Shown here in pieces: positions 1-64,000 of a DNA stretch of 64,000 nucleotides (position 1 is its first letter; every line of letters starts with the position of its first letter). This stretch comes from Acidobacteriota bacterium (GTDB lineage Bacteria; Acidobacteriota; Terriglobia; Acidiferrales; UBA7541), in assembly GCA_003223255.1 (NCBI GenBank), contig QHYJ01000340.1, positions 22,084 to 86,083 on the forward strand, given 5' to 3'. The position numbers and the translations under genes were made by a program. The notes beneath the pieces were generated by a model. That model saw nothing but the letters and a program-made list of their open reading frames with translations, was not told the origin of the DNA and ran no database searches.

Positions 1-2
1 TG

Positions 3-197
3 GCGCTGAGCTTTGGATTGCCGTGGCCGGCGTGGGTAGGGATTGCAGTGGTCGCGGGGTTGCTCACGTACGAGCATTCGCTGGTCAAGGCGAACGATTT
101 GAGCAAGCTGGACGCTGCGTTTTTCAGGGTGAACGGCTATATTAGTATGTTGTTCTTATTATTTTGGGGCGCGGCGGCCGCGGTTTGGCGCGTATGA
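3..197 (+). CDS. C-terminal fragment of UbiA/MqnP-like prenyltransferase (truncated by window start)
   Basis: Open frame from base 3: ALSFGLPWPAWVGIAVVAGLLTYEHSLVKANDLSKLDAAFFRVNGYISMLFLLFWGAAAAVWRV*; resembles the UbiA family C-terminus and sits directly upstream of mqnE. Confidence 0.75.
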   Translation, partial: ALSFGLPWPAWVGIAVVAGLLTYEHSLVKANDLSKLDAAFFRVNGYISMLFLLFWGAAAAVWRV

Positions 198-216
198 GAG
201 ATTCGCAATATTTGAA

Positions 217-1428
217 TTGGATGTAAAAAATGTCCGCCTCAGAAGGTGGCCGCGCCAAAGGATTAGGAAGTTGAGCGAACTGACAATTACGGATCAGAGG
301 CTGAAGCCGATCAGCGAAAAAGTGCTGGCGGGCGAGCGGCTGAGCTTCGACGAAGGCATCACGCTGTACCGTTCGCCGGACTTGCTGGCGGTGGGCTGGC
401 TGGCGAATTACGTGCGCGAGAAGAAGCACGGCAACGTGACGTATTACAACGTGAACCGGCACATCAATCCGACGAACATTTGCGTGGCGCACTGCAAGCT
501 GTGCGCGTTCGGGCGCGACCCGGACGCCCCGGGAGCGTACAGCTTCGCGTTGGAAGAGATTTATCAACGCGCAGAACAGGGCATGCGCGAGGGCGCGCTG
601 GAATTCCACATCGTGGGGGGTCTGCATCCCGACCTGCCGTTCGAATATTTCCTGGACATGATGCGCGGTCTGAAAAAGCGCTGCCCGGGTGTGCACTTGA
701 AAGCATTCACCATGGTGGAAGTAGGCTACTTCGCGCGGATTTCGAAATTGAGCGTGAAAGAAGTGCTGCTGAAGCTAAAAGAAGCGGGCGTGGATTCGCT
801 GCCGGGTGGCGGCGCAGAGATTTTTCATCCGCGCGTGCGCAAAATCATTTGCGACCACAAAGTGAGCGGGCAGATGTGGTTGAACATCGCGCGACAGGCG
901 CATGAAATCGGGCTGCGTTCGAACGCGACGATGCTTTACGGCCACGTGGAGACGGACGAAGAGCGCCTGGATCACCTGGTAAAGCTGCGGGAGCTGCAGG
1001 ACGAGACGCGCGGCTTCGTCGCATTCATTCCGCTGGCGTTTCATCCGGACAATACGGCGCTTTCGCACATTCCAAAACCCTCGGGTTACGCGGACCTGCG
1101 CAACATCGCGGTGTCGCGACTACTGCTCGACAATTTCGAGCACATCAAGGCGTACTGGATCATGCTAACGCCGAGCATCGCGCAAATCGCACTGCGGTTT
1201 GGCGCGAACGACTTGGACGGTACGGTGGTGGAGGAAAAGATTTATCACGACGCAGGCGCAAAGACGTCGGAGTTCACGCCGCGCGCCGAACTGGAGCGGC
1301 TAATTCGCGCCGCGGGCCGCGTGCCGACAGAACGCGACACACTGTACCATCCGGTGGATCGCTCGAAGATGCCGCCGCTTCCGCCGCCAACCCGGCCCGA
1401 CCTGGTTTCGCTGACGCTGAACGTTTAA
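217..1428 (+). CDS. mqnE: Aminofutalosine synthase MqnE (radical SAM)
   Basis: Radical SAM motif CVAHCKLC; HINPTNICVAHCKLCAFGRD, EFHIVGGLHPDLPF, SLPGGGAEIFHPRVR typical of MqnE. Exact start uncertain. Confidence 0.92.
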   Translation: MDVKNVRLRRWPRQRIRKLSELTITDQRLKPISEKVLAGERLSFDEGITLYRSPDLLAVGWLANYVREKKHGNVTYYNVNRHINPTNICVAHCKLCAFGRDPDAPGAYSFALEEIYQRAEQGMREGALEFHIVGGLHPDLPFEYFLDMMRGLKKRCPGVHLKAFTMVEVGYFARISKLSVKEVLLKLKEAGVDSLPGGGAEIFHPRVRKIICDHKVSGQMWLNIARQAHEIGLRSNATMLYGHVETDEERLDHLVKLRELQDETRGFVAFIPLAFHPDNTALSHIPKPSGYADLRNIAVSRLLLDNFEHIKAYWIMLTPSIAQIALRFGANDLDGTVVEEKIYHDAGAKTSEFTPRAELERLIRAAGRVPTERDTLYHPVDRSKMPPLPPPTRPDLVSLTLNV

Positions 1429-1460
1429 AGGCCACGCGTTCAAGACTCATCCCGTCGGCA

Positions 1461-1637
1461 GTGAGACTGGAGGTATGGCCGCGGGACAAAGGTCAGTGTG
1501 TGATCTGCGGAGCGAAAGATCAGCTCCACTTCGATCGCGATCAGCCGTATTCGAAAGGTGGAACTTCTCTAACCGCCAAAAACATCAGGCTACTTTGTGC
1601 CCGCCACAATCTCTCGAAGAACGACAAGATTCAGTGA
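1461..1637 (+). pseudogene. HNH endonuclease C-terminal remnant (not in the ORF track)
   Basis: Read by hand in the frame of GTG 1461: VRLEVWPRDKGQCVICGAKDQLHFDRDQPYSKGGTSLTAKNIRLLCARHNLSKNDKIQ*; CxxC and C..HN..K motifs present, but the expected DH of the HNH motif reads DR. Confidence 0.65.
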
Positions 1638-1848
1638 ACGGTGGCGGCTTTGGCGGTGACTTTGGCGAGGACGTCGACGGGCAAAGTCGCGTAACCTTGC
1701 TCCTGAGAATTCCCAAGACAACGAGAAGAGTAACCGCGCATCCCTGGACTGTTTCTCTAAACCATAAAGGGGAGAAAGCCAACCAAGGGTCCAGAAGGGT
1801 AGAGTGCGGAATACGGCAGGAGAGTTACTTGCGCGGCAACTTCCATGA

Positions 1849-2187
1849 GTTTCGATCCGTCCTGAGTCCTGTAACATCGCACGGAGCGAGGAGCGCCCGA
1901 CCGTTGCGTGGTATGGGCACTTGAAGTTCCGAAGCAAAGCGCTGTGGAAAGTAATTGTGGTGAGCTGGGGTATCGCTTTCTTCGAGTATTGCTTTCAGGT
2001 GCCGGCGAACCGCATTGGGTCGTATGAATTCACGCCCGCGCAGTTGAAGACGATTCAGGAGATCATTACACTTTCGATTTTTCCGGTATTTTCGGTGTTG
2101 TATCTGGGGGACCGGTTCAGGTGGAATTATGGCGTGGGTTTCGCGCTGATTGTGGCCGCTTCGTTCTTTATTTTCCACAAATGGTAG
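1849..2187 (+). pseudogene. DMT-family / DUF486-like membrane protein, 5'-truncated
   Basis: VAWYGHLKFRSKALWKVIVVSWGIAFFEYCFQVPANRIGSYEFTPAQLKTIQEIITLSIFPVFSVLYLGDRFRWNYGVGFALIVAASFFIFHKW; conserved AWYGHLKF retained upstream of the called TTG, but the preceding in-frame sequence is not a TM helix and reaches TGA at 1846. Confidence 0.65.
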
Positions 2188-2229
2188 ACTGAACCGCTTC
2201 TTCCGCCCGGCCGAGGATGAGGAGGTAGG

Positions 2230-3120
2230 ATGCGATTGCAAGGTTTCCTGATTCGTGTGGGCAGCCTGGCATTGGGCGGCATGGTGGTGGCGGGCTGCCT
2301 GCCAGCAGCAGCCCAAAACGTAACCACTACACCCGAAACGGGAGTCACGCCAAATACGCTGCTATTGTACCGAGCCGACTTTCTTCCCGGCAAGGAAGAG
2401 GCTTACCAGCAAACCGAAGCGGACATCGTGCAGGGTTATGCAGGGGCGAAAATCCCGATCTATTGGAGCGCGCTGCAAGCCGTGACCGGCCCTCCGCATG
2501 TGTTGTACTTTGACGGATTCGATAATTTTGGAGACATCGAAAAAGCTGGAGCGGACCTGGCACAGGGGCTCGATGCGCATCCAGAAATCGCGGCTCTGCA
2601 GCAAAAACTGGCGGACCTGGTTTCCGCGTCGCGGACCACACTCGCCTTCCGGCGCGACGACTTGGGCTATCGCTTGAACAAGATTGACCTGGCCAAGGCG
2701 AATTACGTGCGCGTTTCCATTTTTCAGTTTCGGGCCGGGTATGAAGATGAATTTTCGGAAGCGGTGCGGACACGCGCACGGATGTATGAGACCAACGACA
2801 TCGACACACCCTGGATGTTCTATCAGGTGCACTCCGGATTTTCGTTGCCGACGTACATCGAATTTCAGCCCATGAATTCGCTGAGCGAAATTGACGACGC
2901 ATTGGAACGCAACGCAAAGGCTCGTCGTCCCGGCGGAGCGGGTTCGTTGTCGGCGCAAAAATGGATTCGAGAGGCGGACCTGAGCATTGACATCCAAATT
3001 TATCGCGTCAGCCAGAGTATGAGCCATGAATCGGCAATGGAAGCTGCCGAGGCTGGTGCAAAACGCGATAGCGCCCCGACAGCGCGCGCCCGGAAATATA
3101 CCCTCCGGGTGAAGCCATGA
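2230..3120 (+). CDS. Secreted hypothetical protein with two related alpha/beta-barrel-like halves
   Basis: 296 aa, signal peptide [29 protein letters not shown]; repeated pattern of [16 protein letters not shown]... and [14 protein letters not shown].... Confidence 0.7.
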
Positions 3121-3171
3121 ATCGAATTCCCAGGTAATCCAAGGACGGCATAAAACAAGAGGAGAGGAATC

Positions 3172-3597
3172 ATGCAGCGAAAAGCCTCGGCAGTATGGCA
3201 AGGAGGACTGAAAGACGGCAAGGGTACGATTTCAACGGAAAGTGGCGTGCTCAAGCAGACGCAGTATTCCTTCAGCACGCGATTTGAAAATGGCATTGGG
3301 ACGAATCCGGAAGAACTGTTGGCGGCGGCGCACGCAGGATGCTTCACCATGGCGCTTTCCGGGCAGTTGGGAAACGCGGGAATGACGGCGAGCAAGCTGG
3401 AGACCACGGCCACGATTTCGCTAGAGAAATTGCCGGATGGATTTGCCATCACGAAAAGTCACCTGGACCTAGTGGCGCACGTGCCTGGCGCGGATAAAGC
3501 GAAATTCGACACAGCGGTGAAAAACGCAGAGATGGGCTGTCCGGTTTCGAAGCTGTTTAAAGCAGAGATCAGCGTAAGCGCGCGACTGGTGTCGTAG
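3172..3597 (+). CDS. OsmC family peroxiredoxin
   Basis: [27 protein letters not shown]...[19 protein letters not shown]...MGCPVSKLF; both conserved Cys present. Confidence 0.92.
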
Positions 3598-3647
3598 AGC
3601 CTACCAGGCGGTCGCATCGGGCGTTCTTACAAAGAGAGACAAACGCG

Positions 3648-3653
3648 TATAAT
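3648..3653 (+). promoter_or_regulatory. -10 element (TATAAT) for the channel gene
   Basis: ttctta-N18-tataat ending 7 nt before ATG 3661. Confidence 0.5.
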
Positions 3654-3660
3654 GCCGCAC

Positions 3661-4809
3661 ATGATTCCCGCTCCGGGCGCATTCGCTGCAGGTGTCGCAA
3701 TCTTCCTGATTGTGGTGTGGGACGCATTTGAAGCCATCATTCTGCCGCGGCGCGTCACGCGGCGGTTTCGCCTGGCGCGCGTCTTCTACAAATTTACTTG
3801 GAGGAACTGGAAATTTGTTACGCGGTTGATTACCTCGCGCAAAAAACGTGAAGCGCTGCTTAGTTTTTACGGGCCACTTTCGCTGCTCGTTCTCGTGGGT
3901 GTCTGGGCAGTTGGCCTAGTTTTGGCATTTGGCATGATGCAGTACGGGGCGGGATCCGCGGTCAACATGAATGGAGGCCGGCCCGGTTTCGCGACGGACA
4001 TTTATCTCAGTGGAACGACTTTCTTTACGCTGGGACTTGGCGACGTAGTACCGCAGACGGGCCTGGCACGCGTCCTGGTGGTGACGGAAGCCGGATTCGG
4101 GTTTGGTTTTCTTGCGGCGGTGATCGGCTACTTGCCGTTCATCTATGGCTCGTTTTCGAAGCGCGAGGTGAATATTTCGCTGCTCGACGCGCGCGCGGGA
4201 ACACCGCCAACGGCCGGAGAGCTTCTCCGCCGCCACGCCTATCCGGGAGGCAGCGAAGCGCTGCGCCAGCTTTTCAAGGATTGGGAGTTTTGGGCCGCGG
4301 AATTGATGGAAAGTCATCTTTCTTACCCCGTGCTGGCATTCTTCCGTTCGCAGCATGACAACCAGTCGTGGATTGCCGCGCTCACCGCGATCCTGGACAG
4401 CTGCGCGCTGGTCAAAGTGGCGGTTGCGGATACTTGCCGGCGGCAAGCGGAGTTGACGTTTGCGATCGCGCGCCACGCCGCAGTCGATTTGTCACAAGTC
4501 TTTAAGACGCCGCCGCATGTGCTTCCGTACAATCGCCTTCCGCCCGAGGACCTCAAGCGGCTTCATGACAAGCTTGCACAACATGGGCTGAAACCTGGGA
4601 AAATCGAGGAAATGGGCGAGCGGCTCGCGGAGTTGCGGAAAATGTACGAGCCGTATCTTTTTTCGCTGGCGGAATACTTGAGTTTGTCTTTGCCGCCGTG
4701 GATTCCCGCCGCCAAAGGAAAAGACAATTGGCAGACCACGGCGTGGGGCCGCTCGGCGGGACTCGTGGAAAAAGAAGGGGCGGCGATCGGCGCCGACGAC
4801 CACTTTTAG
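3661..4809 (+). CDS. Two-TM potassium channel family (Ion_trans_2-like) membrane protein
   Basis: Hydrophobic N-terminus and filter-like TFFTLGLGDVVPQ; ORF track starts at 3652, but a TATAAT at 3648-3653 overlaps that ATG, so ATG 3661 is preferred. Confidence 0.75.
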   Translation: MIPAPGAFAAGVAIFLIVVWDAFEAIILPRRVTRRFRLARVFYKFTWRNWKFVTRLITSRKKREALLSFYGPLSLLVLVGVWAVGLVLAFGMMQYGAGSAVNMNGGRPGFATDIYLSGTTFFTLGLGDVVPQTGLARVLVVTEAGFGFGFLAAVIGYLPFIYGSFSKREVNISLLDARAGTPPTAGELLRRHAYPGGSEALRQLFKDWEFWAAELMESHLSYPVLAFFRSQHDNQSWIAALTAILDSCALVKVAVADTCRRQAELTFAIARHAAVDLSQVFKTPPHVLPYNRLPPEDLKRLHDKLAQHGLKPGKIEEMGERLAELRKMYEPYLFSLAEYLSLSLPPWIPAAKGKDNWQTTAWGRSAGLVEKEGAAIGADDHF

Positions 4810-4874
4810 TTTGATCTTGACGCGGCGCAGACACATTGTGTGGCGCGCAGCGGAGCTTATGGGGAGACGAAATC

Positions 4875-5837
4875 ATGAAAGCCATTCTTGTTCGTCAATT
4901 TGGCGGCCCGGAGGTCCTGAAACTCGAAGAAGTGCCCACGCCTAAGCATGGTGCCGGGCAGGTGCTCGTGCGCATTTACGCAGCCGGCGTAAATCCTTAT
5001 GACACGTACATGCGCACTGGCACTTACGCACAAAAACCGCCGCTTCCTTACACGCCAGGCTCAGATGGCGCCGGAGTGGTTGAAGCCGTGGGCGAAGGCG
5101 TGACGAAGGTGAAGAAGGGAGACCGCCTCTACACCGCGAAAACCGTCACGGGAGCTTACGCGGAATATGCGTTGGCGCTGGAAGAGCAAGTGCATCCGCT
5201 TCCGGCGAAGATCAGCTTCAGTCAGGGCGCAGGCGTGTGGGTGCCGTACGGAACCGCGTATCATGCGCTTTTTCATTCGGCAAAAGCGCACGCGTCGGAA
5301 ACCGTGCTCGTGCATGGAGCAAGCGGAGGCGTGGGCAGCGCGAGCGTGCAAATGGCGCGCGCCATGGGACTCACGGTTTTGGGGACCGCCGGAACGACAA
5401 AGGGACTCGACTTGGTTAAGCACGAAGGCGCGCATCAAGTGTTCGATCACAGTAAAGCCGGCTACCAAGAAGAAATTATGAAAGCGACGGGCGGGCGAGG
5501 TGTGGACATCATTCTAGAGATGCTCGCGAACGTGAATCTCGCCCATGATTTGAAGCTTCTTGCGATTCGCGGGCGCGTGATTGTCATTGGCAATCGCGGC
5601 GAAGTGACCATCAATGCGCGCGAACTGATGGCCCGACGCGGCTCGATTCGCGCGTTCACGCTTTGGGGGATTACACCTGCGGAAGAAGCGGACATTCATG
5701 CCGGGTTGATTGCGGGCCTGGAAAACGGCACGCTGCGCCCAGTGGTGGGCAAAGAGCTGCCGCTGGCCGAGGCTGCGCGCGCGCACAGAGAAACTCTCGA
5801 GCCGGGCGCGCTGGGAAAAATCGTGCTTATTCCTTAG
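4875..5837 (+). CDS. Zinc-type NADPH:quinone oxidoreductase (MDR family)
   Basis: MKAILVRQFGGPEVLKLEEVPTPK...VLVHGASGGVGSASVQMARAMG. Confidence 0.93.
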   Translation: MKAILVRQFGGPEVLKLEEVPTPKHGAGQVLVRIYAAGVNPYDTYMRTGTYAQKPPLPYTPGSDGAGVVEAVGEGVTKVKKGDRLYTAKTVTGAYAEYALALEEQVHPLPAKISFSQGAGVWVPYGTAYHALFHSAKAHASETVLVHGASGGVGSASVQMARAMGLTVLGTAGTTKGLDLVKHEGAHQVFDHSKAGYQEEIMKATGGRGVDIILEMLANVNLAHDLKLLAIRGRVIVIGNRGEVTINARELMARRGSIRAFTLWGITPAEEADIHAGLIAGLENGTLRPVVGKELPLAEAARAHRETLEPGALGKIVLIP

Positions 5838-5847
5838 CAGTGTTAAA

Positions 5848-6583
5848 TTAATGAAAAATGCTGAAGAGAACGCCAGCCACGGCGGCTCCGACAATGACCC
5901 AGGCCGAATTCACGCGATAGCAAAAAACGAGCAGTGCGCAGACCGCGGCGAGCGCCAGAGCAGGAAGGCTCACCAGACTCGCTCGGGCGAACTGCCAGGC
6001 GACGAAAGCCATGAGCGCGACGCGGCCACCGTGATCCAGCCACCATCCAGACAGCTCCAGCGCCAATCAACAGAACCAGCGCAGATACTCCAAAAGCGGA
6101 GAGCACAATCACGGCCGCGGCGAGCAGGGCCAGCGGGGCGGTTCGCAAAGCGGTTTTGGCCAGGGACCAGATCGCTTGCGCGATCAGGACCACGACAGCA
6201 GGTTTCACGCCGAGCAAGCCAGCTAATTGCGGCGCTGTTCCAAAGCGCGCGCAGGCCCAGGCCAACGCGACCACCAGGAGTGCTGCGGGCAAGATGAATG
6301 CCGCGCCGGCAAGGATCAGGCCGAGCACTCCGCCGCGAATCTGTCCCAGGTAGATGGCCAACTCCGTGGAACTTGGCCCCGGCAGCAGGCTCACTGCCCC
6401 GACTAGGTCCAGGAAGCGCTCGCGCGTGACCCAAGCGCGGCGCCGCACGAACTCTTCTTCCATCAAGGCCATATGCGCCGCGGGCCCGCCAAAGGCAATG
6501 AAACCCAGCCGCAGGAACACTCGCGCGATTTCGCCGAGAGCGGTTTTTGGGTGCAACTTATTCGCTGGCCCCGGGTTCTGCAT
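5848..6583 (-). pseudogene. chrA: Chromate transporter ChrA with internal deletion and frameshift
   Basis: N-terminal domain in one frame (LRLGFIAFGGPAAHMALMEEEFVRRRAWV...VSLLPGPSSTELAIYLG), C-terminal end in another (GGRVALMAFVAWQFARASLVSLPALALAAVCALLVFCYRVNSAWVIVGAAVAGVLF); switch near 6060. Confidence 0.75.
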
Positions 6584-6659
6584 CGCGCGCGATTATGCCT
6601 TATAATTGGAGGTCGGGAAAAACGACGCGAAGAAACTTGTAACTAGGGGACCCGCTATC

Positions 6660-8297
6660 GTGCACGCTGCCCTCACAGTCACGATCTTTCTCGCACACCA
6701 GAGCGCCCTTAGCCATTACTGGCACAGACTGACCGACAAAACATTCAGCGGCATTTACCACGCCAATGCTTTCGATTTGGCGATGATGATTCCCTACTTT
6801 ATCGTGCTACTGGTGCTCGCGATGTACGGGCTGCATCGCTACTGGTTGGTCTACGACTATTTCCTGTATTCCAAAAATGTCCCGCCGCCTCCGCCTCCAG
6901 TCGAACGGTGGCCGCGGGTGACAGTGCAATTGCCGATTTTCAATGAACGTTATGTAATCGAGCGGCTTACCGAAGCGGTCGCGCGGTTTGACTATCCGCG
7001 GGAATTGCTCGACGTGCAGGTGCTGGATGATTCCACCGATGAGACGCAGGAAGTGGCTCGCGCGTGCGCGGAGCGCCACGCCGCCCAGGGCATGCCCATT
7101 ACGTACATCCATCGCGCAAATCGTGAGGGTTACAAGGCCGGAGCGCTGGAGAACGGGCTGAGAACCGCTCAAGGCGAATTCGTGGCGATCTTTGACGCCG
7201 ACTTCATTCCGGAACCGGATTTCCTGCGGCGCACGATTCCGTATTTCCTGAATCCCGAGGGCGGCGAGAAAATCGGGATGGTGCAGACGCGCTGGACGTA
7301 TTTGAACAGCGACTATTCGCTTTTGACCAACGTCGAAACCATTCTCCTCGACGGCCACTTCGTGGTCGAGCATGGCGCGCGGTCGCGGCGCGGCACGTTT
7401 TTCAACTTCAATGGCACGGCCGGCGTATGGCGGCGCAAAGTAATTGACGACGCCGGCGGCTGGCAACACGACACCCTGACCGAAGACACCGACCTCTCTT
7501 ATCGTGCGCAGCTCAAAGGCTGGAAATTCCTGTATCTTCCGCAAATCGAGTGCGCCTCCGAATTGCCGGTGGACATGAATGGCTTCAAATCACAGCAAGC
7601 GCGGTGGGCCAAGGGGTTGATGCAGACGGCCAAGAAGATTCTTCCGAAAGTCTTCAAGGCCGACGTACCGTGGCATGTCAAAGCGGAAGCGTTTTTCCAC
7701 CTGACCGCCAACATCAGCTATCCGCTCATGATTGTGCTGTCCGCGATGCTCCTCCCGGTGATGATCGTGCGGTTTCAGCAGGGCTGGTTCCAGGTGCTGC
7801 TGATTGACCTGCCACTATTTCTCGCGTCGACTTGTTCGATTTCGAGCTTTTACCTGGTAGCGCAAAAAGAGCTGCGGCCAAAGACGTGGTGGCGCACGTT
7901 TCTTTACTTGCCGTTTGTGATGGCGACCGGCATCGGCATCTCCGTGCGCAACGCGCAAGCGGTGATCGAAGCCATCGTGGGGAAGCAAAGTGAGTTTGCG
8001 CGCACGCCAAAATTCAGAATTGAAGGCAAGAAAGGAACCTTTGCCAAGAAATCCTACAAAAACAGAGCCGGGTGGATTCCTTACGCGGAGGTCGCACTAG
8101 GGATTTATTTTGCGCTGACTGTGGTTTACGCCATTACGAACGAGAATTACGGCACGGTGCCCTTCCTGCTACTGTTCGTGTGGGGCTATCTCTATACCGG
8201 CGTCATGTCGCTCGGGCAGACGTACTTCGCGCATTTGCGGTTCGGTGTGAACGCTCCCGAGATGCGGCCCGCCGCTTCGGGCGCGCCGGGGTTCTGA
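6660..8297 (+). CDS. Glycosyltransferase family 2, cellulose synthase-like membrane protein
   Basis: TVQLPIFNERYVIERLTEAVARFDYPRELLDVQVLDDSTDET, FDADFIP, TEDTDLSYRAQLKGW, QQARWAKG; track start (TTG 6606) overlaps a tataat at 6601-6606, so GTG 6660 is more plausible. Confidence 0.88.
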   Translation: MHAALTVTIFLAHQSALSHYWHRLTDKTFSGIYHANAFDLAMMIPYFIVLLVLAMYGLHRYWLVYDYFLYSKNVPPPPPPVERWPRVTVQLPIFNERYVIERLTEAVARFDYPRELLDVQVLDDSTDETQEVARACAERHAAQGMPITYIHRANREGYKAGALENGLRTAQGEFVAIFDADFIPEPDFLRRTIPYFLNPEGGEKIGMVQTRWTYLNSDYSLLTNVETILLDGHFVVEHGARSRRGTFFNFNGTAGVWRRKVIDDAGGWQHDTLTEDTDLSYRAQLKGWKFLYLPQIECASELPVDMNGFKSQQARWAKGLMQTAKKILPKVFKADVPWHVKAEAFFHLTANISYPLMIVLSAMLLPVMIVRFQQGWFQVLLIDLPLFLASTCSISSFYLVAQKELRPKTWWRTFLYLPFVMATGIGISVRNAQAVIEAIVGKQSEFARTPKFRIEGKKGTFAKKSYKNRAGWIPYAEVALGIYFALTVVYAITNENYGTVPFLLLFVWGYLYTGVMSLGQTYFAHLRFGVNAPEMRPAASGAPGF

Positions 8298-8320
8298 GCC
8301 CTCGCCGTTTAGTAGGCCTT

Positions 8321-8635
8321 CTACTTCTTAGAATTTCTAGCGAACTTGCGAATGTAGGTCACCACGTCCGCAATTTGTTTGGCGCTTAATCCGCGCGCGG
8401 CAAAAGCATGGGCATATTCTTTGTGGCCCACACCGTAAGCGATGCTCTTATAGAGTTCTTCGTCGGAGAGTTGCTGCACAGCGTCCGACCGCAAGTCGGC
8501 GGGCTTGATCTTCATTTGCGTATGGCCCATTGCCGTCACCGCTTGGGCCAGGCACTTCAAACATTGCGCCTTATACGTTGACTCACCATCATCGGCCGCT
8601 TTTATAAGTATCGGCAACATGAGAACAACGCACAA
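8321..8635 (-). CDS. Cytochrome c-like protein with disrupted CXXCH haem motif (CLKCL)
   Basis: STYKAQCLKCLAQAVTAMGHTQMKIKPADLRSDAVQQLSDEELYKSIAYGVGHKEYAHAFAARGLSAKQIADVVTYIRKFA; flanks are cytochrome c-like, core is out of frame (see findings). Confidence 0.75.
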   Translation of the reverse strand: MCVVLMLPILIKAADDGESTYKAQCLKCLAQAVTAMGHTQMKIKPADLRSDAVQQLSDEELYKSIAYGVGHKEYAHAFAARGLSAKQIADVVTYIRKFARNSKK

Positions 8636-8811
8636 ACAGCAACCATCGCTCGCACGCTGACCTCCACGCTGGTTTGACTCCTCAGCTCACGCCGAAGGAA
8701 AGGTTGACTTGCTCCAAAACTAGGAGACACCCGACAGAGGCCTGGCAACCAGATTATTTCCGCCCTTGTGACCTAGGTTTACATAATAGACTGTCCCCCG
8801 GTAACAAGCCT

Positions 8812-9660
8812 GTGGATTCCATCTATTTCGAGAATTCAGGTGTTCGAATTCACTCCGTCGTCGCCGGACCGAAAGACGGCCGTGTCGTGGTGCTTCTGCA
8901 TGGCTTTCCGGAATTCTGGTACGGCTGGCATAAGCAAATCGAGCCTCTGGCGGCTGCTGGATTTCGCGTCATCGTACCCGACCAACGGGGATACAACCTC
9001 AGCAGCAAGCCACGGGGCGTGGCTTCGTATGCGTTGAAGGAGCTCGTCTCCGATGTCATCGCCATCGCGGATCAACTTGGCCAGGAGAGCCTTTTTCTTG
9101 CCGGTCACGATTGGGGCGCTGCGGTCGCTTGGTGTACTGCGCTCTTACATCCCGAGCGCATCGCAAAACTCGTTATCGTAAACGTGCCACATCCCTCCGT
9201 CATGCGCCGTTTTTTGAATACGCGACCGCGGCAAATGCTGCGCAGTTGGTACATCCTTTTTTTTCAGATTCCTTGGCTCCCGGAGGGGATTTTCTCGGCA
9301 TTCAACTTTTATGCGGGCACACGCGTGCTGCTGGGCTCCAGCCGTCCTAAGACGTTTTCTCCTGAAGACCTTGCACAATACCGCGCCGCTTGGTCGCAGC
9401 GCGGCGCACTTACGAGCATGATCAGCTGGTATCGCGCGGCCGTAGGCCATCGAATTCGATTCGCCGACCGCATTGTACGTGTGCCCACGCGAATTCTATG
9501 GGGCGCGCGCGACAAATTTCTAATGACGGAAATGGCCTATGAAAGCCTACGCTATTGCACGGACGCAGAACTCTCCACCTTCGCACAAGCCACGCATTGG
9601 CTCCAGCACGAGGAGCCGGAAAAAGTTTACGAAATCCTTTTGAAGTTTTTTCAATCGTAA
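8812..9660 (+). CDS. Alpha/beta hydrolase, epoxide hydrolase-like
   Basis: VVVLLHGFPEFWYGWHKQIEPLAAAGFRVIVPDQRGYNLSSKP, LAGHDWGAAVAW; ORF track 8674..9660, start uncertain. Confidence 0.88.
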   Translation: MDSIYFENSGVRIHSVVAGPKDGRVVVLLHGFPEFWYGWHKQIEPLAAAGFRVIVPDQRGYNLSSKPRGVASYALKELVSDVIAIADQLGQESLFLAGHDWGAAVAWCTALLHPERIAKLVIVNVPHPSVMRRFLNTRPRQMLRSWYILFFQIPWLPEGIFSAFNFYAGTRVLLGSSRPKTFSPEDLAQYRAAWSQRGALTSMISWYRAAVGHRIRFADRIVRVPTRILWGARDKFLMTEMAYESLRYCTDAELSTFAQATHWLQHEEPEKVYEILLKFFQS

Positions 9661-9787
9661 GGCGGCAATCCCACGTTCTTCGGATACAATCGCACATCTG
9701 CGAAAAGAGTGCCTGCCGAGTCAGGTCAATCGCAGACCCGCTTGTCCTGTGGGAGCAGAAACAAATCAACGGTTCTGAGGTGGACGC

Positions 9788-11629
9788 ATGAGTGGTCGAC
9801 AGTGGAAAGTTGTTGCGACAGTATTGACTTCTTGTTTTCTTGCGCACGCCGCAGAAGCGCAACAACGACGCGAGCGTGAGCCGAACAGCGCCTACGCCGA
9901 ACGCCGCGCCAAGCTGGCCTCTCAAGCAGACGTACCCATCATTCTCTGGGGCTTCACGGGGCGCGAAGAAATCTCCCAGGATTACGTCTTCGCACAAGAG
10001 GAAAATTTCTATTACCTCACGGGGCACAATGAGGAAGGCGCTGGGTTGATCCTGCTTCCAACGGCTCACAGCGATCGCGGTGCAGCGGGTCTGTCCCGTA
10101 ACGGGCCACGCGAAATCCTTTTTCTGCCGCCAAAGGATCCGGGCAAAGAAAAATGGAACGGTGTTCGCATGTCGCCCTCGGATCCCGGCATCGAGGCACG
10201 CACGGGATTCGCCAGCGTGAAACCCTTCCCCGAAATGCGGGCGACCGTGGAAAATCTTGCCAAGCTCTATCCGACTTTCTACACAATTCTTCCTTACGAC
10301 AAGGAACTCGGTGGCTATCCGCATGAAAAGGCAGTCGTGGATTGGCTCCAGCTCGCAGCATCGAAGACAACGTTGAAAGACTTTCGCACGCAGATCGCAA
10401 CGATGCGCCAAATCAAATCGCCCGGCGAAATTGCCTTCTTGAAACAGGCGATTGACTTGTCCCTAGACGCGCAGCTTGAAGCCATGAAAATGATGCGACC
10501 GGGGCTGTACGAATATCAGGTGGCCTCAAAAATGGTGGAAGTTCACGCCAGCGGCGGCTCGGAAAGAGAGGGCTATGCGCCCATTGTCGGCGCGGGGCCA
10601 AACTCCACGGCGCTGCACTATGACAAGTTGTCGCGCAAGATCGAGGACGGCGACATCGTGGTCATGGATGTCGGCGCACAGTACTCCGGCTACTCTGCCG
10701 ACATTACGCGCACCATTCCTGCCAATGGAAAGTTCACCGCGCGCCAGCGCGAAATTTATGAAATCGTTCTTGGCGCGCAAAACGCAGCGCTCGCGGCGGT
10801 CAGACCCGGCGCGCATTTCTCGTGCAAGGGCAAAAAAGACGGCCTGACGAATCTCGCGTACGACTACATCAATTCGCACGGGAAAGACCGCCAGGGCAGG
10901 CCACTGGGCCAATATTTCATTCACGGACTCGGCCACAATATCGGGCTCAACGTGCACGACCCTGGCGATTATTGCGCGCCGCTGCAACCGGGAATGGTGG
11001 TTACGGTCGAGCCTGGCATTTACATCCCCGAAGAAAATCTAGGCGTGCGCATCGAAGACGACGCGCTGATCACCGATTCCGGCTACAAGTTGCTAAGCGA
11101 GCGCCTGCCGCGCAATCCCGATGAAATTGAAAGAATCATGGCGGAGGCGACAAAGAATGCAGCTCACTATGGAGGGAGTCCAGCGGTCAAAGATTCCGAT
11201 TCCTCCGACAGCGATCGCACAAGCCAAGAAATCAAAAGCCTCATTGCAAAATACGCGAAATCCGTTAGCGAGGCGGACACGAACCTAGCTTCCCAGATTT
11301 GGTGGAATTCTCCCGAGGCTTCATTCATTCACCCTTTGGGCCATGAACACGGCTTCCAACAGATCAAAGAAAATGTGTACCAGAAACTGATGGGCGGGAT
11401 GTTCTCCGAGCGTAACCTGAGCTTCCACGATGTAGCCGTCCAGGTGCTCGGTGACGCCGCAGTGGCCGAATTTTATTGGGATTTCACAGCCAAGTTGCGC
11501 AAGGATGGTTCTCCGGTCACGACGCACGGCCGGGAAACGCAGGTGTATCGCAGGATGCCGGACGGCTGGCGACTGATTCATGTGCACTATTCCGCAATGC
11601 CTGTGACGGAGGCCCGCCAGGGCTTCTAA
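9788..11629 (+). CDS. M24 (Xaa-Pro aminopeptidase-like) metallopeptidase fused to C-terminal SnoaL/DUF4440-like domain
   Basis: M24 motifs VMDVGAQYSGYSADITRTIP, HGLGHNIGLNVHD, VTVEPGIYIPEENLGVRIEDD; C-terminal ~140 aa NTF2-like (DSDRTSQEIKSLIAKYAKSVSEAD...GDAAVAEFYWDFTAKLRKDGSPVTTHGRETQVYRRMPDGWRLIHVHYS). Confidence 0.88.
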   Translation: MSGRQWKVVATVLTSCFLAHAAEAQQRREREPNSAYAERRAKLASQADVPIILWGFTGREEISQDYVFAQEENFYYLTGHNEEGAGLILLPTAHSDRGAAGLSRNGPREILFLPPKDPGKEKWNGVRMSPSDPGIEARTGFASVKPFPEMRATVENLAKLYPTFYTILPYDKELGGYPHEKAVVDWLQLAASKTTLKDFRTQIATMRQIKSPGEIAFLKQAIDLSLDAQLEAMKMMRPGLYEYQVASKMVEVHASGGSEREGYAPIVGAGPNSTALHYDKLSRKIEDGDIVVMDVGAQYSGYSADITRTIPANGKFTARQREIYEIVLGAQNAALAAVRPGAHFSCKGKKDGLTNLAYDYINSHGKDRQGRPLGQYFIHGLGHNIGLNVHDPGDYCAPLQPGMVVTVEPGIYIPEENLGVRIEDDALITDSGYKLLSERLPRNPDEIERIMAEATKNAAHYGGSPAVKDSDSSDSDRTSQEIKSLIAKYAKSVSEADTNLASQIWWNSPEASFIHPLGHEHGFQQIKENVYQKLMGGMFSERNLSFHDVAVQVLGDAAVAEFYWDFTAKLRKDGSPVTTHGRETQVYRRMPDGWRLIHVHYSAMPVTEARQGF

Positions 11630-11686
11630 GCGAGTGGTAAGCAAGAGTGTAAGCAAAAGAATGACACAAATGAAGCAAGGGAATGA

Positions 11687-11716
11687 TTGACCGGGCGGAA
11701 TCTGCCCATTTATACT
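11687..11716 (+). promoter_or_regulatory. Sigma70-like promoter for efp
   Basis: TTGACC-N18-TATACT. Confidence 0.6.
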
Positions 11717-11827
11717 GTTTGTTCGCGCTAGCTCCCAGAACCGAACTAGCGTGCCTCGAGTCATTCCGGATGCGGCCACGTCCTGGCCCGCCTGAATTTC
11801 CGAAATCGAAACTTCTCAAGGGAGCAT

Positions 11828-12394
11828 ATGAGCAGCGTCAAGGCCACACAACTTCGCCCCGGCATGGTCATCCAGCACGAGGGCCAGCTTTTCACCGTGC
11901 ACAGCACGGAGCACCGCACGCCCGGCAACAAACGCGGTGCTATGCAAACGCGCATGAAGAACCTCAAAACCGGAGCAATCATCGATTACAAGTTCCGCGC
12001 CGAGGAGTTTGTGGAGCGCGCCATTCTCGACGAAGTGGAATTCGAATACCTCTACAACGAAGGCGACGACTTCCATTTCATGAATACGCAAACGTACGAG
12101 CAGATGCACCTCACGCGGGAGCAACTCGGCGAAGCCGTTTACTACCTGATTCCCAATACTGTGGTCAGCGTCGAATTCTTTGAGAACAAGCCCATCGGCG
12201 TGGCCTTGCCGGACACCATGGACTTAAAGGTCACGCAAACCGAGCCAACGCTGCAGAAGGCCACCGCGAGCGCGGTGATGAAGCCCGCAACGCTGGAAAC
12301 CGGTTTGGTTGTGCAGGTTCCGCCGTTCGTAAATGAAGGCGACAGGATCAAAGTGGATACTTCCGAAGCGCGTTACGTGCAGCGCGTAGAATAG
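11828..12394 (+). CDS. efp: Elongation factor P
   Basis: MSSVKATQLRPGMVIQHEGQLFTVHSTEHRTPGNKRGAMQTRMKNLKTG, 188 aa full length. Confidence 0.97.
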   Translation: MSSVKATQLRPGMVIQHEGQLFTVHSTEHRTPGNKRGAMQTRMKNLKTGAIIDYKFRAEEFVERAILDEVEFEYLYNEGDDFHFMNTQTYEQMHLTREQLGEAVYYLIPNTVVSVEFFENKPIGVALPDTMDLKVTQTEPTLQKATASAVMKPATLETGLVVQVPPFVNEGDRIKVDTSEARYVQRVE

Positions 12395-12544
12395 TTCTCA
12401 GTCATCGGTTGTTAGTACTCAATAAGAAGAGTATCGCAAGGCTTTACTGGGCTTTACTGGACACTGGGCATTCACAACTGAAAACTTTCTCAGGTTTCCG
12501 CCTCCGCAGCTAATTTCAGCACAAGCGGGAATTAGAAGAGGCTG

Positions 12545-12579
12545 AAAGGCGCCCCGATCTCACCGGGACGCCTTTTTTC
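12545..12579 (+). terminator. Rho-independent terminator downstream of efp
   Basis: aggcgccccg-atctca-ccgggacgccttttttc: stem followed by T6. Confidence 0.75.
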
Positions 12580-12640
12580 TTGGCCCCTGCCCAAGAGTTT
12601 CTGTTTTTGTCACGAAACGGAATTCATCATTCTTGAGACC

Positions 12641-14014
12641 TTAGTCTCTTCCAGCGGAGCCGGCTGCCGATTTCTCGCCGGCGGGATGAGGACCGAAGAC
12701 GCGGTCAAAGATGGCGTCCACATAACGAAGCTGGCGCTTAAGATCGAAAGTGTGGGCGAGCGCATTCGAATCGAGGTATTTCGTGATCCGTTTGTCCGCC
12801 GCAACACGTTCGCGGAAGCTGGTGTCCGATTCCCAGGCGGCCATGGCATTCTCCTGCACCGCCTTGTACGCATCGTCGCGCGGCATGCCACTTTCCACGA
12901 GATCCTGGAGCAACTGTCCGGAAAAAACGAGGCCGCGCGTGGACTCGAGATTGCGCAACATGCGCTCGGCAAATACGCGCATCTGGCCCACGATGGTAAT
13001 CATCTTCGACAGCATGTAGTCCACGAGAATCGTGGAATCGGGAAGAATCACGCGCTCGACGGAACTGTGCGAAATGTCGCGCTCGTGCCACAAGGCCACG
13101 TTCTCGAACGCCGCGAGCATGTTCGAACGAACTAGCCGTGCGAGGCCGCAGATTTGCTCGCAACTCACGGGATTGCGCTTGTGCGGCATGGCCGAGCTGC
13201 CACGCTGCCCTTCGCTGAAGGGCTCTTCCGCTTCGCGAACTTCCGTGCGCTGCAGATGCCGGATTTCCAGCGCGATGCGTTCGAGCATCGCGCCAATATG
13301 GGCGAGCGCGCCGAGATACTGTGCATGGCGGTCACGTTGAATCACCTGCGACGCCACAGGAGCAACGCTAAGCCCGAGTCGCTTGCAGATGCGCTCTTCG
13401 ATTTCCGTCCCGAGATGCGAGGCAGTGCCCACAGCGCCAGAAATTTTTCCCACGGCCATTTGAGCGGCGGCATCGCGGAAACGTTCGATGTTGCGCTGGT
13501 TCTCGGAGAACCAGTTGGCGATTTTCAGGCCAAAGGTGATGGGCTCGGCGTGAATACCATGCGTTCGGCCGATTTGCGGCGTGTGCCGAAATTCATGAGC
13601 ACGAAGGTCGAGAATTTCTCCAAACATCACCAGGTCGCGCTCGATTAATTTGGACGCGTCGCGAACCTGCAACGCTTGCGCGGTGTCCACTACGTCGTTG
13701 GACGTCATGCCATAGTGCAGCCAGCGCGCGGCTGCGGGATCGCCAATCGATTCGCCGACAGCCATGGTAAACGCGATGACGTCGTGCTTCACGCGCGCTT
13801 CAAGTTCGTGGATGCGCGCAACGTCCACTTGGGCGCGCGCGCGGATCGCCGCCGCTGCGTCTTTCGGCACTTGGCCTGTCTCCGCGAGAGTTTCCGCCGC
13901 CGCGACTTCCACTTCAAGCCACTTAGCGAAACGGTTGGCATCGCTCCAGACGTGGCCCATCTCCGGGCGCGTATAGCGTGGAATCAATTCTTTCTCCTGA
14001 AAACGCATTAACAA
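12641..14014 (-). CDS. purB: Adenylosuccinate lyase
   Basis: RYTRPEMGHVWSDANRFAKWLEVE, GRTHGIHAEPITFGLK, GSSAMPHKRNPVSCEQICGLARL. Confidence 0.97.
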   Translation of the reverse strand: MLMRFQEKELIPRYTRPEMGHVWSDANRFAKWLEVEVAAAETLAETGQVPKDAAAAIRARAQVDVARIHELEARVKHDVIAFTMAVGESIGDPAAARWLHYGMTSNDVVDTAQALQVRDASKLIERDLVMFGEILDLRAHEFRHTPQIGRTHGIHAEPITFGLKIANWFSENQRNIERFRDAAAQMAVGKISGAVGTASHLGTEIEERICKRLGLSVAPVASQVIQRDRHAQYLGALAHIGAMLERIALEIRHLQRTEVREAEEPFSEGQRGSSAMPHKRNPVSCEQICGLARLVRSNMLAAFENVALWHERDISHSSVERVILPDSTILVDYMLSKMITIVGQMRVFAERMLRNLESTRGLVFSGQLLQDLVESGMPRDDAYKAVQENAMAAWESDTSFRERVAADKRITKYLDSNALAHTFDLKRQLRYVDAIFDRVFGPHPAGEKSAAGSAGRD

Positions 14015-14192
14015 AAACTGACAGCTTCCCTAGAATCCTAATCTCATGATACCGCAGGTGAGGCCGCTGATTGGGTTTGGAGCCGGGAGCCCGAGTGGTC
14101 TCGATCGCCGTATCCCAAGCGCTGAGTTTCCGCTAACTTATTGGTCCTGGAGCCCTTAGCCTGACCTAACCGCAGGGACAGATTCCTGTCTA

Positions 14193-14846
14193 ATGATCCG
14201 AATGCCGCCGAGTGTCGACAACGACCAGACCGTCGCCGAGAGCGACGCTGTCGCCGTCGAGCGAACGCTGGCGGGCGATCGCGACGCTTTTCGCGTTCTC
14301 GTCGAGCGGCATAGCCACAATGTTTTCCGACTGGCTTATCGCATGACCGGGAACCGGCCCGATGCCGAAGAGGTGGTCCAGGAGGCTTTCTTGCGCGCGT
14401 ACCAAAAGCTTGGACAGTTTGCCGCCCGAGCGAATTTTGGAACCTGGGTTTACCGCATCGCGGCGAATTACGCGATTGACCGCATGCGCCAGCGCAAAAA
14501 GGAATAAGCGCGCAAAGTCGAGCCCGCGGTACACGAAGAAGGAACCGAAAACGACCCCGTGACGCTGGTGCACGATGCGGCGCCAACACCGGAACGTTTG
14601 GCGCATAACATCGAGTTGCGAAAACAGATGGAGATTGCGCTTGCCGCGCTCTCGCATTCGGAAAGGACGGCGTTCGTCATGCGGCATTGGGAAGGCTGCG
14701 CCATCGAGGAGATTGCCGAAGTGCTGAAATCGAGCTCTGGCGCGGCGAAGAATACTGTTTTTCGCGCGGTCCAGAAATTGCGTCTCGCTTTGCAGCCCTT
14801 CGTGGGAAGAGGGACGCAAGTCCGAGTGATGGGAACGGAATCATGA
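14193..14846 (+). pseudogene. ECF sigma factor split by an in-frame TAA between regions 2 and 4
   Basis: Region 2 in 14193..14507 (DRDAFRVLVERHSHNVFRLAYRMTGNRPDAEEVVQEAFLRAYQKL...FGTWVYRIAANYAIDRMRQRKKE*), region 4 in the same frame 14559..14846 (ALAALSHSERTAFVMRHWEGCAIEEIAEVL). Confidence 0.85.
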
Positions 14847-15634
14847 AACACATGACCGAGGAAGAGTTGATTGCCTACCGAGAAGGAGTGGCCGCCCAGC
14901 GGGCCGTAATTGTGCGGCACCTGGCGACTTGCCAGGAATGCCGCGCAGAACTGGAGCGCATTGAAGCCGTGCTTGCCGCACTCGATACTCTGCCGGTGCC
15001 CAATCCCGGTGACGACTATGGGCGGCACGTGTGGCAACAAATTGCGCCGCGTTTGCCGGAGAGACCTGCACGGTGGTGGCAGGCGTGGTTCGAACCGAAA
15101 CGCCTGGGAGCTTTAGCCTCCGTGGCGGCATTGCTGGTGATTGCGTTCCTGACCGGGCGAATCACAAAGCAGGGCCCCACAGGCAATGATGTCGCCAACA
15201 AGGACCAAACTCGCGAGCGCATACTGGTGGTTGCCGTAGGTGAGCACCTGGGCCGCTCCGAGATGATGCTCGTCGAGCTTTCGAACGCCGAGCCCACCGA
15301 TCCCACACAGAAGCGCGTGAATATCTCGGCCGAGCAGCGCCGCGCGGAAGACCTGCTCGATGAAAATCGCCTGTATCGCCAAACCGCCTTGCAGGAAGGC
15401 GACACCGCACTTGCCAGCGTGCTGGATGAGCTGGAGCGCGTGCTGTTAGATGTGGCGCACAGTCCGGAAGAAGTCACACCGGCGCAACTGGAAAAGATTC
15501 GCCAGAAGATCGAGGCACAAGGAATTTTGTTCAAAGTTCGGGTGGTCGGCAGGGAGCTCCAGGAACGGCAAAAGGCTACAACGCCCGGTCCAGCTCAACA
15601 AAGCCCTACAAAGAGTGAAAGGAACAAAGCATGA
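14843..15634 (+). CDS. Zinc-finger (zf-HC2) anti-sigma factor
   Basis: MKHMTEEELIAYREGVAAQRAVIVRHLATCQECRAELERIE (HxxxCxxC) then a single TM LASVAALLVIAFLTGRI; ATGA overlap with the sigma gene. Confidence 0.88.
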   Translation: MKHMTEEELIAYREGVAAQRAVIVRHLATCQECRAELERIEAVLAALDTLPVPNPGDDYGRHVWQQIAPRLPERPARWWQAWFEPKRLGALASVAALLVIAFLTGRITKQGPTGNDVANKDQTRERILVVAVGEHLGRSEMMLVELSNAEPTDPTQKRVNISAEQRRAEDLLDENRLYRQTALQEGDTALASVLDELERVLLDVAHSPEEVTPAQLEKIRQKIEAQGILFKVRVVGRELQERQKATTPGPAQQSPTKSERNKA

Positions 15635-17004
15635 CCCAGCGAAAGGTAGTGTGGAGAACAAATTTGGTTTGGATCGCTGTCGCGGCGCTGTTGTTGTCTC
15701 CCGCGTGCACGCGAGCGGCGCGGATCGCGGCGATTCGACCTGCCGCCGGAAACATCCTCCAGGACTCGCAGCGTGCTCAGGAAAACGAACAAGAACGCCG
15801 CGAGCGCGAACAGGAGGCGCGCGAAAGAGAGCAGGAGAGGCGTGAACGGGAGCAGGAAGCCCGCGACCGCGAGCAAGAAAAGGCCGACCGGTTGCAAGAA
15901 CTCTACGACGATGGCCGCGAAGCACTCGATGAAGACCGCTACGATAAAGCGGAAGCGAAATTCGATCAGCTGGCGCAATTGAAAGGCCCGCAGACGGACG
16001 CAGCGCTCTACTGGAAGGCCTACGCGGCTAACAAACTAGGACAACGCGATTTGGCGTTGGCCACGCTGGCGGACATGAAGAAGCGGTTCTCTCAGAGTCG
16101 CTGGCTGAAGGACGCGAGCGTGCTGGAATTGGAAGTCAAACAATCCAGCGGACAACAGGTCAAGCCGGGAGACCAGAGCGACGAAGATCTGAAGATGCTG
16201 GCGATTCAGGGGCTCATGAATAGCGACGCGGAACGCGCTATGCCGCTGCTTGAAAAAGTGATTAACGGGTCTGGCTCGCCGAGGGAAAAGTCGCGCGCGT
16301 TGTTCGTTCTGGCGCAAAGCGGGTCGAGGGAGGGACGCGAGATCATCGGAAGAATTGCCAAGGGGCAAAGCAATCCGGAACTGCAGCGCGAGGCGATCAA
16401 GTACTTGGGACTTTTCGGTGGAGCACAGTCCCACCAAATCATGGCGGAAGTCTATGCCACAAATCCCGATGTTTCCGTGAGACGCGCCATTCTTCGTGCC
16501 TACATGCTGGGAGGCGACCGCGAACGCCTGTTTGCTGCCGCAAAGAGTGAGAAAGATGAATCCCTCCGCCGCGAAGCCATTCGCCAGCTTGGCCTGGTCC
16601 ATGGAGTTGGCGAGCTCGAGCAGTTGTATCAGGCAGAAACATCGACCGATCTTCGGCGGGAAATCCTGCAGGCGTTTTTTCTCGCTGGCGAATCGGGAAA
16701 ACTTGTGCAAGCGGCGCAGGGTGAAAAAGATCCCGAGTTGCGGCGAACTGCCATTCGGAACCTTGGGCTTATCCATTCTGATGAATCAGCTAAGGCCCTT
16801 CAGACCATTTACAGCCGGGAGACGGACCGCAGTCTGAAAGAAGAAGTGCTGAACGCTTATTTCCTTCAAGGAAACGCCGCCGCACTCGTGGCCATTGCGA
16901 AATCCGAGAAGGACCCGGAACTCAAGAAAACGGCAGTCGCCAAGCTTTCGCTCATGCACTCCAAGGAAGCAACTGATTACTTGATGGAACTCTTGCAGAA
17001 GTGA
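15631..17004 (+). CDS. Exported coiled-coil + HEAT repeat protein
   Basis: N-terminal signal-like segment, charged repeat ENEQERREREQEAREREQERREREQEARDREQEKADR, then HEAT-like repeats; ATGA overlap with anti-sigma. Confidence 0.85.
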   Translation: MTQRKVVWRTNLVWIAVAALLLSPACTRAARIAAIRPAAGNILQDSQRAQENEQERREREQEAREREQERREREQEARDREQEKADRLQELYDDGREALDEDRYDKAEAKFDQLAQLKGPQTDAALYWKAYAANKLGQRDLALATLADMKKRFSQSRWLKDASVLELEVKQSSGQQVKPGDQSDEDLKMLAIQGLMNSDAERAMPLLEKVINGSGSPREKSRALFVLAQSGSREGREIIGRIAKGQSNPELQREAIKYLGLFGGAQSHQIMAEVYATNPDVSVRRAILRAYMLGGDRERLFAAAKSEKDESLRREAIRQLGLVHGVGELEQLYQAETSTDLRREILQAFFLAGESGKLVQAAQGEKDPELRRTAIRNLGLIHSDESAKALQTIYSRETDRSLKEEVLNAYFLQGNAAALVAIAKSEKDPELKKTAVAKLSLMHSKEATDYLMELLQK

Positions 17005-18203
17005 GGTGGCAAATGCACGCGATCCATATCCTATCACTTGCGCGAAAAATTCTCGGCTTGGCAATGATTCTTACGGGCATCTTCGGCACTGTGGCACAGC
17101 TCGCAAAGGGCCACACACTTCGCAAGGACTTTGGCGAAGGTGCGGCGTATGCCGTAGCCTCGCAAGCCGGGGCCGACATGCCGCGCGTGGAGAATGCCAA
17201 GGCCGAAACGCGCCCCGTCGCGGGCACTCTGGAGGCCACCTTCCGCGGCATCCTCGCGCAGGCTGAAAACCCGGAATGGGTTGGCTATAGCGTCGACCAG
17301 GTCGCTGGCGAACGCGGCTTGTGTTGCGGCAACTACAATAACAACGGAATTTGCGGCACCTGCCGCCTGGAAAACGATCACAATTGGATTAGCGGCACTA
17401 CAATAAGCGAGGGTCAGGCTACGGGCACCGTCAAACTTGAGGCCCCAAGACAACTTGTCATCCTTTATCGCCTCGAAGCGAAAAAGGTAATGCGCATCCG
17501 TGTGGCTTCGGAGAATTGCGCACTCGACTTCGGCGGCTTGCCGTTCCTTTGGCTAACAGGCGTCGAGCCAAGCCAAAGCATCGCAGTGCTGGAATCCTAC
17601 GTGCATGCAGCGCCGTTCGAAACCCACGGCGACCACGGCCTCGGCCAAGGCGCTCTGACCGCGATTGCCTTGCACGCGGACTCTTCCGCAGATCGCATGC
17701 TTCAAACCTTCGTCGCCTCGGATCAGCCGGAAGAGTTGCGCCGGCAGACGGCATTCTGGCTGGGAGAGGCACGCGGTAAAGCTGGGCTCGATGCCCTCCG
17801 CCAGATGGCCAAGAGTGATCCGAACTCCGACGTCCGCGCGCACGTGACTTTTGCGTTGTCCGTCAGCCACGAATCCGGCGCCATCGAGGAGATGATTCGC
17901 ATGGCCCATGATGACTCCAGTTCCCACGTGCGTGGGCAGGCGCTTTTCTGGCTGGCGCAAAAGGCCGGAAAGAAAGCCGTGGGCACGATCACCGGAGCGA
18001 TCGAAAACGATCCCGACACAGATGTAAAGAAGAAAGCTGTCTTTGCGCTGAGCCAACTGCCGAAAGACGAAGGTGTGCCGAAACTGATTGAAGTGGCGCA
18101 GACGAACCGCAACCCCGAAGTCCGCAAGCAGGCCATGTTCTGGCTCGGCCAATCCAACGACCCGCGCGCCCTCGAATTCTTCGAAAAAGTTCTCACCAAG
18201 TGA
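17001..18203 (+). CDS. HEAT repeat protein with Cys-rich segment
   Basis: RGLCCGNYNNNGICGTCRLENDHNW followed by HEAT repeats (SDPNSDVRAHVTFALSVSHESGAIEEMIRMAHDDSSSHVRGQALFWLAQ); GTGA overlap, ATG 17013 alternative. Confidence 0.85.
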   Translation: MRWQMHAIHILSLARKILGLAMILTGIFGTVAQLAKGHTLRKDFGEGAAYAVASQAGADMPRVENAKAETRPVAGTLEATFRGILAQAENPEWVGYSVDQVAGERGLCCGNYNNNGICGTCRLENDHNWISGTTISEGQATGTVKLEAPRQLVILYRLEAKKVMRIRVASENCALDFGGLPFLWLTGVEPSQSIAVLESYVHAAPFETHGDHGLGQGALTAIALHADSSADRMLQTFVASDQPEELRRQTAFWLGEARGKAGLDALRQMAKSDPNSDVRAHVTFALSVSHESGAIEEMIRMAHDDSSSHVRGQALFWLAQKAGKKAVGTITGAIENDPDTDVKKKAVFALSQLPKDEGVPKLIEVAQTNRNPEVRKQAMFWLGQSNDPRALEFFEKVLTK

Positions 18204-18289
18204 GAGATAGCAGGCGAATCCGCGGCGATTTGCAAACGGCACGCAAATTTGAACCGTGCTCCGGAGTATGAGAACATCAGGAAAAGAGT

Positions 18290-18502
18290 ATGACTCCGGA
18301 GCAGCGAAAACTCGCCTACGAACTGATCACCAATCCACCGCCGGGAAGCGCCATTGCCGCGGCTAAAGAGTGGGGGGTTGACCTGACTTTGCTTTATGCG
18401 AACTTGCTGCGAACGCCGACCGAGCGCGCTCAGTCTTTCGCCGCCATGGCTAGGTCCTTCGATATTCTTCGCGCCGGGGAGAAAAAGACAGCGCTCGGTT
18501 GA
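18290..18502 (+). CDS. Small protein, putative partner of downstream nucleotidyltransferase
   Basis: 70 aa; TGATG overlap with the next gene. Confidence 0.6.
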   Translation: MTPEQRKLAYELITNPPPGSAIAAAKEWGVDLTLLYANLLRTPTERAQSFAAMARSFDILRAGEKKTALG

Positions 18503-18993
18503 TGAAGGAACTTCCAGAAATCCTCAAAACCCTGTACGACGCCCAGATCGATTTTGTTGTCATCGGCGGGGCCGCAATGTATCTGCAAGGGTCGGCGTAT
18601 GTCACCCAGGATGTAGATTTTTGTTACGCACGAACGCCACAAAACATCAAGCGGCTCACTACTGCTCTAAAGCCTCATCATCCCGTATTGCGCGGCGCGC
18701 CTGCGGGTTTGCCGTTCACTTTTGATGCGAGGACTGTCGCACAGGGCATGAACTTTACACTCACAAGCGATCTTGGTGACTTAGACTTTCTCGGAGAGGT
18801 TGCCGGATTGGGCGGGTACGACGATGTTAAAGCAGCTGCAGACATACTAGTCATCGATGGGATGCAGATACGTGTGCTCTCGCTCATTGGCCTAATTAAA
18901 TCAAAAAAAGCCGCAGGCCGGCCGAAAGATTTATACGTGCTTCCGGAACTTGAAGCTCTTGAACTGGTGAAGCGAAAAACGGGAGCGAAGTAG
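18502..18993 (+). CDS. AbiEii-like / nucleotidyltransferase-fold protein
   Basis: VIGGAAMYLQGSAYVTQDVDFCY (GG-x9-DVD) and GLIKSKKAAGRPKDLYVLPELEAL. Confidence 0.75.
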   Translation: MKELPEILKTLYDAQIDFVVIGGAAMYLQGSAYVTQDVDFCYARTPQNIKRLTTALKPHHPVLRGAPAGLPFTFDARTVAQGMNFTLTSDLGDLDFLGEVAGLGGYDDVKAAADILVIDGMQIRVLSLIGLIKSKKAAGRPKDLYVLPELEALELVKRKTGAK

Positions 18994-18995
18994 AA

Positions 18996-19835
18996 TCAGC
19001 GAAGAAGGTCTTCGAGTTGCACGCGCGCCTCTGTTTTCGCGTCGCGGTACTTCACGATGACGGCCGCCTGAAGTGATAACCGCCACTTGGCTCCAACTGG
19101 ATGGGACACCGCACGCGAGCCTGGAACGACGATCGCTTCTTCCGGGATGATGAGCGGCTCGCCGTGCGTCGCGGTGTAAACCGCATTGCGCACCAAGTCG
19201 TAAACGGGGATCGAGCGATTGAGAATTGTGCCGGTGCCTAACACCGCGCGGCGTTTCACCACCGCCCCCTCGTACACGCCGCAATTTCCTCCCACCAGCA
19301 CTTCCTCTTCGATGATCACCGGCAGCGCCCCGGCAGGCTCGAGAACGCCACCAATTTGCGCGCCCGCGGATATGTGGCAGTTCCTGCCAACCTGTGCACA
19401 ACTTCCCACGAGCGCGTGCGAATCGATCATCGTACCTTCGCCCACATACGCGCCCACGTTCACGAACATCGGCGGCATGCAAATCACGCCGCGGCCAATG
19501 TACGTCCCATCGCGAATGCTGGAGCCACCCGGCACGATGCGGACTCCATCGGAAGCGCTGAAAGTCCGTACGGGATAAGTGGATTTGTCGAAGAAGGGCT
19601 GCTTCGCGGCGTCAATGGACATGTCCGCGATGGCGCCTATGCGAAAGCCGAGCAGGATTCCCTTCTTCACCCAGGCATTGACGCGCCAGCCGGATTTCAC
19701 GGAAGGATCCGGCTCCGCCGCCCGGATCTCGCCGCGGTTCAGCGCTGCCTTGAAATCGCGGAAAAGCCGGTGATGTTCCTCTTCGTAGTGCTTCGGCGCC
19801 TCGTCAAATAGTTTTTCAATGAGCGACGGCTGCAT
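18996..19835 (-). CDS. dapD: 2,3,4,5-tetrahydropyridine-2,6-dicarboxylate N-succinyltransferase
   Basis: GSSIRDGTYIGRGVICMPPMFVNVGAYVGEGTMIDSHALVGSCAQVGRNCHISAGAQIGGVLEP. Confidence 0.95.
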   Translation of the reverse strand: MQPSLIEKLFDEAPKHYEEEHHRLFRDFKAALNRGEIRAAEPDPSVKSGWRVNAWVKKGILLGFRIGAIADMSIDAAKQPFFDKSTYPVRTFSASDGVRIVPGGSSIRDGTYIGRGVICMPPMFVNVGAYVGEGTMIDSHALVGSCAQVGRNCHISAGAQIGGVLEPAGALPVIIEEEVLVGGNCGVYEGAVVKRRAVLGTGTILNRSIPVYDLVRNAVYTATHGEPLIIPEEAIVVPGSRAVSHPVGAKWRLSLQAAVIVKYRDAKTEARVQLEDLLR

Positions 19836-20760
19836 GCGATTTCTCGCGACCCTGCGTGGCGGCCTCGCTCCGGACGAGTCCCAGTGATTCCAGCACCGCG
19901 CGGATCCGCGCTCGATTCTCCGCTTTTGGCGGCACCAGTGGCAAGCGCCACACCGGTTCGAGCAAACCCATTTCTGCCAGCGCCGCCTTCACTGGAATAG
20001 GATTCGATTCCACGAAGTTGATCTCCATCAACGGATGATAGCGCCGGTGAATTTCGCGTGCTCCCTCAAAGTCGCCTCGCAACGCTAGCCGCGTGAGATG
20101 CGCCATTTCCGCCGGAATTTCATTCGACACGACGGAAATCACTCCCCGCCCGCCCAGCGCCATCAACGGCAGGGTGATCGCGTCGTCGCCGGATAGCACG
20201 ACGAAATCCTCCGGCACCGAATTCAGAATCGCCGCCATCTGCGAAATGTTCCCGGATGCTTCTTTGACGCCCACGATGTTTTCAATCTCGGCGAGGCGCT
20301 TTACGGTTGCAGGCTCGATGTTCACGCCCGTTCGGCCTTGCACGCTGTAGAGAATAATCGGGAGCGGCACGGCCTCGGCAAGCGCACGAAAATGCTGATA
20401 CAAACCTTCCTGCGTCGGCTTGTTGTAATACGGCGTGACCGAAAGAATCCCGTCCACACCGATTTTCTCAAGCTCGCGCGCACGGGCGATGACTTCCATC
20501 GTGTTGTAGCCGCCCGCGCCCGCGAGCACCGGAACCTTTCCTTTCGCCAGCCTGACCGCAATCTCGACGACATGTAGATGCTCTTCCCGTGTTAGCGTCG
20601 GGCTTTCTCCAGTGGTTCCACACGGAACCAAGAAATCAATCCCCGCCTCGATCTGCCGCTGGATCAGCCCATGCAGCGCCCTTTCGTCCAGCGCGCCATC
20701 GTGTCCGAACGGCGTAACCAGTGCTGTTCCCGTGGCAGTAAAACGAGTTCCATTAAACAT
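19816..20760 (-). CDS. dapA: 4-hydroxy-tetrahydrodipicolinate synthase
   Basis: GTALVTPFGHDGALDE, VPCGTTGESPTLTREEHLHVVE, GVKEASGNISQM. Confidence 0.96.
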   Translation of the reverse strand: MFNGTRFTATGTALVTPFGHDGALDERALHGLIQRQIEAGIDFLVPCGTTGESPTLTREEHLHVVEIAVRLAKGKVPVLAGAGGYNTMEVIARARELEKIGVDGILSVTPYYNKPTQEGLYQHFRALAEAVPLPIILYSVQGRTGVNIEPATVKRLAEIENIVGVKEASGNISQMAAILNSVPEDFVVLSGDDAITLPLMALGGRGVISVVSNEIPAEMAHLTRLALRGDFEGAREIHRRYHPLMEINFVESNPIPVKAALAEMGLLEPVWRLPLVPPKAENRARIRAVLESLGLVRSEAATQGREKSHAAVAH

Positions 20761-20833
20761 GTTGCTCCTTCCCTGGGTTGCTGAATTTGACTGCGGGCCA
20801 GGTTTGGCGGCCTGGGATGCCGCTTCAGATACC

Positions 20834-21535
20834 TCAGCTCAATTCGCCGAGAATCTCTCGAAATTCGAAAACCCCTTGCTTACCGGCGAGCCACCGCGCC
20901 GCGCGCAAAGCGCCCCGCGCAAAACCTTCGCGGCTCCGCGCTGTGTGCCGCAGCGTGATGGTATCGGCGGCCGAATCAAATCCGATTTCATGCGTACCGG
21001 GATGCGCCCCCGCGCGATTCGCCGTGAGCGTAAGCGCGCGGTTGTAGCCCGAGGCGCGAATATCCTGCTCCAGTTTCTTAAGCGTTCCCGAAAGCGCATC
21101 TTTCTTGGCCGAGTGGTGAATCTCCCAGCCCCACGCTTCGTATTCCGGATATTTCGCAAAGAAGCATGCGGCGTGCGACACGGCCAGCATAAATACATTC
21201 ACGCCTACCGAAAAATTCGGGCTGTAAACCAGCCCCGTTCCCGCCGCGAGCACCGATTCATGGATCGCCGGCAAATGCTCGTACCAGCCCGTCGTGCCGC
21301 AAACGGAGTTGATGCCCAGCGAAACCAGCCGGCGCAAATTGTCGGGCGCGGAGTCCGGTGTCGTGAATTCCACGGCGGCATCGACGCCTTGCAGGGATTT
21401 CGGGACGATTCCCGCATGGTGCAGGTTGTTTTCCCGCGTGAACTTTGCGCGCACGTCAAACCCGTACTCGGGTGCAAGCTGCGCGATCAACCGCCCCATC
21501 TTTCCGCAGCCTACGATGGCTAGGCCGAGACTCAT
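20834..21535 (-). CDS. dapB: 4-hydroxy-tetrahydrodipicolinate reductase
   Basis: MSLGLAIVGCGKMGRLIAQLAPE, VYSPNFSVGVNVFM, WEIHHSAKKDALSGT. Confidence 0.93.
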   Translation of the reverse strand: MSLGLAIVGCGKMGRLIAQLAPEYGFDVRAKFTRENNLHHAGIVPKSLQGVDAAVEFTTPDSAPDNLRRLVSLGINSVCGTTGWYEHLPAIHESVLAAGTGLVYSPNFSVGVNVFMLAVSHAACFFAKYPEYEAWGWEIHHSAKKDALSGTLKKLEQDIRASGYNRALTLTANRAGAHPGTHEIGFDSAADTITLRHTARSREGFARGALRAARWLAGKQGVFEFREILGELS

Positions 21536-22554
21536 GCCGAGGCCCTCCCCGTGGTCAGCAATTGCTTGGTCATGCGTGCATAAATCTCCACGGCATCGCA
21601 CAATTCCTTTTTCGCGACGCGCTCTTCGGCCGTATGCGCCAGGTGAATACTCCCCGGCCCGATGAGAAACGGCTCCCCCCAAGCGCCGTTAAATGTTGGA
21701 ATGTCCGTTGTGAACGCGACTACCGTCGTCGGCAGCCCTTCGAATTGGTTCAAACGAATCGCCGGTGTGTGCAGCACTTCCCGGGCTTCCGCGCGTCCCG
21801 CCACTGCAGAAGCAACCGCCTTCCGCAACGCCGTGGGGTCGCCAACCGTGCGAAACATAACCTCGGCCTCGGCCTGATCCGCCACTACGTTCGGAGCACG
21901 CCCTCCGCTGATCGTGCCGATGTTCAACGTGCTGCGGCCAAGCAGAGGATCTTCCGGCAAGGGAGTCCTCCGAATCTCCTGCAAAACGTCGAGCAACGTG
22001 TGAATCGCCGAATGCCCCAGTTCCGGATAAGCAGAATGCGCCAATCTGCCCTTGGTCGTGATTTCATAGCGCAGTGCGCCCTTTGATCCGAGCGCCAAGC
22101 GATTTTCCGTCGGCTCGCCGTTGATCAGAAACCGCGATCCGTGAGGATGCTCCGCTGCAATTTTCGCCCCCGCGCTGTTGCGCTCCTCGCCGACTACAAA
22201 CAACAGGCCAAAATTGCGTGTCCCGGCCGCCAGCAGTTTTTCAGCCGCAGTGATCATCGCGGCAATGATCCCCTTGGCGTCGCACGCCCCGCGGCCAAAA
22301 ATGAATTGTTTATCTTCACTGGAAGCAAAATAGGGCGGAACCGTATCCATGTGCGTTGAGAGCGTGACCACTGGTTCGCCCCACGACGCAAACAGATTGT
22401 CGCGGTTCGGCTCGGCCGACATTCGCTGAATCTGCCCGCTGCTTCGCGCCTCCAGGTCCGACAAGTGCGCAAAAAGGTAGTCGCCGACGTTTTTCTCGTG
22501 GTTCGTCGTGGACTCGATATCCACAAGTGCACGCGTCAATTCGAAAAGTTGCAT
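21532..22554 (-). CDS. dapE: M20 peptidase, succinyl-diaminopimelate desuccinylase-like
   Basis: LSTHMDTVPPYF, FGRGACDAKGIIAAMI, VGEERNSAGA; first gene of the dap cluster, stop/start overlap with dapB. Confidence 0.88.
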   Translation of the reverse strand: MQLFELTRALVDIESTTNHEKNVGDYLFAHLSDLEARSSGQIQRMSAEPNRDNLFASWGEPVVTLSTHMDTVPPYFASSEDKQFIFGRGACDAKGIIAAMITAAEKLLAAGTRNFGLLFVVGEERNSAGAKIAAEHPHGSRFLINGEPTENRLALGSKGALRYEITTKGRLAHSAYPELGHSAIHTLLDVLQEIRRTPLPEDPLLGRSTLNIGTISGGRAPNVVADQAEAEVMFRTVGDPTALRKAVASAVAGRAEAREVLHTPAIRLNQFEGLPTTVVAFTTDIPTFNGAWGEPFLIGPGSIHLAHTAEERVAKKELCDAVEIYARMTKQLLTTGRASA

Positions 22555-22657
22555 CAGCGTTGCTCTGCCGTTTTTGGAGGAAGCGAAACGAAAGGAAGGA
22601 ACCGCGAAGGTAACTCGGGGCTGCCGCCTCTCGATAGCGCTCCATCCGGTTTTGCGC

Positions 22658-22676
22658 GGCCGAAAGGCCGCTAACT
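22658..22676 (-). promoter_or_regulatory. Hairpin GCGGCC-TTTC-GGCCGC after the lysine aptamer (possible expression platform)
   Basis: Perfect 6-bp GC stem with tetraloop immediately 3' of the aptamer. Confidence 0.45.
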
Positions 22677-22880
22677 AGCACGGACGACAGTGGACAGGCC
22701 TTAGACCTGCCCCCCAACCACTGCATTTCCAGCTCTCGCAGCGGTTTCGGCGGACAACTCACCTAAAAAGTTGCTCTCGACCCCTTCGGTCGAAGAAGAA
22801 CCCCTTTCGCTCGGGCGTCCGAAGCAGATCGGAGCAGCGCGCCCGGCTACTCATGGCCTCCGCACCTCTACCAAGAAACA
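22672..22880 (-). ncRNA. Lysine riboswitch (L box) upstream of dapEBAD
   Basis: On the minus strand: GGTAGAGGTGCGGAGGCCATGAGTAGCC ... GCGAAAGGGG ... CGCCGAAACCGC ... GAGCTGGAAATGCAGTGG ... CCACTGTCGTCC, matching the ordered conserved blocks of lysine riboswitches (AGAGGTGC, AGTA, GAAAGGGG, GCCGAA, CTGG..TGCA, CTGTC). Confidence 0.85.
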
Positions 22881-22962
22881 CCCAGTCTAGGGCATTGTGA
22901 GGAGATTTGCCAACAAAAATTTCAGACCTTTGTCGCCCTCTCGTTTTAAGGAATTGCAATAG

Positions 22963-23877
22963 CTAGAGTTCCAGCGGCTTGAGCGGCACGTGCTGTGACG
23001 CGACCAGGAGCTGCCCTGTGAACGCCGCCTCCGCCGGCCGGCGGTTTAACGCTTCTTGCGCGCAGATTTCCGCGGTGAAGGGGTTGTTGTTCTCCTCCGA
23101 AAGATGCGCGAGCACCAGATAGCGCGCGGCAGCGTCGAACCCCTCCGGGTCCGAGAGATATTCGCTCACCGCATGATTCGAAAGATGCCCGGTGCGGCTC
23201 AGGATGCGCTGTTTCACCACCCAGGGATACGACCCGACTTTCAGCATCTCGAGATCGTGATTTGACTCCAAGATCAGACAGTCCGCGCCTCGCAAATGCA
23301 CTTTCACAAGCTCGGGCATGTAGCCCAGGTCGGTCACCAGCGCCACTTTCGTGCCATTGGTTCGAAACGTGAAACCGATCGGGTCGGCCGCATCGTGCGG
23401 AATGGCAAACGCGTGAACCTCGATGTCTCCAACCGCGAAATGCTGGCCCGCATGAATCGTCTCTACCCCGCGCAGCCGCTTTCCAAAAGTCTCCGGAAGG
23501 ATGCGCTGCATGGCGCCCATGGTCGGCTCAGTCGCGTACAGCGGGGCCTTCCACAGACCCAGCATCTGTGGCAATCCATTGCAGTGATCTGTGTGTTCGT
23601 GAGTGATCAGGATGCCGTCGATTTGCCTAACATCGCTTTCGATGGCCGCGAGCCGCGCCAGCGTCTCGCGCTTGCCGAGGCCGGCATCCACAAGGAGGCG
23701 GGTGCGCTCCGTCTCAAGCAAGGTAATGTTGCCCGAGCTGCCGGACGTCAGAATGGCGCAGCCTGCCTGCCCGCACTCGGCGGCACGCAGGCAGGTTTTG
23801 GACCCGCAAGCTTTACTGCACGACAGCCCAAAACAGATTTTCTGAATGATGGCAGAGCGCTGCGGTCTCGTCAACAC
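22963..23877 (-). CDS. MBL-fold metallohydrolase (YycJ/WalJ-like)
   Basis: ILTSGSSGNITLLETERTRLLVDAGLG, ILITHEHTDHCNGL, CLILESNHD, RTGHLSNHAVSEYL. The 948-aa ORF track call extends antisense through sthA and is not used; N-terminus disturbed by a repeat. Confidence 0.85.
   Translation of the reverse strand: MLTRPQRSAIIQKICFGLSCSKACGSKTCLRAAECGQAGCAILTSGSSGNITLLETERTRLLVDAGLGKRETLARLAAIESDVRQIDGILITHEHTDHCNGLPQMLGLWKAPLYATEPTMGAMQRILPETFGKRLRGVETIHAGQHFAVGDIEVHAFAIPHDAADPIGFTFRTNGTKVALVTDLGYMPELVKVHLRGADCLILESNHDLEMLKVGSYPWVVKQRILSRTGHLSNHAVSEYLSDPEGFDAAARYLVLAHLSEENNNPFTAEICAQEALNRRPAEAAFTGQLLVASQHVPLKPLEL
23762..23795. repeat. Inverted repeat CCTGCCTGC...GCAGGCAGG in the 5' part of the MBL-fold gene
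   Basis: 9-bp perfect arms, 16-nt spacer. Confidence 0.7.
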
Positions 23878-24039
23878 GTCTTGGTCTAAATTTGCACAGC
23901 AGTCCTGTTGGAGTACATCCTGTGTTCGGCGATCACACACGGGGATGTCGTTATCCACATCGGCCTTGTTCCATTCTAACCCCTGACGTCTAACGTCTCT
24001 CCTCTGCCGTTTGGTATACTCGCGCGGCAAAACCAAACC

Positions 24040-25428
24040 ATGGAAAAGTACGACCTCATCGTTGTGGGTTCCGGACCCGCAGGGCAGCGCGCCGCCATTC
24101 AGGCCGCAAAATTCGGCAAACGCGCCGCGCTGATCGAAAAGCTTGAAGTCGTCGGCGGCACCGCCATCAATACCGGCACGATTCCCAGCAAAACCATTCG
24201 CGAGGCGGTCCTGCATCTTTCCGGCTACCAATACCAGAGCATCTACGGCATCAACTACCGCGTGAAGGAACCCATCACCATGGCCGATCTTTCCTTCCGC
24301 GCGCTCAACGTCATCAAAACTGAAATCGACGTCATTCGCGCGCAGCTTTCCCGCAACGGCATCGAAGTCGTCACCGCAACCGCCAGTTTTCTCGATCCCC
24401 ACCGCATGCAAATCACCAGCACGCGCGGCCAGCAGGAGTTCGAAGCCCAATACATCATTCTCGCCACCGGCACCAAGCCCGCTGTATCTCCGCTCGTTCC
24501 GTTCAACAACAAAACGATCATCAACAGCGATCAAATCCTCAGCATGCCGGAAATTCCCAAAGCCATGATCGTCGTCGGCGGCGGCGTGATTGGCGTCGAG
24601 TACACCTGCATGTTCGCCACTCTGGGCGTGCGCGTCACGCTCATCGAAAAGCGCCCGCGCCTGCTCGAATTTGCCGATCAGGAGATGGTCGAAGCGCTTT
24701 GCTACCATCTGCGCGATCGTCGCGTCACGTTGCGTCTCAACGAAGAAGTGGAAAGCGTCGAAGAAACGCCGGATCACACCGTCGTTGCCAACCTGAAGAG
24801 CAAGAAAAAAATCACCGGCGAAGCGCTGCTGTATGCCGTGGGCCGCCAGGGCAACATCGATGAACTCAATCTTGCCGACGCCGGCCTGGAAGCCGACGCG
24901 CGCGGCCGCATTCCCGTCGACGAAGAGTATCGCACCAAGCAGCCGCACATTTTTGCCGTCGGCGACGTCATCGGCTTTCCCAGCCTCGGCTCCGTTTCCA
25001 TGGAGCAGGGCCGCATCGCTGCAGCGAAAGCCTTCGGCATGCCGGTGCATTCCAACCGCGCGAATTATCCGTATGGCATTTACACCATTCCCGAAATTTC
25101 CTTCATCGGCAAAACCGAGGAGCAGCTCACCGACGAAGGTATTCCCTACGAAGTCGGCATGGCTTACTTTCGCGAAATTGCGCGTGGCCAGATTCGCGGC
25201 GACACTACGGGCCGGTTGAAACTGCTCTTCGATCCCACTTCCAAAGAACTGCTCGGCGTGCACATCATTGGCGAAGGCGCGTCGGAATTGCTGCACATCG
25301 GCCAGGCGGTGTTCGCGCTGAAAGGCACGGTGGAATATTTCGTGGACACGGTTTTCAATTACCCGACGCTCGCGGAGTGCTACAAAGCCGCGGCGTTCAA
25401 TGGGCTTAACAAATTGACCAAGGGTTGA
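24040..25428 (+). CDS. sthA: Soluble pyridine nucleotide transhydrogenase
   Basis: MEKYDLIVVGSGPAGQRAAIQAAKFGK, GGTAINTGTIPSKTIREAVL (no CxxxxC redox pair, as in SthA). Confidence 0.9.
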   Translation: MEKYDLIVVGSGPAGQRAAIQAAKFGKRAALIEKLEVVGGTAINTGTIPSKTIREAVLHLSGYQYQSIYGINYRVKEPITMADLSFRALNVIKTEIDVIRAQLSRNGIEVVTATASFLDPHRMQITSTRGQQEFEAQYIILATGTKPAVSPLVPFNNKTIINSDQILSMPEIPKAMIVVGGGVIGVEYTCMFATLGVRVTLIEKRPRLLEFADQEMVEALCYHLRDRRVTLRLNEEVESVEETPDHTVVANLKSKKKITGEALLYAVGRQGNIDELNLADAGLEADARGRIPVDEEYRTKQPHIFAVGDVIGFPSLGSVSMEQGRIAAAKAFGMPVHSNRANYPYGIYTIPEISFIGKTEEQLTDEGIPYEVGMAYFREIARGQIRGDTTGRLKLLFDPTSKELLGVHIIGEGASELLHIGQAVFALKGTVEYFVDTVFNYPTLAECYKAAAFNGLNKLTKG

Positions 25429-25478
25429 TAACCGCAGTGGATGCAAATGGCTCTTCATGGCGTCAACGAGGGGTTCGT

Positions 25479-25502
25479 AGGGGCACGGCATGCCGTGCCC
25501 CT
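25479..25502. repeat. Perfect 24-bp palindrome AGGGGCACGGCATGCCGTGCCCCT
   Basis: Read directly; related to the stem-loop at 47257-47280. Confidence 0.9.
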
Positions 25503-25600
25503 CTTTGGAGCTGATTCGGTATTTTCCTGGGCTGACGGACACAAAGAAGGAATGAGATGATTGCCACACATGTGCTTGGCACGAGATGGGCAGGGGCGCA

Positions 25601-26491
25601 ATGAGCAGGACGGTTGGCGTTTTGGTGATGGAACATATCGCGGCGGGCCTCGTGGACGGCAATAAGGTCGTCGGCCCACTTAAAATTTTTCCGGAGTCGC
25701 CGCAGTCGCTCGATCCCTTGCAGTCCATGCCTTCCGGCGACATTACGGAGGCCATTCGCGGACTTGTCGAAAAGGTCGCCGGCGCAGAAAAAATCGAAGC
25801 GGTCGGCATCGGCTTTCCCGGAATTATTCAGAGCGGCGTGGTCGAGGAATCGCCCAACCTGCAGCAAGTGAAGGGCTTCGCGCTCCAAGCCGCGCTTTCC
25901 TCTTCGCTCAAAGGCAAAGCCGCCGGCGCCCCAGTGCGCGTTTTCAACGACGCCGACGCCATGGCTGCAGGCATCGCCGCGACACAAGGTAAATTGCATC
26001 AGCTCACCCGCGTCTGGACACTCGGCAACGGCATCGGCTTTGGCCGGTATCCCGCTAGTGAAGGCGTGTGGGAAGGCGGCCACACCGTTGTCACGCTGGA
26101 TCCCAAGGAAGGTTTCTGCGGCTGCGGCGGCAAGGGCCACCTCGAAGGAATTCTTGGCCGCCGCTCGATGCGCATGCGCTTCCTCGATCTCGAGCCGGAA
26201 GAAGTGTTCGAGAATGCGCGCGCCGGCGATGCCCGCTGCGCCGAATTTGTGCAGTTGTGCCATCGAGCGCTGGCTGCCGCAACCGCCACCAGCATCCACA
26301 TGGAAGGGCCCGGAACATTCTTCATTACGGGCCTGGACACTAAATTCATTGATACTGGCCTGCTCGACCGGCTGGTGCACGAAATGGTGAAGATGAGCCC
26401 GCTGCAGGGCAGCCGCTTTGAAGTGCTCCCCGCCTCGGACGAACTGGGCATCCTCGGCGCCGCCGTTAACGCCTCCCACGCGGCAAAGTAG
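25601..26491 (+). CDS. ROK family kinase/regulator
   Basis: VGIGFPGIIQSGVVEESPNLQQ, DADAMAAG, CGCGGKGHLEGILGRRSM; ORF track 25586..26491. Confidence 0.85.
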   Translation: MSRTVGVLVMEHIAAGLVDGNKVVGPLKIFPESPQSLDPLQSMPSGDITEAIRGLVEKVAGAEKIEAVGIGFPGIIQSGVVEESPNLQQVKGFALQAALSSSLKGKAAGAPVRVFNDADAMAAGIAATQGKLHQLTRVWTLGNGIGFGRYPASEGVWEGGHTVVTLDPKEGFCGCGGKGHLEGILGRRSMRMRFLDLEPEEVFENARAGDARCAEFVQLCHRALAAATATSIHMEGPGTFFITGLDTKFIDTGLLDRLVHEMVKMSPLQGSRFEVLPASDELGILGAAVNASHAAK

Positions 26492-26620
26492 CCGCAAGTT
26501 GCACCTCGCCGCGTCTTGCACGTGGAGTACGCAGCCACTGCCGCTTTGTGGGACGGCTTTAGGCTACCCGTTGCGTAAATCTTAAAGTTGCTGCAGTTCC
26601 GGCCCGAAGCCGAGCCAAGT

Positions 26621-27745
26621 TCACCGGGCGGAGGCAACAAGGTGGACAGACTTGGTCTGGGCGGGAACGTCGAGGAGGATTTCCGTAGGGCTGGCCGAGG
26701 GCTTGGTCAAGTCGTTGCTTGTGGATTTTGCAGAACCGCTTGCCCCTAAGGAGCCGCGGCCCGTAACACGGGTCTCCAGCGGCTCGCCGTCTGCGGTGGC
26801 GGTGATTGGACTCCAGGCCGAAGGAAGCTGGACTTTTAAGGTGAGGGGAAGATCGTAAATCTGTCTCTCCAAGGGCCACTGCAAAGCCAAGTCCAGAGAA
26901 GTGAGGTTGTTGGAGGTGATGTGCACGGAGAGTGCTTTGCGCTCCTGGATGTAGCGGACGGCGTCGCCGAACGGTGCCGTCCAGACGTCGGCGTGGCGCT
27001 CGAGGTAGGCAGCGAGTTCGTCAAGCGCTTCGGGGGTGATCGCGAGCCAGTCGCCACCGACACCGTGGAAGCAGAACACACCCCAATTGTGGCTAACGAA
27101 GGCTGTTTCGGCTTGCGCCAAGAGTGCGGGGAAATCTTTTCCCGCAGTGGGGCCCAGATCGCCGACGGCCAGCACGTTTAACTCGTCGGGATTCACGGGG
27201 CCACCGTTCACGGCTCGGGCGGCGAACGCATGCTCCGATACGTAACGCAGGTAGAGCGCGGCGTTGGCGACTTCCTCCTGCGGTTTGCCGAAACTCATGT
27301 TGCCGCAGGGATAGGCAAAAGTGAGTCCGCGGTTGGAGTTGAGAGTCTTGAGGAGGTCGAGAGCGGCGTCGCGAATCTCGGCCTCAAACATGGCGGGCGT
27401 GTAGTTCTGGGAATGCGGGGTAATTTGTTCGAGCAAGCAGGGGTGGTGAACCGTGTGGTTAGCAAGCTCGTTGCCGTCCAAAGCGAGTTGCTTCCATTCG
27501 GATTTTCGCTTTTCCCAAGGCCCCATGCCCGTGGTTACGAAGAACGTCGCGTTTAGGCGATGCTTCTTGAGAATGGGACCCACAAAGTCGAGATGGCTGT
27601 TGATGCCGTCATCGAAGGTAAGAGAGATCGCGGCGACGCGGTCTTGCGGCCAACGAGCCACACTGACCGTCGGTGGAGCGTTCTGCGCGCTGGCCAAAGC
27701 GGGGAGGGCGGAGAGTAACAGAACGTAAGGCAAGATGGCTTTCAT
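26621..27745 (-). CDS. Polysaccharide deacetylase (NodB/CE4-like)
   Basis: Signal peptide MKAILPYVLLLSALPALASAQ; ISLTFDDGINSHLDFVGPILKKHRLNATFFVTTG; NHTVHHPCL. Confidence 0.88.
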   Translation of the reverse strand: MKAILPYVLLLSALPALASAQNAPPTVSVARWPQDRVAAISLTFDDGINSHLDFVGPILKKHRLNATFFVTTGMGPWEKRKSEWKQLALDGNELANHTVHHPCLLEQITPHSQNYTPAMFEAEIRDAALDLLKTLNSNRGLTFAYPCGNMSFGKPQEEVANAALYLRYVSEHAFAARAVNGGPVNPDELNVLAVGDLGPTAGKDFPALLAQAETAFVSHNWGVFCFHGVGGDWLAITPEALDELAAYLERHADVWTAPFGDAVRYIQERKALSVHITSNNLTSLDLALQWPLERQIYDLPLTLKVQLPSAWSPITATADGEPLETRVTGRGSLGASGSAKSTSNDLTKPSASPTEILLDVPAQTKSVHLVASAR

Positions 27746-27804
27746 ATGCGCCCCACATCCTAATGGCGCCGGAGGTAGCGCGCAAGACGCAAGGCGAAGA
27801 AAGC

Positions 27805-27858
27805 GGTCTCGAGCTGCGACACTCCAAATTAAAGCGCGGACTGAAGCCCGTGCCATGA
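27805..27858. repeat. Dispersed repeat module (AAAGCGGTCTCGAGCTGCGACACTCCAAA ... ACTGAAGCCCG)
   Basis: Close match to 47289-47320 (aaagcggcgtcgagctgccgcactccaaa) and to 48343 (gggctgaagcccg). Confidence 0.6.
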
Positions 27859-27873
27859 CAGCAGGGGAAGTCC

Positions 27874-29151
27874 TTAGCAGGCTAAGCGGGAGCGGTCGAG
27901 GGTGAAGCCGTTGAGAGGGCCAAGGACGGTCACGGCGATATGGTCGGTTTGGAAGTAACGCTGCGCGAGCGATTGGAGCTCCACTGCAGTGACGGCTTCG
28001 ATGGCTTCGAGGATTTCGTCGAGCGAGAAGAAGCGTCCGAAATACAGCTCCTGCCGCGCGAGATTGGACATGCGCGAACTCGTGGACTCGAGGGAGAGCA
28101 TCAGCGAGCCCTTGAGATGGTTTTTCGAGCGGCGCAGCTCTTCCTCGGGAACCAGTGTTTCCTTCAGCGAGCGAAATTCCTGAATGGTGAGGTCGATGAC
28201 CTGGCCAATGGCGTCCGTGGCCGTGCCGGCGTACACGGTCATCATGCCGGCATCGGAGTACGGCGTGAGTTCGCTGAAAACCGCGTAGGCGAGGCCGCGC
28301 TTTTCGCGAATGTTCTGGAAAAGGCGAGAAGACATGCCGCCACCCAGCAAATTGTTAAGGACCGCAAAACCGAAGCGGTCCTGATGCGTCAGCGGAACCG
28401 AAGGCACGCCGATGCAAATGTGCGCTTGCTCGAGGTCGCGTTTTTTTTCGAGACGGATGGGCGCCTGCGTCTGAGGCGCGCCGCCGCCGTCGGCAGGCCC
28501 CGCGGGCTGCAAAGTGCCGAACTCGCGCTGCACCAATTCCATAACCTGATCGTGCGTCACGTTGCCAGCCGCAGTGACCACCAAATGGTCCGGCGCGAAC
28601 CAATTTTGAAAACGCGAGCAAACTGCGTCGCGATTGAATTTTTTCACCGTCTCCGGCGTGCCAAGGATCGGCCGCCCGAGCGAATGCCCGGGCCAGAAGC
28701 CGCGCGTAAAAATCTCGTGAAGCAGATATTCGGGATTGTCCAGATCCATCTTGATTTCTTCGAGGACCACCTTGCGCTCTTTCTTCACGTCCTCGGAATC
28801 AAATTTCGGGCGCAGAACGAGGTCGGCGATCACGTCGAAGGCGATGGGGAGATTCGCGTCGAGCACCTTGGCGTTGAAGCAGATTTGTTCTTTCGAGGTG
28901 AATGCGTCGAGCATGCCGCCGACGGAATCCATTTCGCGAGCAATGGCTTCGGCGGAGCGGCGCTCCGTGCCCTTGAAGACCATGTGTTCGATGAAGTGGG
29001 CAAGGCCGTTTTCCTCGGGGATTTCGCGGCGGGAACCGTTGCGCACCCAGACCCCCACAGAGACGGATCGGACGTGCGACATAGTCTCGGTAATGGCCAC
29101 CAGGCCATTCGGCAGGACCTGCTTCTGGATGTTGCGAACCTCGCTCGCCAT
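27874..29151 (-). CDS. M16 family zinc peptidase
   Basis: GLAHFIEHMVFKGTERRSAEAIAREMDSVGGMLDAFTSKE (HxxEH). Confidence 0.94.
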   Translation of the reverse strand: MASEVRNIQKQVLPNGLVAITETMSHVRSVSVGVWVRNGSRREIPEENGLAHFIEHMVFKGTERRSAEAIAREMDSVGGMLDAFTSKEQICFNAKVLDANLPIAFDVIADLVLRPKFDSEDVKKERKVVLEEIKMDLDNPEYLLHEIFTRGFWPGHSLGRPILGTPETVKKFNRDAVCSRFQNWFAPDHLVVTAAGNVTHDQVMELVQREFGTLQPAGPADGGGAPQTQAPIRLEKKRDLEQAHICIGVPSVPLTHQDRFGFAVLNNLLGGGMSSRLFQNIREKRGLAYAVFSELTPYSDAGMMTVYAGTATDAIGQVIDLTIQEFRSLKETLVPEEELRRSKNHLKGSLMLSLESTSSRMSNLARQELYFGRFFSLDEILEAIEAVTAVELQSLAQRYFQTDHIAVTVLGPLNGFTLDRSRLAC

Positions 29152-29278
29152 TTACGGATTGTGACACAAGTAGCGCAGAAAGGAAAAAGAGAAAGACCAC
29201 TTTCGCTAAGCTCAATGCCACCAAGGACTTAGACAGTGAGGCAGTACGCCGAATCCACGTGCCGTGGGGCGGCCACGG

Positions 29279-29875
29279 TTACAAAAGCTTTTCCGACAGG
29301 TTCAGCTTGCCGTATTCGCTGGTGAAGAAGAGCGGTACGTCGGCATAAGCGCCCTTGTCGCGATAATACACTTCGCAACTGTCAAAGGGCTTGGAATAGA
29401 TATGGATGCTGACGGCGCGCTCGTTGAATTCGGCGAGATTCATGACTTCGTGAACCGGCTCCATGGGATTGACGTAGGTGGGATGAGCGGCGTCAAGATC
29501 GTAAAGTTCCGTAGGGACGATACGACACGTGCCTTTGGCGGCGTCGCGATCGTCGACGCGATAATTCTGGATGCGCAGGCGGCCGATGGGCGCGGACATC
29601 CAGCAATTCTGGCCACGATGATTGTGAATGCGGCTGTGCTGGCCGATGTCCCAGCAAAGCGTCATGCATTCGAAGAGAGTGTTGCGGAAGACGAGATTGC
29701 GCGTGTAATTTCCCCTGGAGAAGAAGCAATATTTTGCGAGGCTTTCGGGACGCACGGCGTGGCGGATGACGTAGTCCTGGACGTTTTGCAGAGAAAATTC
29801 TGATTCGGGGATGGCGGCAAGGCCCTTCACCCAATCCTCGATTTTGAGTTTTTCCGTTGCAACGGATTGCGCCAT
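29279..29875 (-). CDS. Cysteine dioxygenase family protein
   Basis: HSRIHNHRGQNCWMSAPIGRLRIQNYR; MEPVHEVMNLAEFNERAVSIHIYSKPFDSCEVY. Confidence 0.85.
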   Translation of the reverse strand: MAQSVATEKLKIEDWVKGLAAIPESEFSLQNVQDYVIRHAVRPESLAKYCFFSRGNYTRNLVFRNTLFECMTLCWDIGQHSRIHNHRGQNCWMSAPIGRLRIQNYRVDDRDAAKGTCRIVPTELYDLDAAHPTYVNPMEPVHEVMNLAEFNERAVSIHIYSKPFDSCEVYYRDKGAYADVPLFFTSEYGKLNLSEKLL

Positions 29876-30058
29876 ACCATGCCTCCCAACCCTGGTTTGG
29901 GATTCGCGGGGATTACAATTATAGCGCAGTGCAAGGAGGTAAAGGAGGTTGCGGAAGCAGAAAAGAAAGAGCGGGCACGCTGTGAGGTGACAGGAACTTG
30001 GCTCGCGTTGAGCGGGATGGGATGATGAGCGACGGGGGGCAGATCGCGCGGGGATAGC

Positions 30059-31297
30059 ATGATCGAACTACTGGGCAAATCGAAAGAAGCATTGCGGTCG
30101 TTCTGCGCGGCGCTCGGTGAGCCCGCCTATCGCGGCGGGCAGATTTATCACGCGCTGTACGCGGAAAGTAAATTTGATTTTGCGCGCATGACGAATTTGC
30201 CGCTGGCGCTTCGTGAACGGCTGGCGAAAGAAGCGCGCATCACGCTGCCCGAGGTGAAGCAGCGATTTTCTTCCGGCGATGGGTCGGTACGGTATTTGTT
30301 TGAGTTGAGCGGGGCGGAAGAAAAAAGGATTAACACCGAGGACACAGAGAAGAACCAGGGAAAGTCCGCACGCACACAGCCTCCCGCCGCGGTGGAGGCA
30401 GTGTTCATGCCGAGCGAAGGACGGCAAACGATTTGCATCTCAACGCAGGCGGGATGCGCGGTGGATTGCCATTTTTGCCTGACGGCACAGTTGGGGCTGA
30501 TTCGCAACTTGGCTGCGGGGGAAATCGTGGCGCAAGTGCTGGTTGCATTGGAAGAACAAAGGAACAAAGGGCCTGCCGAAACCGGCATGAAGGATGCCGA
30601 GCTTCTCGACAAAACCGTCGGGACGCAAAAACCACGAAAGCACGCCTCTGCAGGCAGGCCCGGTGCTGGGCAAACCTCAGGCGCAATTCAAACCAATGTA
30701 GTGCTGATGGGACAGGGCGAACCTTTGCTGAATTTCGAGCCGGTGATGGCGGCGGTGCGGATTCTGCTGGATCCGGAAGGCTTGGGATTGTCACCGAGGC
30801 ACGTGACGCTTTCGACGAGTGGGATTGTGCCAGGAATCGAACGGCTGGCGCGCGAGAAAGTGCGGCCGAAACTGGCAATTTCGCTGAATGCTTCGAACGA
30901 CGAGGAGCGCGACCAGCTGATGCCCATCAACAAAAAGTATCCGTTGAACGTGCTGATCGAGGCTTGCAAGAATTACCCGCTGCGGCCGTGGGAGCATTTG
31001 ACATTCGAATACGTGATGCTGGGTGACGTGAACGATTCGGCGGAAGACGCGCGGTGCGTGGTGCGGTTGCTGGCACCGGTGAAGCGCGTGAAAGTGAATC
31101 TGATTCCGTGGAATCCAGCTGAACTTCCTTATCGCGAATCCGTGCCGGAACGCATCGAAGAGTTCCGGCGCATCTTGAATGATAAAGGCGTGCCGGCGTT
31201 TGTGCGCTATTCCCGCGGCCGTGATGTCATGGCCGCTTGCGGTCAATTGGCACTCCTACAGCTCAACAACAGCTCACAATCGCCGGTTTTCAACTGA
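30059..31297 (+). CDS. rlmN: 23S rRNA (adenine2503-C2)-methyltransferase RlmN with two in-frame insertions
   Basis: CISTQAGCAVDCHFCLTAQLG, TNVVLMGQGEPLLNF, RHVTLSTSGIVPGI, NDKGVPAFVRYSRGRDVMAACGQL. Confidence 0.93.
   Translation: MIELLGKSKEALRSFCAALGEPAYRGGQIYHALYAESKFDFARMTNLPLALRERLAKEARITLPEVKQRFSSGDGSVRYLFELSGAEEKRINTEDTEKNQGKSARTQPPAAVEAVFMPSEGRQTICISTQAGCAVDCHFCLTAQLGLIRNLAAGEIVAQVLVALEEQRNKGPAETGMKDAELLDKTVGTQKPRKHASAGRPGAGQTSGAIQTNVVLMGQGEPLLNFEPVMAAVRILLDPEGLGLSPRHVTLSTSGIVPGIERLAREKVRPKLAISLNASNDEERDQLMPINKKYPLNVLIEACKNYPLRPWEHLTFEYVMLGDVNDSAEDARCVVRLLAPVKRVKVNLIPWNPAELPYRESVPERIEEFRRILNDKGVPAFVRYSRGRDVMAACGQLALLQLNNSSQSPVFN
30328..30363 (+). repeat. Purine-rich repeat module (AACACCGAGGACACAGAGAAGA) inside rlmN
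   Basis: Shares gaggacacagaga with 47450 and 49986 regions. Confidence 0.7.
30569..30661. repeat. Insert bounded by 9-bp inverted repeat GGGCCTGCC/GGCAGGCCC inside rlmN
   Basis: gggcctgcc 30569-30577, ggcaggccc 30653-30661; encodes GPAETGMKDAELLDKTVGTQKPRKHASAGRP, not expected in RlmN. Confidence 0.7.
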
Positions 31298-31379
31298 CGG
31301 GCGCGCTTCAGGCTCCGATGCGCTAGCTTAGCTAAGCTAGAGAAAAGATTTAGCAACTTGACGCGCGTTTGAACGTGAG

Positions 31380-32300
31380 CTATCGGATGCCAATAACGGA
31401 AATGAGGCGGCCGGTCACGCCGCCTTCTTTGCGGTAGCTGAAAAAAAGATCGCGGCGGCAGGCGGTGCATAAGTCGCTGACAAAAATATTGCCGGCGGGC
31501 AGGCCGATTCCCATAAGCTGCGCGCGGTTGGCTTTGCGAAGATCGAGAAGAACGTTCTTAGGCGGCGGCTGATGGCCGGGCGGCGCCATGTTAAGCCATT
31601 GCAGGGGATTAGGCTCGTCGCCCGTGCGCAGTTCGTCGAACCAGTCCGAGGCAGTTGCAAATTGCGAGCGAAACTCCGAAGCGATCTCCGTGCCCACCTC
31701 GTAGCAGCAGCCGCCGATGGACGGGCCGATAACGGCAAGCAAGTTCCCGGGCTTTGTGCGGAACTGCATTTGCATCTTGCCGATGGCTTTGGTGACGATG
31801 CGTTGCAGCGTGCCGCGCCAACCGGCGTGTACTGCGGCGATCGCACGATTTTTTGGATCTACCAGAAGAATCGGAACACAATCCGCAGTTTGGACGGCAA
31901 GGAGCACGCCCGGGCGATTGGTCGTGGACGCATCACCGCGGCAGTGCGCAACCGGCGGGGCGTCAAAGTGATGAACGACATCGGAGTGAATCTGGCTGAG
32001 CGCGGCAAGCGCCAGGCGATCTGCGCCGAGCGCGGACTGGAAGCGGCGCCGGTTTTCGAGAACGTTTTCCTTGGTGTCCCACTCCGCAAAGCCAAGATTC
32101 AGAACTTTTTCGCCACTAAGCTCGCTCACGCCGCCGGGCCGCGTGCTGAATCCGTGGACAAGCCAGGGGATTGGGGCCAGAGCGGTTGCTTGTAGAATGC
32201 GCAGGCTCCCTACCTTGCGTTCGGTCCAGCCCTTCGGAGCCGTGACACCGTTGGACACATCGCGGAGGCTGCGTTTAGTCTTGATGGCCTTCGTAGGCAT
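31380..32300 (-). CDS. pgeF: Peptidoglycan editing factor PgeF (YfiH/laccase-domain)
   Basis: LVHGFSTRPGGVS, QTADCVPILLVDPKNRAIAAVHAGWRGTLQRI, GPSIGGCCYEVG. Confidence 0.93.
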   Translation of the reverse strand: MPTKAIKTKRSLRDVSNGVTAPKGWTERKVGSLRILQATALAPIPWLVHGFSTRPGGVSELSGEKVLNLGFAEWDTKENVLENRRRFQSALGADRLALAALSQIHSDVVHHFDAPPVAHCRGDASTTNRPGVLLAVQTADCVPILLVDPKNRAIAAVHAGWRGTLQRIVTKAIGKMQMQFRTKPGNLLAVIGPSIGGCCYEVGTEIASEFRSQFATASDWFDELRTGDEPNPLQWLNMAPPGHQPPPKNVLLDLRKANRAQLMGIGLPAGNIFVSDLCTACRRDLFFSYRKEGGVTGRLISVIGIR

Positions 32301-32374
32301 GCGCGCTCTACCAGTATAATCGGAGCGAGTCGAGGAAAGGTGGGCCGGGCCGAACGCAGGCCGGTGGGGGCTCC

Positions 32375-32752
32375 TTGATTATTGGCATGGGCGTGGACAT
32401 CGCCGAAGTGGACCGCATCCGCAACGCCATCGAGCGGCATGGAGAAACATTTCTGCGGCGGCTCTACACGCAGAGCGAGAGAGAGTACTGCGAGCGGTTC
32501 AAAAACAAATATGAACGCTACGCGGGGCGCTTTGCGGCAAAAGAAGCGGGGATGAAAGCGCTGGGGACCGGCTGGCGGCGCGGCGTGCGCTGGGTGGACC
32601 TGGAAGTCGTGCGGGAAAACAATGGACGCCCGACGCTGAAATTGCGTGGTGAAGCCGAAAAAATCGCGAAGCAGCTCGGCGTGCAGCACATCGCCCTGAG
32701 CATCACCCATACCGAGGAGCAAGCGCTAGCGCAAGTCATCTTCGAAGGATGA
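32375..32752 (+). CDS. acpS: Holo-[acyl-carrier-protein] synthase
   Basis: IIGMGVDIAEVDRIRNAIERHGETFLRRLYT, RYAGRFAAKEAGMKALGTG; TTG start. Confidence 0.94.
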   Translation: MIIGMGVDIAEVDRIRNAIERHGETFLRRLYTQSEREYCERFKNKYERYAGRFAAKEAGMKALGTGWRRGVRWVDLEVVRENNGRPTLKLRGEAEKIAKQLGVQHIALSITHTEEQALAQVIFEG

Positions 32753-32802
32753 ACGAGCACTCAAGCGCAATCAGCGCAAACAAGAGCCACCTACAGGAAA
32801 TC

Positions 32803-34488
32803 CTATTTGATGACCAGGAAGTCGCCGATAACTAGGGCGTCGATGCCCGCGCAATAAAAACTGCGAATGGCTTCGCGCGGGTCGGACACCAGCGGCTCCC
32901 CGAAGAGATTGAAGGAAGTATTGAAGAGCACGGGTGCCGGGGCGCGCTCGCCGAACTTATGCAGCAGGCGCCAGAAGCGCGGGTTGGCTTCGCGCTCTAC
33001 CGCGTGAACACGCACTTGACTGCCCTCAAACGAAAAACGCTGCAATTCCGGAGGAGCCTCCGGTTTGAGCTTGCCGAGGGCGGCCATAAAACGGCAGTTT
33101 GGCGAACAATCAAAGAGGCGCGGAGCTGTCTCAGCGGGTACGGAAAACGCAAACGGATGAAAATCCTCGCGGTGCTTGATGTAGTGGTTCACGTTTTCGA
33201 TGACGTACTCGGAAAAGGGAGACGCCAGGATGCTGCGATTGCCAAGCGCGCGATGCCCGAACTCCGTGCGTCCCTGGAACCAGGCCACGATCTTGTCCCG
33301 TGACAGCACGTTGGCGGCTTCGGCGTAAAGCTGTTCCTCGCTGGCAGGATATTTGTAGATGATCTTGCAGTTGTCCAGAACCGCTTTGATCTCGCTGGAG
33401 GAGAAAGCCGGGCCCAAATAAAGATGAGGCAAGGGTTGCCGGGCACGATAGCCCAGCTTTTTGCGAGCAAGAAGCGCGGCGCCTAGGGGAGTCCCCGAAT
33501 TGCCGGCAGCGGGCTGGACGTGAACCTGCCTGAATCCGCTGCGCGTTTCGAGCGCACGAACCAGGAAGACATTCAGAAACAATCCACCGGCGACACCCAA
33601 CGAATCGACGGAATGCCGCTTGCGATAGCGTTCGGCAATGGCGAGGACAATTTCTTCCAGGACGTCGCGCACGCTGCGCGCGAGCGAGGCGCGAACCTGA
33701 GCGTCGGAAGCGACGACGGAGCGATCAAGACCGAGATCCCGCAAGACGGCATCGGAAAATGCGGCGTCTTCGTCGGCGCCGCTTCCGAAATAGCGCCTGT
33801 TCAGAACGGGCAAGCCACCTGAGTTCCAGCGGAACACTTTGCGAAATGCAGAAACGAAATTGGGCTGGCCGTCTTTGCTGAGCCATTGCACTTTGTGTTC
33901 ATCGCGATGAGGGCGGAAGCCGAGCAAACGCGTAACACGTGAAAAAAACCAACCGAGGGAATTGGGAAAAGGAAGCGGTTGGAGCAGTCGAAGCTCGTCA
34001 CCTTCGCCGAGGTAGAGCGATCCCGAACGCATATCGCCGCGTTCATCGAGCGTCAGGACCAGCGCGCGTTCGAAGGGCGAAGTGTAATAGGCGCTGGCGG
34101 CGTGACAAAGATGGTGCTCAAGAAACAGGAAAGAACCGCAAGCACCGTACAGCTGGCGCATCTGGCGAAGCTGGCCGGCTTGGCGAAATGTCTGGCCGAG
34201 CGAGTGAATCCAGCTAGAAGGACCAGCACCAGAAAAGCTTTGCCGAAAGCGAAAGCCGCTCTCGCGCAGGGCGGAGATCCCGGGGCGGAAAGGAAACGCG
34301 GCAATCCGCACATCCTGGATTTTTGCGTTTGCTTGTTCGAGGCAACGAGCCGCAGCCAAACGAGGAATCCCACCTGTTCCACCGGAGCGGCTGAGTTTTT
34401 CTTCTTCGATGGCCGCAACGATGGAGTTCTCGTTCACCAGTACGACAGAGGAGTCGCGGCCGAAGGCCCCGATGCCGAGGGTAAGCAT
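32803..34488 (-). CDS. NodU/CmcH-type carbamoyltransferase
   Basis: MLTLGIGAFGRDSSVVLVNENSIVAAIEEEKLSR, FLFLEHHLCHAASAYYTSPF, EFGHRALGNRSILASP. Confidence 0.92.
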   Translation of the reverse strand: MLTLGIGAFGRDSSVVLVNENSIVAAIEEEKLSRSGGTGGIPRLAAARCLEQANAKIQDVRIAAFPFRPGISALRESGFRFRQSFSGAGPSSWIHSLGQTFRQAGQLRQMRQLYGACGSFLFLEHHLCHAASAYYTSPFERALVLTLDERGDMRSGSLYLGEGDELRLLQPLPFPNSLGWFFSRVTRLLGFRPHRDEHKVQWLSKDGQPNFVSAFRKVFRWNSGGLPVLNRRYFGSGADEDAAFSDAVLRDLGLDRSVVASDAQVRASLARSVRDVLEEIVLAIAERYRKRHSVDSLGVAGGLFLNVFLVRALETRSGFRQVHVQPAAGNSGTPLGAALLARKKLGYRARQPLPHLYLGPAFSSSEIKAVLDNCKIIYKYPASEEQLYAEAANVLSRDKIVAWFQGRTEFGHRALGNRSILASPFSEYVIENVNHYIKHREDFHPFAFSVPAETAPRLFDCSPNCRFMAALGKLKPEAPPELQRFSFEGSQVRVHAVEREANPRFWRLLHKFGERAPAPVLFNTSFNLFGEPLVSDPREAIRSFYCAGIDALVIGDFLVIK

Positions 34489-34541
34489 CGCTTCAGTGTG
34501 CCACGGTTTCCCAGATCATTCGAAGCGAAGAGGGCTCCAAA

Positions 34542-35927
34542 TCAGTCAGAAACCTGTCCGGTCAAGAAAGTTCCTTCACAGCCGCTAGGCTCTACGTACA
34601 GCCACTGATTTGCGGGGAAGACGCCTCGGACAAGCAGCCGGAGATAGTTGCTCGAAAGCGCGGGCGTCCGGTCGTTCGAGTCATCACCGCAAGGATGAAG
34701 GGTAAGGACGCGAAGCTGTCTGCCCATTTGCGATTGGCGGAATGCTGCCGCTTTGCGTTCGCCAAGTGCTCGCAATTCGCGGGCGCGGCGCCTGATGACG
34801 GCCCCGGGCACGTGATTCGAAAGAGAGGCAGCTTTGGTGCCAGGACGCTTCGAATACGAGAAAACGTGGAGATAGGTGAACGGGCGGCCTTCGATGAAAG
34901 CAAGTGTCGCGGCGTGATCTGCTTCGTTCTCGCCGGGAAAACCTGCGATGACATCGGCGCCGATGGCGGCATGCGGGAGCCGCTCGCGGATAAGTTCTAC
35001 GCGTCGAGCGTAATGTTCGGCACGATACCAGCGGTGCATAGCCGCGAGGATGCGGTCGGAGCCGGATTGCAGCGGCATGTGGAAATGTTGAGCGAGCCGC
35101 TCGCTCGAAGCAAACAGCTCCACCAGATCCTGCGTAACATCCATCGGCTCGATGGAGCTGACGCGCAAGCGTTCGACGGCGGTCTCATCCAGAATGCGCC
35201 GAAGCAAGCCCTCGAACTCCACGCGCGGGGAGAGGTCGCGGCCGTAGGCGCCAAGATTGATTCCGCTCAGGACGATTTCGCAGTAGTTCGCCTCGCTGAG
35301 CTTCTGAAGCTCGCGAATCACGGTATCCGGCGGCAGGCTTCGGCTCTTCCCGCGAACGAACGGAATCACGCAAAACGCGCACCGGGAATTGCAGCCATCT
35401 TGAATCTTGAGCGTTGGCCGCGTGTGATTTCCTTCTCCACCAAACACAGGAGTCGTGAGCAATGTCTGCTGCTCGAAAATGTCGCCGATCAGAATTTCGG
35501 CGGGAGGCCCGGATTCCGGCAAAGAAGCAAGCGAAATCGCGGAAACCGGCAGAAAGCCATCCGAACGCGAGGATTCGCTTCTAGGGGAAGCGGCCTCAAT
35601 CAATAATTTAGGGATTTTCGGCTTGTGTGAGTTGCCCACAACCCACGCAACTCCCGGGAGCTGGCTCAATTCTTCAGGGGCACGCTGCGCGTAGCAACCG
35701 GTGACGATCAGGCGAACGCTCGGATTCGCGGCGTGCAGCTTGCGAATGGCGTCGCGAGCTTGCGCGTCGGCAGAAGCCGTCACGGTGCAAGTGTTCACCA
35801 CAACGATCTCCGCAGCAGACGCACTTTGCGCCAGTGCGCAGCCGCGCTCAAGCAGTTGCCGTTCCAGCGCCGCTCCATCCGCTTGCGTTGCGCGACACCC
35901 AAACTGTTCAATATAAAACGTCTTCAT
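34542..35927 (-). CDS. mtaB: tRNA (t6A37) methylthiotransferase MtaB
   Basis: FGCRATQADG, VVNTCTVTASADAQARDAIRKLHAANP, QDGCNSRCAFCVIPFVRGKSRS. Confidence 0.93.
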   Translation of the reverse strand: MKTFYIEQFGCRATQADGAALERQLLERGCALAQSASAAEIVVVNTCTVTASADAQARDAIRKLHAANPSVRLIVTGCYAQRAPEELSQLPGVAWVVGNSHKPKIPKLLIEAASPRSESSRSDGFLPVSAISLASLPESGPPAEILIGDIFEQQTLLTTPVFGGEGNHTRPTLKIQDGCNSRCAFCVIPFVRGKSRSLPPDTVIRELQKLSEANYCEIVLSGINLGAYGRDLSPRVEFEGLLRRILDETAVERLRVSSIEPMDVTQDLVELFASSERLAQHFHMPLQSGSDRILAAMHRWYRAEHYARRVELIRERLPHAAIGADVIAGFPGENEADHAATLAFIEGRPFTYLHVFSYSKRPGTKAASLSNHVPGAVIRRRARELRALGERKAAAFRQSQMGRQLRVLTLHPCGDDSNDRTPALSSNYLRLLVRGVFPANQWLYVEPSGCEGTFLTGQVSD

Positions 35928-36160
35928 CGAGCCGTTCTACCTGCACAATTGCTTATTACTCCTATGCAAGAAGCCGAGCATCTCATTGAAGCGATTGCCA
36001 AAACGTTCAATCGGCTCCTTTCATCCTTCGTTGCGGTCGCCGAGCGACCATGAGTTACTCGCATGTACAAGAATATCGGCTTTCCGAGCTTGCGGAAAGT
36101 CTTCGTTCGATTAGGCGCCATCTTCCGGGACTCGCCTTTACTCGCCTGAGCCCGCGCCGC

Positions 36161-36166
36161 TACAAT
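36161..36166 (+). promoter_or_regulatory. -10-like element TACAAT close to GT2 start
   Basis: 11 nt between element and ATG 36178, implying a very short leader. Confidence 0.4.
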
Positions 36167-36177
36167 CTTCGGCACTT

Positions 36178-36957
36178 ATGGCTTATCGACGCAACAATCC
36201 GACCGCGCTCAGCAACCCAACCGTCTCCATCGTGATTCCCGTTTACAATGAACGAGGAACCATCGAGGAGATCCTGCGGCGCGTTTTGGACACGGAAATA
36301 CGCAAGGAAGTGCTTATCGTCGATGATTGCTCGACGGATGGCACCCGGCAAATTCTGGAAAACATGGCCGCGCGCCAAGCGAATAACGAGAAATCTGGCT
36401 CCGCCCAAGACGGCGGCGAGCCTGTTGAATTGCGCGACCTGCGTTTCTTTTTTCAAACGCCCAACCAGGGCAAGGGCGCGGCGCTCCGCCGCGGCTTTGC
36501 GGAAGCCACCGGCGACATTGTGCTCGTGCAGGACGCCGACCTCGAATACGATCCGCGCGACTACCCCGTATTGCTCGAGCCCATTATTGACGGCCGCGCG
36601 GACGTGGTCTACGGCTCACGCTTTCTCGGCGGACCACAGCGCGTGCACTACTTCTGGCACTACGTGGCCAACCGCTGGCTCACTTTGCTTTCGGACATTT
36701 TCACCAACTTGAAATTATCCGATATGGAGACGTGCTACAAAGTCTTCCGTAAAGAGGTTCTGAAGGGCCTCACCATCAAGTCCAACCGCTTTGGCTTCGA
36801 GCCGGAGATCACCGCGAAAATCGCGAAGCACAACTGGCGCATCTACGAAGTGCCCATCACTTACGCCGGGCGCACGTACGAAGAAGGCAAGAAGATCACT
36901 TGGAAGGACGGCATCCAGGCTTTGTGGTGCATCATCCGGTTTCGCTTGAGTGATTAA
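36178..36957 (+). CDS. Glycosyltransferase family 2 (dolichyl-phosphate mannose synthase-like)
   Basis: [47 protein letters not shown]. Confidence 0.92.
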
Positions 36958-37952
36958 GCCAACGCGCGCGCATCATCCTCGTAGCCGCGCGGGTGCTTTT
37001 GCTTCCAAGCCCAGGCCGACTGAATAATCTCTTCCAGCGAAGAATGAGCCGCTTCCCACCCGAGCATGCGCTTTAGTTTTTCCTTGCTGGCGACCAGTAC
37101 GGCGGGATCACCCGGACGCCGCGGCCCAAGTTTGCGGGGGATTTCTCGGCCGGTAACCCGTTCCGCCGCGTCAATCACCTCGAGAATCGAAAATCCGCGG
37201 CTATTGCCCACGTTAAACGCCTCTCCGGATACGCGGTCGAGCTCCAGCAGCGCGCGCACATGGGAATCTGCGATGTCCAACACGTGAATGTAGTCGCGAA
37301 CGCAGGTGCCGTCTGGCGTGGGATAGTCGGTTCCAAAAACGTCAACGTAGGGCAGATTTCCCGCTGCCGCGTCCAGCACGCGCGGAATCAAATGCGTTTC
37401 GACGCGGTGATGTTCGCCGCGCTCCAGCGATGCGCCCGCGGCATTGAAGTAGCGAAGGCTCGCGTACTGGAGCCCGGTATAGGCCTTGTAATCCGCCAAA
37501 ATGCCCTCGAAGATCAGCTTGGATTTTCCGTAAGGATTTATCGGTGCCTTGCGATGCTCCTCGGGAATGGGCACGATCTCCGGCTCGCCGTAAGTTGCCG
37601 CAGTGGAAGAAAAAATGAATTTGCGCACGCCGTGGCGTGTCATGGCGTCCAGCAGATTCACGCCGCAAGCCACATTGGTGGCGTAGAAGATGCTTGGCTC
37701 CTTCATCGATTTGGCCACCAGCGCTTCGGCCGCGAAGTGCATCACCGCGTCAATTTTGTGTTTCTTGAAGACGCTTTCAAGCTGTTCGCGGTTTCCGAGG
37801 TCTAGATTGCAGAACGTCGCCCCCGGCGGCACGGCACGCGAGTGCCCTTCCAACAGATTATCCACGGCAATCACGTTCATTCCGCGCGCAACCAGAACTT
37901 CCGCGCAAATACTGCCGATATATCCCGCCGCACCGGTAACCAGAATGTTCAA
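36954..37952 (-). CDS. galE: UDP-glucose 4-epimerase
   Basis: [48 protein letters not shown]; tail-to-tail 4-bp overlap with GT2. Confidence 0.95.
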
Positions 37953-38049
37953 GGGACTTTACTCCGCGCTGATTAAAACAGCTCAGCTCAAATCCGCAAC
38001 CTAGGATACATGAGAAGGGGTTTGGGACGAGACCGATTGAAGGCGCAGA

Positions 38050-38724
38050 TTAGGCCTGCGACAGCCGGCGCTGGAAGGTCAACAGAATCAGGTCCGCGCG
38101 GCGCCGCACGCCGAATTTGTTCAGCAGATTCGACACGTGGAACTTCACCGTGCGTTCGGCGATATTCAGCTTGCTGGCGATTTCCTTGTTCGAGAGATTT
38201 TCGAGCAGCGAATCCAGAACTTCCTGTTCGCGCCGGCTCAGATTGGCCACGGAATCCGTCTTCAGCCGGCGTCCCTGGCTGGTGAGAATGGAATCCACAA
38301 ATCCGGAAAGCAGCTGGCGCGGCACCCAGAATCCTCCATTGGCCACCAGAGGCAGCGCGCGGATCAATTGTTCGCGCGCCTCCATGTAGGTAAGCAGCCC
38401 TTTCACGCCCAGGCGCAGCAGCGAAAAGCTGTTGTTTTCCGCATGGTTTTCGCCAACCACGATCAGCCGCGATTCCGGGTACCGCTCCAGAATATTCGTC
38501 AGCAACGCTCCGGTCGCGGGCTTGGCGGCGTGCGCGTCAATCACGTACACGTTGGCCTTGGGCGGTTCCAGATGACGCAGATCCGGCGCCAATACGGACT
38601 CCAGTTGCTGCGCCACGACCTTGAACGGTGCTTTTTCCAGAATTCGCTCAAATTCGCTTAGCACCAGCGGGTGCGGCGAAAGGATGCAAACGGTCAGTTT
38701 GGAGGACCCACGTTTTGTGTTCAC
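38050..38724 (-). CDS. LuxR/NarL-type response regulator
   Basis: LSRREQEVLDSLLENLSNKEIASKLNIAERTVKFHVSNLLNKFGVRRRADLI; receiver-like N-terminus; track start 38778 lies in a hairpin, GTG 38724 preferred. Confidence 0.85.
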   Translation of the reverse strand: MNTKRGSSKLTVCILSPHPLVLSEFERILEKAPFKVVAQQLESVLAPDLRHLEPPKANVYVIDAHAAKPATGALLTNILERYPESRLIVVGENHAENNSFSLLRLGVKGLLTYMEAREQLIRALPLVANGGFWVPRQLLSGFVDSILTSQGRRLKTDSVANLSRREQEVLDSLLENLSNKEIASKLNIAERTVKFHVSNLLNKFGVRRRADLILLTFQRRLSQA

Positions 38725-38748
38725 TTTTGCCAGCCTATGAGAAAACTG

Positions 38749-38772
38749 GCCAAAGGGGCAAGTCCCTTTGGC
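38749..38772. repeat. Inverted repeat GCCAAAGGG-gcaagt-CCCTTTGGC upstream of the LuxR gene
   Basis: 9-bp perfect arms. Confidence 0.8.
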
Positions 38773-38819
38773 GGACATGTTCCTGAACTGTTACTGACCT
38801 TTAGGGTGCTTTTTTCCGG

Positions 38820-38834
38820 GGTGCCAGTGGCACC
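38820..38834. repeat. Palindrome GGTGCCA-g-TGGCACC
   Basis: 7-bp perfect arms. Confidence 0.8.
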
Positions 38835-38958
38835 AAGTCTAGCAGGCCGCATCGGACTTTCGGTATGCCTGGTTCCCCATTCAAGCGTCAAAAACGGCGT
38901 TTCCCTGCATCCGCGTTCCCGATAACGGCTAACCTCACGTAAAATAAAGGGTTGGCTA

Positions 38959-39051
38959 TTCGCGGTTTATTCTCCTGGTTCCCCCTATACCCCAGATAGG
39001 AGCGGCCGCGAAAAGGCAGCTCAGGTAACACGCCAAGGAGCCTGGCTTTTT
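38959..39051 (+). promoter_or_regulatory. Structured 5' leader of metH (nested stem plus terminator-like hairpin overlapping the RBS)
   Basis: TTCGCGG (38959-38965)/CCGCGAA (39006-39012) enclosing CTCCT (38972-38976)/AGGAG (38998-39002); GCCAAGGAGCCTGGC followed by TTTTT at 39032-39051. Confidence 0.5.
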
Positions 39052-39056
39052 AGTGT

Positions 39057-41672
39057 ATGCGCAATTTGCACGAATCCGCTGAAGCGCTGCGGGAATTGCT
39101 CTCGCAGCGAATCCTGGTGCTTGACGGCGCCATGGGTACCATGCTGCAACAACGCAATCTAAGCGCGTCGGATTTTGGCGGTCCAGCGCTTGAAGGATGC
39201 AACGAGCACCTCGTTCGCAAGCGCCCCGACGTGGTCCTGGATATTCACCGGAAATACCTGGAAGCCGGTGCGGATATCATCGAGACCAACTCGTTCAATG
39301 GAACAAAAAGCGACCTCATTGATTATGGAGTCGCGGATCACTCATACGAGCTGATGTTTAAGGCTGCGCAACTGGCGCGGCAAGCTGCGGACGAATTTAC
39401 CACTCCTACCAAGCCAAGATTCGTGGCCGGCTCCATGGGGCCGACGCGGAAGGCCATCACCGTCACCGGAGGAATCACCTTCGACCACCTGCGGCAGGAC
39501 TATTACGACTTGGCGAAGCCTCTTGTGGATGGTGGCGCCGACCTGTTGATGATCGAAACCTCCCAGGACACGCGGAATATCAAGGCCGCGATTCTCGCGA
39601 TACGGCGACTTTCCCGTGAAATCGGCACAGACCTACCCTTGATTATCTCCGTCACCATCGAGCCCATGGGCACAATGCTTGCCGGCCAAACTATCGAGGC
39701 GATGTGGGCTTCGCTCAAATACGCAAAGCCGTTGGCCTTCGGGATGAACTGTGCTACCGGGCCGGAGTTCATGACCGACCACATCAGAACGCTGAGCCAG
39801 CTTACGAGCGAGTTCGTTTCGTGCTATCCCAATGCGGGTCTGCCCGACGAAGAGGGCAAGTATCTGGAGACGCCGTCGTCGCTCGCGGGGCAACTCGAAA
39901 AGTTTGTCGATCACGGCTGGTTGAACATGGTTGGAGGCTGCTGCGGCACCAATGAGCAGCATATTCGCGCGATTGCGCAAATGGCTCAGGGCAAGAAGCC
40001 GCGCCAGCAGCCCGCGGAGAGTCATCGGGCCATCTATACGGGCATCGAGGCCATCGAAGCGGAGGAAAGCACGCGGCCGTTGCTCGTTGGTGAGCGCACC
40101 AACGTCATCGGCTCTCGGCTTTTCAAGAACCTCGTCGCCGAAGAAAAATGGGAAGAAGCCACGGAGATTGCTCGCCGCCAGGTGCGCGGCGGCGCGCAGA
40201 TCATCGACATCTGCCTGCAGAGCACCGAACGCGACGAGAAAAAAGATATTCCTCCTTTCTATGAAAAGCTGATTCGCAAAGTGAAGCCGCCCATCATGAT
40301 CGATACCACCGACCCGGCGGCCATCGAGCTGGCGCTCACGTATTGCCAGGGCAAATCCATCATCAATTCCATCAACCTCGAAGATGGCGAAGAAAAATTC
40401 CAGCGCACCGTGCCTATTGCGCATGAATATGGCGCCGCCGTCGTCGTCGGATGCATCGATGAGGATCCCGTCCAAGCACAGGCCTTCACGCGCGAGCGCA
40501 AGCTGGCCATTGCCCGGCGCTCCTACAAGCTGCTCACGGAAAAGTACGGCTTGGCACCGGAAGAGATCATCTTCGATCCGCTCGTGTTTCCCTGCGGCAC
40601 GGGCGACGAGAATTACATCGGCGGTGCAGTCGAAACTATGGAAGGCATTCGTCTGATTAAACAGGCGCTGCCCGACGTGCGCACCGTCCTGGGCATTTCG
40701 AATGTTTCGTTCGGACTTCCACCCGGCGCGCGCGAGGTAGTGAACTCGGTCTTCCTCTACTACTGCACCAAAGCCGGGCTGGACCTCGCAATTGTCAACA
40801 CCGAAAAGATCGAGCGCTTTGCTTCTATCCCGGCCCAGGAGCGCGAACTCGCAGAAAACCTGCTCTTTTCGCATCCGCCCAAGAGCGTGCCCGCGGATCA
40901 TCCGCATGCGCGCCACCTACTCGATGCTCCCGCGGACTGGCGCCAGCAAAGCAGCGTGCAGCGCGCTGCCGTCAATCAATTTTGGATTGCCGCCATCACT
41001 GAACATTTCCGCGGTGCCAAGAAAAAAGAAAAAGCTCGCGGCGCGGGCCTCATCGCCGACCTCGATCGCAAGCGCGCGGAGGGCGCTGCGCCCCTGGACA
41101 TTATCAATGGGCCACTCATGGCCGGTATGGCGGAAGTCGGCCGCCTCTTCAACGCCAACGAGCTGATCGTCGCCGAAGTGTTGCAATCGGCGGAAGCCAT
41201 GAAAACCGCGGTGAGTTATCTCGAGCAATTTATGGAAAAAGCGGATTCCGCCAAACGCGGCAAAGTGGTTCTCGCCACCGTAAAAGGCGATGTCCACGAC
41301 ATTGGCAAAAATCTCGTCGAAATCATTTTCAAGAACAACGGCTATGAGGTCGTGAATCTGGGCATCAAGGTGCCGCCCGAGGAGTTGATCAAGGCCTATC
41401 AGGAGCATCATCCGGACGCCATCGGACTGTCCGGTCTCCTGGTCAAGAGCGCGCAGCAAATGGTGACTACCGCTAGCGATTTGAAAGACGCGGGAATCGA
41501 AATTCCCTTGCTCGTAGGGGGCGCGGCGCTCTCCGCAAAATTCACACAGACGAAAATCGCTCCGAGCTACGGCAAGGCTGTTGAATCAGTTGATGGACCC
41601 AGCGACGCGCGAATCCGTTTTGCGCGAACACACCGCTTCGGGAAATGGCTTCAGCGTTTCGACAACGGTTAA
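39057..41672 (+). CDS. metH: Cobalamin-dependent methionine synthase, Hcy/pterin/B12 domains (frame-broken before reactivation domain)
   Basis: RILVLDGAMGTMLQQRNL, MVGGCCGTNEQHIRAI, GERTNVIGSRLFKNLV, VVLATVKGDVHDIGKNLVEIIFKNNGYEVVNLGIKVP (DxHDxG). Confidence 0.93.
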   Translation: MRNLHESAEALRELLSQRILVLDGAMGTMLQQRNLSASDFGGPALEGCNEHLVRKRPDVVLDIHRKYLEAGADIIETNSFNGTKSDLIDYGVADHSYELMFKAAQLARQAADEFTTPTKPRFVAGSMGPTRKAITVTGGITFDHLRQDYYDLAKPLVDGGADLLMIETSQDTRNIKAAILAIRRLSREIGTDLPLIISVTIEPMGTMLAGQTIEAMWASLKYAKPLAFGMNCATGPEFMTDHIRTLSQLTSEFVSCYPNAGLPDEEGKYLETPSSLAGQLEKFVDHGWLNMVGGCCGTNEQHIRAIAQMAQGKKPRQQPAESHRAIYTGIEAIEAEESTRPLLVGERTNVIGSRLFKNLVAEEKWEEATEIARRQVRGGAQIIDICLQSTERDEKKDIPPFYEKLIRKVKPPIMIDTTDPAAIELALTYCQGKSIINSINLEDGEEKFQRTVPIAHEYGAAVVVGCIDEDPVQAQAFTRERKLAIARRSYKLLTEKYGLAPEEIIFDPLVFPCGTGDENYIGGAVETMEGIRLIKQALPDVRTVLGISNVSFGLPPGAREVVNSVFLYYCTKAGLDLAIVNTEKIERFASIPAQERELAENLLFSHPPKSVPADHPHARHLLDAPADWRQQSSVQRAAVNQFWIAAITEHFRGAKKKEKARGAGLIADLDRKRAEGAAPLDIINGPLMAGMAEVGRLFNANELIVAEVLQSAEAMKTAVSYLEQFMEKADSAKRGKVVLATVKGDVHDIGKNLVEIIFKNNGYEVVNLGIKVPPEELIKAYQEHHPDAIGLSGLLVKSAQQMVTTASDLKDAGIEIPLLVGGAALSAKFTQTKIAPSYGKAVESVDGPSDARIRFARTHRFGKWLQRFDNG

Positions 41673-42531
41673 AGTCGCCCCCATTCCAAAAGTGACGCGC
41701 TCGCCCCGCGTGCGGCCGGACCTGCCGATTCCCCCGGTGCCCAATCTCGATCGCAAGGTTCGCCTCGTGCCTGATCTGCGCGACATTTGGAGCTACGTCA
41801 ACCCCTACATGCTCTACGGCCGGCATCTGGGCTTCCGCGGCGATTTCGAAAAGCACCTCGCCGAACGCGACCCCAGAGCCGTCGAGTTGTTCGAAAGCAT
41901 GGAGGAAGTGAAGAAAGAAGCCGCCACGTTCATGAAAATCCGCGCGGTTTGGCAATTCTTCGAAGCGGAAGCAGAAGGCGAGCTATTACATCTCTTTGCG
42001 CCAGGCGCGAAGCAGCCGTTGCACACGTTCCGCTTTGGCCGGCAGCGCCAGGGCGAGTTTCTGTGCTTAAGTGATTACGTTTTGCCCGCCCAGAACGGCA
42101 AACGCGATCATCTCGCGCTTTTCGTGGTGACAGCTGGCGAAGGCGTCCGCCCGCGCTCTGAAAAAGCCAAGAACGAGGGCCATTATTTCTTGAGCCACGG
42201 CTTGCAGGCGCTGGCTATCGAAACCGCGGAAGGCTGCGCCGAATGGCTGCATCGCCGCATCCGCGAGGACTGGGGCTTCCCCGATCCCCCGGAAATGACC
42301 ATGGCGCAGCGCTTCACATCGCGCTATCGCGGCAAGCGCTATAGCTCTGGCTATCCGGCTTGCCCCAACCTGGAGGATCAGGCGGGCATCTGGAAATTGC
42401 TGAAGCCCGAAGAAATCGGTGTGCAGCTCACGGAAGGATTCATGATGGATCCGGAAGCCAGCGTTAGCGCGCTCGTGTTCCACCATCCCGACTGCACGTA
42501 TTTCTCCGTGGGCGACGCCGCAGAGGCATAG
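41581..42531 (+). CDS. metH: MetH reactivation (AdoMet-binding) domain in +1 frame relative to metH
   Basis: DIWSYVNPYMLYGRHLGFRGDFE, DHLALFVVTAGEGVR, HRRIREDWGFPDPPEMTMAQRFTSRYRGKRYSSGYPACPNLEDQ. Confidence 0.88.
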   Translation: MNQLMDPATRESVLREHTASGNGFSVSTTVKVAPIPKVTRSPRVRPDLPIPPVPNLDRKVRLVPDLRDIWSYVNPYMLYGRHLGFRGDFEKHLAERDPRAVELFESMEEVKKEAATFMKIRAVWQFFEAEAEGELLHLFAPGAKQPLHTFRFGRQRQGEFLCLSDYVLPAQNGKRDHLALFVVTAGEGVRPRSEKAKNEGHYFLSHGLQALAIETAEGCAEWLHRRIREDWGFPDPPEMTMAQRFTSRYRGKRYSSGYPACPNLEDQAGIWKLLKPEEIGVQLTEGFMMDPEASVSALVFHHPDCTYFSVGDAAEA

Positions 42532-42655
42532 CAGCCCCTCATGCTAAGAATTCCGTTGCGTCGGCCAAGTCACCGTGTGTGGCCCGAGTCCCGGATTCCA
42601 ATTCTCGCTTTTTCTGAAGGTGTAACTGAGAGCTGAAAACTGAGGTTTCTACTCT

Positions 42656-42913
42656 TCAATGGATCTTATTGCTCTTCGTGTGAATGGCGTCGATGCGCAA
42701 CAAACCTTGAGCTTTCAAGTATTCGGCGAACCTGCCAAATTTCGCGACATCATCAAATTCTAGGTGAAAGACCAAACCATCCTGGGTTTCGAACAGTGCG
42801 GTCGCACTAGCTTCGAAAAGATCAGCGATCTTCTTGCAATCTTCCTTGATTCTTTCCTGCCCGTCCTCCGGCGGCACAGGCATGGTCAAATCGAAGTCGA
42901 TCGTGTCATCCAT
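42656..42913 (-). CDS. Hypothetical protein (85 aa)
   Basis: MDDTIDFDLTMPVPPEDGQERIKEDCKKIADLFEASATALFETQDGLVFHLEFDDVAKFGRFAEYLKAQ; plausible composition, no family recognised. Confidence 0.5.
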   Translation of the reverse strand: MDDTIDFDLTMPVPPEDGQERIKEDCKKIADLFEASATALFETQDGLVFHLEFDDVAKFGRFAEYLKAQGLLRIDAIHTKSNKIH

Positions 42914-42935
42914 CGGTGCCCTATGGAAAATCCTA

Positions 42936-43388
42936 CTAGTACGCTCCCTCGCCGCTCAAAACAGCTCCTGGAGTTTGCAGGAGAATCTTGACGTCCAACC
43001 AAATCGACCACGACCGCGAATAGCGCAGGTCTAGGCGAACCATATCGTCAAAACAGGTGCGGCTACGCCCGCTGACTTGCCACAGCCCGGTAACACCTGG
43101 CTTGACTTCCAAAACGCGGCGGCGGTGCCAGATGTCGTAGATTTCGAATTCGTATGGCAGAGACGGGCGCGGCCCCACAAGCGACATCTCCCCCATCAAA
43201 ATGTTCCAGAACTGGGGAAGCTCATCGAGACTAGTCTTGCGCAGCAGCCGACCGAGCGGCGTCACGCGCGAGTCGTTCTTAATCTTGTACACCGCCGGCT
43301 GGCCCGTTTCTTGGTGCCGCAGCGCCGGAATTCTTGAGTACCCGTTTCCCATTTGGCTCTCAGCCCTCGCGAAATACCACTGCCTGAA
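42936..43388 (-). pseudogene. Undecaprenyl-phosphate sugar phosphotransferase, 3' fragment
   Basis: AVYKIKNDSRVTPLGRLLRKTSLDELPQFWNILMGEMSLVGPRPSLPYEFEIYDIWHRRRVLEVKPGVTGLWQVSGRS; N-terminal TM region missing. Confidence 0.8.
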
Positions 43389-43389
43389 A

Positions 43390-43962
43390 CTAAGTAACGG
43401 CCGGTTCGAACCAGGGCACAACCACCCCGGGCTGCGCCACACCGCTGCGTTTCGGCTGACCCGGCGAAACCACGGACCGATCAATCTCCAATGCTACGGA
43501 CCGGCGCAGCAGCGAAATCGAAACCACGATGCGCTGACTCCCCTTGAAACTGGTCAGGACTCCTTCGATGCCGCTCAACGCTCCGTCTTCAATGCGAACG
43601 AGTTGCCCCACTTCCAAGTACGGGCAGGGCTCCACGCGCAAGCCCGACGAAACCATTCTCTGAATTGACTCAATTTCCGATTCCTCCACAGGAATCGGAA
43701 CCCGCCCGGTTCCCACCACGCTGATCACGCCCGGGGTAATCAACACAGGAAGGCGGTCGCATACGTTGAAACGGCAAAACAGGTATCCAGGAAACAAAGG
43801 CGACTGCACTTCCTTGGACCTGCTGCTTCCCCTCGTAGCGTTTTTATAAGTGGGGAGAAATGTCTGGTATCCCTTACAGGACAGCAATGCTGCAGTGGAA
43901 CTTTCCCAACGGCTTCTCAACTGAAGTGCGTACCACCGGTCAGCCTTCGGCTCGGTGTTCAT
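43390..43962 (-). CDS. NusG/UpxY-like transcription antiterminator
   Basis: MNTEPKADRWYALQLRSRWESSTAALLSCKGYQTFLPTYK, SPLFPGYLFCRFN, GQLVRIEDGALSGIEGVL (KOW). Confidence 0.88.
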   Translation of the reverse strand: MNTEPKADRWYALQLRSRWESSTAALLSCKGYQTFLPTYKNATRGSSRSKEVQSPLFPGYLFCRFNVCDRLPVLITPGVISVVGTGRVPIPVEESEIESIQRMVSSGLRVEPCPYLEVGQLVRIEDGALSGIEGVLTSFKGSQRIVVSISLLRRSVALEIDRSVVSPGQPKRSGVAQPGVVVPWFEPAVT

Positions 43963-44053
43963 CCCTGGACTCGGCCTCCTTTCAAGGCATGGCATTGACA
44001 AATATGGAAAGTACTCGCAACCACGGCAGGCACACCGTGTGGAACTGTCTCAC

Positions 44054-44150
44054 GGCAAGTCATCCAAGAGTGAGGCAATCCGCCTGCCATAACTTGCCCT
44101 GCCGGGACTTTGCGTACCCTCAGAGACCTCCTGGTAATCGATTTAAAAAC
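44054..44150 (-). ncRNA. GEMM-I-like (c-di-GMP riboswitch-like) leader upstream of the UpxY-like gene
   Basis: Minus strand: ATTACCAGGAGGTCTCTGAGGGTACGCAAAGTCCCGGCAGGGCAAGTTATGGCAGGCGGATTGCC; ACGCAAAG ... ATGGCAG-CGG-TTGCC resembles GEMM-I core; GGCAAGT can alternatively pair with ACTTGCC downstream. The usual 5' GCAAACC is not evident. Confidence 0.45.
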
Positions 44151-44703
44151 AAAGACTTACAGTCTAGGGTGGAACGGTTCTCCGGTCGGCCTATTCTTGG
44201 CAACTTGTGTGCCTCACAGAGATGAAAACCGTTACCCACATTTCCCACTCGCATTCCAAAGTTATTTCTTGAGTCAACAGCCTTTGAAGATCGATATTTA
44301 ACCCGTTTGTATTGAAGAATTTAATTCGTGTTACGCCATTTTCGCTGCATTTTCCAGGCGCAGATTTTCCAAGGGTCGACAAAAACTCGTAAAACATGGG
44401 TAACTAGGCGTGGCGGCCCCGGATCAAACGACCGCGGCTTTTGCTCATGGCGGGCTCCAGTTCAGAGCAAACGACTACAGCTTCGGCGAAGCTGATGACG
44501 CCATGATCCCGAATCAGATGGTGCCCAGCCGTCCACTGACCGCTGGCAACCTAAATCTTTTCTCAATCCTGAGAGTTGGCCCTGCCCGGCTCGGCTTCTC
44601 CGGCTCACGGGATTGGAGCGACGGCGTCTACGCGAAAGGGTGTAGCGCCGGAAACTCCGGCGCACTGGCCGGGTCGTAATCGATCAGAGAGGATGGTGCG
44701 GTT

Positions 44704-45748
44704 ATGCGCAGTGTATCGAAGTGTGTTCTGGGATTTCTCGCAGCATGGACAGGATTGAGTCTTCTGGCGGGTCGCGCCGAGGCGCAATTCAGAAACGGAA
44801 GCCAGCCGACGGAATTGAATATCCCACGCGTCAGCCAGCGGGCCAGTGTGACGCAGCGGATCGGCTTGACGGATATCACGATTACCTATCATCGGCCGGC
44901 GGTGGGAGGACGTGAGATTTGGGGCAAAACGGTTCCTTATGGAAAGGTGTGGCGCGCCGGGGCGAATGAGAACACGACCATTACGTTTTCGGATGATGTG
45001 ACCGTGGAGGGAAAGCCGCTGGAGGCGGGCACGTACGGGCTGCATACGATTCCCGACAAGGATCAGTGGACGATCATCTTTTCGAAGAATTCGACCTCGT
45101 GGGGCAGCTTCAGCTATGACGAGAAAGAAGACGCGCTGCGCGTGCGATGACGTCAAGCCGGAGTCCGCGGTGGTGACGCTGTGCTGGGAGAAGCGGGCCG
45201 TGCCGTTCCAGATTGGCGTGGACGTGAAAGCCGTCGTGCTGCGCAGCATCAAGAACGGGCTGCGCAGCGTCGGCGGGTTCACCTGGGCGGGTTACGACGA
45301 GGCAGCGCAGTGGTGCCTGGACAGCAACTACGAGCTCGAGCAGGCACTGAAGTGGGAGGACACGTCCATCCAAAACGAGCCGCGCTTCGAGAACTGGGAG
45401 ACCAAGTCGCGCATTCTCAAGGCGATGGGCAAGAACGAAGATGCGGACAAGGCGCTGGAGACGGCGATCGACAAGGCGAACGCGGTGCAACTCTATGTCT
45501 ATGCCCGCGGATTGCAGCGCCAGGGGAACGCGAAGCGCGCATTTGAACTGTATCCGCAGGTTTCCAAGAAGGATCCCAATCACTGGATCAGCCACCTGGC
45601 GCTGGCGCGGGTCGACTCGAACAAAGGCGATTTTCCTACGGCCACAAAGGAGTTGACGCAAGCCATCAGCGGCGCGCCGGACCAGACCAAGCCGTTCCTC
45701 GAGCCGCTGCTGAAACGCCTGGAAGCCAAGGACGACATCAATAAGTAG
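44704..45748 (+). pseudogene. DUF2911 domain protein, internal deletion with frameshift
   Basis: Frame 1 44704..45150 (VTQRIGLTDITITYHRPAVGGREIWGKTVPYGKVWRAGANENTTITFS...SYDEKEDALRVR*); continuation in another frame from ~45147 (DDVKPESAVVTLCWEKRAVPFQIGVDVKAVVLRSIKNGL...). Confidence 0.85.
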
Positions 45749-46013
45749 AAGTGGCGAGTGACGAGATACGGTCTGTCTAGACTAAAATAAGCCCTGTGGA
45801 TAGTAAAGGTTAGACAGGAAGAAATCTTCCATCGGATCGTTCGTTGTTCGGGAATTTCTAAGTCGTTTGCATGCTTGAGGATGGACAGCGTCGTTTGAAC
45901 GTCGAAAAGTCGCAACATCCGAACGTCGGATAAGAAGCCAGCGAAAAAGCTATGCCACAGAGACGGTGAGCGCGCACGGCGAAGTCTTGCGGGCATTCCT
46001 TCCTTTGTAGTAT

Positions 46014-47013
46014 TTGAGTACGTCTACTACGAGCGTGATAGGGCGAAAAGGGACCGTCGTGAGCGGCAGCTTAGTCTTAGTGCATTCGGCGGCAGTCATG
46101 GCTCTCCTCGCAATTCCCAGCACGGTGATATGGGCATATTCTGCCGGTGGAGTGGTTCTTGCCATCGAGCTGGTCACGATTTTTCTTCGCGACGATTGGC
46201 AAAAGGGGCGCGGACTCGACAAACTAATTCTGTTCGGGCCGCTTTTCTACGCGGCGCCCATCGCGGCCTTTGGCACCGAACATTTCACGTTGACGAAGGC
46301 CATCGCGTCGATCGTACCGGCGTGGATTCCGTGGCATCTGTTTTGGGCTTACTGTTGTAGGTGCCTGCTTTATCGCCGCCGCACTGAGCCTGGTGACGAA
46401 GATTCAGGCGCGTCTGTCGGCGAGTTTGCTTGCGTTGACGTTTTTTCTTTTCGTAGTGCTGATGGACGCCCCGGCCTGGGCCCACCATCCGCGAAATCGG
46501 ATTGGGCTGGCGCTGGTGCTGCGGGAATTATCCTTCAGCGGCGGCCCTCTGGCGCTGGCAGCCAGCCTCACGGAGCAATGGAGCGAGCGCGGCAAGCATG
46601 TCCTTGCGACGATTGGGCGATACTTCGTAGCAGTTCCCGTGCTGTTTTACAGCTTGGAGCAATTCCTGCACGGCGATCACGTTCCCGGCGTTCCGCTGGA
46701 ACCGTTGACTCCCAGGTACGTCTACGGACACGCCATTTGGACGTACCTGGCAGCGGTCGTTTACACAGTCGCGGGAATCCTGTTGCTTGTTGGCAAGAAG
46801 ACCCGCGTGGCGGCGACGTGGACCGGCTTGACCGTGCTCTTTGTGGTCTTGGTCGTCTACGTGCCGATCGCAGTAGTGGAACGCGCCAGCCTCGACAATG
46901 GCCTGAATTACGTGGCGGATACACTGATGTTTTGCGGCACCGTTCTTCTGCTCGCGGGGGCCGTCCCGCGCGAAGCGTCGCGGCGGGCTACCAGCCCAAA
47001 TTCTCCTGGATGA
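46014..47013 (+). pseudogene. Multi-pass membrane protein with frameshift near 46350
   Basis: IASIVPAWIPWHLFWAY in frame A continues as VGACFIAAALSLVTKIQARLSASLLALTFFLFVVLMDAPAWA in frame B. Confidence 0.75.
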
Positions 47014-47180
47014 ATCGCGGGCTTAGATGAACGTCCACCTGGACGAGCGGGCCATCCCCGATGGCTTTGAAGCGGCGAATCTCGCCGGCCGTGATGGCGA
47101 AAATGTCCCCCCGAGCGCCACCCTTCAAACGTCTCTCCGTTCACGGCCCATACTCCGCGGCCTTCACTGTGCTCGGTGTG
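46996..47180 (-). pseudogene. Cupin-domain protein remnant
   Basis: Hand-read: CHTEHSEGRGVWAVNGETFEG then, after a frame change, DIFAITAGEIRRFKAIGDGPLVQVDVHLSPRFIQENLGW*. Confidence 0.55.
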
Positions 47181-47204
47181 ACACGCGGTAATAAGAACCC
47201 TTGG

Positions 47205-47335
47205 GGATTTAACGCAGAGGGCCACAGAGATACAGAGAACTCAGAGAAGAGCAACAACGGGCACGAGATGCCGTGCCCGTACAAAGAAAAAGCGGCGTCG
47301 AGCTGCCGCACTCCAAAAACGACACGCCGTGCTTC
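47205..47335. repeat. Compound dispersed repeat: purine-rich module + stem-loop ACGGGCACG/CGTGCCCGT (47257-47280) + GTCGAGCTGCCGCACTCCAAA module
   Basis: Similar modules at 25479, 27805, 30328, 47432, 49976. Confidence 0.65.
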
Positions 47336-47431
47336 TTGAGGCTGCTCAGGGCTTTGCGGGCATCCCAAGAGAACACATTCTTGTACATACGCTAATTCGG
47401 GGGATTGGGAAAGGAAATTCGAGGAGAAAGA

Positions 47432-47475
47432 TTCAGCACAGAGAGCGCAGAGGACACAGAGAAGAGACGGCTGGA
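47432..47475. repeat. Purine-rich module (CACAGAGAGCGCAGAGGACACAGAGAAGAGAC)
   Basis: Shares GAGGACACAGAGAAGA with 30328 copy. Confidence 0.7.
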
Positions 47476-47521
47476 AGCCCGGCGCTAGGAAATAGAACCA
47501 AGAGGCCGGCGCCATGAAAAA

Positions 47522-47575
47522 GCACATCCCTCAAACCGCTCGCGAGTTACGCGAGCGAGTTCGGGATGACGGTGT
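47522..47575. repeat. Module ATCCCTC...GTTCGGGATGACGGT
   Basis: gttcgggatgac shared with 48458 region. Confidence 0.55.
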
Positions 47576-47602
47576 GGGCCGTCTCGTCGTGTGCGATTTG
47601 CC

Positions 47603-48229
47603 TTATTGTTGGGGTTTGGGTTGCGAAGACGGCGGTGGCTGCGGTGGGCGCGGGCGGCTGGCGGGGGGGATGATGCCGTTCATGCGCAGGTACTCGACCA
47701 TCTGCCCGTAGTGATCCATGGGATGGAAAGCGCCGATAGTGGCGATCCCGAGACGCGTGGAGAGGAACGGGAGCACCGGCTTGGACAGCGGCGTGACCGC
47801 GTTTTCGGCGGTGATGGTGGTAAGGGCGCGATGGCCGAGCGCAAAGGAGTCCTTGAGGTACTGCACGATTTCGGCTTTGGTCTTCAACTCGGCGGGCCCG
47901 TTGGCGTTTTGCTCGATGGACTTCGCGTCGATCGTTTCCCCCATGAGCGGACCGAAAAACAGATGATTGGCGTAGCCGATGTGCTTCACTTGTTCGGCAA
48001 ACGTGCGCACGCCTTTAAACTCGCCGTTGGTGGGCGCGAAGGAGTACTTGTCTTCGGGCATAGCCTCGGCGGCGGAAACGACTTCCTGCTCGACAATCCC
48101 ATAATACATGTTGAGGACGGACGCGGTGGAGGGCGGTTGTTGCTGGGCCGTTGCGCCGCCTTGGGCGTGGACGGCGGGGGCAGCGACGGCTGCGCAAAGC
48201 AGGACAAGAGATACGCCGAGGTTCTTCAT
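47603..48229 (-). CDS. DinB family protein, secreted
   Basis: Signal peptide MKNLGVSLVLLCAAVAAPAVHAQ; FKGVRTFAEQVKHIGYANHLFFG...HPMDHYGQMVEYLRMNGIIPP. Confidence 0.88.
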   Translation of the reverse strand: MKNLGVSLVLLCAAVAAPAVHAQGGATAQQQPPSTASVLNMYYGIVEQEVVSAAEAMPEDKYSFAPTNGEFKGVRTFAEQVKHIGYANHLFFGPLMGETIDAKSIEQNANGPAELKTKAEIVQYLKDSFALGHRALTTITAENAVTPLSKPVLPFLSTRLGIATIGAFHPMDHYGQMVEYLRMNGIIPPASRPRPPQPPPSSQPKPQQ

Positions 48230-48334
48230 CGGACTCTCCTTAAGTGCTGAAGCGAGCGGTGGAATCTTACGCTTTTGGCGTGGAGGAAGGAAGTAAAGAA
48301 GTAAAGAAGTAAGGACGTAAGGAAAACACCGAGA

Positions 48335-48545
48335 GAAGAGCCGGGCTGAAGCCCGCCCTCTGCATGAAGAGAGATTTTTTGCTTCGCTCGAAATGACGAG
48401 TGGGCGCGGTAGTGATGAAAACAGATCCCTCACCACCGTTCGCAAACGACCCGACCGGGTTCGGGATGACAGTTTTGGCGTTGTGGTGCGTTGCGGCCCG
48501 CCTCGGAAGGCGGCCCCTACAAGAGCAACAGGTTAGGCGCGAGAG
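48335..48545. repeat. Cluster of dispersed modules (gggctgaagcccg; ttgcttcgctcgaaatgac; gttcgggatgac; cgcctcggaaggcgg)
   Basis: Non-coding stretch with several repeat-like motifs shared with other intergenic sites in the window. Confidence 0.55.
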
Positions 48546-49880
48546 AGGGCGGCGCGTCCGGGTTCGGCAACGGAGGCGAGGGCGGCTTCGATAACGTCGA
48601 GGCCCTCGTCGAACTGCTCGTCGGTGACGACGAGCGGGACGAGGATGCGGATGACGTTGTTGAAGGTGCCCGCGGTGACGGTGATGAGGCCGTGCTCGTA
48701 GCAGTAGCGAGCGATTTGCTTGGTTTCCGTGTCGGCGGGCTCGCGGGTGGCGGCGTTGCGGACCAGTTCGATGGCGCACATGCCGCCGAGGCCGCGAACA
48801 TCACCAACGAGATCCCATTTCTTTTGCCAGCCGCGGGCGCATTTTTCAAAGCGTTCGCCGATGGCGGCAGAGCGCGCCAGCAGACTCTCTTTCTCGATCG
48901 TTTCGATCACGGCGAGTGCGGCGGCACAAGACAGAGGGTGAGCGCAAAACGTTCCGCCGAGAGAGCCGGGGCCGGGCGCGTCCATGATTTCGGCGCGGCC
49001 GGTAACGGCTGCGATGGGCATGCCGCCGCCAAGGGACTTGGCCGTGGCGATCACGTCCGGCTCGATGCCGAAATGTTCGGAAGCGAACCATTTGCCGGTG
49101 CGGCCGAAACCGGATTGCACTTCGTCAGCGATGAAGAGGATGCCGTGCTCGCGGCAAATCTGTTGCAGCAGCCTGAAGTAATCACGCGGCGGAACGACGA
49201 AGCCGCCTTCGCCGAGAACCGGCTCGGCGAGGACCGCGGCGACGGATTCGGGCGCAACGGAGCGCTTGAAGGCGTCTCTGAGATGCCGCGCAAAATCTTC
49301 GGCGGATGTTCCTGCGGCGTGGCGATACGGATAAGCGTACGGAATGCGATAGATGTCGCTGGCAAACGGCTGGAAGCCGGCTTTGTAAGGATGCTTTGCT
49401 GGTGAGCGACATGGTAAGAAGCGTGCGGCCGTGGAAAGCGTCTTCAAAGCAGATGACGGCGGGACGCTTGGTATACGCGCGGGCGATTTTGATGGAGTTT
49501 TCGATGGCTTCGGCGCCGGAGTTCACTAGAATGGTTTTTTTCGGGAAATCGCCGGGAGCGAGGGCGTTGAGCTTTTCGGCGACGGCGATGTAGCCTTCGT
49601 AGGGAGTGACGGCGAAGCACAGGTGCAAGTATTTTTCCAGCTGCTCGCGGATCCCGGCGGTCACGCGAGGCGAGCGGTGGCCGACATTGAGGCAGCCGAT
49701 GCCGCCGGCAAAATCGAGATAGCGATTGCCATCGACGTCTTCGATGATAGCGGCTTCGGCGCGCGCGGCGAAAACGGGATTGGCGTTGGACGGGCCGCGC
49801 GGGATCGCGGCTTCGCGGCGGGCCATCAGAGCGCGGGACTTGGGGCCGGGGATTTCGGTGCGAAGTTGGATGGTTTTCAT
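48533..49880 (-). pseudogene. Class III aminotransferase (GabT-like) with frameshift near 49391-49397
   Basis: N-part 49880 down to ~49395 (DFAGGIGCLNVGHRSPRV...FEDAFHGRTLLTMSLTSK), C-part in another frame (HPYKAGFQPFASDIYRIPYAYPYR...LFIADEVQSGFGRTGKWFA...ATAKSLGGGMPIAAV). Confidence 0.88.
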
Positions 49881-49975
49881 GGACAGCCTCTCTATTTGTG
49901 AAACTCGAGGTCGACAGTCGACAGTTCAAAGTTGCAAGTCGTGAAGCCTTCGAATTGGCACGAGGTTTTTCCATC

Positions 49976-50050
49976 ATCGAGGGCACAGAGGACACAGAGA
50001 TTCGCGGAGAAAGAGTCCGGAGGGAAAAAGCAGATTCCCCGGAATGACAA
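49976..50050. repeat. Purine-rich module (GGGCACAGAGGACACAGAGATTC) plus ccccggaatgac
   Basis: Shares AGAGGACACAGAGA with 47450 copy. Confidence 0.6.
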
Positions 50051-50161
50051 TGGTTGGGACCGGTCACAACGATCAACCAGGCAAGTCGGTTCCCAACCAG
50101 GTCGGGATAAATTCCGCCCAGCCTCGACAAGCGCGATTCCGTTCGCCGCGCAACATGTCAG

Positions 50162-51643
50162 TCAGTACCAGGCGATGGGGGTTTCGTCGAGATTGACGAA
50201 GACCTGCTTGGTTTCGAGATATTCTTCGAGGCCCCAGGGACCGAGTTCGCGGCCGAAGCCGGATTGCTTGTAGCCACCCCAGGGTGCTTCGACGTACGTC
50301 GGCTGCATGTGATTGACCCAAATGATGCCGGCGCGGAGCGACTTGACGACGCGGAAAGCTTTGTAGATATCGCGGGTCCAGACGGCGGCGGCGAGGCCGT
50401 AGGGCGTGTCATTCGCGATGCGAATGGCTTCGGATTCGCCGTCGAAGGAGATAACGGAGGCGACGGGGCCAAAGATTTCTTCGCGGGCGATGCGCGCGGA
50501 GTTTTGCACGTCGTAGAAAATCGTAGGCTGGACGTAATAGCCCTTGCCGAATTGCTTCGAGCGGCCGCCGCCGATGGCGACTTTGGCTTCTTTCTTGCCG
50601 ACGTCGAGGTAGGAGCAGACGCGATCGTATTGTTCTTTGCTGACGAGCGGGCCCATTTTTGTGTCGCGTTCCAGGGGAGCGCCGAGCTTGATGCGTTTGG
50701 CCTTTTCGGTCATGGCTTCGACAAATTTGGGATAGATTTTTTTCTCGACGAGGATGCGACTGCCGGCGGAGCAGACTTCGCCCTGATTGATGAAGACGCC
50801 GAAGAGCGCGCCGTCGACGGCGGCTTCCCAATCGGCGTCGGGGAAAAAAATGTTGGGGGATTTGCCGCCAAGCTCGAGAGTGACGCGCTTGAGGGTGTCC
50901 GCGGCGCCTTTGACGATGATTTTGCCGACGACGGCGCTGCCAGTGAAGGCGACTTTGTCCACATTGGGATGCGCGACGATGGCGGCGCCGGCGCTTTCGC
51001 CGAAGCCGTTCACGATATTGACGACGCCGGGCGGCAGGCCGGCTTCTTCGAACCAATTGGCGAATTCCAGCGCAGTGAGCGGCGTTTGTTCGGCAGGCTT
51101 GAGCACGCAGGTGCAGCCGGCAGCGATGGCGGGAGCAAGCTTCCATGCGGCCATAAGCAGAGGATAGTTCCAGGGAATAATCTGCCCCGCAACGCCAATC
51201 GGTTCGCGCATAGTGAAGCTCAGAGCGTTGGCGGGAACGGGATTCACGCTGCCTGTGACCTTGTTGGCGAGGCCGCCGTAGTATTCGAAGCACGTCGCGA
51301 CGTCGGCGAGGTCATACTCCGCTTCGACGATGGGCTTGCCGGTGTTGCGGCATTCGAGTTCGGCGAGCGGCACGGCGTTTTGCCGGATTTTATCGGCGAG
51401 CTTGAAGAGAATGCGGCCGCGGTCTTGCGCAGTAGTTGTGGGCCAGGGCCCGGAGTCAAACGCGGCACGTGCGGCCTTGACGGCTTTATCGATGTCGGCG
51501 GCGTTCGAGGAAGCGACCTGGGCGATGACTTCTTCGGTGGAAGGATCGTAAACGGGAAACGTTTCGCCCGAGGCGCTGGGGACCCATTGGCCATTCACGT
51601 AGTTCTGGTAGGTGCGAACGCTGGTCTTAGCGATGCTGGACAT
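50162..51643 (-). CDS. Aldehyde dehydrogenase (betaine/gamma-aminobutyraldehyde dehydrogenase-like)
   Basis: IIPWNYPLLMAAWKLAPAIAAGCTCVLKPAEQTPLTAL, VTLELGGKSPNIFF, FINQGEVCSAGSR. Confidence 0.95.
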   Translation of the reverse strand: MSSIAKTSVRTYQNYVNGQWVPSASGETFPVYDPSTEEVIAQVASSNAADIDKAVKAARAAFDSGPWPTTTAQDRGRILFKLADKIRQNAVPLAELECRNTGKPIVEAEYDLADVATCFEYYGGLANKVTGSVNPVPANALSFTMREPIGVAGQIIPWNYPLLMAAWKLAPAIAAGCTCVLKPAEQTPLTALEFANWFEEAGLPPGVVNIVNGFGESAGAAIVAHPNVDKVAFTGSAVVGKIIVKGAADTLKRVTLELGGKSPNIFFPDADWEAAVDGALFGVFINQGEVCSAGSRILVEKKIYPKFVEAMTEKAKRIKLGAPLERDTKMGPLVSKEQYDRVCSYLDVGKKEAKVAIGGGRSKQFGKGYYVQPTIFYDVQNSARIAREEIFGPVASVISFDGESEAIRIANDTPYGLAAAVWTRDIYKAFRVVKSLRAGIIWVNHMQPTYVEAPWGGYKQSGFGRELGPWGLEEYLETKQVFVNLDETPIAWY

Positions 51644-51663
51644 AACTTCCTCCGAAATTCATT

Positions 51664-53121
51664 TCACAACGCAGGAGGCGCAGAAGCAAGTTTACGCGCG
51701 GCCTTGCGCCGGCCGTAAACAAAAAAGAAAAAAGCGGCCAGGCCAAGGAAGGCCAAAGTGCCGCCGAACATCCACACTTCATAAGAAAACAATGAAGTGA
51801 TCTCCTGCGCGGGAAAAAACGCGAGTGCGATTCCTAGAGACGTGGTCAGAAAGCCGCTCAGACCCGCGATGATTAAAGTGCCCTTTGCGTAGCGTCCGGG
51901 AGCAAAAGATTTCTGCCACGCGATTCTCAGTAAGGCTCCGAACATGTAGAGAAACGGAATCAACTGAAGCACCACGGCGAGCGACAAGAGCTTCTGAAAC
52001 GTTTCCTGAACGCCAGCGCCGGTGAAAGAGAAGTTGATGACGACCAAAACCAGGGAAACCGTCGCGTGCACGATGAGCGCGGCGTAAGGCGTGGCGTATT
52101 TTGCATGAATCTTGCCGAGCCAATCGGGCATGTAGGAATCGAGTCCAGCGACAAACGGGATGCGCGCGGAGCCGCCGAGCCAGGCGGAACCGATCCCGGC
52201 GATAGACAGGCTGAGCATGAGAGCGAAGGGCGCAATGATCCAGCCGATGCCCACGCGCGCGGACATGCGACTGACAGCCTGTACGATGCCTTGAAGAACG
52301 CTGATTTGATCTTTGCTGACCGCCACGAGCAAGGTCAGCGTGGTGCCGATGTAAAGCGCTCCGGAAAAAATGCCGCCCCAGGCGACCGCTCCCGGAAGAG
52401 TTTTCAGTGGGTTCTCGATTTCATCACCCATTACAGAGGCGAGCTCCAGGCCAACCAGGCCGAAGCAGATGACGCCGAAGGAGTTCAGAACAAAGCGCGG
52501 GTTCGCGGGGATGCGGAAGTCCGCAGCGGTGACGGAAGTTCCGAAGCGAAGCCAAACGGTGACGCCGAGGATGATCAAAAGCCCACCCGCGATAAGCGTG
52601 CCGAGACCGCCAACGTTGTTGATCCATTTGCCGATGCCGAGACCAACGACGTTGAGAACCACGAGGACGGCAAGGAGCGCAAGCGAGGCGGCAAGAGCAA
52701 AGGATTTGCTTGCGGCGAGCCCGGCCTGCGCGGGGCCAAGAACGAAGACCGATACACCAACGAAGTACAACATGACGGTCGGAACATACATCATGTTGTT
52801 GGTCCAGTAGCACCAGCCAGAAAGAAAACCATGGAAGTCGCCAAATACTTCCTTGGCCCAGAGGTAGACGCCGCCTTCTCCGGGATAGCGGTGAGCGAGT
52901 TCAATGACGGCGATGCCCTGAGGCCAGAAAAAAAGCAGCAGCGAGATTACCCAAAGCCAGACGGTGACGCCGCCGTTGCCGGCGATGGAAGGAACCACGT
53001 TCAGATTGAAGACGGCGACGACGAATAGCAGAACGAGGTCCCGGCGGCCGAGCACGCGCTTGAGATGCGGAGCGTCGGCGGCTACGACTGCGGCGTTTGG
53101 TATGGCGACATCGCTTCCCAA
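51664..53121 (-). CDS. APC-family amino acid/polyamine permease
   Basis: RVLGRRDLVLLFVVAVFNLNVVPSIAGNGG, YPGEGGVYLWAKEVFGDFHGFLSGWCYW; start uncertain (ORF to 53268 contains repeat-like sequence). Confidence 0.88.
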   Translation of the reverse strand: MGSDVAIPNAAVVAADAPHLKRVLGRRDLVLLFVVAVFNLNVVPSIAGNGGVTVWLWVISLLLFFWPQGIAVIELAHRYPGEGGVYLWAKEVFGDFHGFLSGWCYWTNNMMYVPTVMLYFVGVSVFVLGPAQAGLAASKSFALAASLALLAVLVVLNVVGLGIGKWINNVGGLGTLIAGGLLIILGVTVWLRFGTSVTAADFRIPANPRFVLNSFGVICFGLVGLELASVMGDEIENPLKTLPGAVAWGGIFSGALYIGTTLTLLVAVSKDQISVLQGIVQAVSRMSARVGIGWIIAPFALMLSLSIAGIGSAWLGGSARIPFVAGLDSYMPDWLGKIHAKYATPYAALIVHATVSLVLVVINFSFTGAGVQETFQKLLSLAVVLQLIPFLYMFGALLRIAWQKSFAPGRYAKGTLIIAGLSGFLTTSLGIALAFFPAQEITSLFSYEVWMFGGTLAFLGLAAFFFFVYGRRKAARKLASAPPAL

Positions 53122-53185
53122 AAGAGATTCCTCGCTTCGCAGACTCGGCTCGGAAGGACGAGCGCAAAAAAGATGAGTGAGTCGG

Positions 53186-54565
53186 CTAGTGCCCACCCGC
53201 CCCGACGGAGACACCGCGCTCCTGCTGCGCTTTGGCCAGTGCGGGTGCGACCTCCTCGAAGACCGCAAGATGCCTGTCGATGTCCGCTTCCGTGTGCTGC
53301 ACTGAAATAGTCCACTGCTCGTCCCACCAATACGGCTGCGCCAGAACGCCGCGATTGACCATGCCGAACCAGTAGTGTCGCCAGAGATCGACGTCGATTT
53401 TGGTCCAATCGCGATAGTTGCGAATCTCCTGCGGATAAAGCATCAGGGCCCCGTTGACGCCCGCGCTTGCGACATAAGCTTGCAAGCGGGATTTCTTGAT
53501 GATGGCGCGATAGCCTTCGGTGAGCTTCTTGCTGAGATTGCCGACGCGGGCGTAGTTTTCGCGCGTGAGGACTTCGCGGAACGCGGCGAGACCCGCGGCC
53601 ATTGAGACGCGATTCGTATTGTAAGTTCCGCCGTGAAAGACTTTGTGCTCGGAGATGAGATCCATCACGGCACGGCTCGCTCCAAACGCGCCGAGCGGCA
53701 GACCGCCACCGATGGATTTGGCCAGGCAGATGATGTCTGGCTTGACACTGAAAAATTCGCTGGCGCCGCCCCAGGCGAGTTTCGCGCCGGTTTTTACTTC
53801 GTCGAAGATGAGCAGCGCGCCGCCCCCGCTCGAAATGTCGCGCAAACCCTCAAGGAAACCCGGCTGGGGCATACACAGACCCACGTTCATCAGGATGGGC
53901 TCGAGAATGATGGCGGCGATCTGGCCGGGATTTTCCTTGAAGCGGCGCTCAACGCTAGAAAGATTGTTGAAGGCGGCAACAACAACGTTGGCGAGCGAGG
54001 CTTTCGGAATGCCGGCGCCACCGGGAACGCTCGTGGGCGCGTCGGGATCGCCGTAGTCTTCTCCCTTGGGCTTCACGCTGACGAGCGCGGTGTCGTGCAA
54101 GCCGTGGTAGGAGCCCTCGAATTTGAGGATTTTGTCACGCCCGGTAGCGGCGCGTGCGAGGCGGCAGGAGTGCATGGTGACTTCGGTGCCGCTGGAACCA
54201 AAGCGCACCATCTCGATGGGATAACGTTTGCAGATTTCTTCCGCGAGTTCCCATTCCTGATCGTGAGGCATGCCAAACGTGGTGCCGCGATGCAGTTCCT
54301 GTTCCACGGCTTTGACCACAGCGGGATGGCAGTGGCCGGCCATCAGCGCGCCGAAACACAGGTTGTGATCAATATATTCGTTGCCGTCGAGGTCGTGGAT
54401 TTTGCTGCCCTTTCCGTCTTTCACGAAGAGCGGATAAGGCTCGTAATGGCGGTAGTTGCTGGCAACGCCCAAAGGAATCCGCTCGAGGGCGCGCTTGTGC
54501 GCCGCGGCGGATTTCGGCGTGCGCTTCTGGTAGGTGGTAAGTTCCTTTTCGAGTGCGTCGTGCAT
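53186..54565 (-). CDS. Class III PLP aminotransferase (glutamate-1-semialdehyde aminomutase-like)
   Basis: VRFGSSGTEVTMHSCRLARAATGRDKILKFEGSYHGLHD, LLIFDEVKTGAKLAWGG, CLAKSIGGGLPLGAFG. Confidence 0.92.
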   Translation of the reverse strand: MHDALEKELTTYQKRTPKSAAAHKRALERIPLGVASNYRHYEPYPLFVKDGKGSKIHDLDGNEYIDHNLCFGALMAGHCHPAVVKAVEQELHRGTTFGMPHDQEWELAEEICKRYPIEMVRFGSSGTEVTMHSCRLARAATGRDKILKFEGSYHGLHDTALVSVKPKGEDYGDPDAPTSVPGGAGIPKASLANVVVAAFNNLSSVERRFKENPGQIAAIILEPILMNVGLCMPQPGFLEGLRDISSGGGALLIFDEVKTGAKLAWGGASEFFSVKPDIICLAKSIGGGLPLGAFGASRAVMDLISEHKVFHGGTYNTNRVSMAAGLAAFREVLTRENYARVGNLSKKLTEGYRAIIKKSRLQAYVASAGVNGALMLYPQEIRNYRDWTKIDVDLWRHYWFGMVNRGVLAQPYWWDEQWTISVQHTEADIDRHLAVFEEVAPALAKAQQERGVSVGAGGH

Positions 54566-54691
54566 ACGAGCTCCGTGGATGGCAGGTCTGTTCCCTGCGG
54601 TCAGTTTCACGCGGTGAATATTATCTCACGCGTGCGAAGGCGCAGCCCTCGCGAGCCCCGCCTGGTAAAGAATTGGTCGCTTTTCGCTTCC

Positions 54692-57600
54692 CTAGAACGA
54701 CAGTCGTAGCGCGAATTGCACCAATCGTGGATCGCGGGCGCGCTTCACGCGACCGAAATCCGAGCCATCGGTGATATTGCCATCGGGTTGGAAAAACTGC
54801 GCGTGATTGAACGCGTTAAACAGCTCTCCACGGAATTCCAGCTTAAACCGTTCGTTCAGCGGAGTGACTTTCAAAAAGGCTATCTCCCAATTGTTGATAC
54901 CAGGTCCACAGCACACGGTACGGGGCGCATTCCCGATAGTCCCCGGTGGAACCGTATTTTCGGTGAAAGCATCCGGATTGAATCCCGCATTGATCAGAGT
55001 GCAAGTCGTCGGGTCGGTACCCGTACCAGCGGCGCAAGTCAGCTTGCGGGGGTCAATCACGTGGAACGGCGCTGCAACGTTCGGTTGACCTGGCGTCTCG
55101 AAATCGAAGCTCGACTGCAGCTCGATATCGTCCTGCTCGGTAATGCGAATCGGGAAACCGCTCTGGAAAGTGGTGATCCCGGAAACAGCCCAGCCATTAA
55201 AGGCCTTGCCGGCGAAACCCTGGTATTGGGGCACGGGCAGTTCCCAGTAGTAGCTCAAGACAAATCGATGGCGTGCATCATACAGCGAGCGCGAACGGTT
55301 ACGTTTCGGATTGATGGGGTCAACGAGATTCTCGAAGGTAGAGGCGAAGTCGAGGGATTTACCGAAGGTGTAGGCGGCCTCCATCTGCAAGCCATGCGAG
55401 AAACGTTTCTCCAGGCTAGTCTGGAAACCGTTGTACGCGGAATTGGCGATGGTGTTCTGGGTGAAAATGTCGGAGAAAACATCCACGCCGTCGGCGGGGC
55501 ATCCGGCCCCGGTCAGCGGATTGCAAAGAGGCGAGGAGTAGGGGCGAATCCCGACAAGGGTTATCGGCGTGCCGCCGGGTGCGCCGGTGACGACGCAAGC
55601 GGCTGGATAGCTGGTCGCTGGGCGATAGGCAATCGGACAGGGAATGTTCGTGCCATTCGGCCCACCCGGCACGTATGGCAGGTGGAATGTCTGGCCGGCG
55701 GGGAGGAGGAAGGAGTAAGGATTGTCTGCCAGAAAGGGCCCGCAAGCAGTGTTCGGATCCCCAATCGCCGCCGATACGGTCTGCAGGTCGAGGCAGGTTA
55801 GCGGGTTGCCAGGGTTCAGGTCCTGGGAAGCCAGGAGCCGGTGTCCTTGACGGCCCACATACGCCAAGCTCACGACCAGGTCCTTGGCCAGTTCGCGTTG
55901 CACCGCCAAGTTATATTGTTCGGCGTACTGGGTTCGCGGATTCTTCGCTGCCTGGCCGAACAGGAGAATCGGGCGGAAGCGTTCCCAATCCTGGGCTTGC
56001 CCGCTCGGGGGATTGAGAATGCCGTTGAAGGGGTTCGGAAAAGTAGTGACGCCATCCTGACCGAGGAAGGGAAGATTGAACTGGGTATTGAAAATGAAGG
56101 TGCTTCCACCGAAGGGTGGCTCGGCGCTGAACTGTTCCAGCACGAGTTGTTCGACGGGGTTGTAGAAAATGCCGTAGCCCGCGCGAACGCTGGTCTTTCC
56201 GGGACCGCCGAAAATCTTGCCGAGCAGTCCGTCCTTGGCCGCAGGGCTCCAAGCAAGTCCAATGCGTGGCGCGAACGATTTGTAGTAGGTGTTGGAAAGA
56301 CCGCCGGGAATCCCGGCATCGCCCGGGACCACTAGTCCGACAGGCGTGACTCCGGCGCTGTTGCAATCCGTGATGCCGTTAGCAGGGTCATAGAGTGGAC
56401 TCGAGGCTGGAAGAGTGCACGGATAGACGGTGGAGAATTGCCCGGGCCGAAAGGTCTGCTCCTTTCTGCCAATATCGGTCAGAGGCGTGGTGAGTTCCCA
56501 CCGTAAACCGTAATTCAGAGTGACATTGGGCTTAAGTTTCCAACTGTCTTGAGCAAACAGATAAACGGCCTTGCTGCGAACAAGTTCCGCCTGTGCCGAA
56601 CCTTGTCCATATTCATCCGGAAGCCCCAGCAGGTAGTTAGTAAAGAGATTTACGGCCGTGCAAACGCCGGAAACAGGATCGATCGTTCCCAGGCAGGGAT
56701 CATTCGGCCCGCCGCCAAAATAAAAGTACTGCCCGCTGATGTCAAAATACAGGGTTTGATCAAACTTCATGTAGCGAACGTCGCCGCCAAACTTTAGGTC
56801 ATGTCTGCCAATCGTCTTGCTGAAGTTGTCTGACCACTGAAAAGTGTCGCCGGTTTGCGGAAGTTCCCCTTCGAAGTTGTTGCCGATATTGTAGCCACCC
56901 GAAATGTTGATAAAAGGAACGCCCTCGCGGTTGGCACCCAGCCCGGGATGGATTCCCAGGTCCGGATTGTTGGCGTCGGCAAAGCAGTTGGTGGAGGGAA
57001 CCGTCTTGCAGGAGTCCTGCACCAGTGCGGTGTGCTGGGGGTGTAAGAACGTACCCTGGCCCTCACGGAAAAAGGTAAAGCGCGCTTCGTTGACAGCGGT
57101 AGAGCCGATCGTCCAGGAATGGCTGATGTTCAGCTGCTGAATCCGCTCGTCGGTCAGATCACCGAAGCCCGGCAGGTTCGCGCCTCCGGACTGAAACCTG
57201 GCAAACGGCTTGGCCAGATAGTGATTGGTTAGGTAGTAGTAGGCCGTGAGGTGCTGATTCTTCGAAAGATAATGATCCATCTTGGCGGTGAACTGATTGC
57301 TGCGCTCGTGCCCCAGCGGAACGCCTTGAAACAAGCTCGTGCCGATATTTGCTTGCGGAGCGAATTGATTCTGGAGATCCAAGGCCGTTTGGTCCATGCA
57401 AGCAGTTGGAATTTGATTGGTGGGGAAGACGGTGGAATAAGGCGTTCCGTCAGCGATGGGTGCATTGCGCCCCAAAGCAGCCAGGCAGCCGGGGCGATTA
57501 TTCAGGATATTGGCGTTGGCGAGGGTGCCTGCAAATGTCGGGTCAGCGGAAAAATCCCCCAGCCTCTCGGCGTCGGTCGGAACGGTTACCGTATCGCCGG

Positions 57601-58612
57601 AGGTGCCCCTGCGAATTCGGTCGCCTTCGTAGGTCACAAAAAAGAACGTCTTGTCTTTTTTCACCGGGCCGCCGAAGGTCACACCAAACTGGTGCTGTAA
57701 ATAGTCGAGTTTTTGCGTATCGAAAAAGCCTCTGGCGTTGAGATTCTTGTTGCGGAAAAACTCGTAGGCGCTACCAAAAAATTCGTTTTTGCCGGACTTG
57801 GTAACCACATTCACAACCGCGCCGGAATTGCGTCCATATTCCGCGTCGAATGTATTGGTTAGAACCCGGAACTCGGCAATGGCGTCTGGCGACGGTTGGA
57901 TGGCGGGCAATCCAGCAAACTGGTCGTTCCCATCTCCACCATTCACCGTAAAATTGTTGTCGCGGCCGCGTCCCCCGTTCACGCTTACCACTCCGGCGCG
58001 GTCGCTTCCATAAACCGTGTCCAAACCGACTTGCGACTGCACACCTGGCTGCAACTGCAACAATTGATAGGTGTCGCGCCGCGCCAAAGGCAATTGGCTC
58101 ACGGCGCGCTCATTCACCACCGCCCCCAATTGCGTGGAGGTTGTATCTACCAATGGCGGAGTACCGGTAACCTCGACTACATCGGTCGAGCCACCGACTT
58201 GCAGCGCAAGATTAACGGTCACGACTTCATTGAGGTCGATCAGGATTCCTTTTCGGGTGTATTTCTTGAAACCCTGGCTGGTGGCGTCCAGTTCATATGT
58301 GCCCACGGGCACTTCCAGGAAGATGTACTCGCCGTTGACGCCGGTTTGCACATCTCGCGTGGCGTGCGTCTCTTCATTTATCAGCGTGACGTTGGCTCCG
58401 ACGACGGCACCGCCGCTGGCATCCACCACGGTGCCGCGGATGCGCCCGCCGGTGCTTTGAGCATCGGAAAATGGCGCAGCCAAAAGAACCGCGAGAATCA
58501 AAGTGATCGAGGAAAAAATGGTGCGCCGATACAAAGAGGGAAATCCCCAAAACAAGGCTTTGCCTTTCATGAACTCACCTCTGGCCACCAAGATGCTTCG
58601 AGAGGTTCGCAT
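54692..58612 (-). CDS. TonB-dependent receptor with N-terminal carboxypeptidase-regulatory-like domain (Oar-like)
   Basis: GGRIRGTVVDASGGAVVGANVTLINEETHATRDVQTGVNGEYIFLEVPVGTYELDATSQGFKK; TFDAEYGRNSGAVVNVVTKSGKNEFFGSAYEFFRN; probable start MKGKALFW at ~58570. Confidence 0.93.
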   Translation of the reverse strand: MRTSRSILVARGEFMKGKALFWGFPSLYRRTIFSSITLILAVLLAAPFSDAQSTGGRIRGTVVDASGGAVVGANVTLINEETHATRDVQTGVNGEYIFLEVPVGTYELDATSQGFKKYTRKGILIDLNEVVTVNLALQVGGSTDVVEVTGTPPLVDTTSTQLGAVVNERAVSQLPLARRDTYQLLQLQPGVQSQVGLDTVYGSDRAGVVSVNGGRGRDNNFTVNGGDGNDQFAGLPAIQPSPDAIAEFRVLTNTFDAEYGRNSGAVVNVVTKSGKNEFFGSAYEFFRNKNLNARGFFDTQKLDYLQHQFGVTFGGPVKKDKTFFFVTYEGDRIRRGTSGDTVTVPTDAERLGDFSADPTFAGTLANANILNNRPGCLAALGRNAPIADGTPYSTVFPTNQIPTACMDQTALDLQNQFAPQANIGTSLFQGVPLGHERSNQFTAKMDHYLSKNQHLTAYYYLTNHYLAKPFARFQSGGANLPGFGDLTDERIQQLNISHSWTIGSTAVNEARFTFFREGQGTFLHPQHTALVQDSCKTVPSTNCFADANNPDLGIHPGLGANREGVPFINISGGYNIGNNFEGELPQTGDTFQWSDNFSKTIGRHDLKFGGDVRYMKFDQTLYFDISGQYFYFGGGPNDPCLGTIDPVSGVCTAVNLFTNYLLGLPDEYGQGSAQAELVRSKAVYLFAQDSWKLKPNVTLNYGLRWELTTPLTDIGRKEQTFRPGQFSTVYPCTLPASSPLYDPANGITDCNSAGVTPVGLVVPGDAGIPGGLSNTYYKSFAPRIGLAWSPAAKDGLLGKIFGGPGKTSVRAGYGIFYNPVEQLVLEQFSAEPPFGGSTFIFNTQFNLPFLGQDGVTTFPNPFNGILNPPSGQAQDWERFRPILLFGQAAKNPRTQYAEQYNLAVQRELAKDLVVSLAYVGRQGHRLLASQDLNPGNPLTCLDLQTVSAAIGDPNTACGPFLADNPYSFLLPAGQTFHLPYVPGGPNGTNIPCPIAYRPATSYPAACVVTGAPGGTPITLVGIRPYSSPLCNPLTGAGCPADGVDVFSDIFTQNTIANSAYNGFQTSLEKRFSHGLQMEAAYTFGKSLDFASTFENLVDPINPKRNRSRSLYDARHRFVLSYYWELPVPQYQGFAGKAFNGWAVSGITTFQSGFPIRITEQDDIELQSSFDFETPGQPNVAAPFHVIDPRKLTCAAGTGTDPTTCTLINAGFNPDAFTENTVPPGTIGNAPRTVCCGPGINNWEIAFLKVTPLNERFKLEFRGELFNAFNHAQFFQPDGNITDGSDFGRVKRARDPRLVQFALRLSF

Positions 58613-58621
58613 CTTTCATGG

Positions 58622-58650
58622 TTGCTGCGCCCCTGAAACCTTACTATAAT
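58622..58650 (+). promoter_or_regulatory. Sigma70-like promoter TTGCTG-N17-TATAAT in the divergent TonB receptor/regulator intergenic region
   Basis: Consensus -10, 17-nt spacer, 22 nt before GTG 58673. Confidence 0.65.
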
Positions 58651-58672
58651 CCCGTAAACTTAGAGAAAGTCG

Positions 58673-59509
58673 GTGGCTGTGTCAAGCAGAAAGAATTTAT
58701 CGGAAGGATTCGCGCCGCGCGCAGAGAAACGGCTGCTGCGAATCAGCGAAGTCGCGCGCCGCGTAGGCATTTCTTCTTCGGCGTTGCGTGCCTGGGAAGC
58801 GCTGGGGCTGGTCACGCCGCAACGGACGCAGAGCCGCTACCGGCTCTATGGCGAATCTGACGTGCGCCTGCTGCAGCGGGCTATTTTTCTGAGAAAGGCT
58901 CGCGGCCTCAATCCGCCTGCGATCGTCCATGTCCTTAAACGGCAAGGCGCGGTGTCTTTGCCCGCGGAAGGCGCACTCGTTCCGGGTCAGCGTTTCCGCC
59001 GCTTGCGCGCGAAGCGTGGCCTTTCTCTCGCACAAGTTGCCAAAGCCACCGGCGTTTCCGTCGGATTTCTGAGCGCGCTCGAGCGAGGCCAGATGCGTTC
59101 GTCGGTGGAGACACTCCGCCGCATCGCGCGCTTCTATGGAACCAATATTCTTTCGCTCTTCGAGGCTGCGGGCGACAATCCGCGCCTGGTGCGCCCGGCG
59201 GAGCGAAGAATTCTGGAAACCACGCCCGATGTCCGCATGGAACTGCTGGCCTGGGGCAACACCGCGATGGAGCCGCACCTGTTCCGCGTCAAGCCCGGCG
59301 GCGGCAGTGGGGAGTCCTACTCGCACGAAGGAGAGGAGTTCCTTCATGTGCTGCGCGGCGAATTTGAAATTTGGCTGGACAAAAGCGAACATTACCGGCT
59401 GAAGCCCGGCGACAGCCTGTATTTTGAAAGCTCTACGCCGCACCGCTGGAAGAATCCTGGCCGCAAGGAAGCGTGGGTGTTGTGGGTCAATACGCCGCCG
59501 ACGTTTTAG
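58673..59509 (+). CDS. Transcriptional regulator with MerR-type HTH, XRE-type HTH and C-terminal cupin
   Basis: LLRISEVARRVGISSSALRAWEALGLVTPQRTQSRYRLYGESDVRLLQRAIFLRKARGL; LRAKRGLSLAQVAKATGVSVGFLSALERGQMRSSVETLRRIARFYGTN; SYSHEGEEFLHVLRGEFEIWLDKSEHYRLKPGDSLYFESSTPHRWKN. Confidence 0.92.
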   Translation: MAVSSRKNLSEGFAPRAEKRLLRISEVARRVGISSSALRAWEALGLVTPQRTQSRYRLYGESDVRLLQRAIFLRKARGLNPPAIVHVLKRQGAVSLPAEGALVPGQRFRRLRAKRGLSLAQVAKATGVSVGFLSALERGQMRSSVETLRRIARFYGTNILSLFEAAGDNPRLVRPAERRILETTPDVRMELLAWGNTAMEPHLFRVKPGGGSGESYSHEGEEFLHVLRGEFEIWLDKSEHYRLKPGDSLYFESSTPHRWKNPGRKEAWVLWVNTPPTF

Positions 59510-59510
59510 A

Positions 59511-61259
59511 ATGGACCGCACGGAAGAGGATAGCATTTTGATGAAAGCGTTCCGCAGCAAGCTCGCGCTTCTGTCTCTCACCTTTTTTCTTGGGATTGCC
59601 GGCATCGCTATAGGCCAGGGCCTCATCGTCGCGCCAGCCGACATCATCGTGACGCATGGCCGCGTCTATACGGAGAACCCCAAGCAGCCATGGGCCCAGG
59701 CCGTGGCCATTCATGGAACGAAGATCGTTGCCGTCGGGGACGATACGGCCATAGAAAAAATGCGCGGCATGGGCACCAAGATCATCAACGCGAGCGGAAA
59801 GCTTGTGCTTCCGGGATTCAACGATTGCCACGTCCACTTCCTTGGCGGGTCGATGAGCCTGGGGCACGTGGACCTCGCAGGGGCAAAGGATGTGGCGGAC
59901 ATCCAAAAGAGATTGCGTGCATATGCTTCTGAGCGTCCGGGAGATGGATGGGTTCTGGGGCGCGGCTGGGACTACGCGATGTTTGGTTCCGAGACGCTGC
60001 CGCACAAGAAATACTTGGACAAACTCTTCCCCGACCGGCCGGTTCTTCTCGAGGGCTACGACGGGCACACCTATTGGGCCAATTCGAAAGCTCTCGCGCT
60101 CGCCGGCATCACGCGGGACACACCCAATCCGCCAAACGGCATGATCGTACGCGACCCACAGACCGGGGAAGCCACCGGCGCTTTAAAGGAAGCAGCCTCC
60201 GGGCTGGTCTCGAAGATCGTGCCCAAACCCACGAGAGCCGAAGAACTCTTAGCTCTGCGTGCGGGAATGAAATGGGCCAATGCAAATGGCATCACGCGCG
60301 TGCACAGCGCCGGCGGCGATTTTGAAATACTCGACCTCTTCGATGAAATGCGCCGTCGCGGCGACCTCAGTTTGCGCATGTACATCGCTTATTTCCTGAA
60401 TCCTCCTTCGCTGCGGCCTCAGGATCTCGACGCCATCGAAGCGGCGCGGAAAAAATTTCATGACGAATGGATTGACGCGGGCGCGGTGAAGTTCATGGTG
60501 GACGGCGTAGTGGAGTCTCATACCGCCGCTATGCTGGAACCTTACAGCGACGACCCTTCCTTAAAAGGCAAGCCTTTTTGGGAGCCTGCGAACTACAATG
60601 CCGCCGTTGCCGAACTGGACAAGCGCGGTTTCCAGCTCTTTACGCATGCCATTGGGGATTATGGCGTGCGCATGGCTCTGGATGGCTATGAGAACGCAGA
60701 AGAACGCAATCACAAGAAGGATCGCCGCTGGCGCATCGAGCACATTGAAACGGTTGCGGCAACCGACATTCCGCGCTTTGGCAAACTCGGCGTTATCGCC
60801 AGCATGCAGCCGCTTCATTCTTATCCGGATGCTGACACGCTCGAGGTTTGGGCACGGAATGTGGGGCCCGATCGCGCTTCGCGTGCGTGGGCATGGAAGA
60901 GTATCGCGGATGGCGGAGGCCACTTAGCGTTTGGCAGCGATTGGCCGGTGGTAACGCTTAATCCGTGGGAAGGGATTCAGACGGCCGTGACGCGGCAAAC
61001 GAAGGAAGCCACTCCCGCAAACGGCTTCGTCCCCGAACAACGGCTGACGGTTGCGCAGGCGATCGATGGCTACACGCTGGGGGCGGCGCACGCCGGACGC
61101 CGGGAAAGGACCGAAGGTTCTCTCGAATCTGGCAAAGCCGCTGACCTGATTATCATTTCGCAGAACATTTTTGACATCAATCCGCATAAGATTGGAGCGA
61201 CCAAAGTGCTCACTACCATTGTGGGCGGGCGTGTGGTCTATCAAGCGGAATCCAAGTAG
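59511..61259 (+). CDS. Amidohydrolase (YtcJ-like), exported
   Basis: DIIVTHGRVYTENPKQPWAQAVAIHGTKIVAVGDD, LVLPGFNDCHVHFLGG, HAIGDYGVRMALDGYE; ORF track 59424.., start ATG 59511 or 59541. Confidence 0.9.
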   Translation: MDRTEEDSILMKAFRSKLALLSLTFFLGIAGIAIGQGLIVAPADIIVTHGRVYTENPKQPWAQAVAIHGTKIVAVGDDTAIEKMRGMGTKIINASGKLVLPGFNDCHVHFLGGSMSLGHVDLAGAKDVADIQKRLRAYASERPGDGWVLGRGWDYAMFGSETLPHKKYLDKLFPDRPVLLEGYDGHTYWANSKALALAGITRDTPNPPNGMIVRDPQTGEATGALKEAASGLVSKIVPKPTRAEELLALRAGMKWANANGITRVHSAGGDFEILDLFDEMRRRGDLSLRMYIAYFLNPPSLRPQDLDAIEAARKKFHDEWIDAGAVKFMVDGVVESHTAAMLEPYSDDPSLKGKPFWEPANYNAAVAELDKRGFQLFTHAIGDYGVRMALDGYENAEERNHKKDRRWRIEHIETVAATDIPRFGKLGVIASMQPLHSYPDADTLEVWARNVGPDRASRAWAWKSIADGGGHLAFGSDWPVVTLNPWEGIQTAVTRQTKEATPANGFVPEQRLTVAQAIDGYTLGAAHAGRRERTEGSLESGKAADLIIISQNIFDINPHKIGATKVLTTIVGGRVVYQAESK

Positions 61260-61270
61260 CCGGAGGAGCG

Positions 61271-62332
61271 ATGAACCGTCGTGCGATTCTTCTGAGGATT
61301 CTCGCCATTGCGCTGGCGTGCGGAGCCTGCGGAAAAAAAGAAGAAGTGCTGAGCCTGCTCGTTTGGGAAGGTTACGCGGACGAATCGGCTGTCCACGATT
61401 TTGAGCAAAGCCATCACTGCAAAATCTCCGCCTCGTACATGGGATCGAGCGACGAGCTGGTTGCCAAGCTGCGGGGCGGCAGCGCTTCGAATTACGATGT
61501 CATTTCGCCTTCGAGCGACGTTGCTGCCTCCATCGCCCGCACGGGCTTGGCAGCCCCGCTTGAGCTTTCGAAAATTCCCTCCTATTCGCAGCTTTCCGCC
61601 AAACTTCGGGATCTGCCTTTAGTGAAGGCCAATGGCCAGGTCTATGGCGTGCCTTTCATGTGGGGGCCGAACCCGCTTCTTTACGACACGACCGTTTTTG
61701 CCAAGCCGCCGGACTCTTGGGCCATCTTTTGGGATCCCAGGTACAAGGGAAAGATTTCGGTGTGGGACGATCTTTCCACCGTCTACATGGCGGCGCAAAT
61801 TCTCAACTACGACAAGCCTGATCCTTCGCAGCTCTACAATCTAAGCGACGAGCAGCTCGCCGCTGTAAAGAAGAAGCTCCTTGAGCTCAAGCCCAACATC
61901 CGCAAAATGTGGTCAACCGGCGGCGAGCTCACCAATCTTTTCGAGAATCACGAAATTGTTCTGGCGATGGGCTGGCCGCTCAATACCAACGATCTTCGCA
62001 AAGCGAATTTCCCCATTGGCGAAACGATTCCCAAAGAAAATACCACCGGCTGGATCGACCATTTGATGATCACCGCGGCCAGCAGCCACAAAGAGCTTGC
62101 GCAAGCCTTCCTCGAATACATGATGGAAGGCAAGACGCAAAAACTGGTGACTGACCGGACGCATTACACGCCGGCGAATCCCGGAGCGTCACAACTTCTA
62201 ACGCCGGAGGAAATCAAGAGCCTGCACTTAGACAATCCGGATGCCTACATGCAGCGAATCTACTTCTGGCAGGACGTTCCTCGTCGCGCGAAATACAACG
62301 AAATCTGGAACGAGGTGAAAGGGGCGCAGTGA
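61271..62332 (+). CDS. potD: Spermidine/putrescine-type ABC transporter substrate-binding protein
   Basis: [76 protein letters not shown]. Confidence 0.88.
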
Positions 62333-63408
62333 GCGCTTCGCCAGCCAATCCGGCCCAGGAACTCCCAGCCGAAGGTGCAGAGCTTCTTGAGGTGCGCAAT
62401 ATAGCAAAGCGCTTTGGTGCGGTGGATGTTCTCAAGAACATTTCCTTGAATATCGCTTCCGGGGAATTTCTTACACTTCTTGGCGAAAGCGGCTCGGGCA
62501 AAACAACTCTCCTTCGCTTGATTGCGGGATTCGAACAGCCTTCCTCAGGAGAAATCTGGATGGGTGGGGCGCGCCTGGATGTTCTTCCGCCTTATAAGCG
62601 CCGCGTCAATACCGTTTTTCAGAATTATGCCCTGTTTCCGCATTTGAGCGCTCGCGACAATGTCGCTTACGGCCTGCGCGTCAAAAACACGCCCGGCAGG
62701 GAAATCAACGGCCGCGTCGAAGAAGCTTTGCGCATGGTCAAGATGCTGGATTTTGCGGCTAACCGCCCTTCGAAATTGAGCGGCGGCCAGCAGCAGCGCA
62801 TCGCGCTGGCGCGAGCACTCGTGAATCGTCCGCAACTGCTTTTGCTTGATGAGCCGCTTTCGGCGCTAGACGCGAATCTCCGCAAGCAGATGCAGAGCGA
62901 GTTGAAGTCACTGCAGCGCGAAATCGGCATCACCTTCCTCTTTGTGACGCATGATCAAGAAGAAGCCATGGCGCTCTCCGACCGCATCGCGCTGCTGCGC
63001 GACGGCGCGCTCGAGCAAGTCGCGTCCCCGCGCGAGATCTATGCGCATCCTGCCACCGCCTACACCGCGCAGTTCATTGGTCAGACCAACCTGCTCCGCG
63101 GGGAAATTCGAGGCAGCATTGCCACTTGCGGCGCACTGCGCTGGCCCCTGGAAGGAACCGACGGTCCGGCGATGTTTTCGCTCCGGCCAGAAGCGATTCG
63201 CATTTGTACCGACGGGAAGCGTCAAACCAACGAAGTGAAGTTTCGCGCGACGGTGCGCCAACAATTCTATGGCGGGTCGAGCGAACTGCTCGAAGTAGAT
63301 TGCGGAAACGGACAGACGTTGCGCGTCCGTGTCCCTGCGCGGGGTCCGCTCACCGGCGAACACGACTTTGTCTTTTCGATGGCCGAGGCCATTCGCGTCC
63401 AGGAGTAG
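62329..63408 (+). CDS. potA: Spermidine/putrescine-type ABC transporter ATP-binding protein
   Basis: [75 protein letters not shown] overlap with potD. Confidence 0.93.
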
Positions 63409-63423
63409 CAGACCCTCGTCCTC

Positions 63424-64000
63424 ATGTATTCGCGCGCTTACAAATCGGTCGTATCTGTCCCGCCGCTCTTGTGGGTGGCTGCGTTTCTTCTGCTTCCCTA
63501 TGCATTAATGTTTGCGCACAGCTTGTGGGCGGTGCGCGAGGGCATCATTGTTCATCACTGGAATTTAAACAACTACAAGACACTCTTCACCAATCCGGTC
63601 TACCTGGAAGTGCTTTCCCGCACACTGCGCATCGCCGCTTCCGTCACGATTTGCTCGATCTTGCTCGGCTACCCGCTCGCCTATTATTTGGCTTTTCATG
63701 CGGGCACACGCAAGGAGCTTCTCTATCAGCTCGTCATTGTGCCTCTCTGGGTCAGCTATCTCGTGCGTGGTTACGCCTGGAAAACCATTCTTGGCAGTGA
63801 CGGCGTGTTGAACGGTTTTCTGCAATATCTGCACCTCACCCACGAGCCGGTAGGCTTCTTCCTCTACAGTCCTTTCGCCGTCGTGCTCATGCTCACGCAT
63901 ATCTACACGCCGTTTGTTTTTCTGCCCATTTACGCCGCGCTCGAACACATTCCGCGGCCACTCCTCGAAGCCTCGCAAGATTTGGGCGCCGGCTCCCTTC
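63424..64000 (+). CDS. potB: ABC transporter permease PotB-like (runs off window end)
   Basis: MYSRAYKSVVSVPPLLWVAAFLLLPYALMFAHSLWAVREGIIVHHWNLNNYKTLFTNPVYLEVLSRTLRIAASVTICSILLGYPLAYYLAF. Confidence 0.88.
   Translation, partial: MYSRAYKSVVSVPPLLWVAAFLLLPYALMFAHSLWAVREGIIVHHWNLNNYKTLFTNPVYLEVLSRTLRIAASVTICSILLGYPLAYYLAFHAGTRKELLYQLVIVPLWVSYLVRGYAWKTILGSDGVLNGFLQYLHLTHEPVGFFLYSPFAVVLMLTHIYTPFVFLPIYAALEHIPRPLLEASQDLGAGSL

Follow-up and report, generated by a model that had tools for sequence, protein, structure and literature searches.

A cytochrome c gene with a frameshifted haem motif in an acidobacterial draft genome: a broken ordinary gene, and perhaps a recent pseudogene

Does a small cytochrome c gene whose haem motif appears to have been overwritten by a compensating pair of frameshifts encode a new, haem-free kind of protein, or is it an ordinary gene that has been broken, either in the organism or in its assembly? 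The gene lies in the window (the whole stretch of DNA analysed, 64,000 nucleotides; G000:C335:22084-86083), which was taken from a draft assembly of 6.66 Mb in 428 contigs, 97.3% complete, of a soil Acidobacterium in a genus that also takes in the genome of the gp2 isolate AA88 (QHYM01). The longest open frame across the gene is on the minus strand (8321-8635), runs through the swapped residues, and comprises 104 residues when read from a TTG; SDAVQQLSDEELYK is a peptide from it. This frame scored 29.9 bits against PF13442 (Cytochrome_CBB3, cut-off 27), and thus matches a class I cytochrome c domain profile, while the loss of the haem motif left its score against PF00034 (Cytochrom_C), 16, short of the cut-off of 21.3; the orthologue in genome G032 passes both (39.7 and 32.8, respectively). 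Where a class I monohaem c-type cytochrome would have CXXCH, the window reads CLKCL.

In the minus-strand frame the region of the motif reads CLKC-LAQAVTA-MGHTQMK, compared to C-x-x-C-H-G-x-x-G-D-G-x-G-H in four orthologues of the same genus (G032, G010, G007 and G009). The affected stretch spans 8523-8554; the second Cys codon of CLKC is at 8554-8552, and LAQAVTAM takes the place of HGPxGDGx. As observed in the DNA alignment, a single base present in all four orthologues is absent between 8551 and 8550 (TGCC-TGG in the window), and one surplus G is found within 8528-8526 (GGG in the window, GG in the orthologues). Raw DNA alignments, in which the placement of gaps wobbles, were too noisy for a count of frame changes, and a frameshift-aware protein-to-DNA alignment was used instead; it placed a -1 shift at 8550 and a +1 shift at 8528, the shifted stretch between them reading GPSGDG against GPNGDG in the orthologue. 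The pair thus swaps about eight residues, the haem-ligating His among them. When the genome was scanned over ~84,000 aligned residues (in redundant comparisons), this was the sole stretch of a recognisable gene in which seven residues matched a relative only out of frame, and the match exceeds chance; the other short shifted stretches that the scan returned were antisense or over-extended ORFs. The open frame, its coordinates and the compensating pair are therefore exactly as described in a first-pass annotation made from the sequence of the window.

The four orthologues are 74% (G032), 68% (G010), 67% (G007) and 58% (G009) identical to the window protein and share its C-terminal domain; the G032 match agrees with that found in AA88 (QHYM01000281, L032). 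All of them carry CXXCHGxxGDGxGH together with a usable in-frame start and a signal peptide, whereas the window has neither. No homologue lacking CXXCH was found among those inspected, down to about 30% identity, in a count that excludes two improperly aligned sequences (L020 and L022) and the individual weak matches, a few in number, that were added when 95 genomes from across the order were searched. The window gene is a single orthologue whose gene order is shared with the intact cytochrome c genes of G032, G010 and G007, in each of which genes for a family-2 glycosyltransferase and a Xaa-Pro aminopeptidase are close by; the G009 gene is an additional orthologue. The earlier suggestion of a haem-free paralogue is rejected in view of this conserved position and of the fact that no inspected relative shares the variant. 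Since every relative found has an intact version, the locus is in all probability either a gene that has died or an error in the sequence, and not a new kind of protein.

The damage is not confined to the haem motif. A third indel, a one-base deletion overlooked in the first-pass annotation, which counted two indels in all, lies in the signal-peptide region (minus strand, about 8620-8640; the alignment gap against G010, G007 and G009 falls at 8624/8623, an approximate placement) and leaves the mature domain cut off from the native start. The native GTG start (8653-8655) aligns to the orthologue starts and is preceded, at a distance of 5 bases, by a Shine-Dalgarno-like GGAGG (8661-8665) that is kept in the orthologues. 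In these, GGAGG is followed by ATG or GTG, and a continuous frame joins the signal peptide to the mature domain (the GTG that is in frame in G032 sits two bases farther upstream). Translation of the window from the GTG at 8655 gives VRAMVAVCALFSCCRYL and then meets a stop, after 17 codons. The only starts possible for the 104-residue frame are a TTG or an ATG within the signal-peptide region, neither of which has a Shine-Dalgarno sequence nearby or a charged signal-peptide N-terminus. Judged by reading and alignment, the domain thus has no in-frame Sec signal peptide, and even if the swap at the haem motif were tolerated, the product would be deprived of the native start and of the signal for export.

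With the swapped stretch left aside, about 31 synonymous and 10 non-synonymous changes separate the window from G032, one of the latter being the H/L position made by the indel itself, and dN/dS is about 0.05. The few changes that could be polarised to the window branch are mainly at third codon positions. These ratios indicate that the domain was formerly under strong purifying selection and that the gene was functional until recently, the damage being either recent or artefactual; as the value spans the whole divergence, the break was too recent for relaxation to be visible, or none occurred.

A functional haem-free protein of cytochrome fold, in which selection has kept the compensating frameshifts, could be argued from the exact restoration of the downstream frame, the conservation of the remaining domain and the 104 open codons. 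We nevertheless consider it very improbable, mainly because the native start and export signal have been lost: neither shares a reading frame with the domain, and the alternative starts are poor. In addition, the variant occurs in none of the relatives inspected, and evolution before the break accounts for the low dN/dS. A fuller version, in which haem was lost via the compensated frameshift and the protein, initiated at a new internal start, took up a non-haem, non-exported role, is more improbable again. The likelihood of ribosomal frameshifting yielding a normal cytochrome from the window sequence is close to nil; the pieces of the normal protein are indeed spread over more than one frame, but joining them would take three shifts, the first within the signal peptide and the other two flanking the haem motif, and the orthologues require none.

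The locus is therefore a broken ordinary cytochrome c gene. We consider it to have slightly better than an even chance of being a recently inactivated copy of a gene for a small, exported cytochrome c with a single haem: three inactivating one-base lesions stand against intact orthologues at a conserved place in the gene order. The ancestral gene would have been an ordinary exported cytochrome under purifying selection, inactivated by three one-base indels inside about 110 bases. The indel in the signal peptide breaks the frame, so that translation from the native start would presumably give a dead-end peptide of 17 residues, and the -1/+1 pair replaces the residues that include the haem ligand. 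In this scenario the organism itself, and not the assembly alone, would carry the indels.

An alternative explanation, to which we assign a substantial probability, though appreciably short of even, is that the organism's cytochrome c gene is intact and that all three indels arose in a patch where the scaffolded draft is thinly covered or wrongly joined. The trustworthiness of the assembly was examined by setting genes of the 102-kb window contig, together with those around rpoB and rplB, against their counterparts in G032, G018, G011 and G010, a gene being scored when it was intact in two relatives and broken in the tested genome; many of the listed events were antisense or over-extended ORFs. 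Adenylate kinase is an essential enzyme. The single adk gene of this genome (G000:C415, about 55334, L156) is split across two frames by a 26-base frameshifting deletion, the two halves each being about 94% identical to G032, and it is intact in all four relatives; because of its essentiality, the deletion is almost certainly an assembly artefact. Several further well-conserved genes are broken on the contig of the cytochrome gene. A cobalamin-dependent methionine synthase-like gene (metH, 39057-42525) has lost 38 bases near 41568 that are present in G032 and G018, shifting the frame and costing it its 3' part; a DUF2911 gene (44704-45745) has a 50-base frameshifting deletion near 45144 in comparison to G032 and G011; and a class-III aminotransferase gene (48542-49880) has 2 bases missing near 49394 in comparison to G032, G018 and G011. 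In a sigma-70 family gene (14193-14843), which shares 92% identity with G018, a premature TAA (codon 14505-14507) stands where its relatives have a Glu codon, and a premature TAA was also found in one gene that precedes the window; the rpoB and rplB genes themselves are intact. Three other apparent events were set aside: a frameshift near 3618 reflected an over-extended G032 ORF, the upstream gene being terminated by a stop in all genomes; a shift near -9240 of the contig lay upstream of a gene and not within it; and a -1 at -229 was a run of Ns. Such runs are of varied length (19, 23, 126, 217 and 226 bases), as scaffolding leaves them, which suggests a scaffolded assembly, although some may be masking. 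A search of the literature on indel errors in metagenome-assembled genomes gave nothing useful.

These observations bear on both explanations. An error is favoured by the fragmented state of the draft, by the broken adk and its companions, by the constraint that the mature domain still appears to be under, and by the fact that the three indels would fit within about the length of one short read. The same broken genes count against a pseudogene, as do the narrow time window implied by three indels beside almost no neutral substitutions, and the cancelling of two of the indels in frame, which neutral decay would achieve only sometimes. Arguing against an error, the remaining clear artefact candidates are larger deletions and not one-base changes, and none of the three indel sites is in a long homopolymer. 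Furthermore, the roughly 75 testable genes with confirmed orthologues showed no further one-base indel, nor was there an excess of substitutions at constrained codon positions of this genome (private substitutions at second relative to third positions, 0.175, as compared to 0.20 in G032 and G018), so that random base-calling noise fits poorly. On account of those 75 genes, a recent pseudogene is somewhat likelier than a consensus or assembly error. Of the two options offered by the first-pass annotation, a haem-free protein or consensus errors, the former is undercut by the loss of the start and signal peptide and by the absence of the variant from every homologue inspected, while the latter stays viable in a genome with a broken adk; a genuine recent pseudogene, which fits somewhat better, was left out.

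The distribution of the gene shows that it is dispensable within the genus: only 5 of the 36 genus genomes carry it (E below 1e-15), and two syntenic relatives are without it. In these two (G018, C22 at about 154056, L068; and G011, C167 at about 7845, L069) the glycosyltransferase gene directly adjoins an epoxide-hydrolase-like gene, and no trace of a cytochrome remnant was found between them. As G010 and G007 hold the cytochrome in a matching neighbourhood, its absence from G018 and G011 is probably due to loss. The breakage of a cytochrome c that is accessory, and absent from most of the genus, carries little biological weight; the case is rather one for caution, in that a compensating indel pair can mimic a new protein variant, and that a check of an essential gene such as adk in the same assembly gauges how far such readings can be trusted.

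The extra G may have an origin of its own. It completes a perfect 7-base inverted repeat on the minus strand (TGGCCCA, 8550-8544, and TGGGCCA, 8529-8523), capable of forming a hairpin, where the matching G032 sequence is an imperfect inverted repeat. Template switching at quasipalindromes is known to render repeats more perfect (PMC7202029), and a change from an imperfect to a perfect repeat is likewise what is seen here. It is possible that the extra G arose in this manner; the reading is drawn from sequence, and the route would account for the added base alone and not for the two missing ones.

Among solved structures, the intact orthologue is distantly related to two cytochrome chains, 6h5l_B (E 3e-7) and 6f0k_E (E 2.5e-4), the latter being a monohaem subunit of a quinol:cytochrome c oxidoreductase; these matches are weak, and a specific function is therefore not transferable from them. 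A further feature was noted at 8402-8428, where the window and orthologues L003-L006 have GHKE/QYxHxF or a similar sequence that offers no Met, and many weaker homologues have KMPAY. To judge by these sequences, the distal axial ligand, as a rule a Met within an MPxF-like segment, may have been replaced in the subfamily formed by the window protein and L003-L006; a comparable xxHAF was found in L007, L008 and L012.
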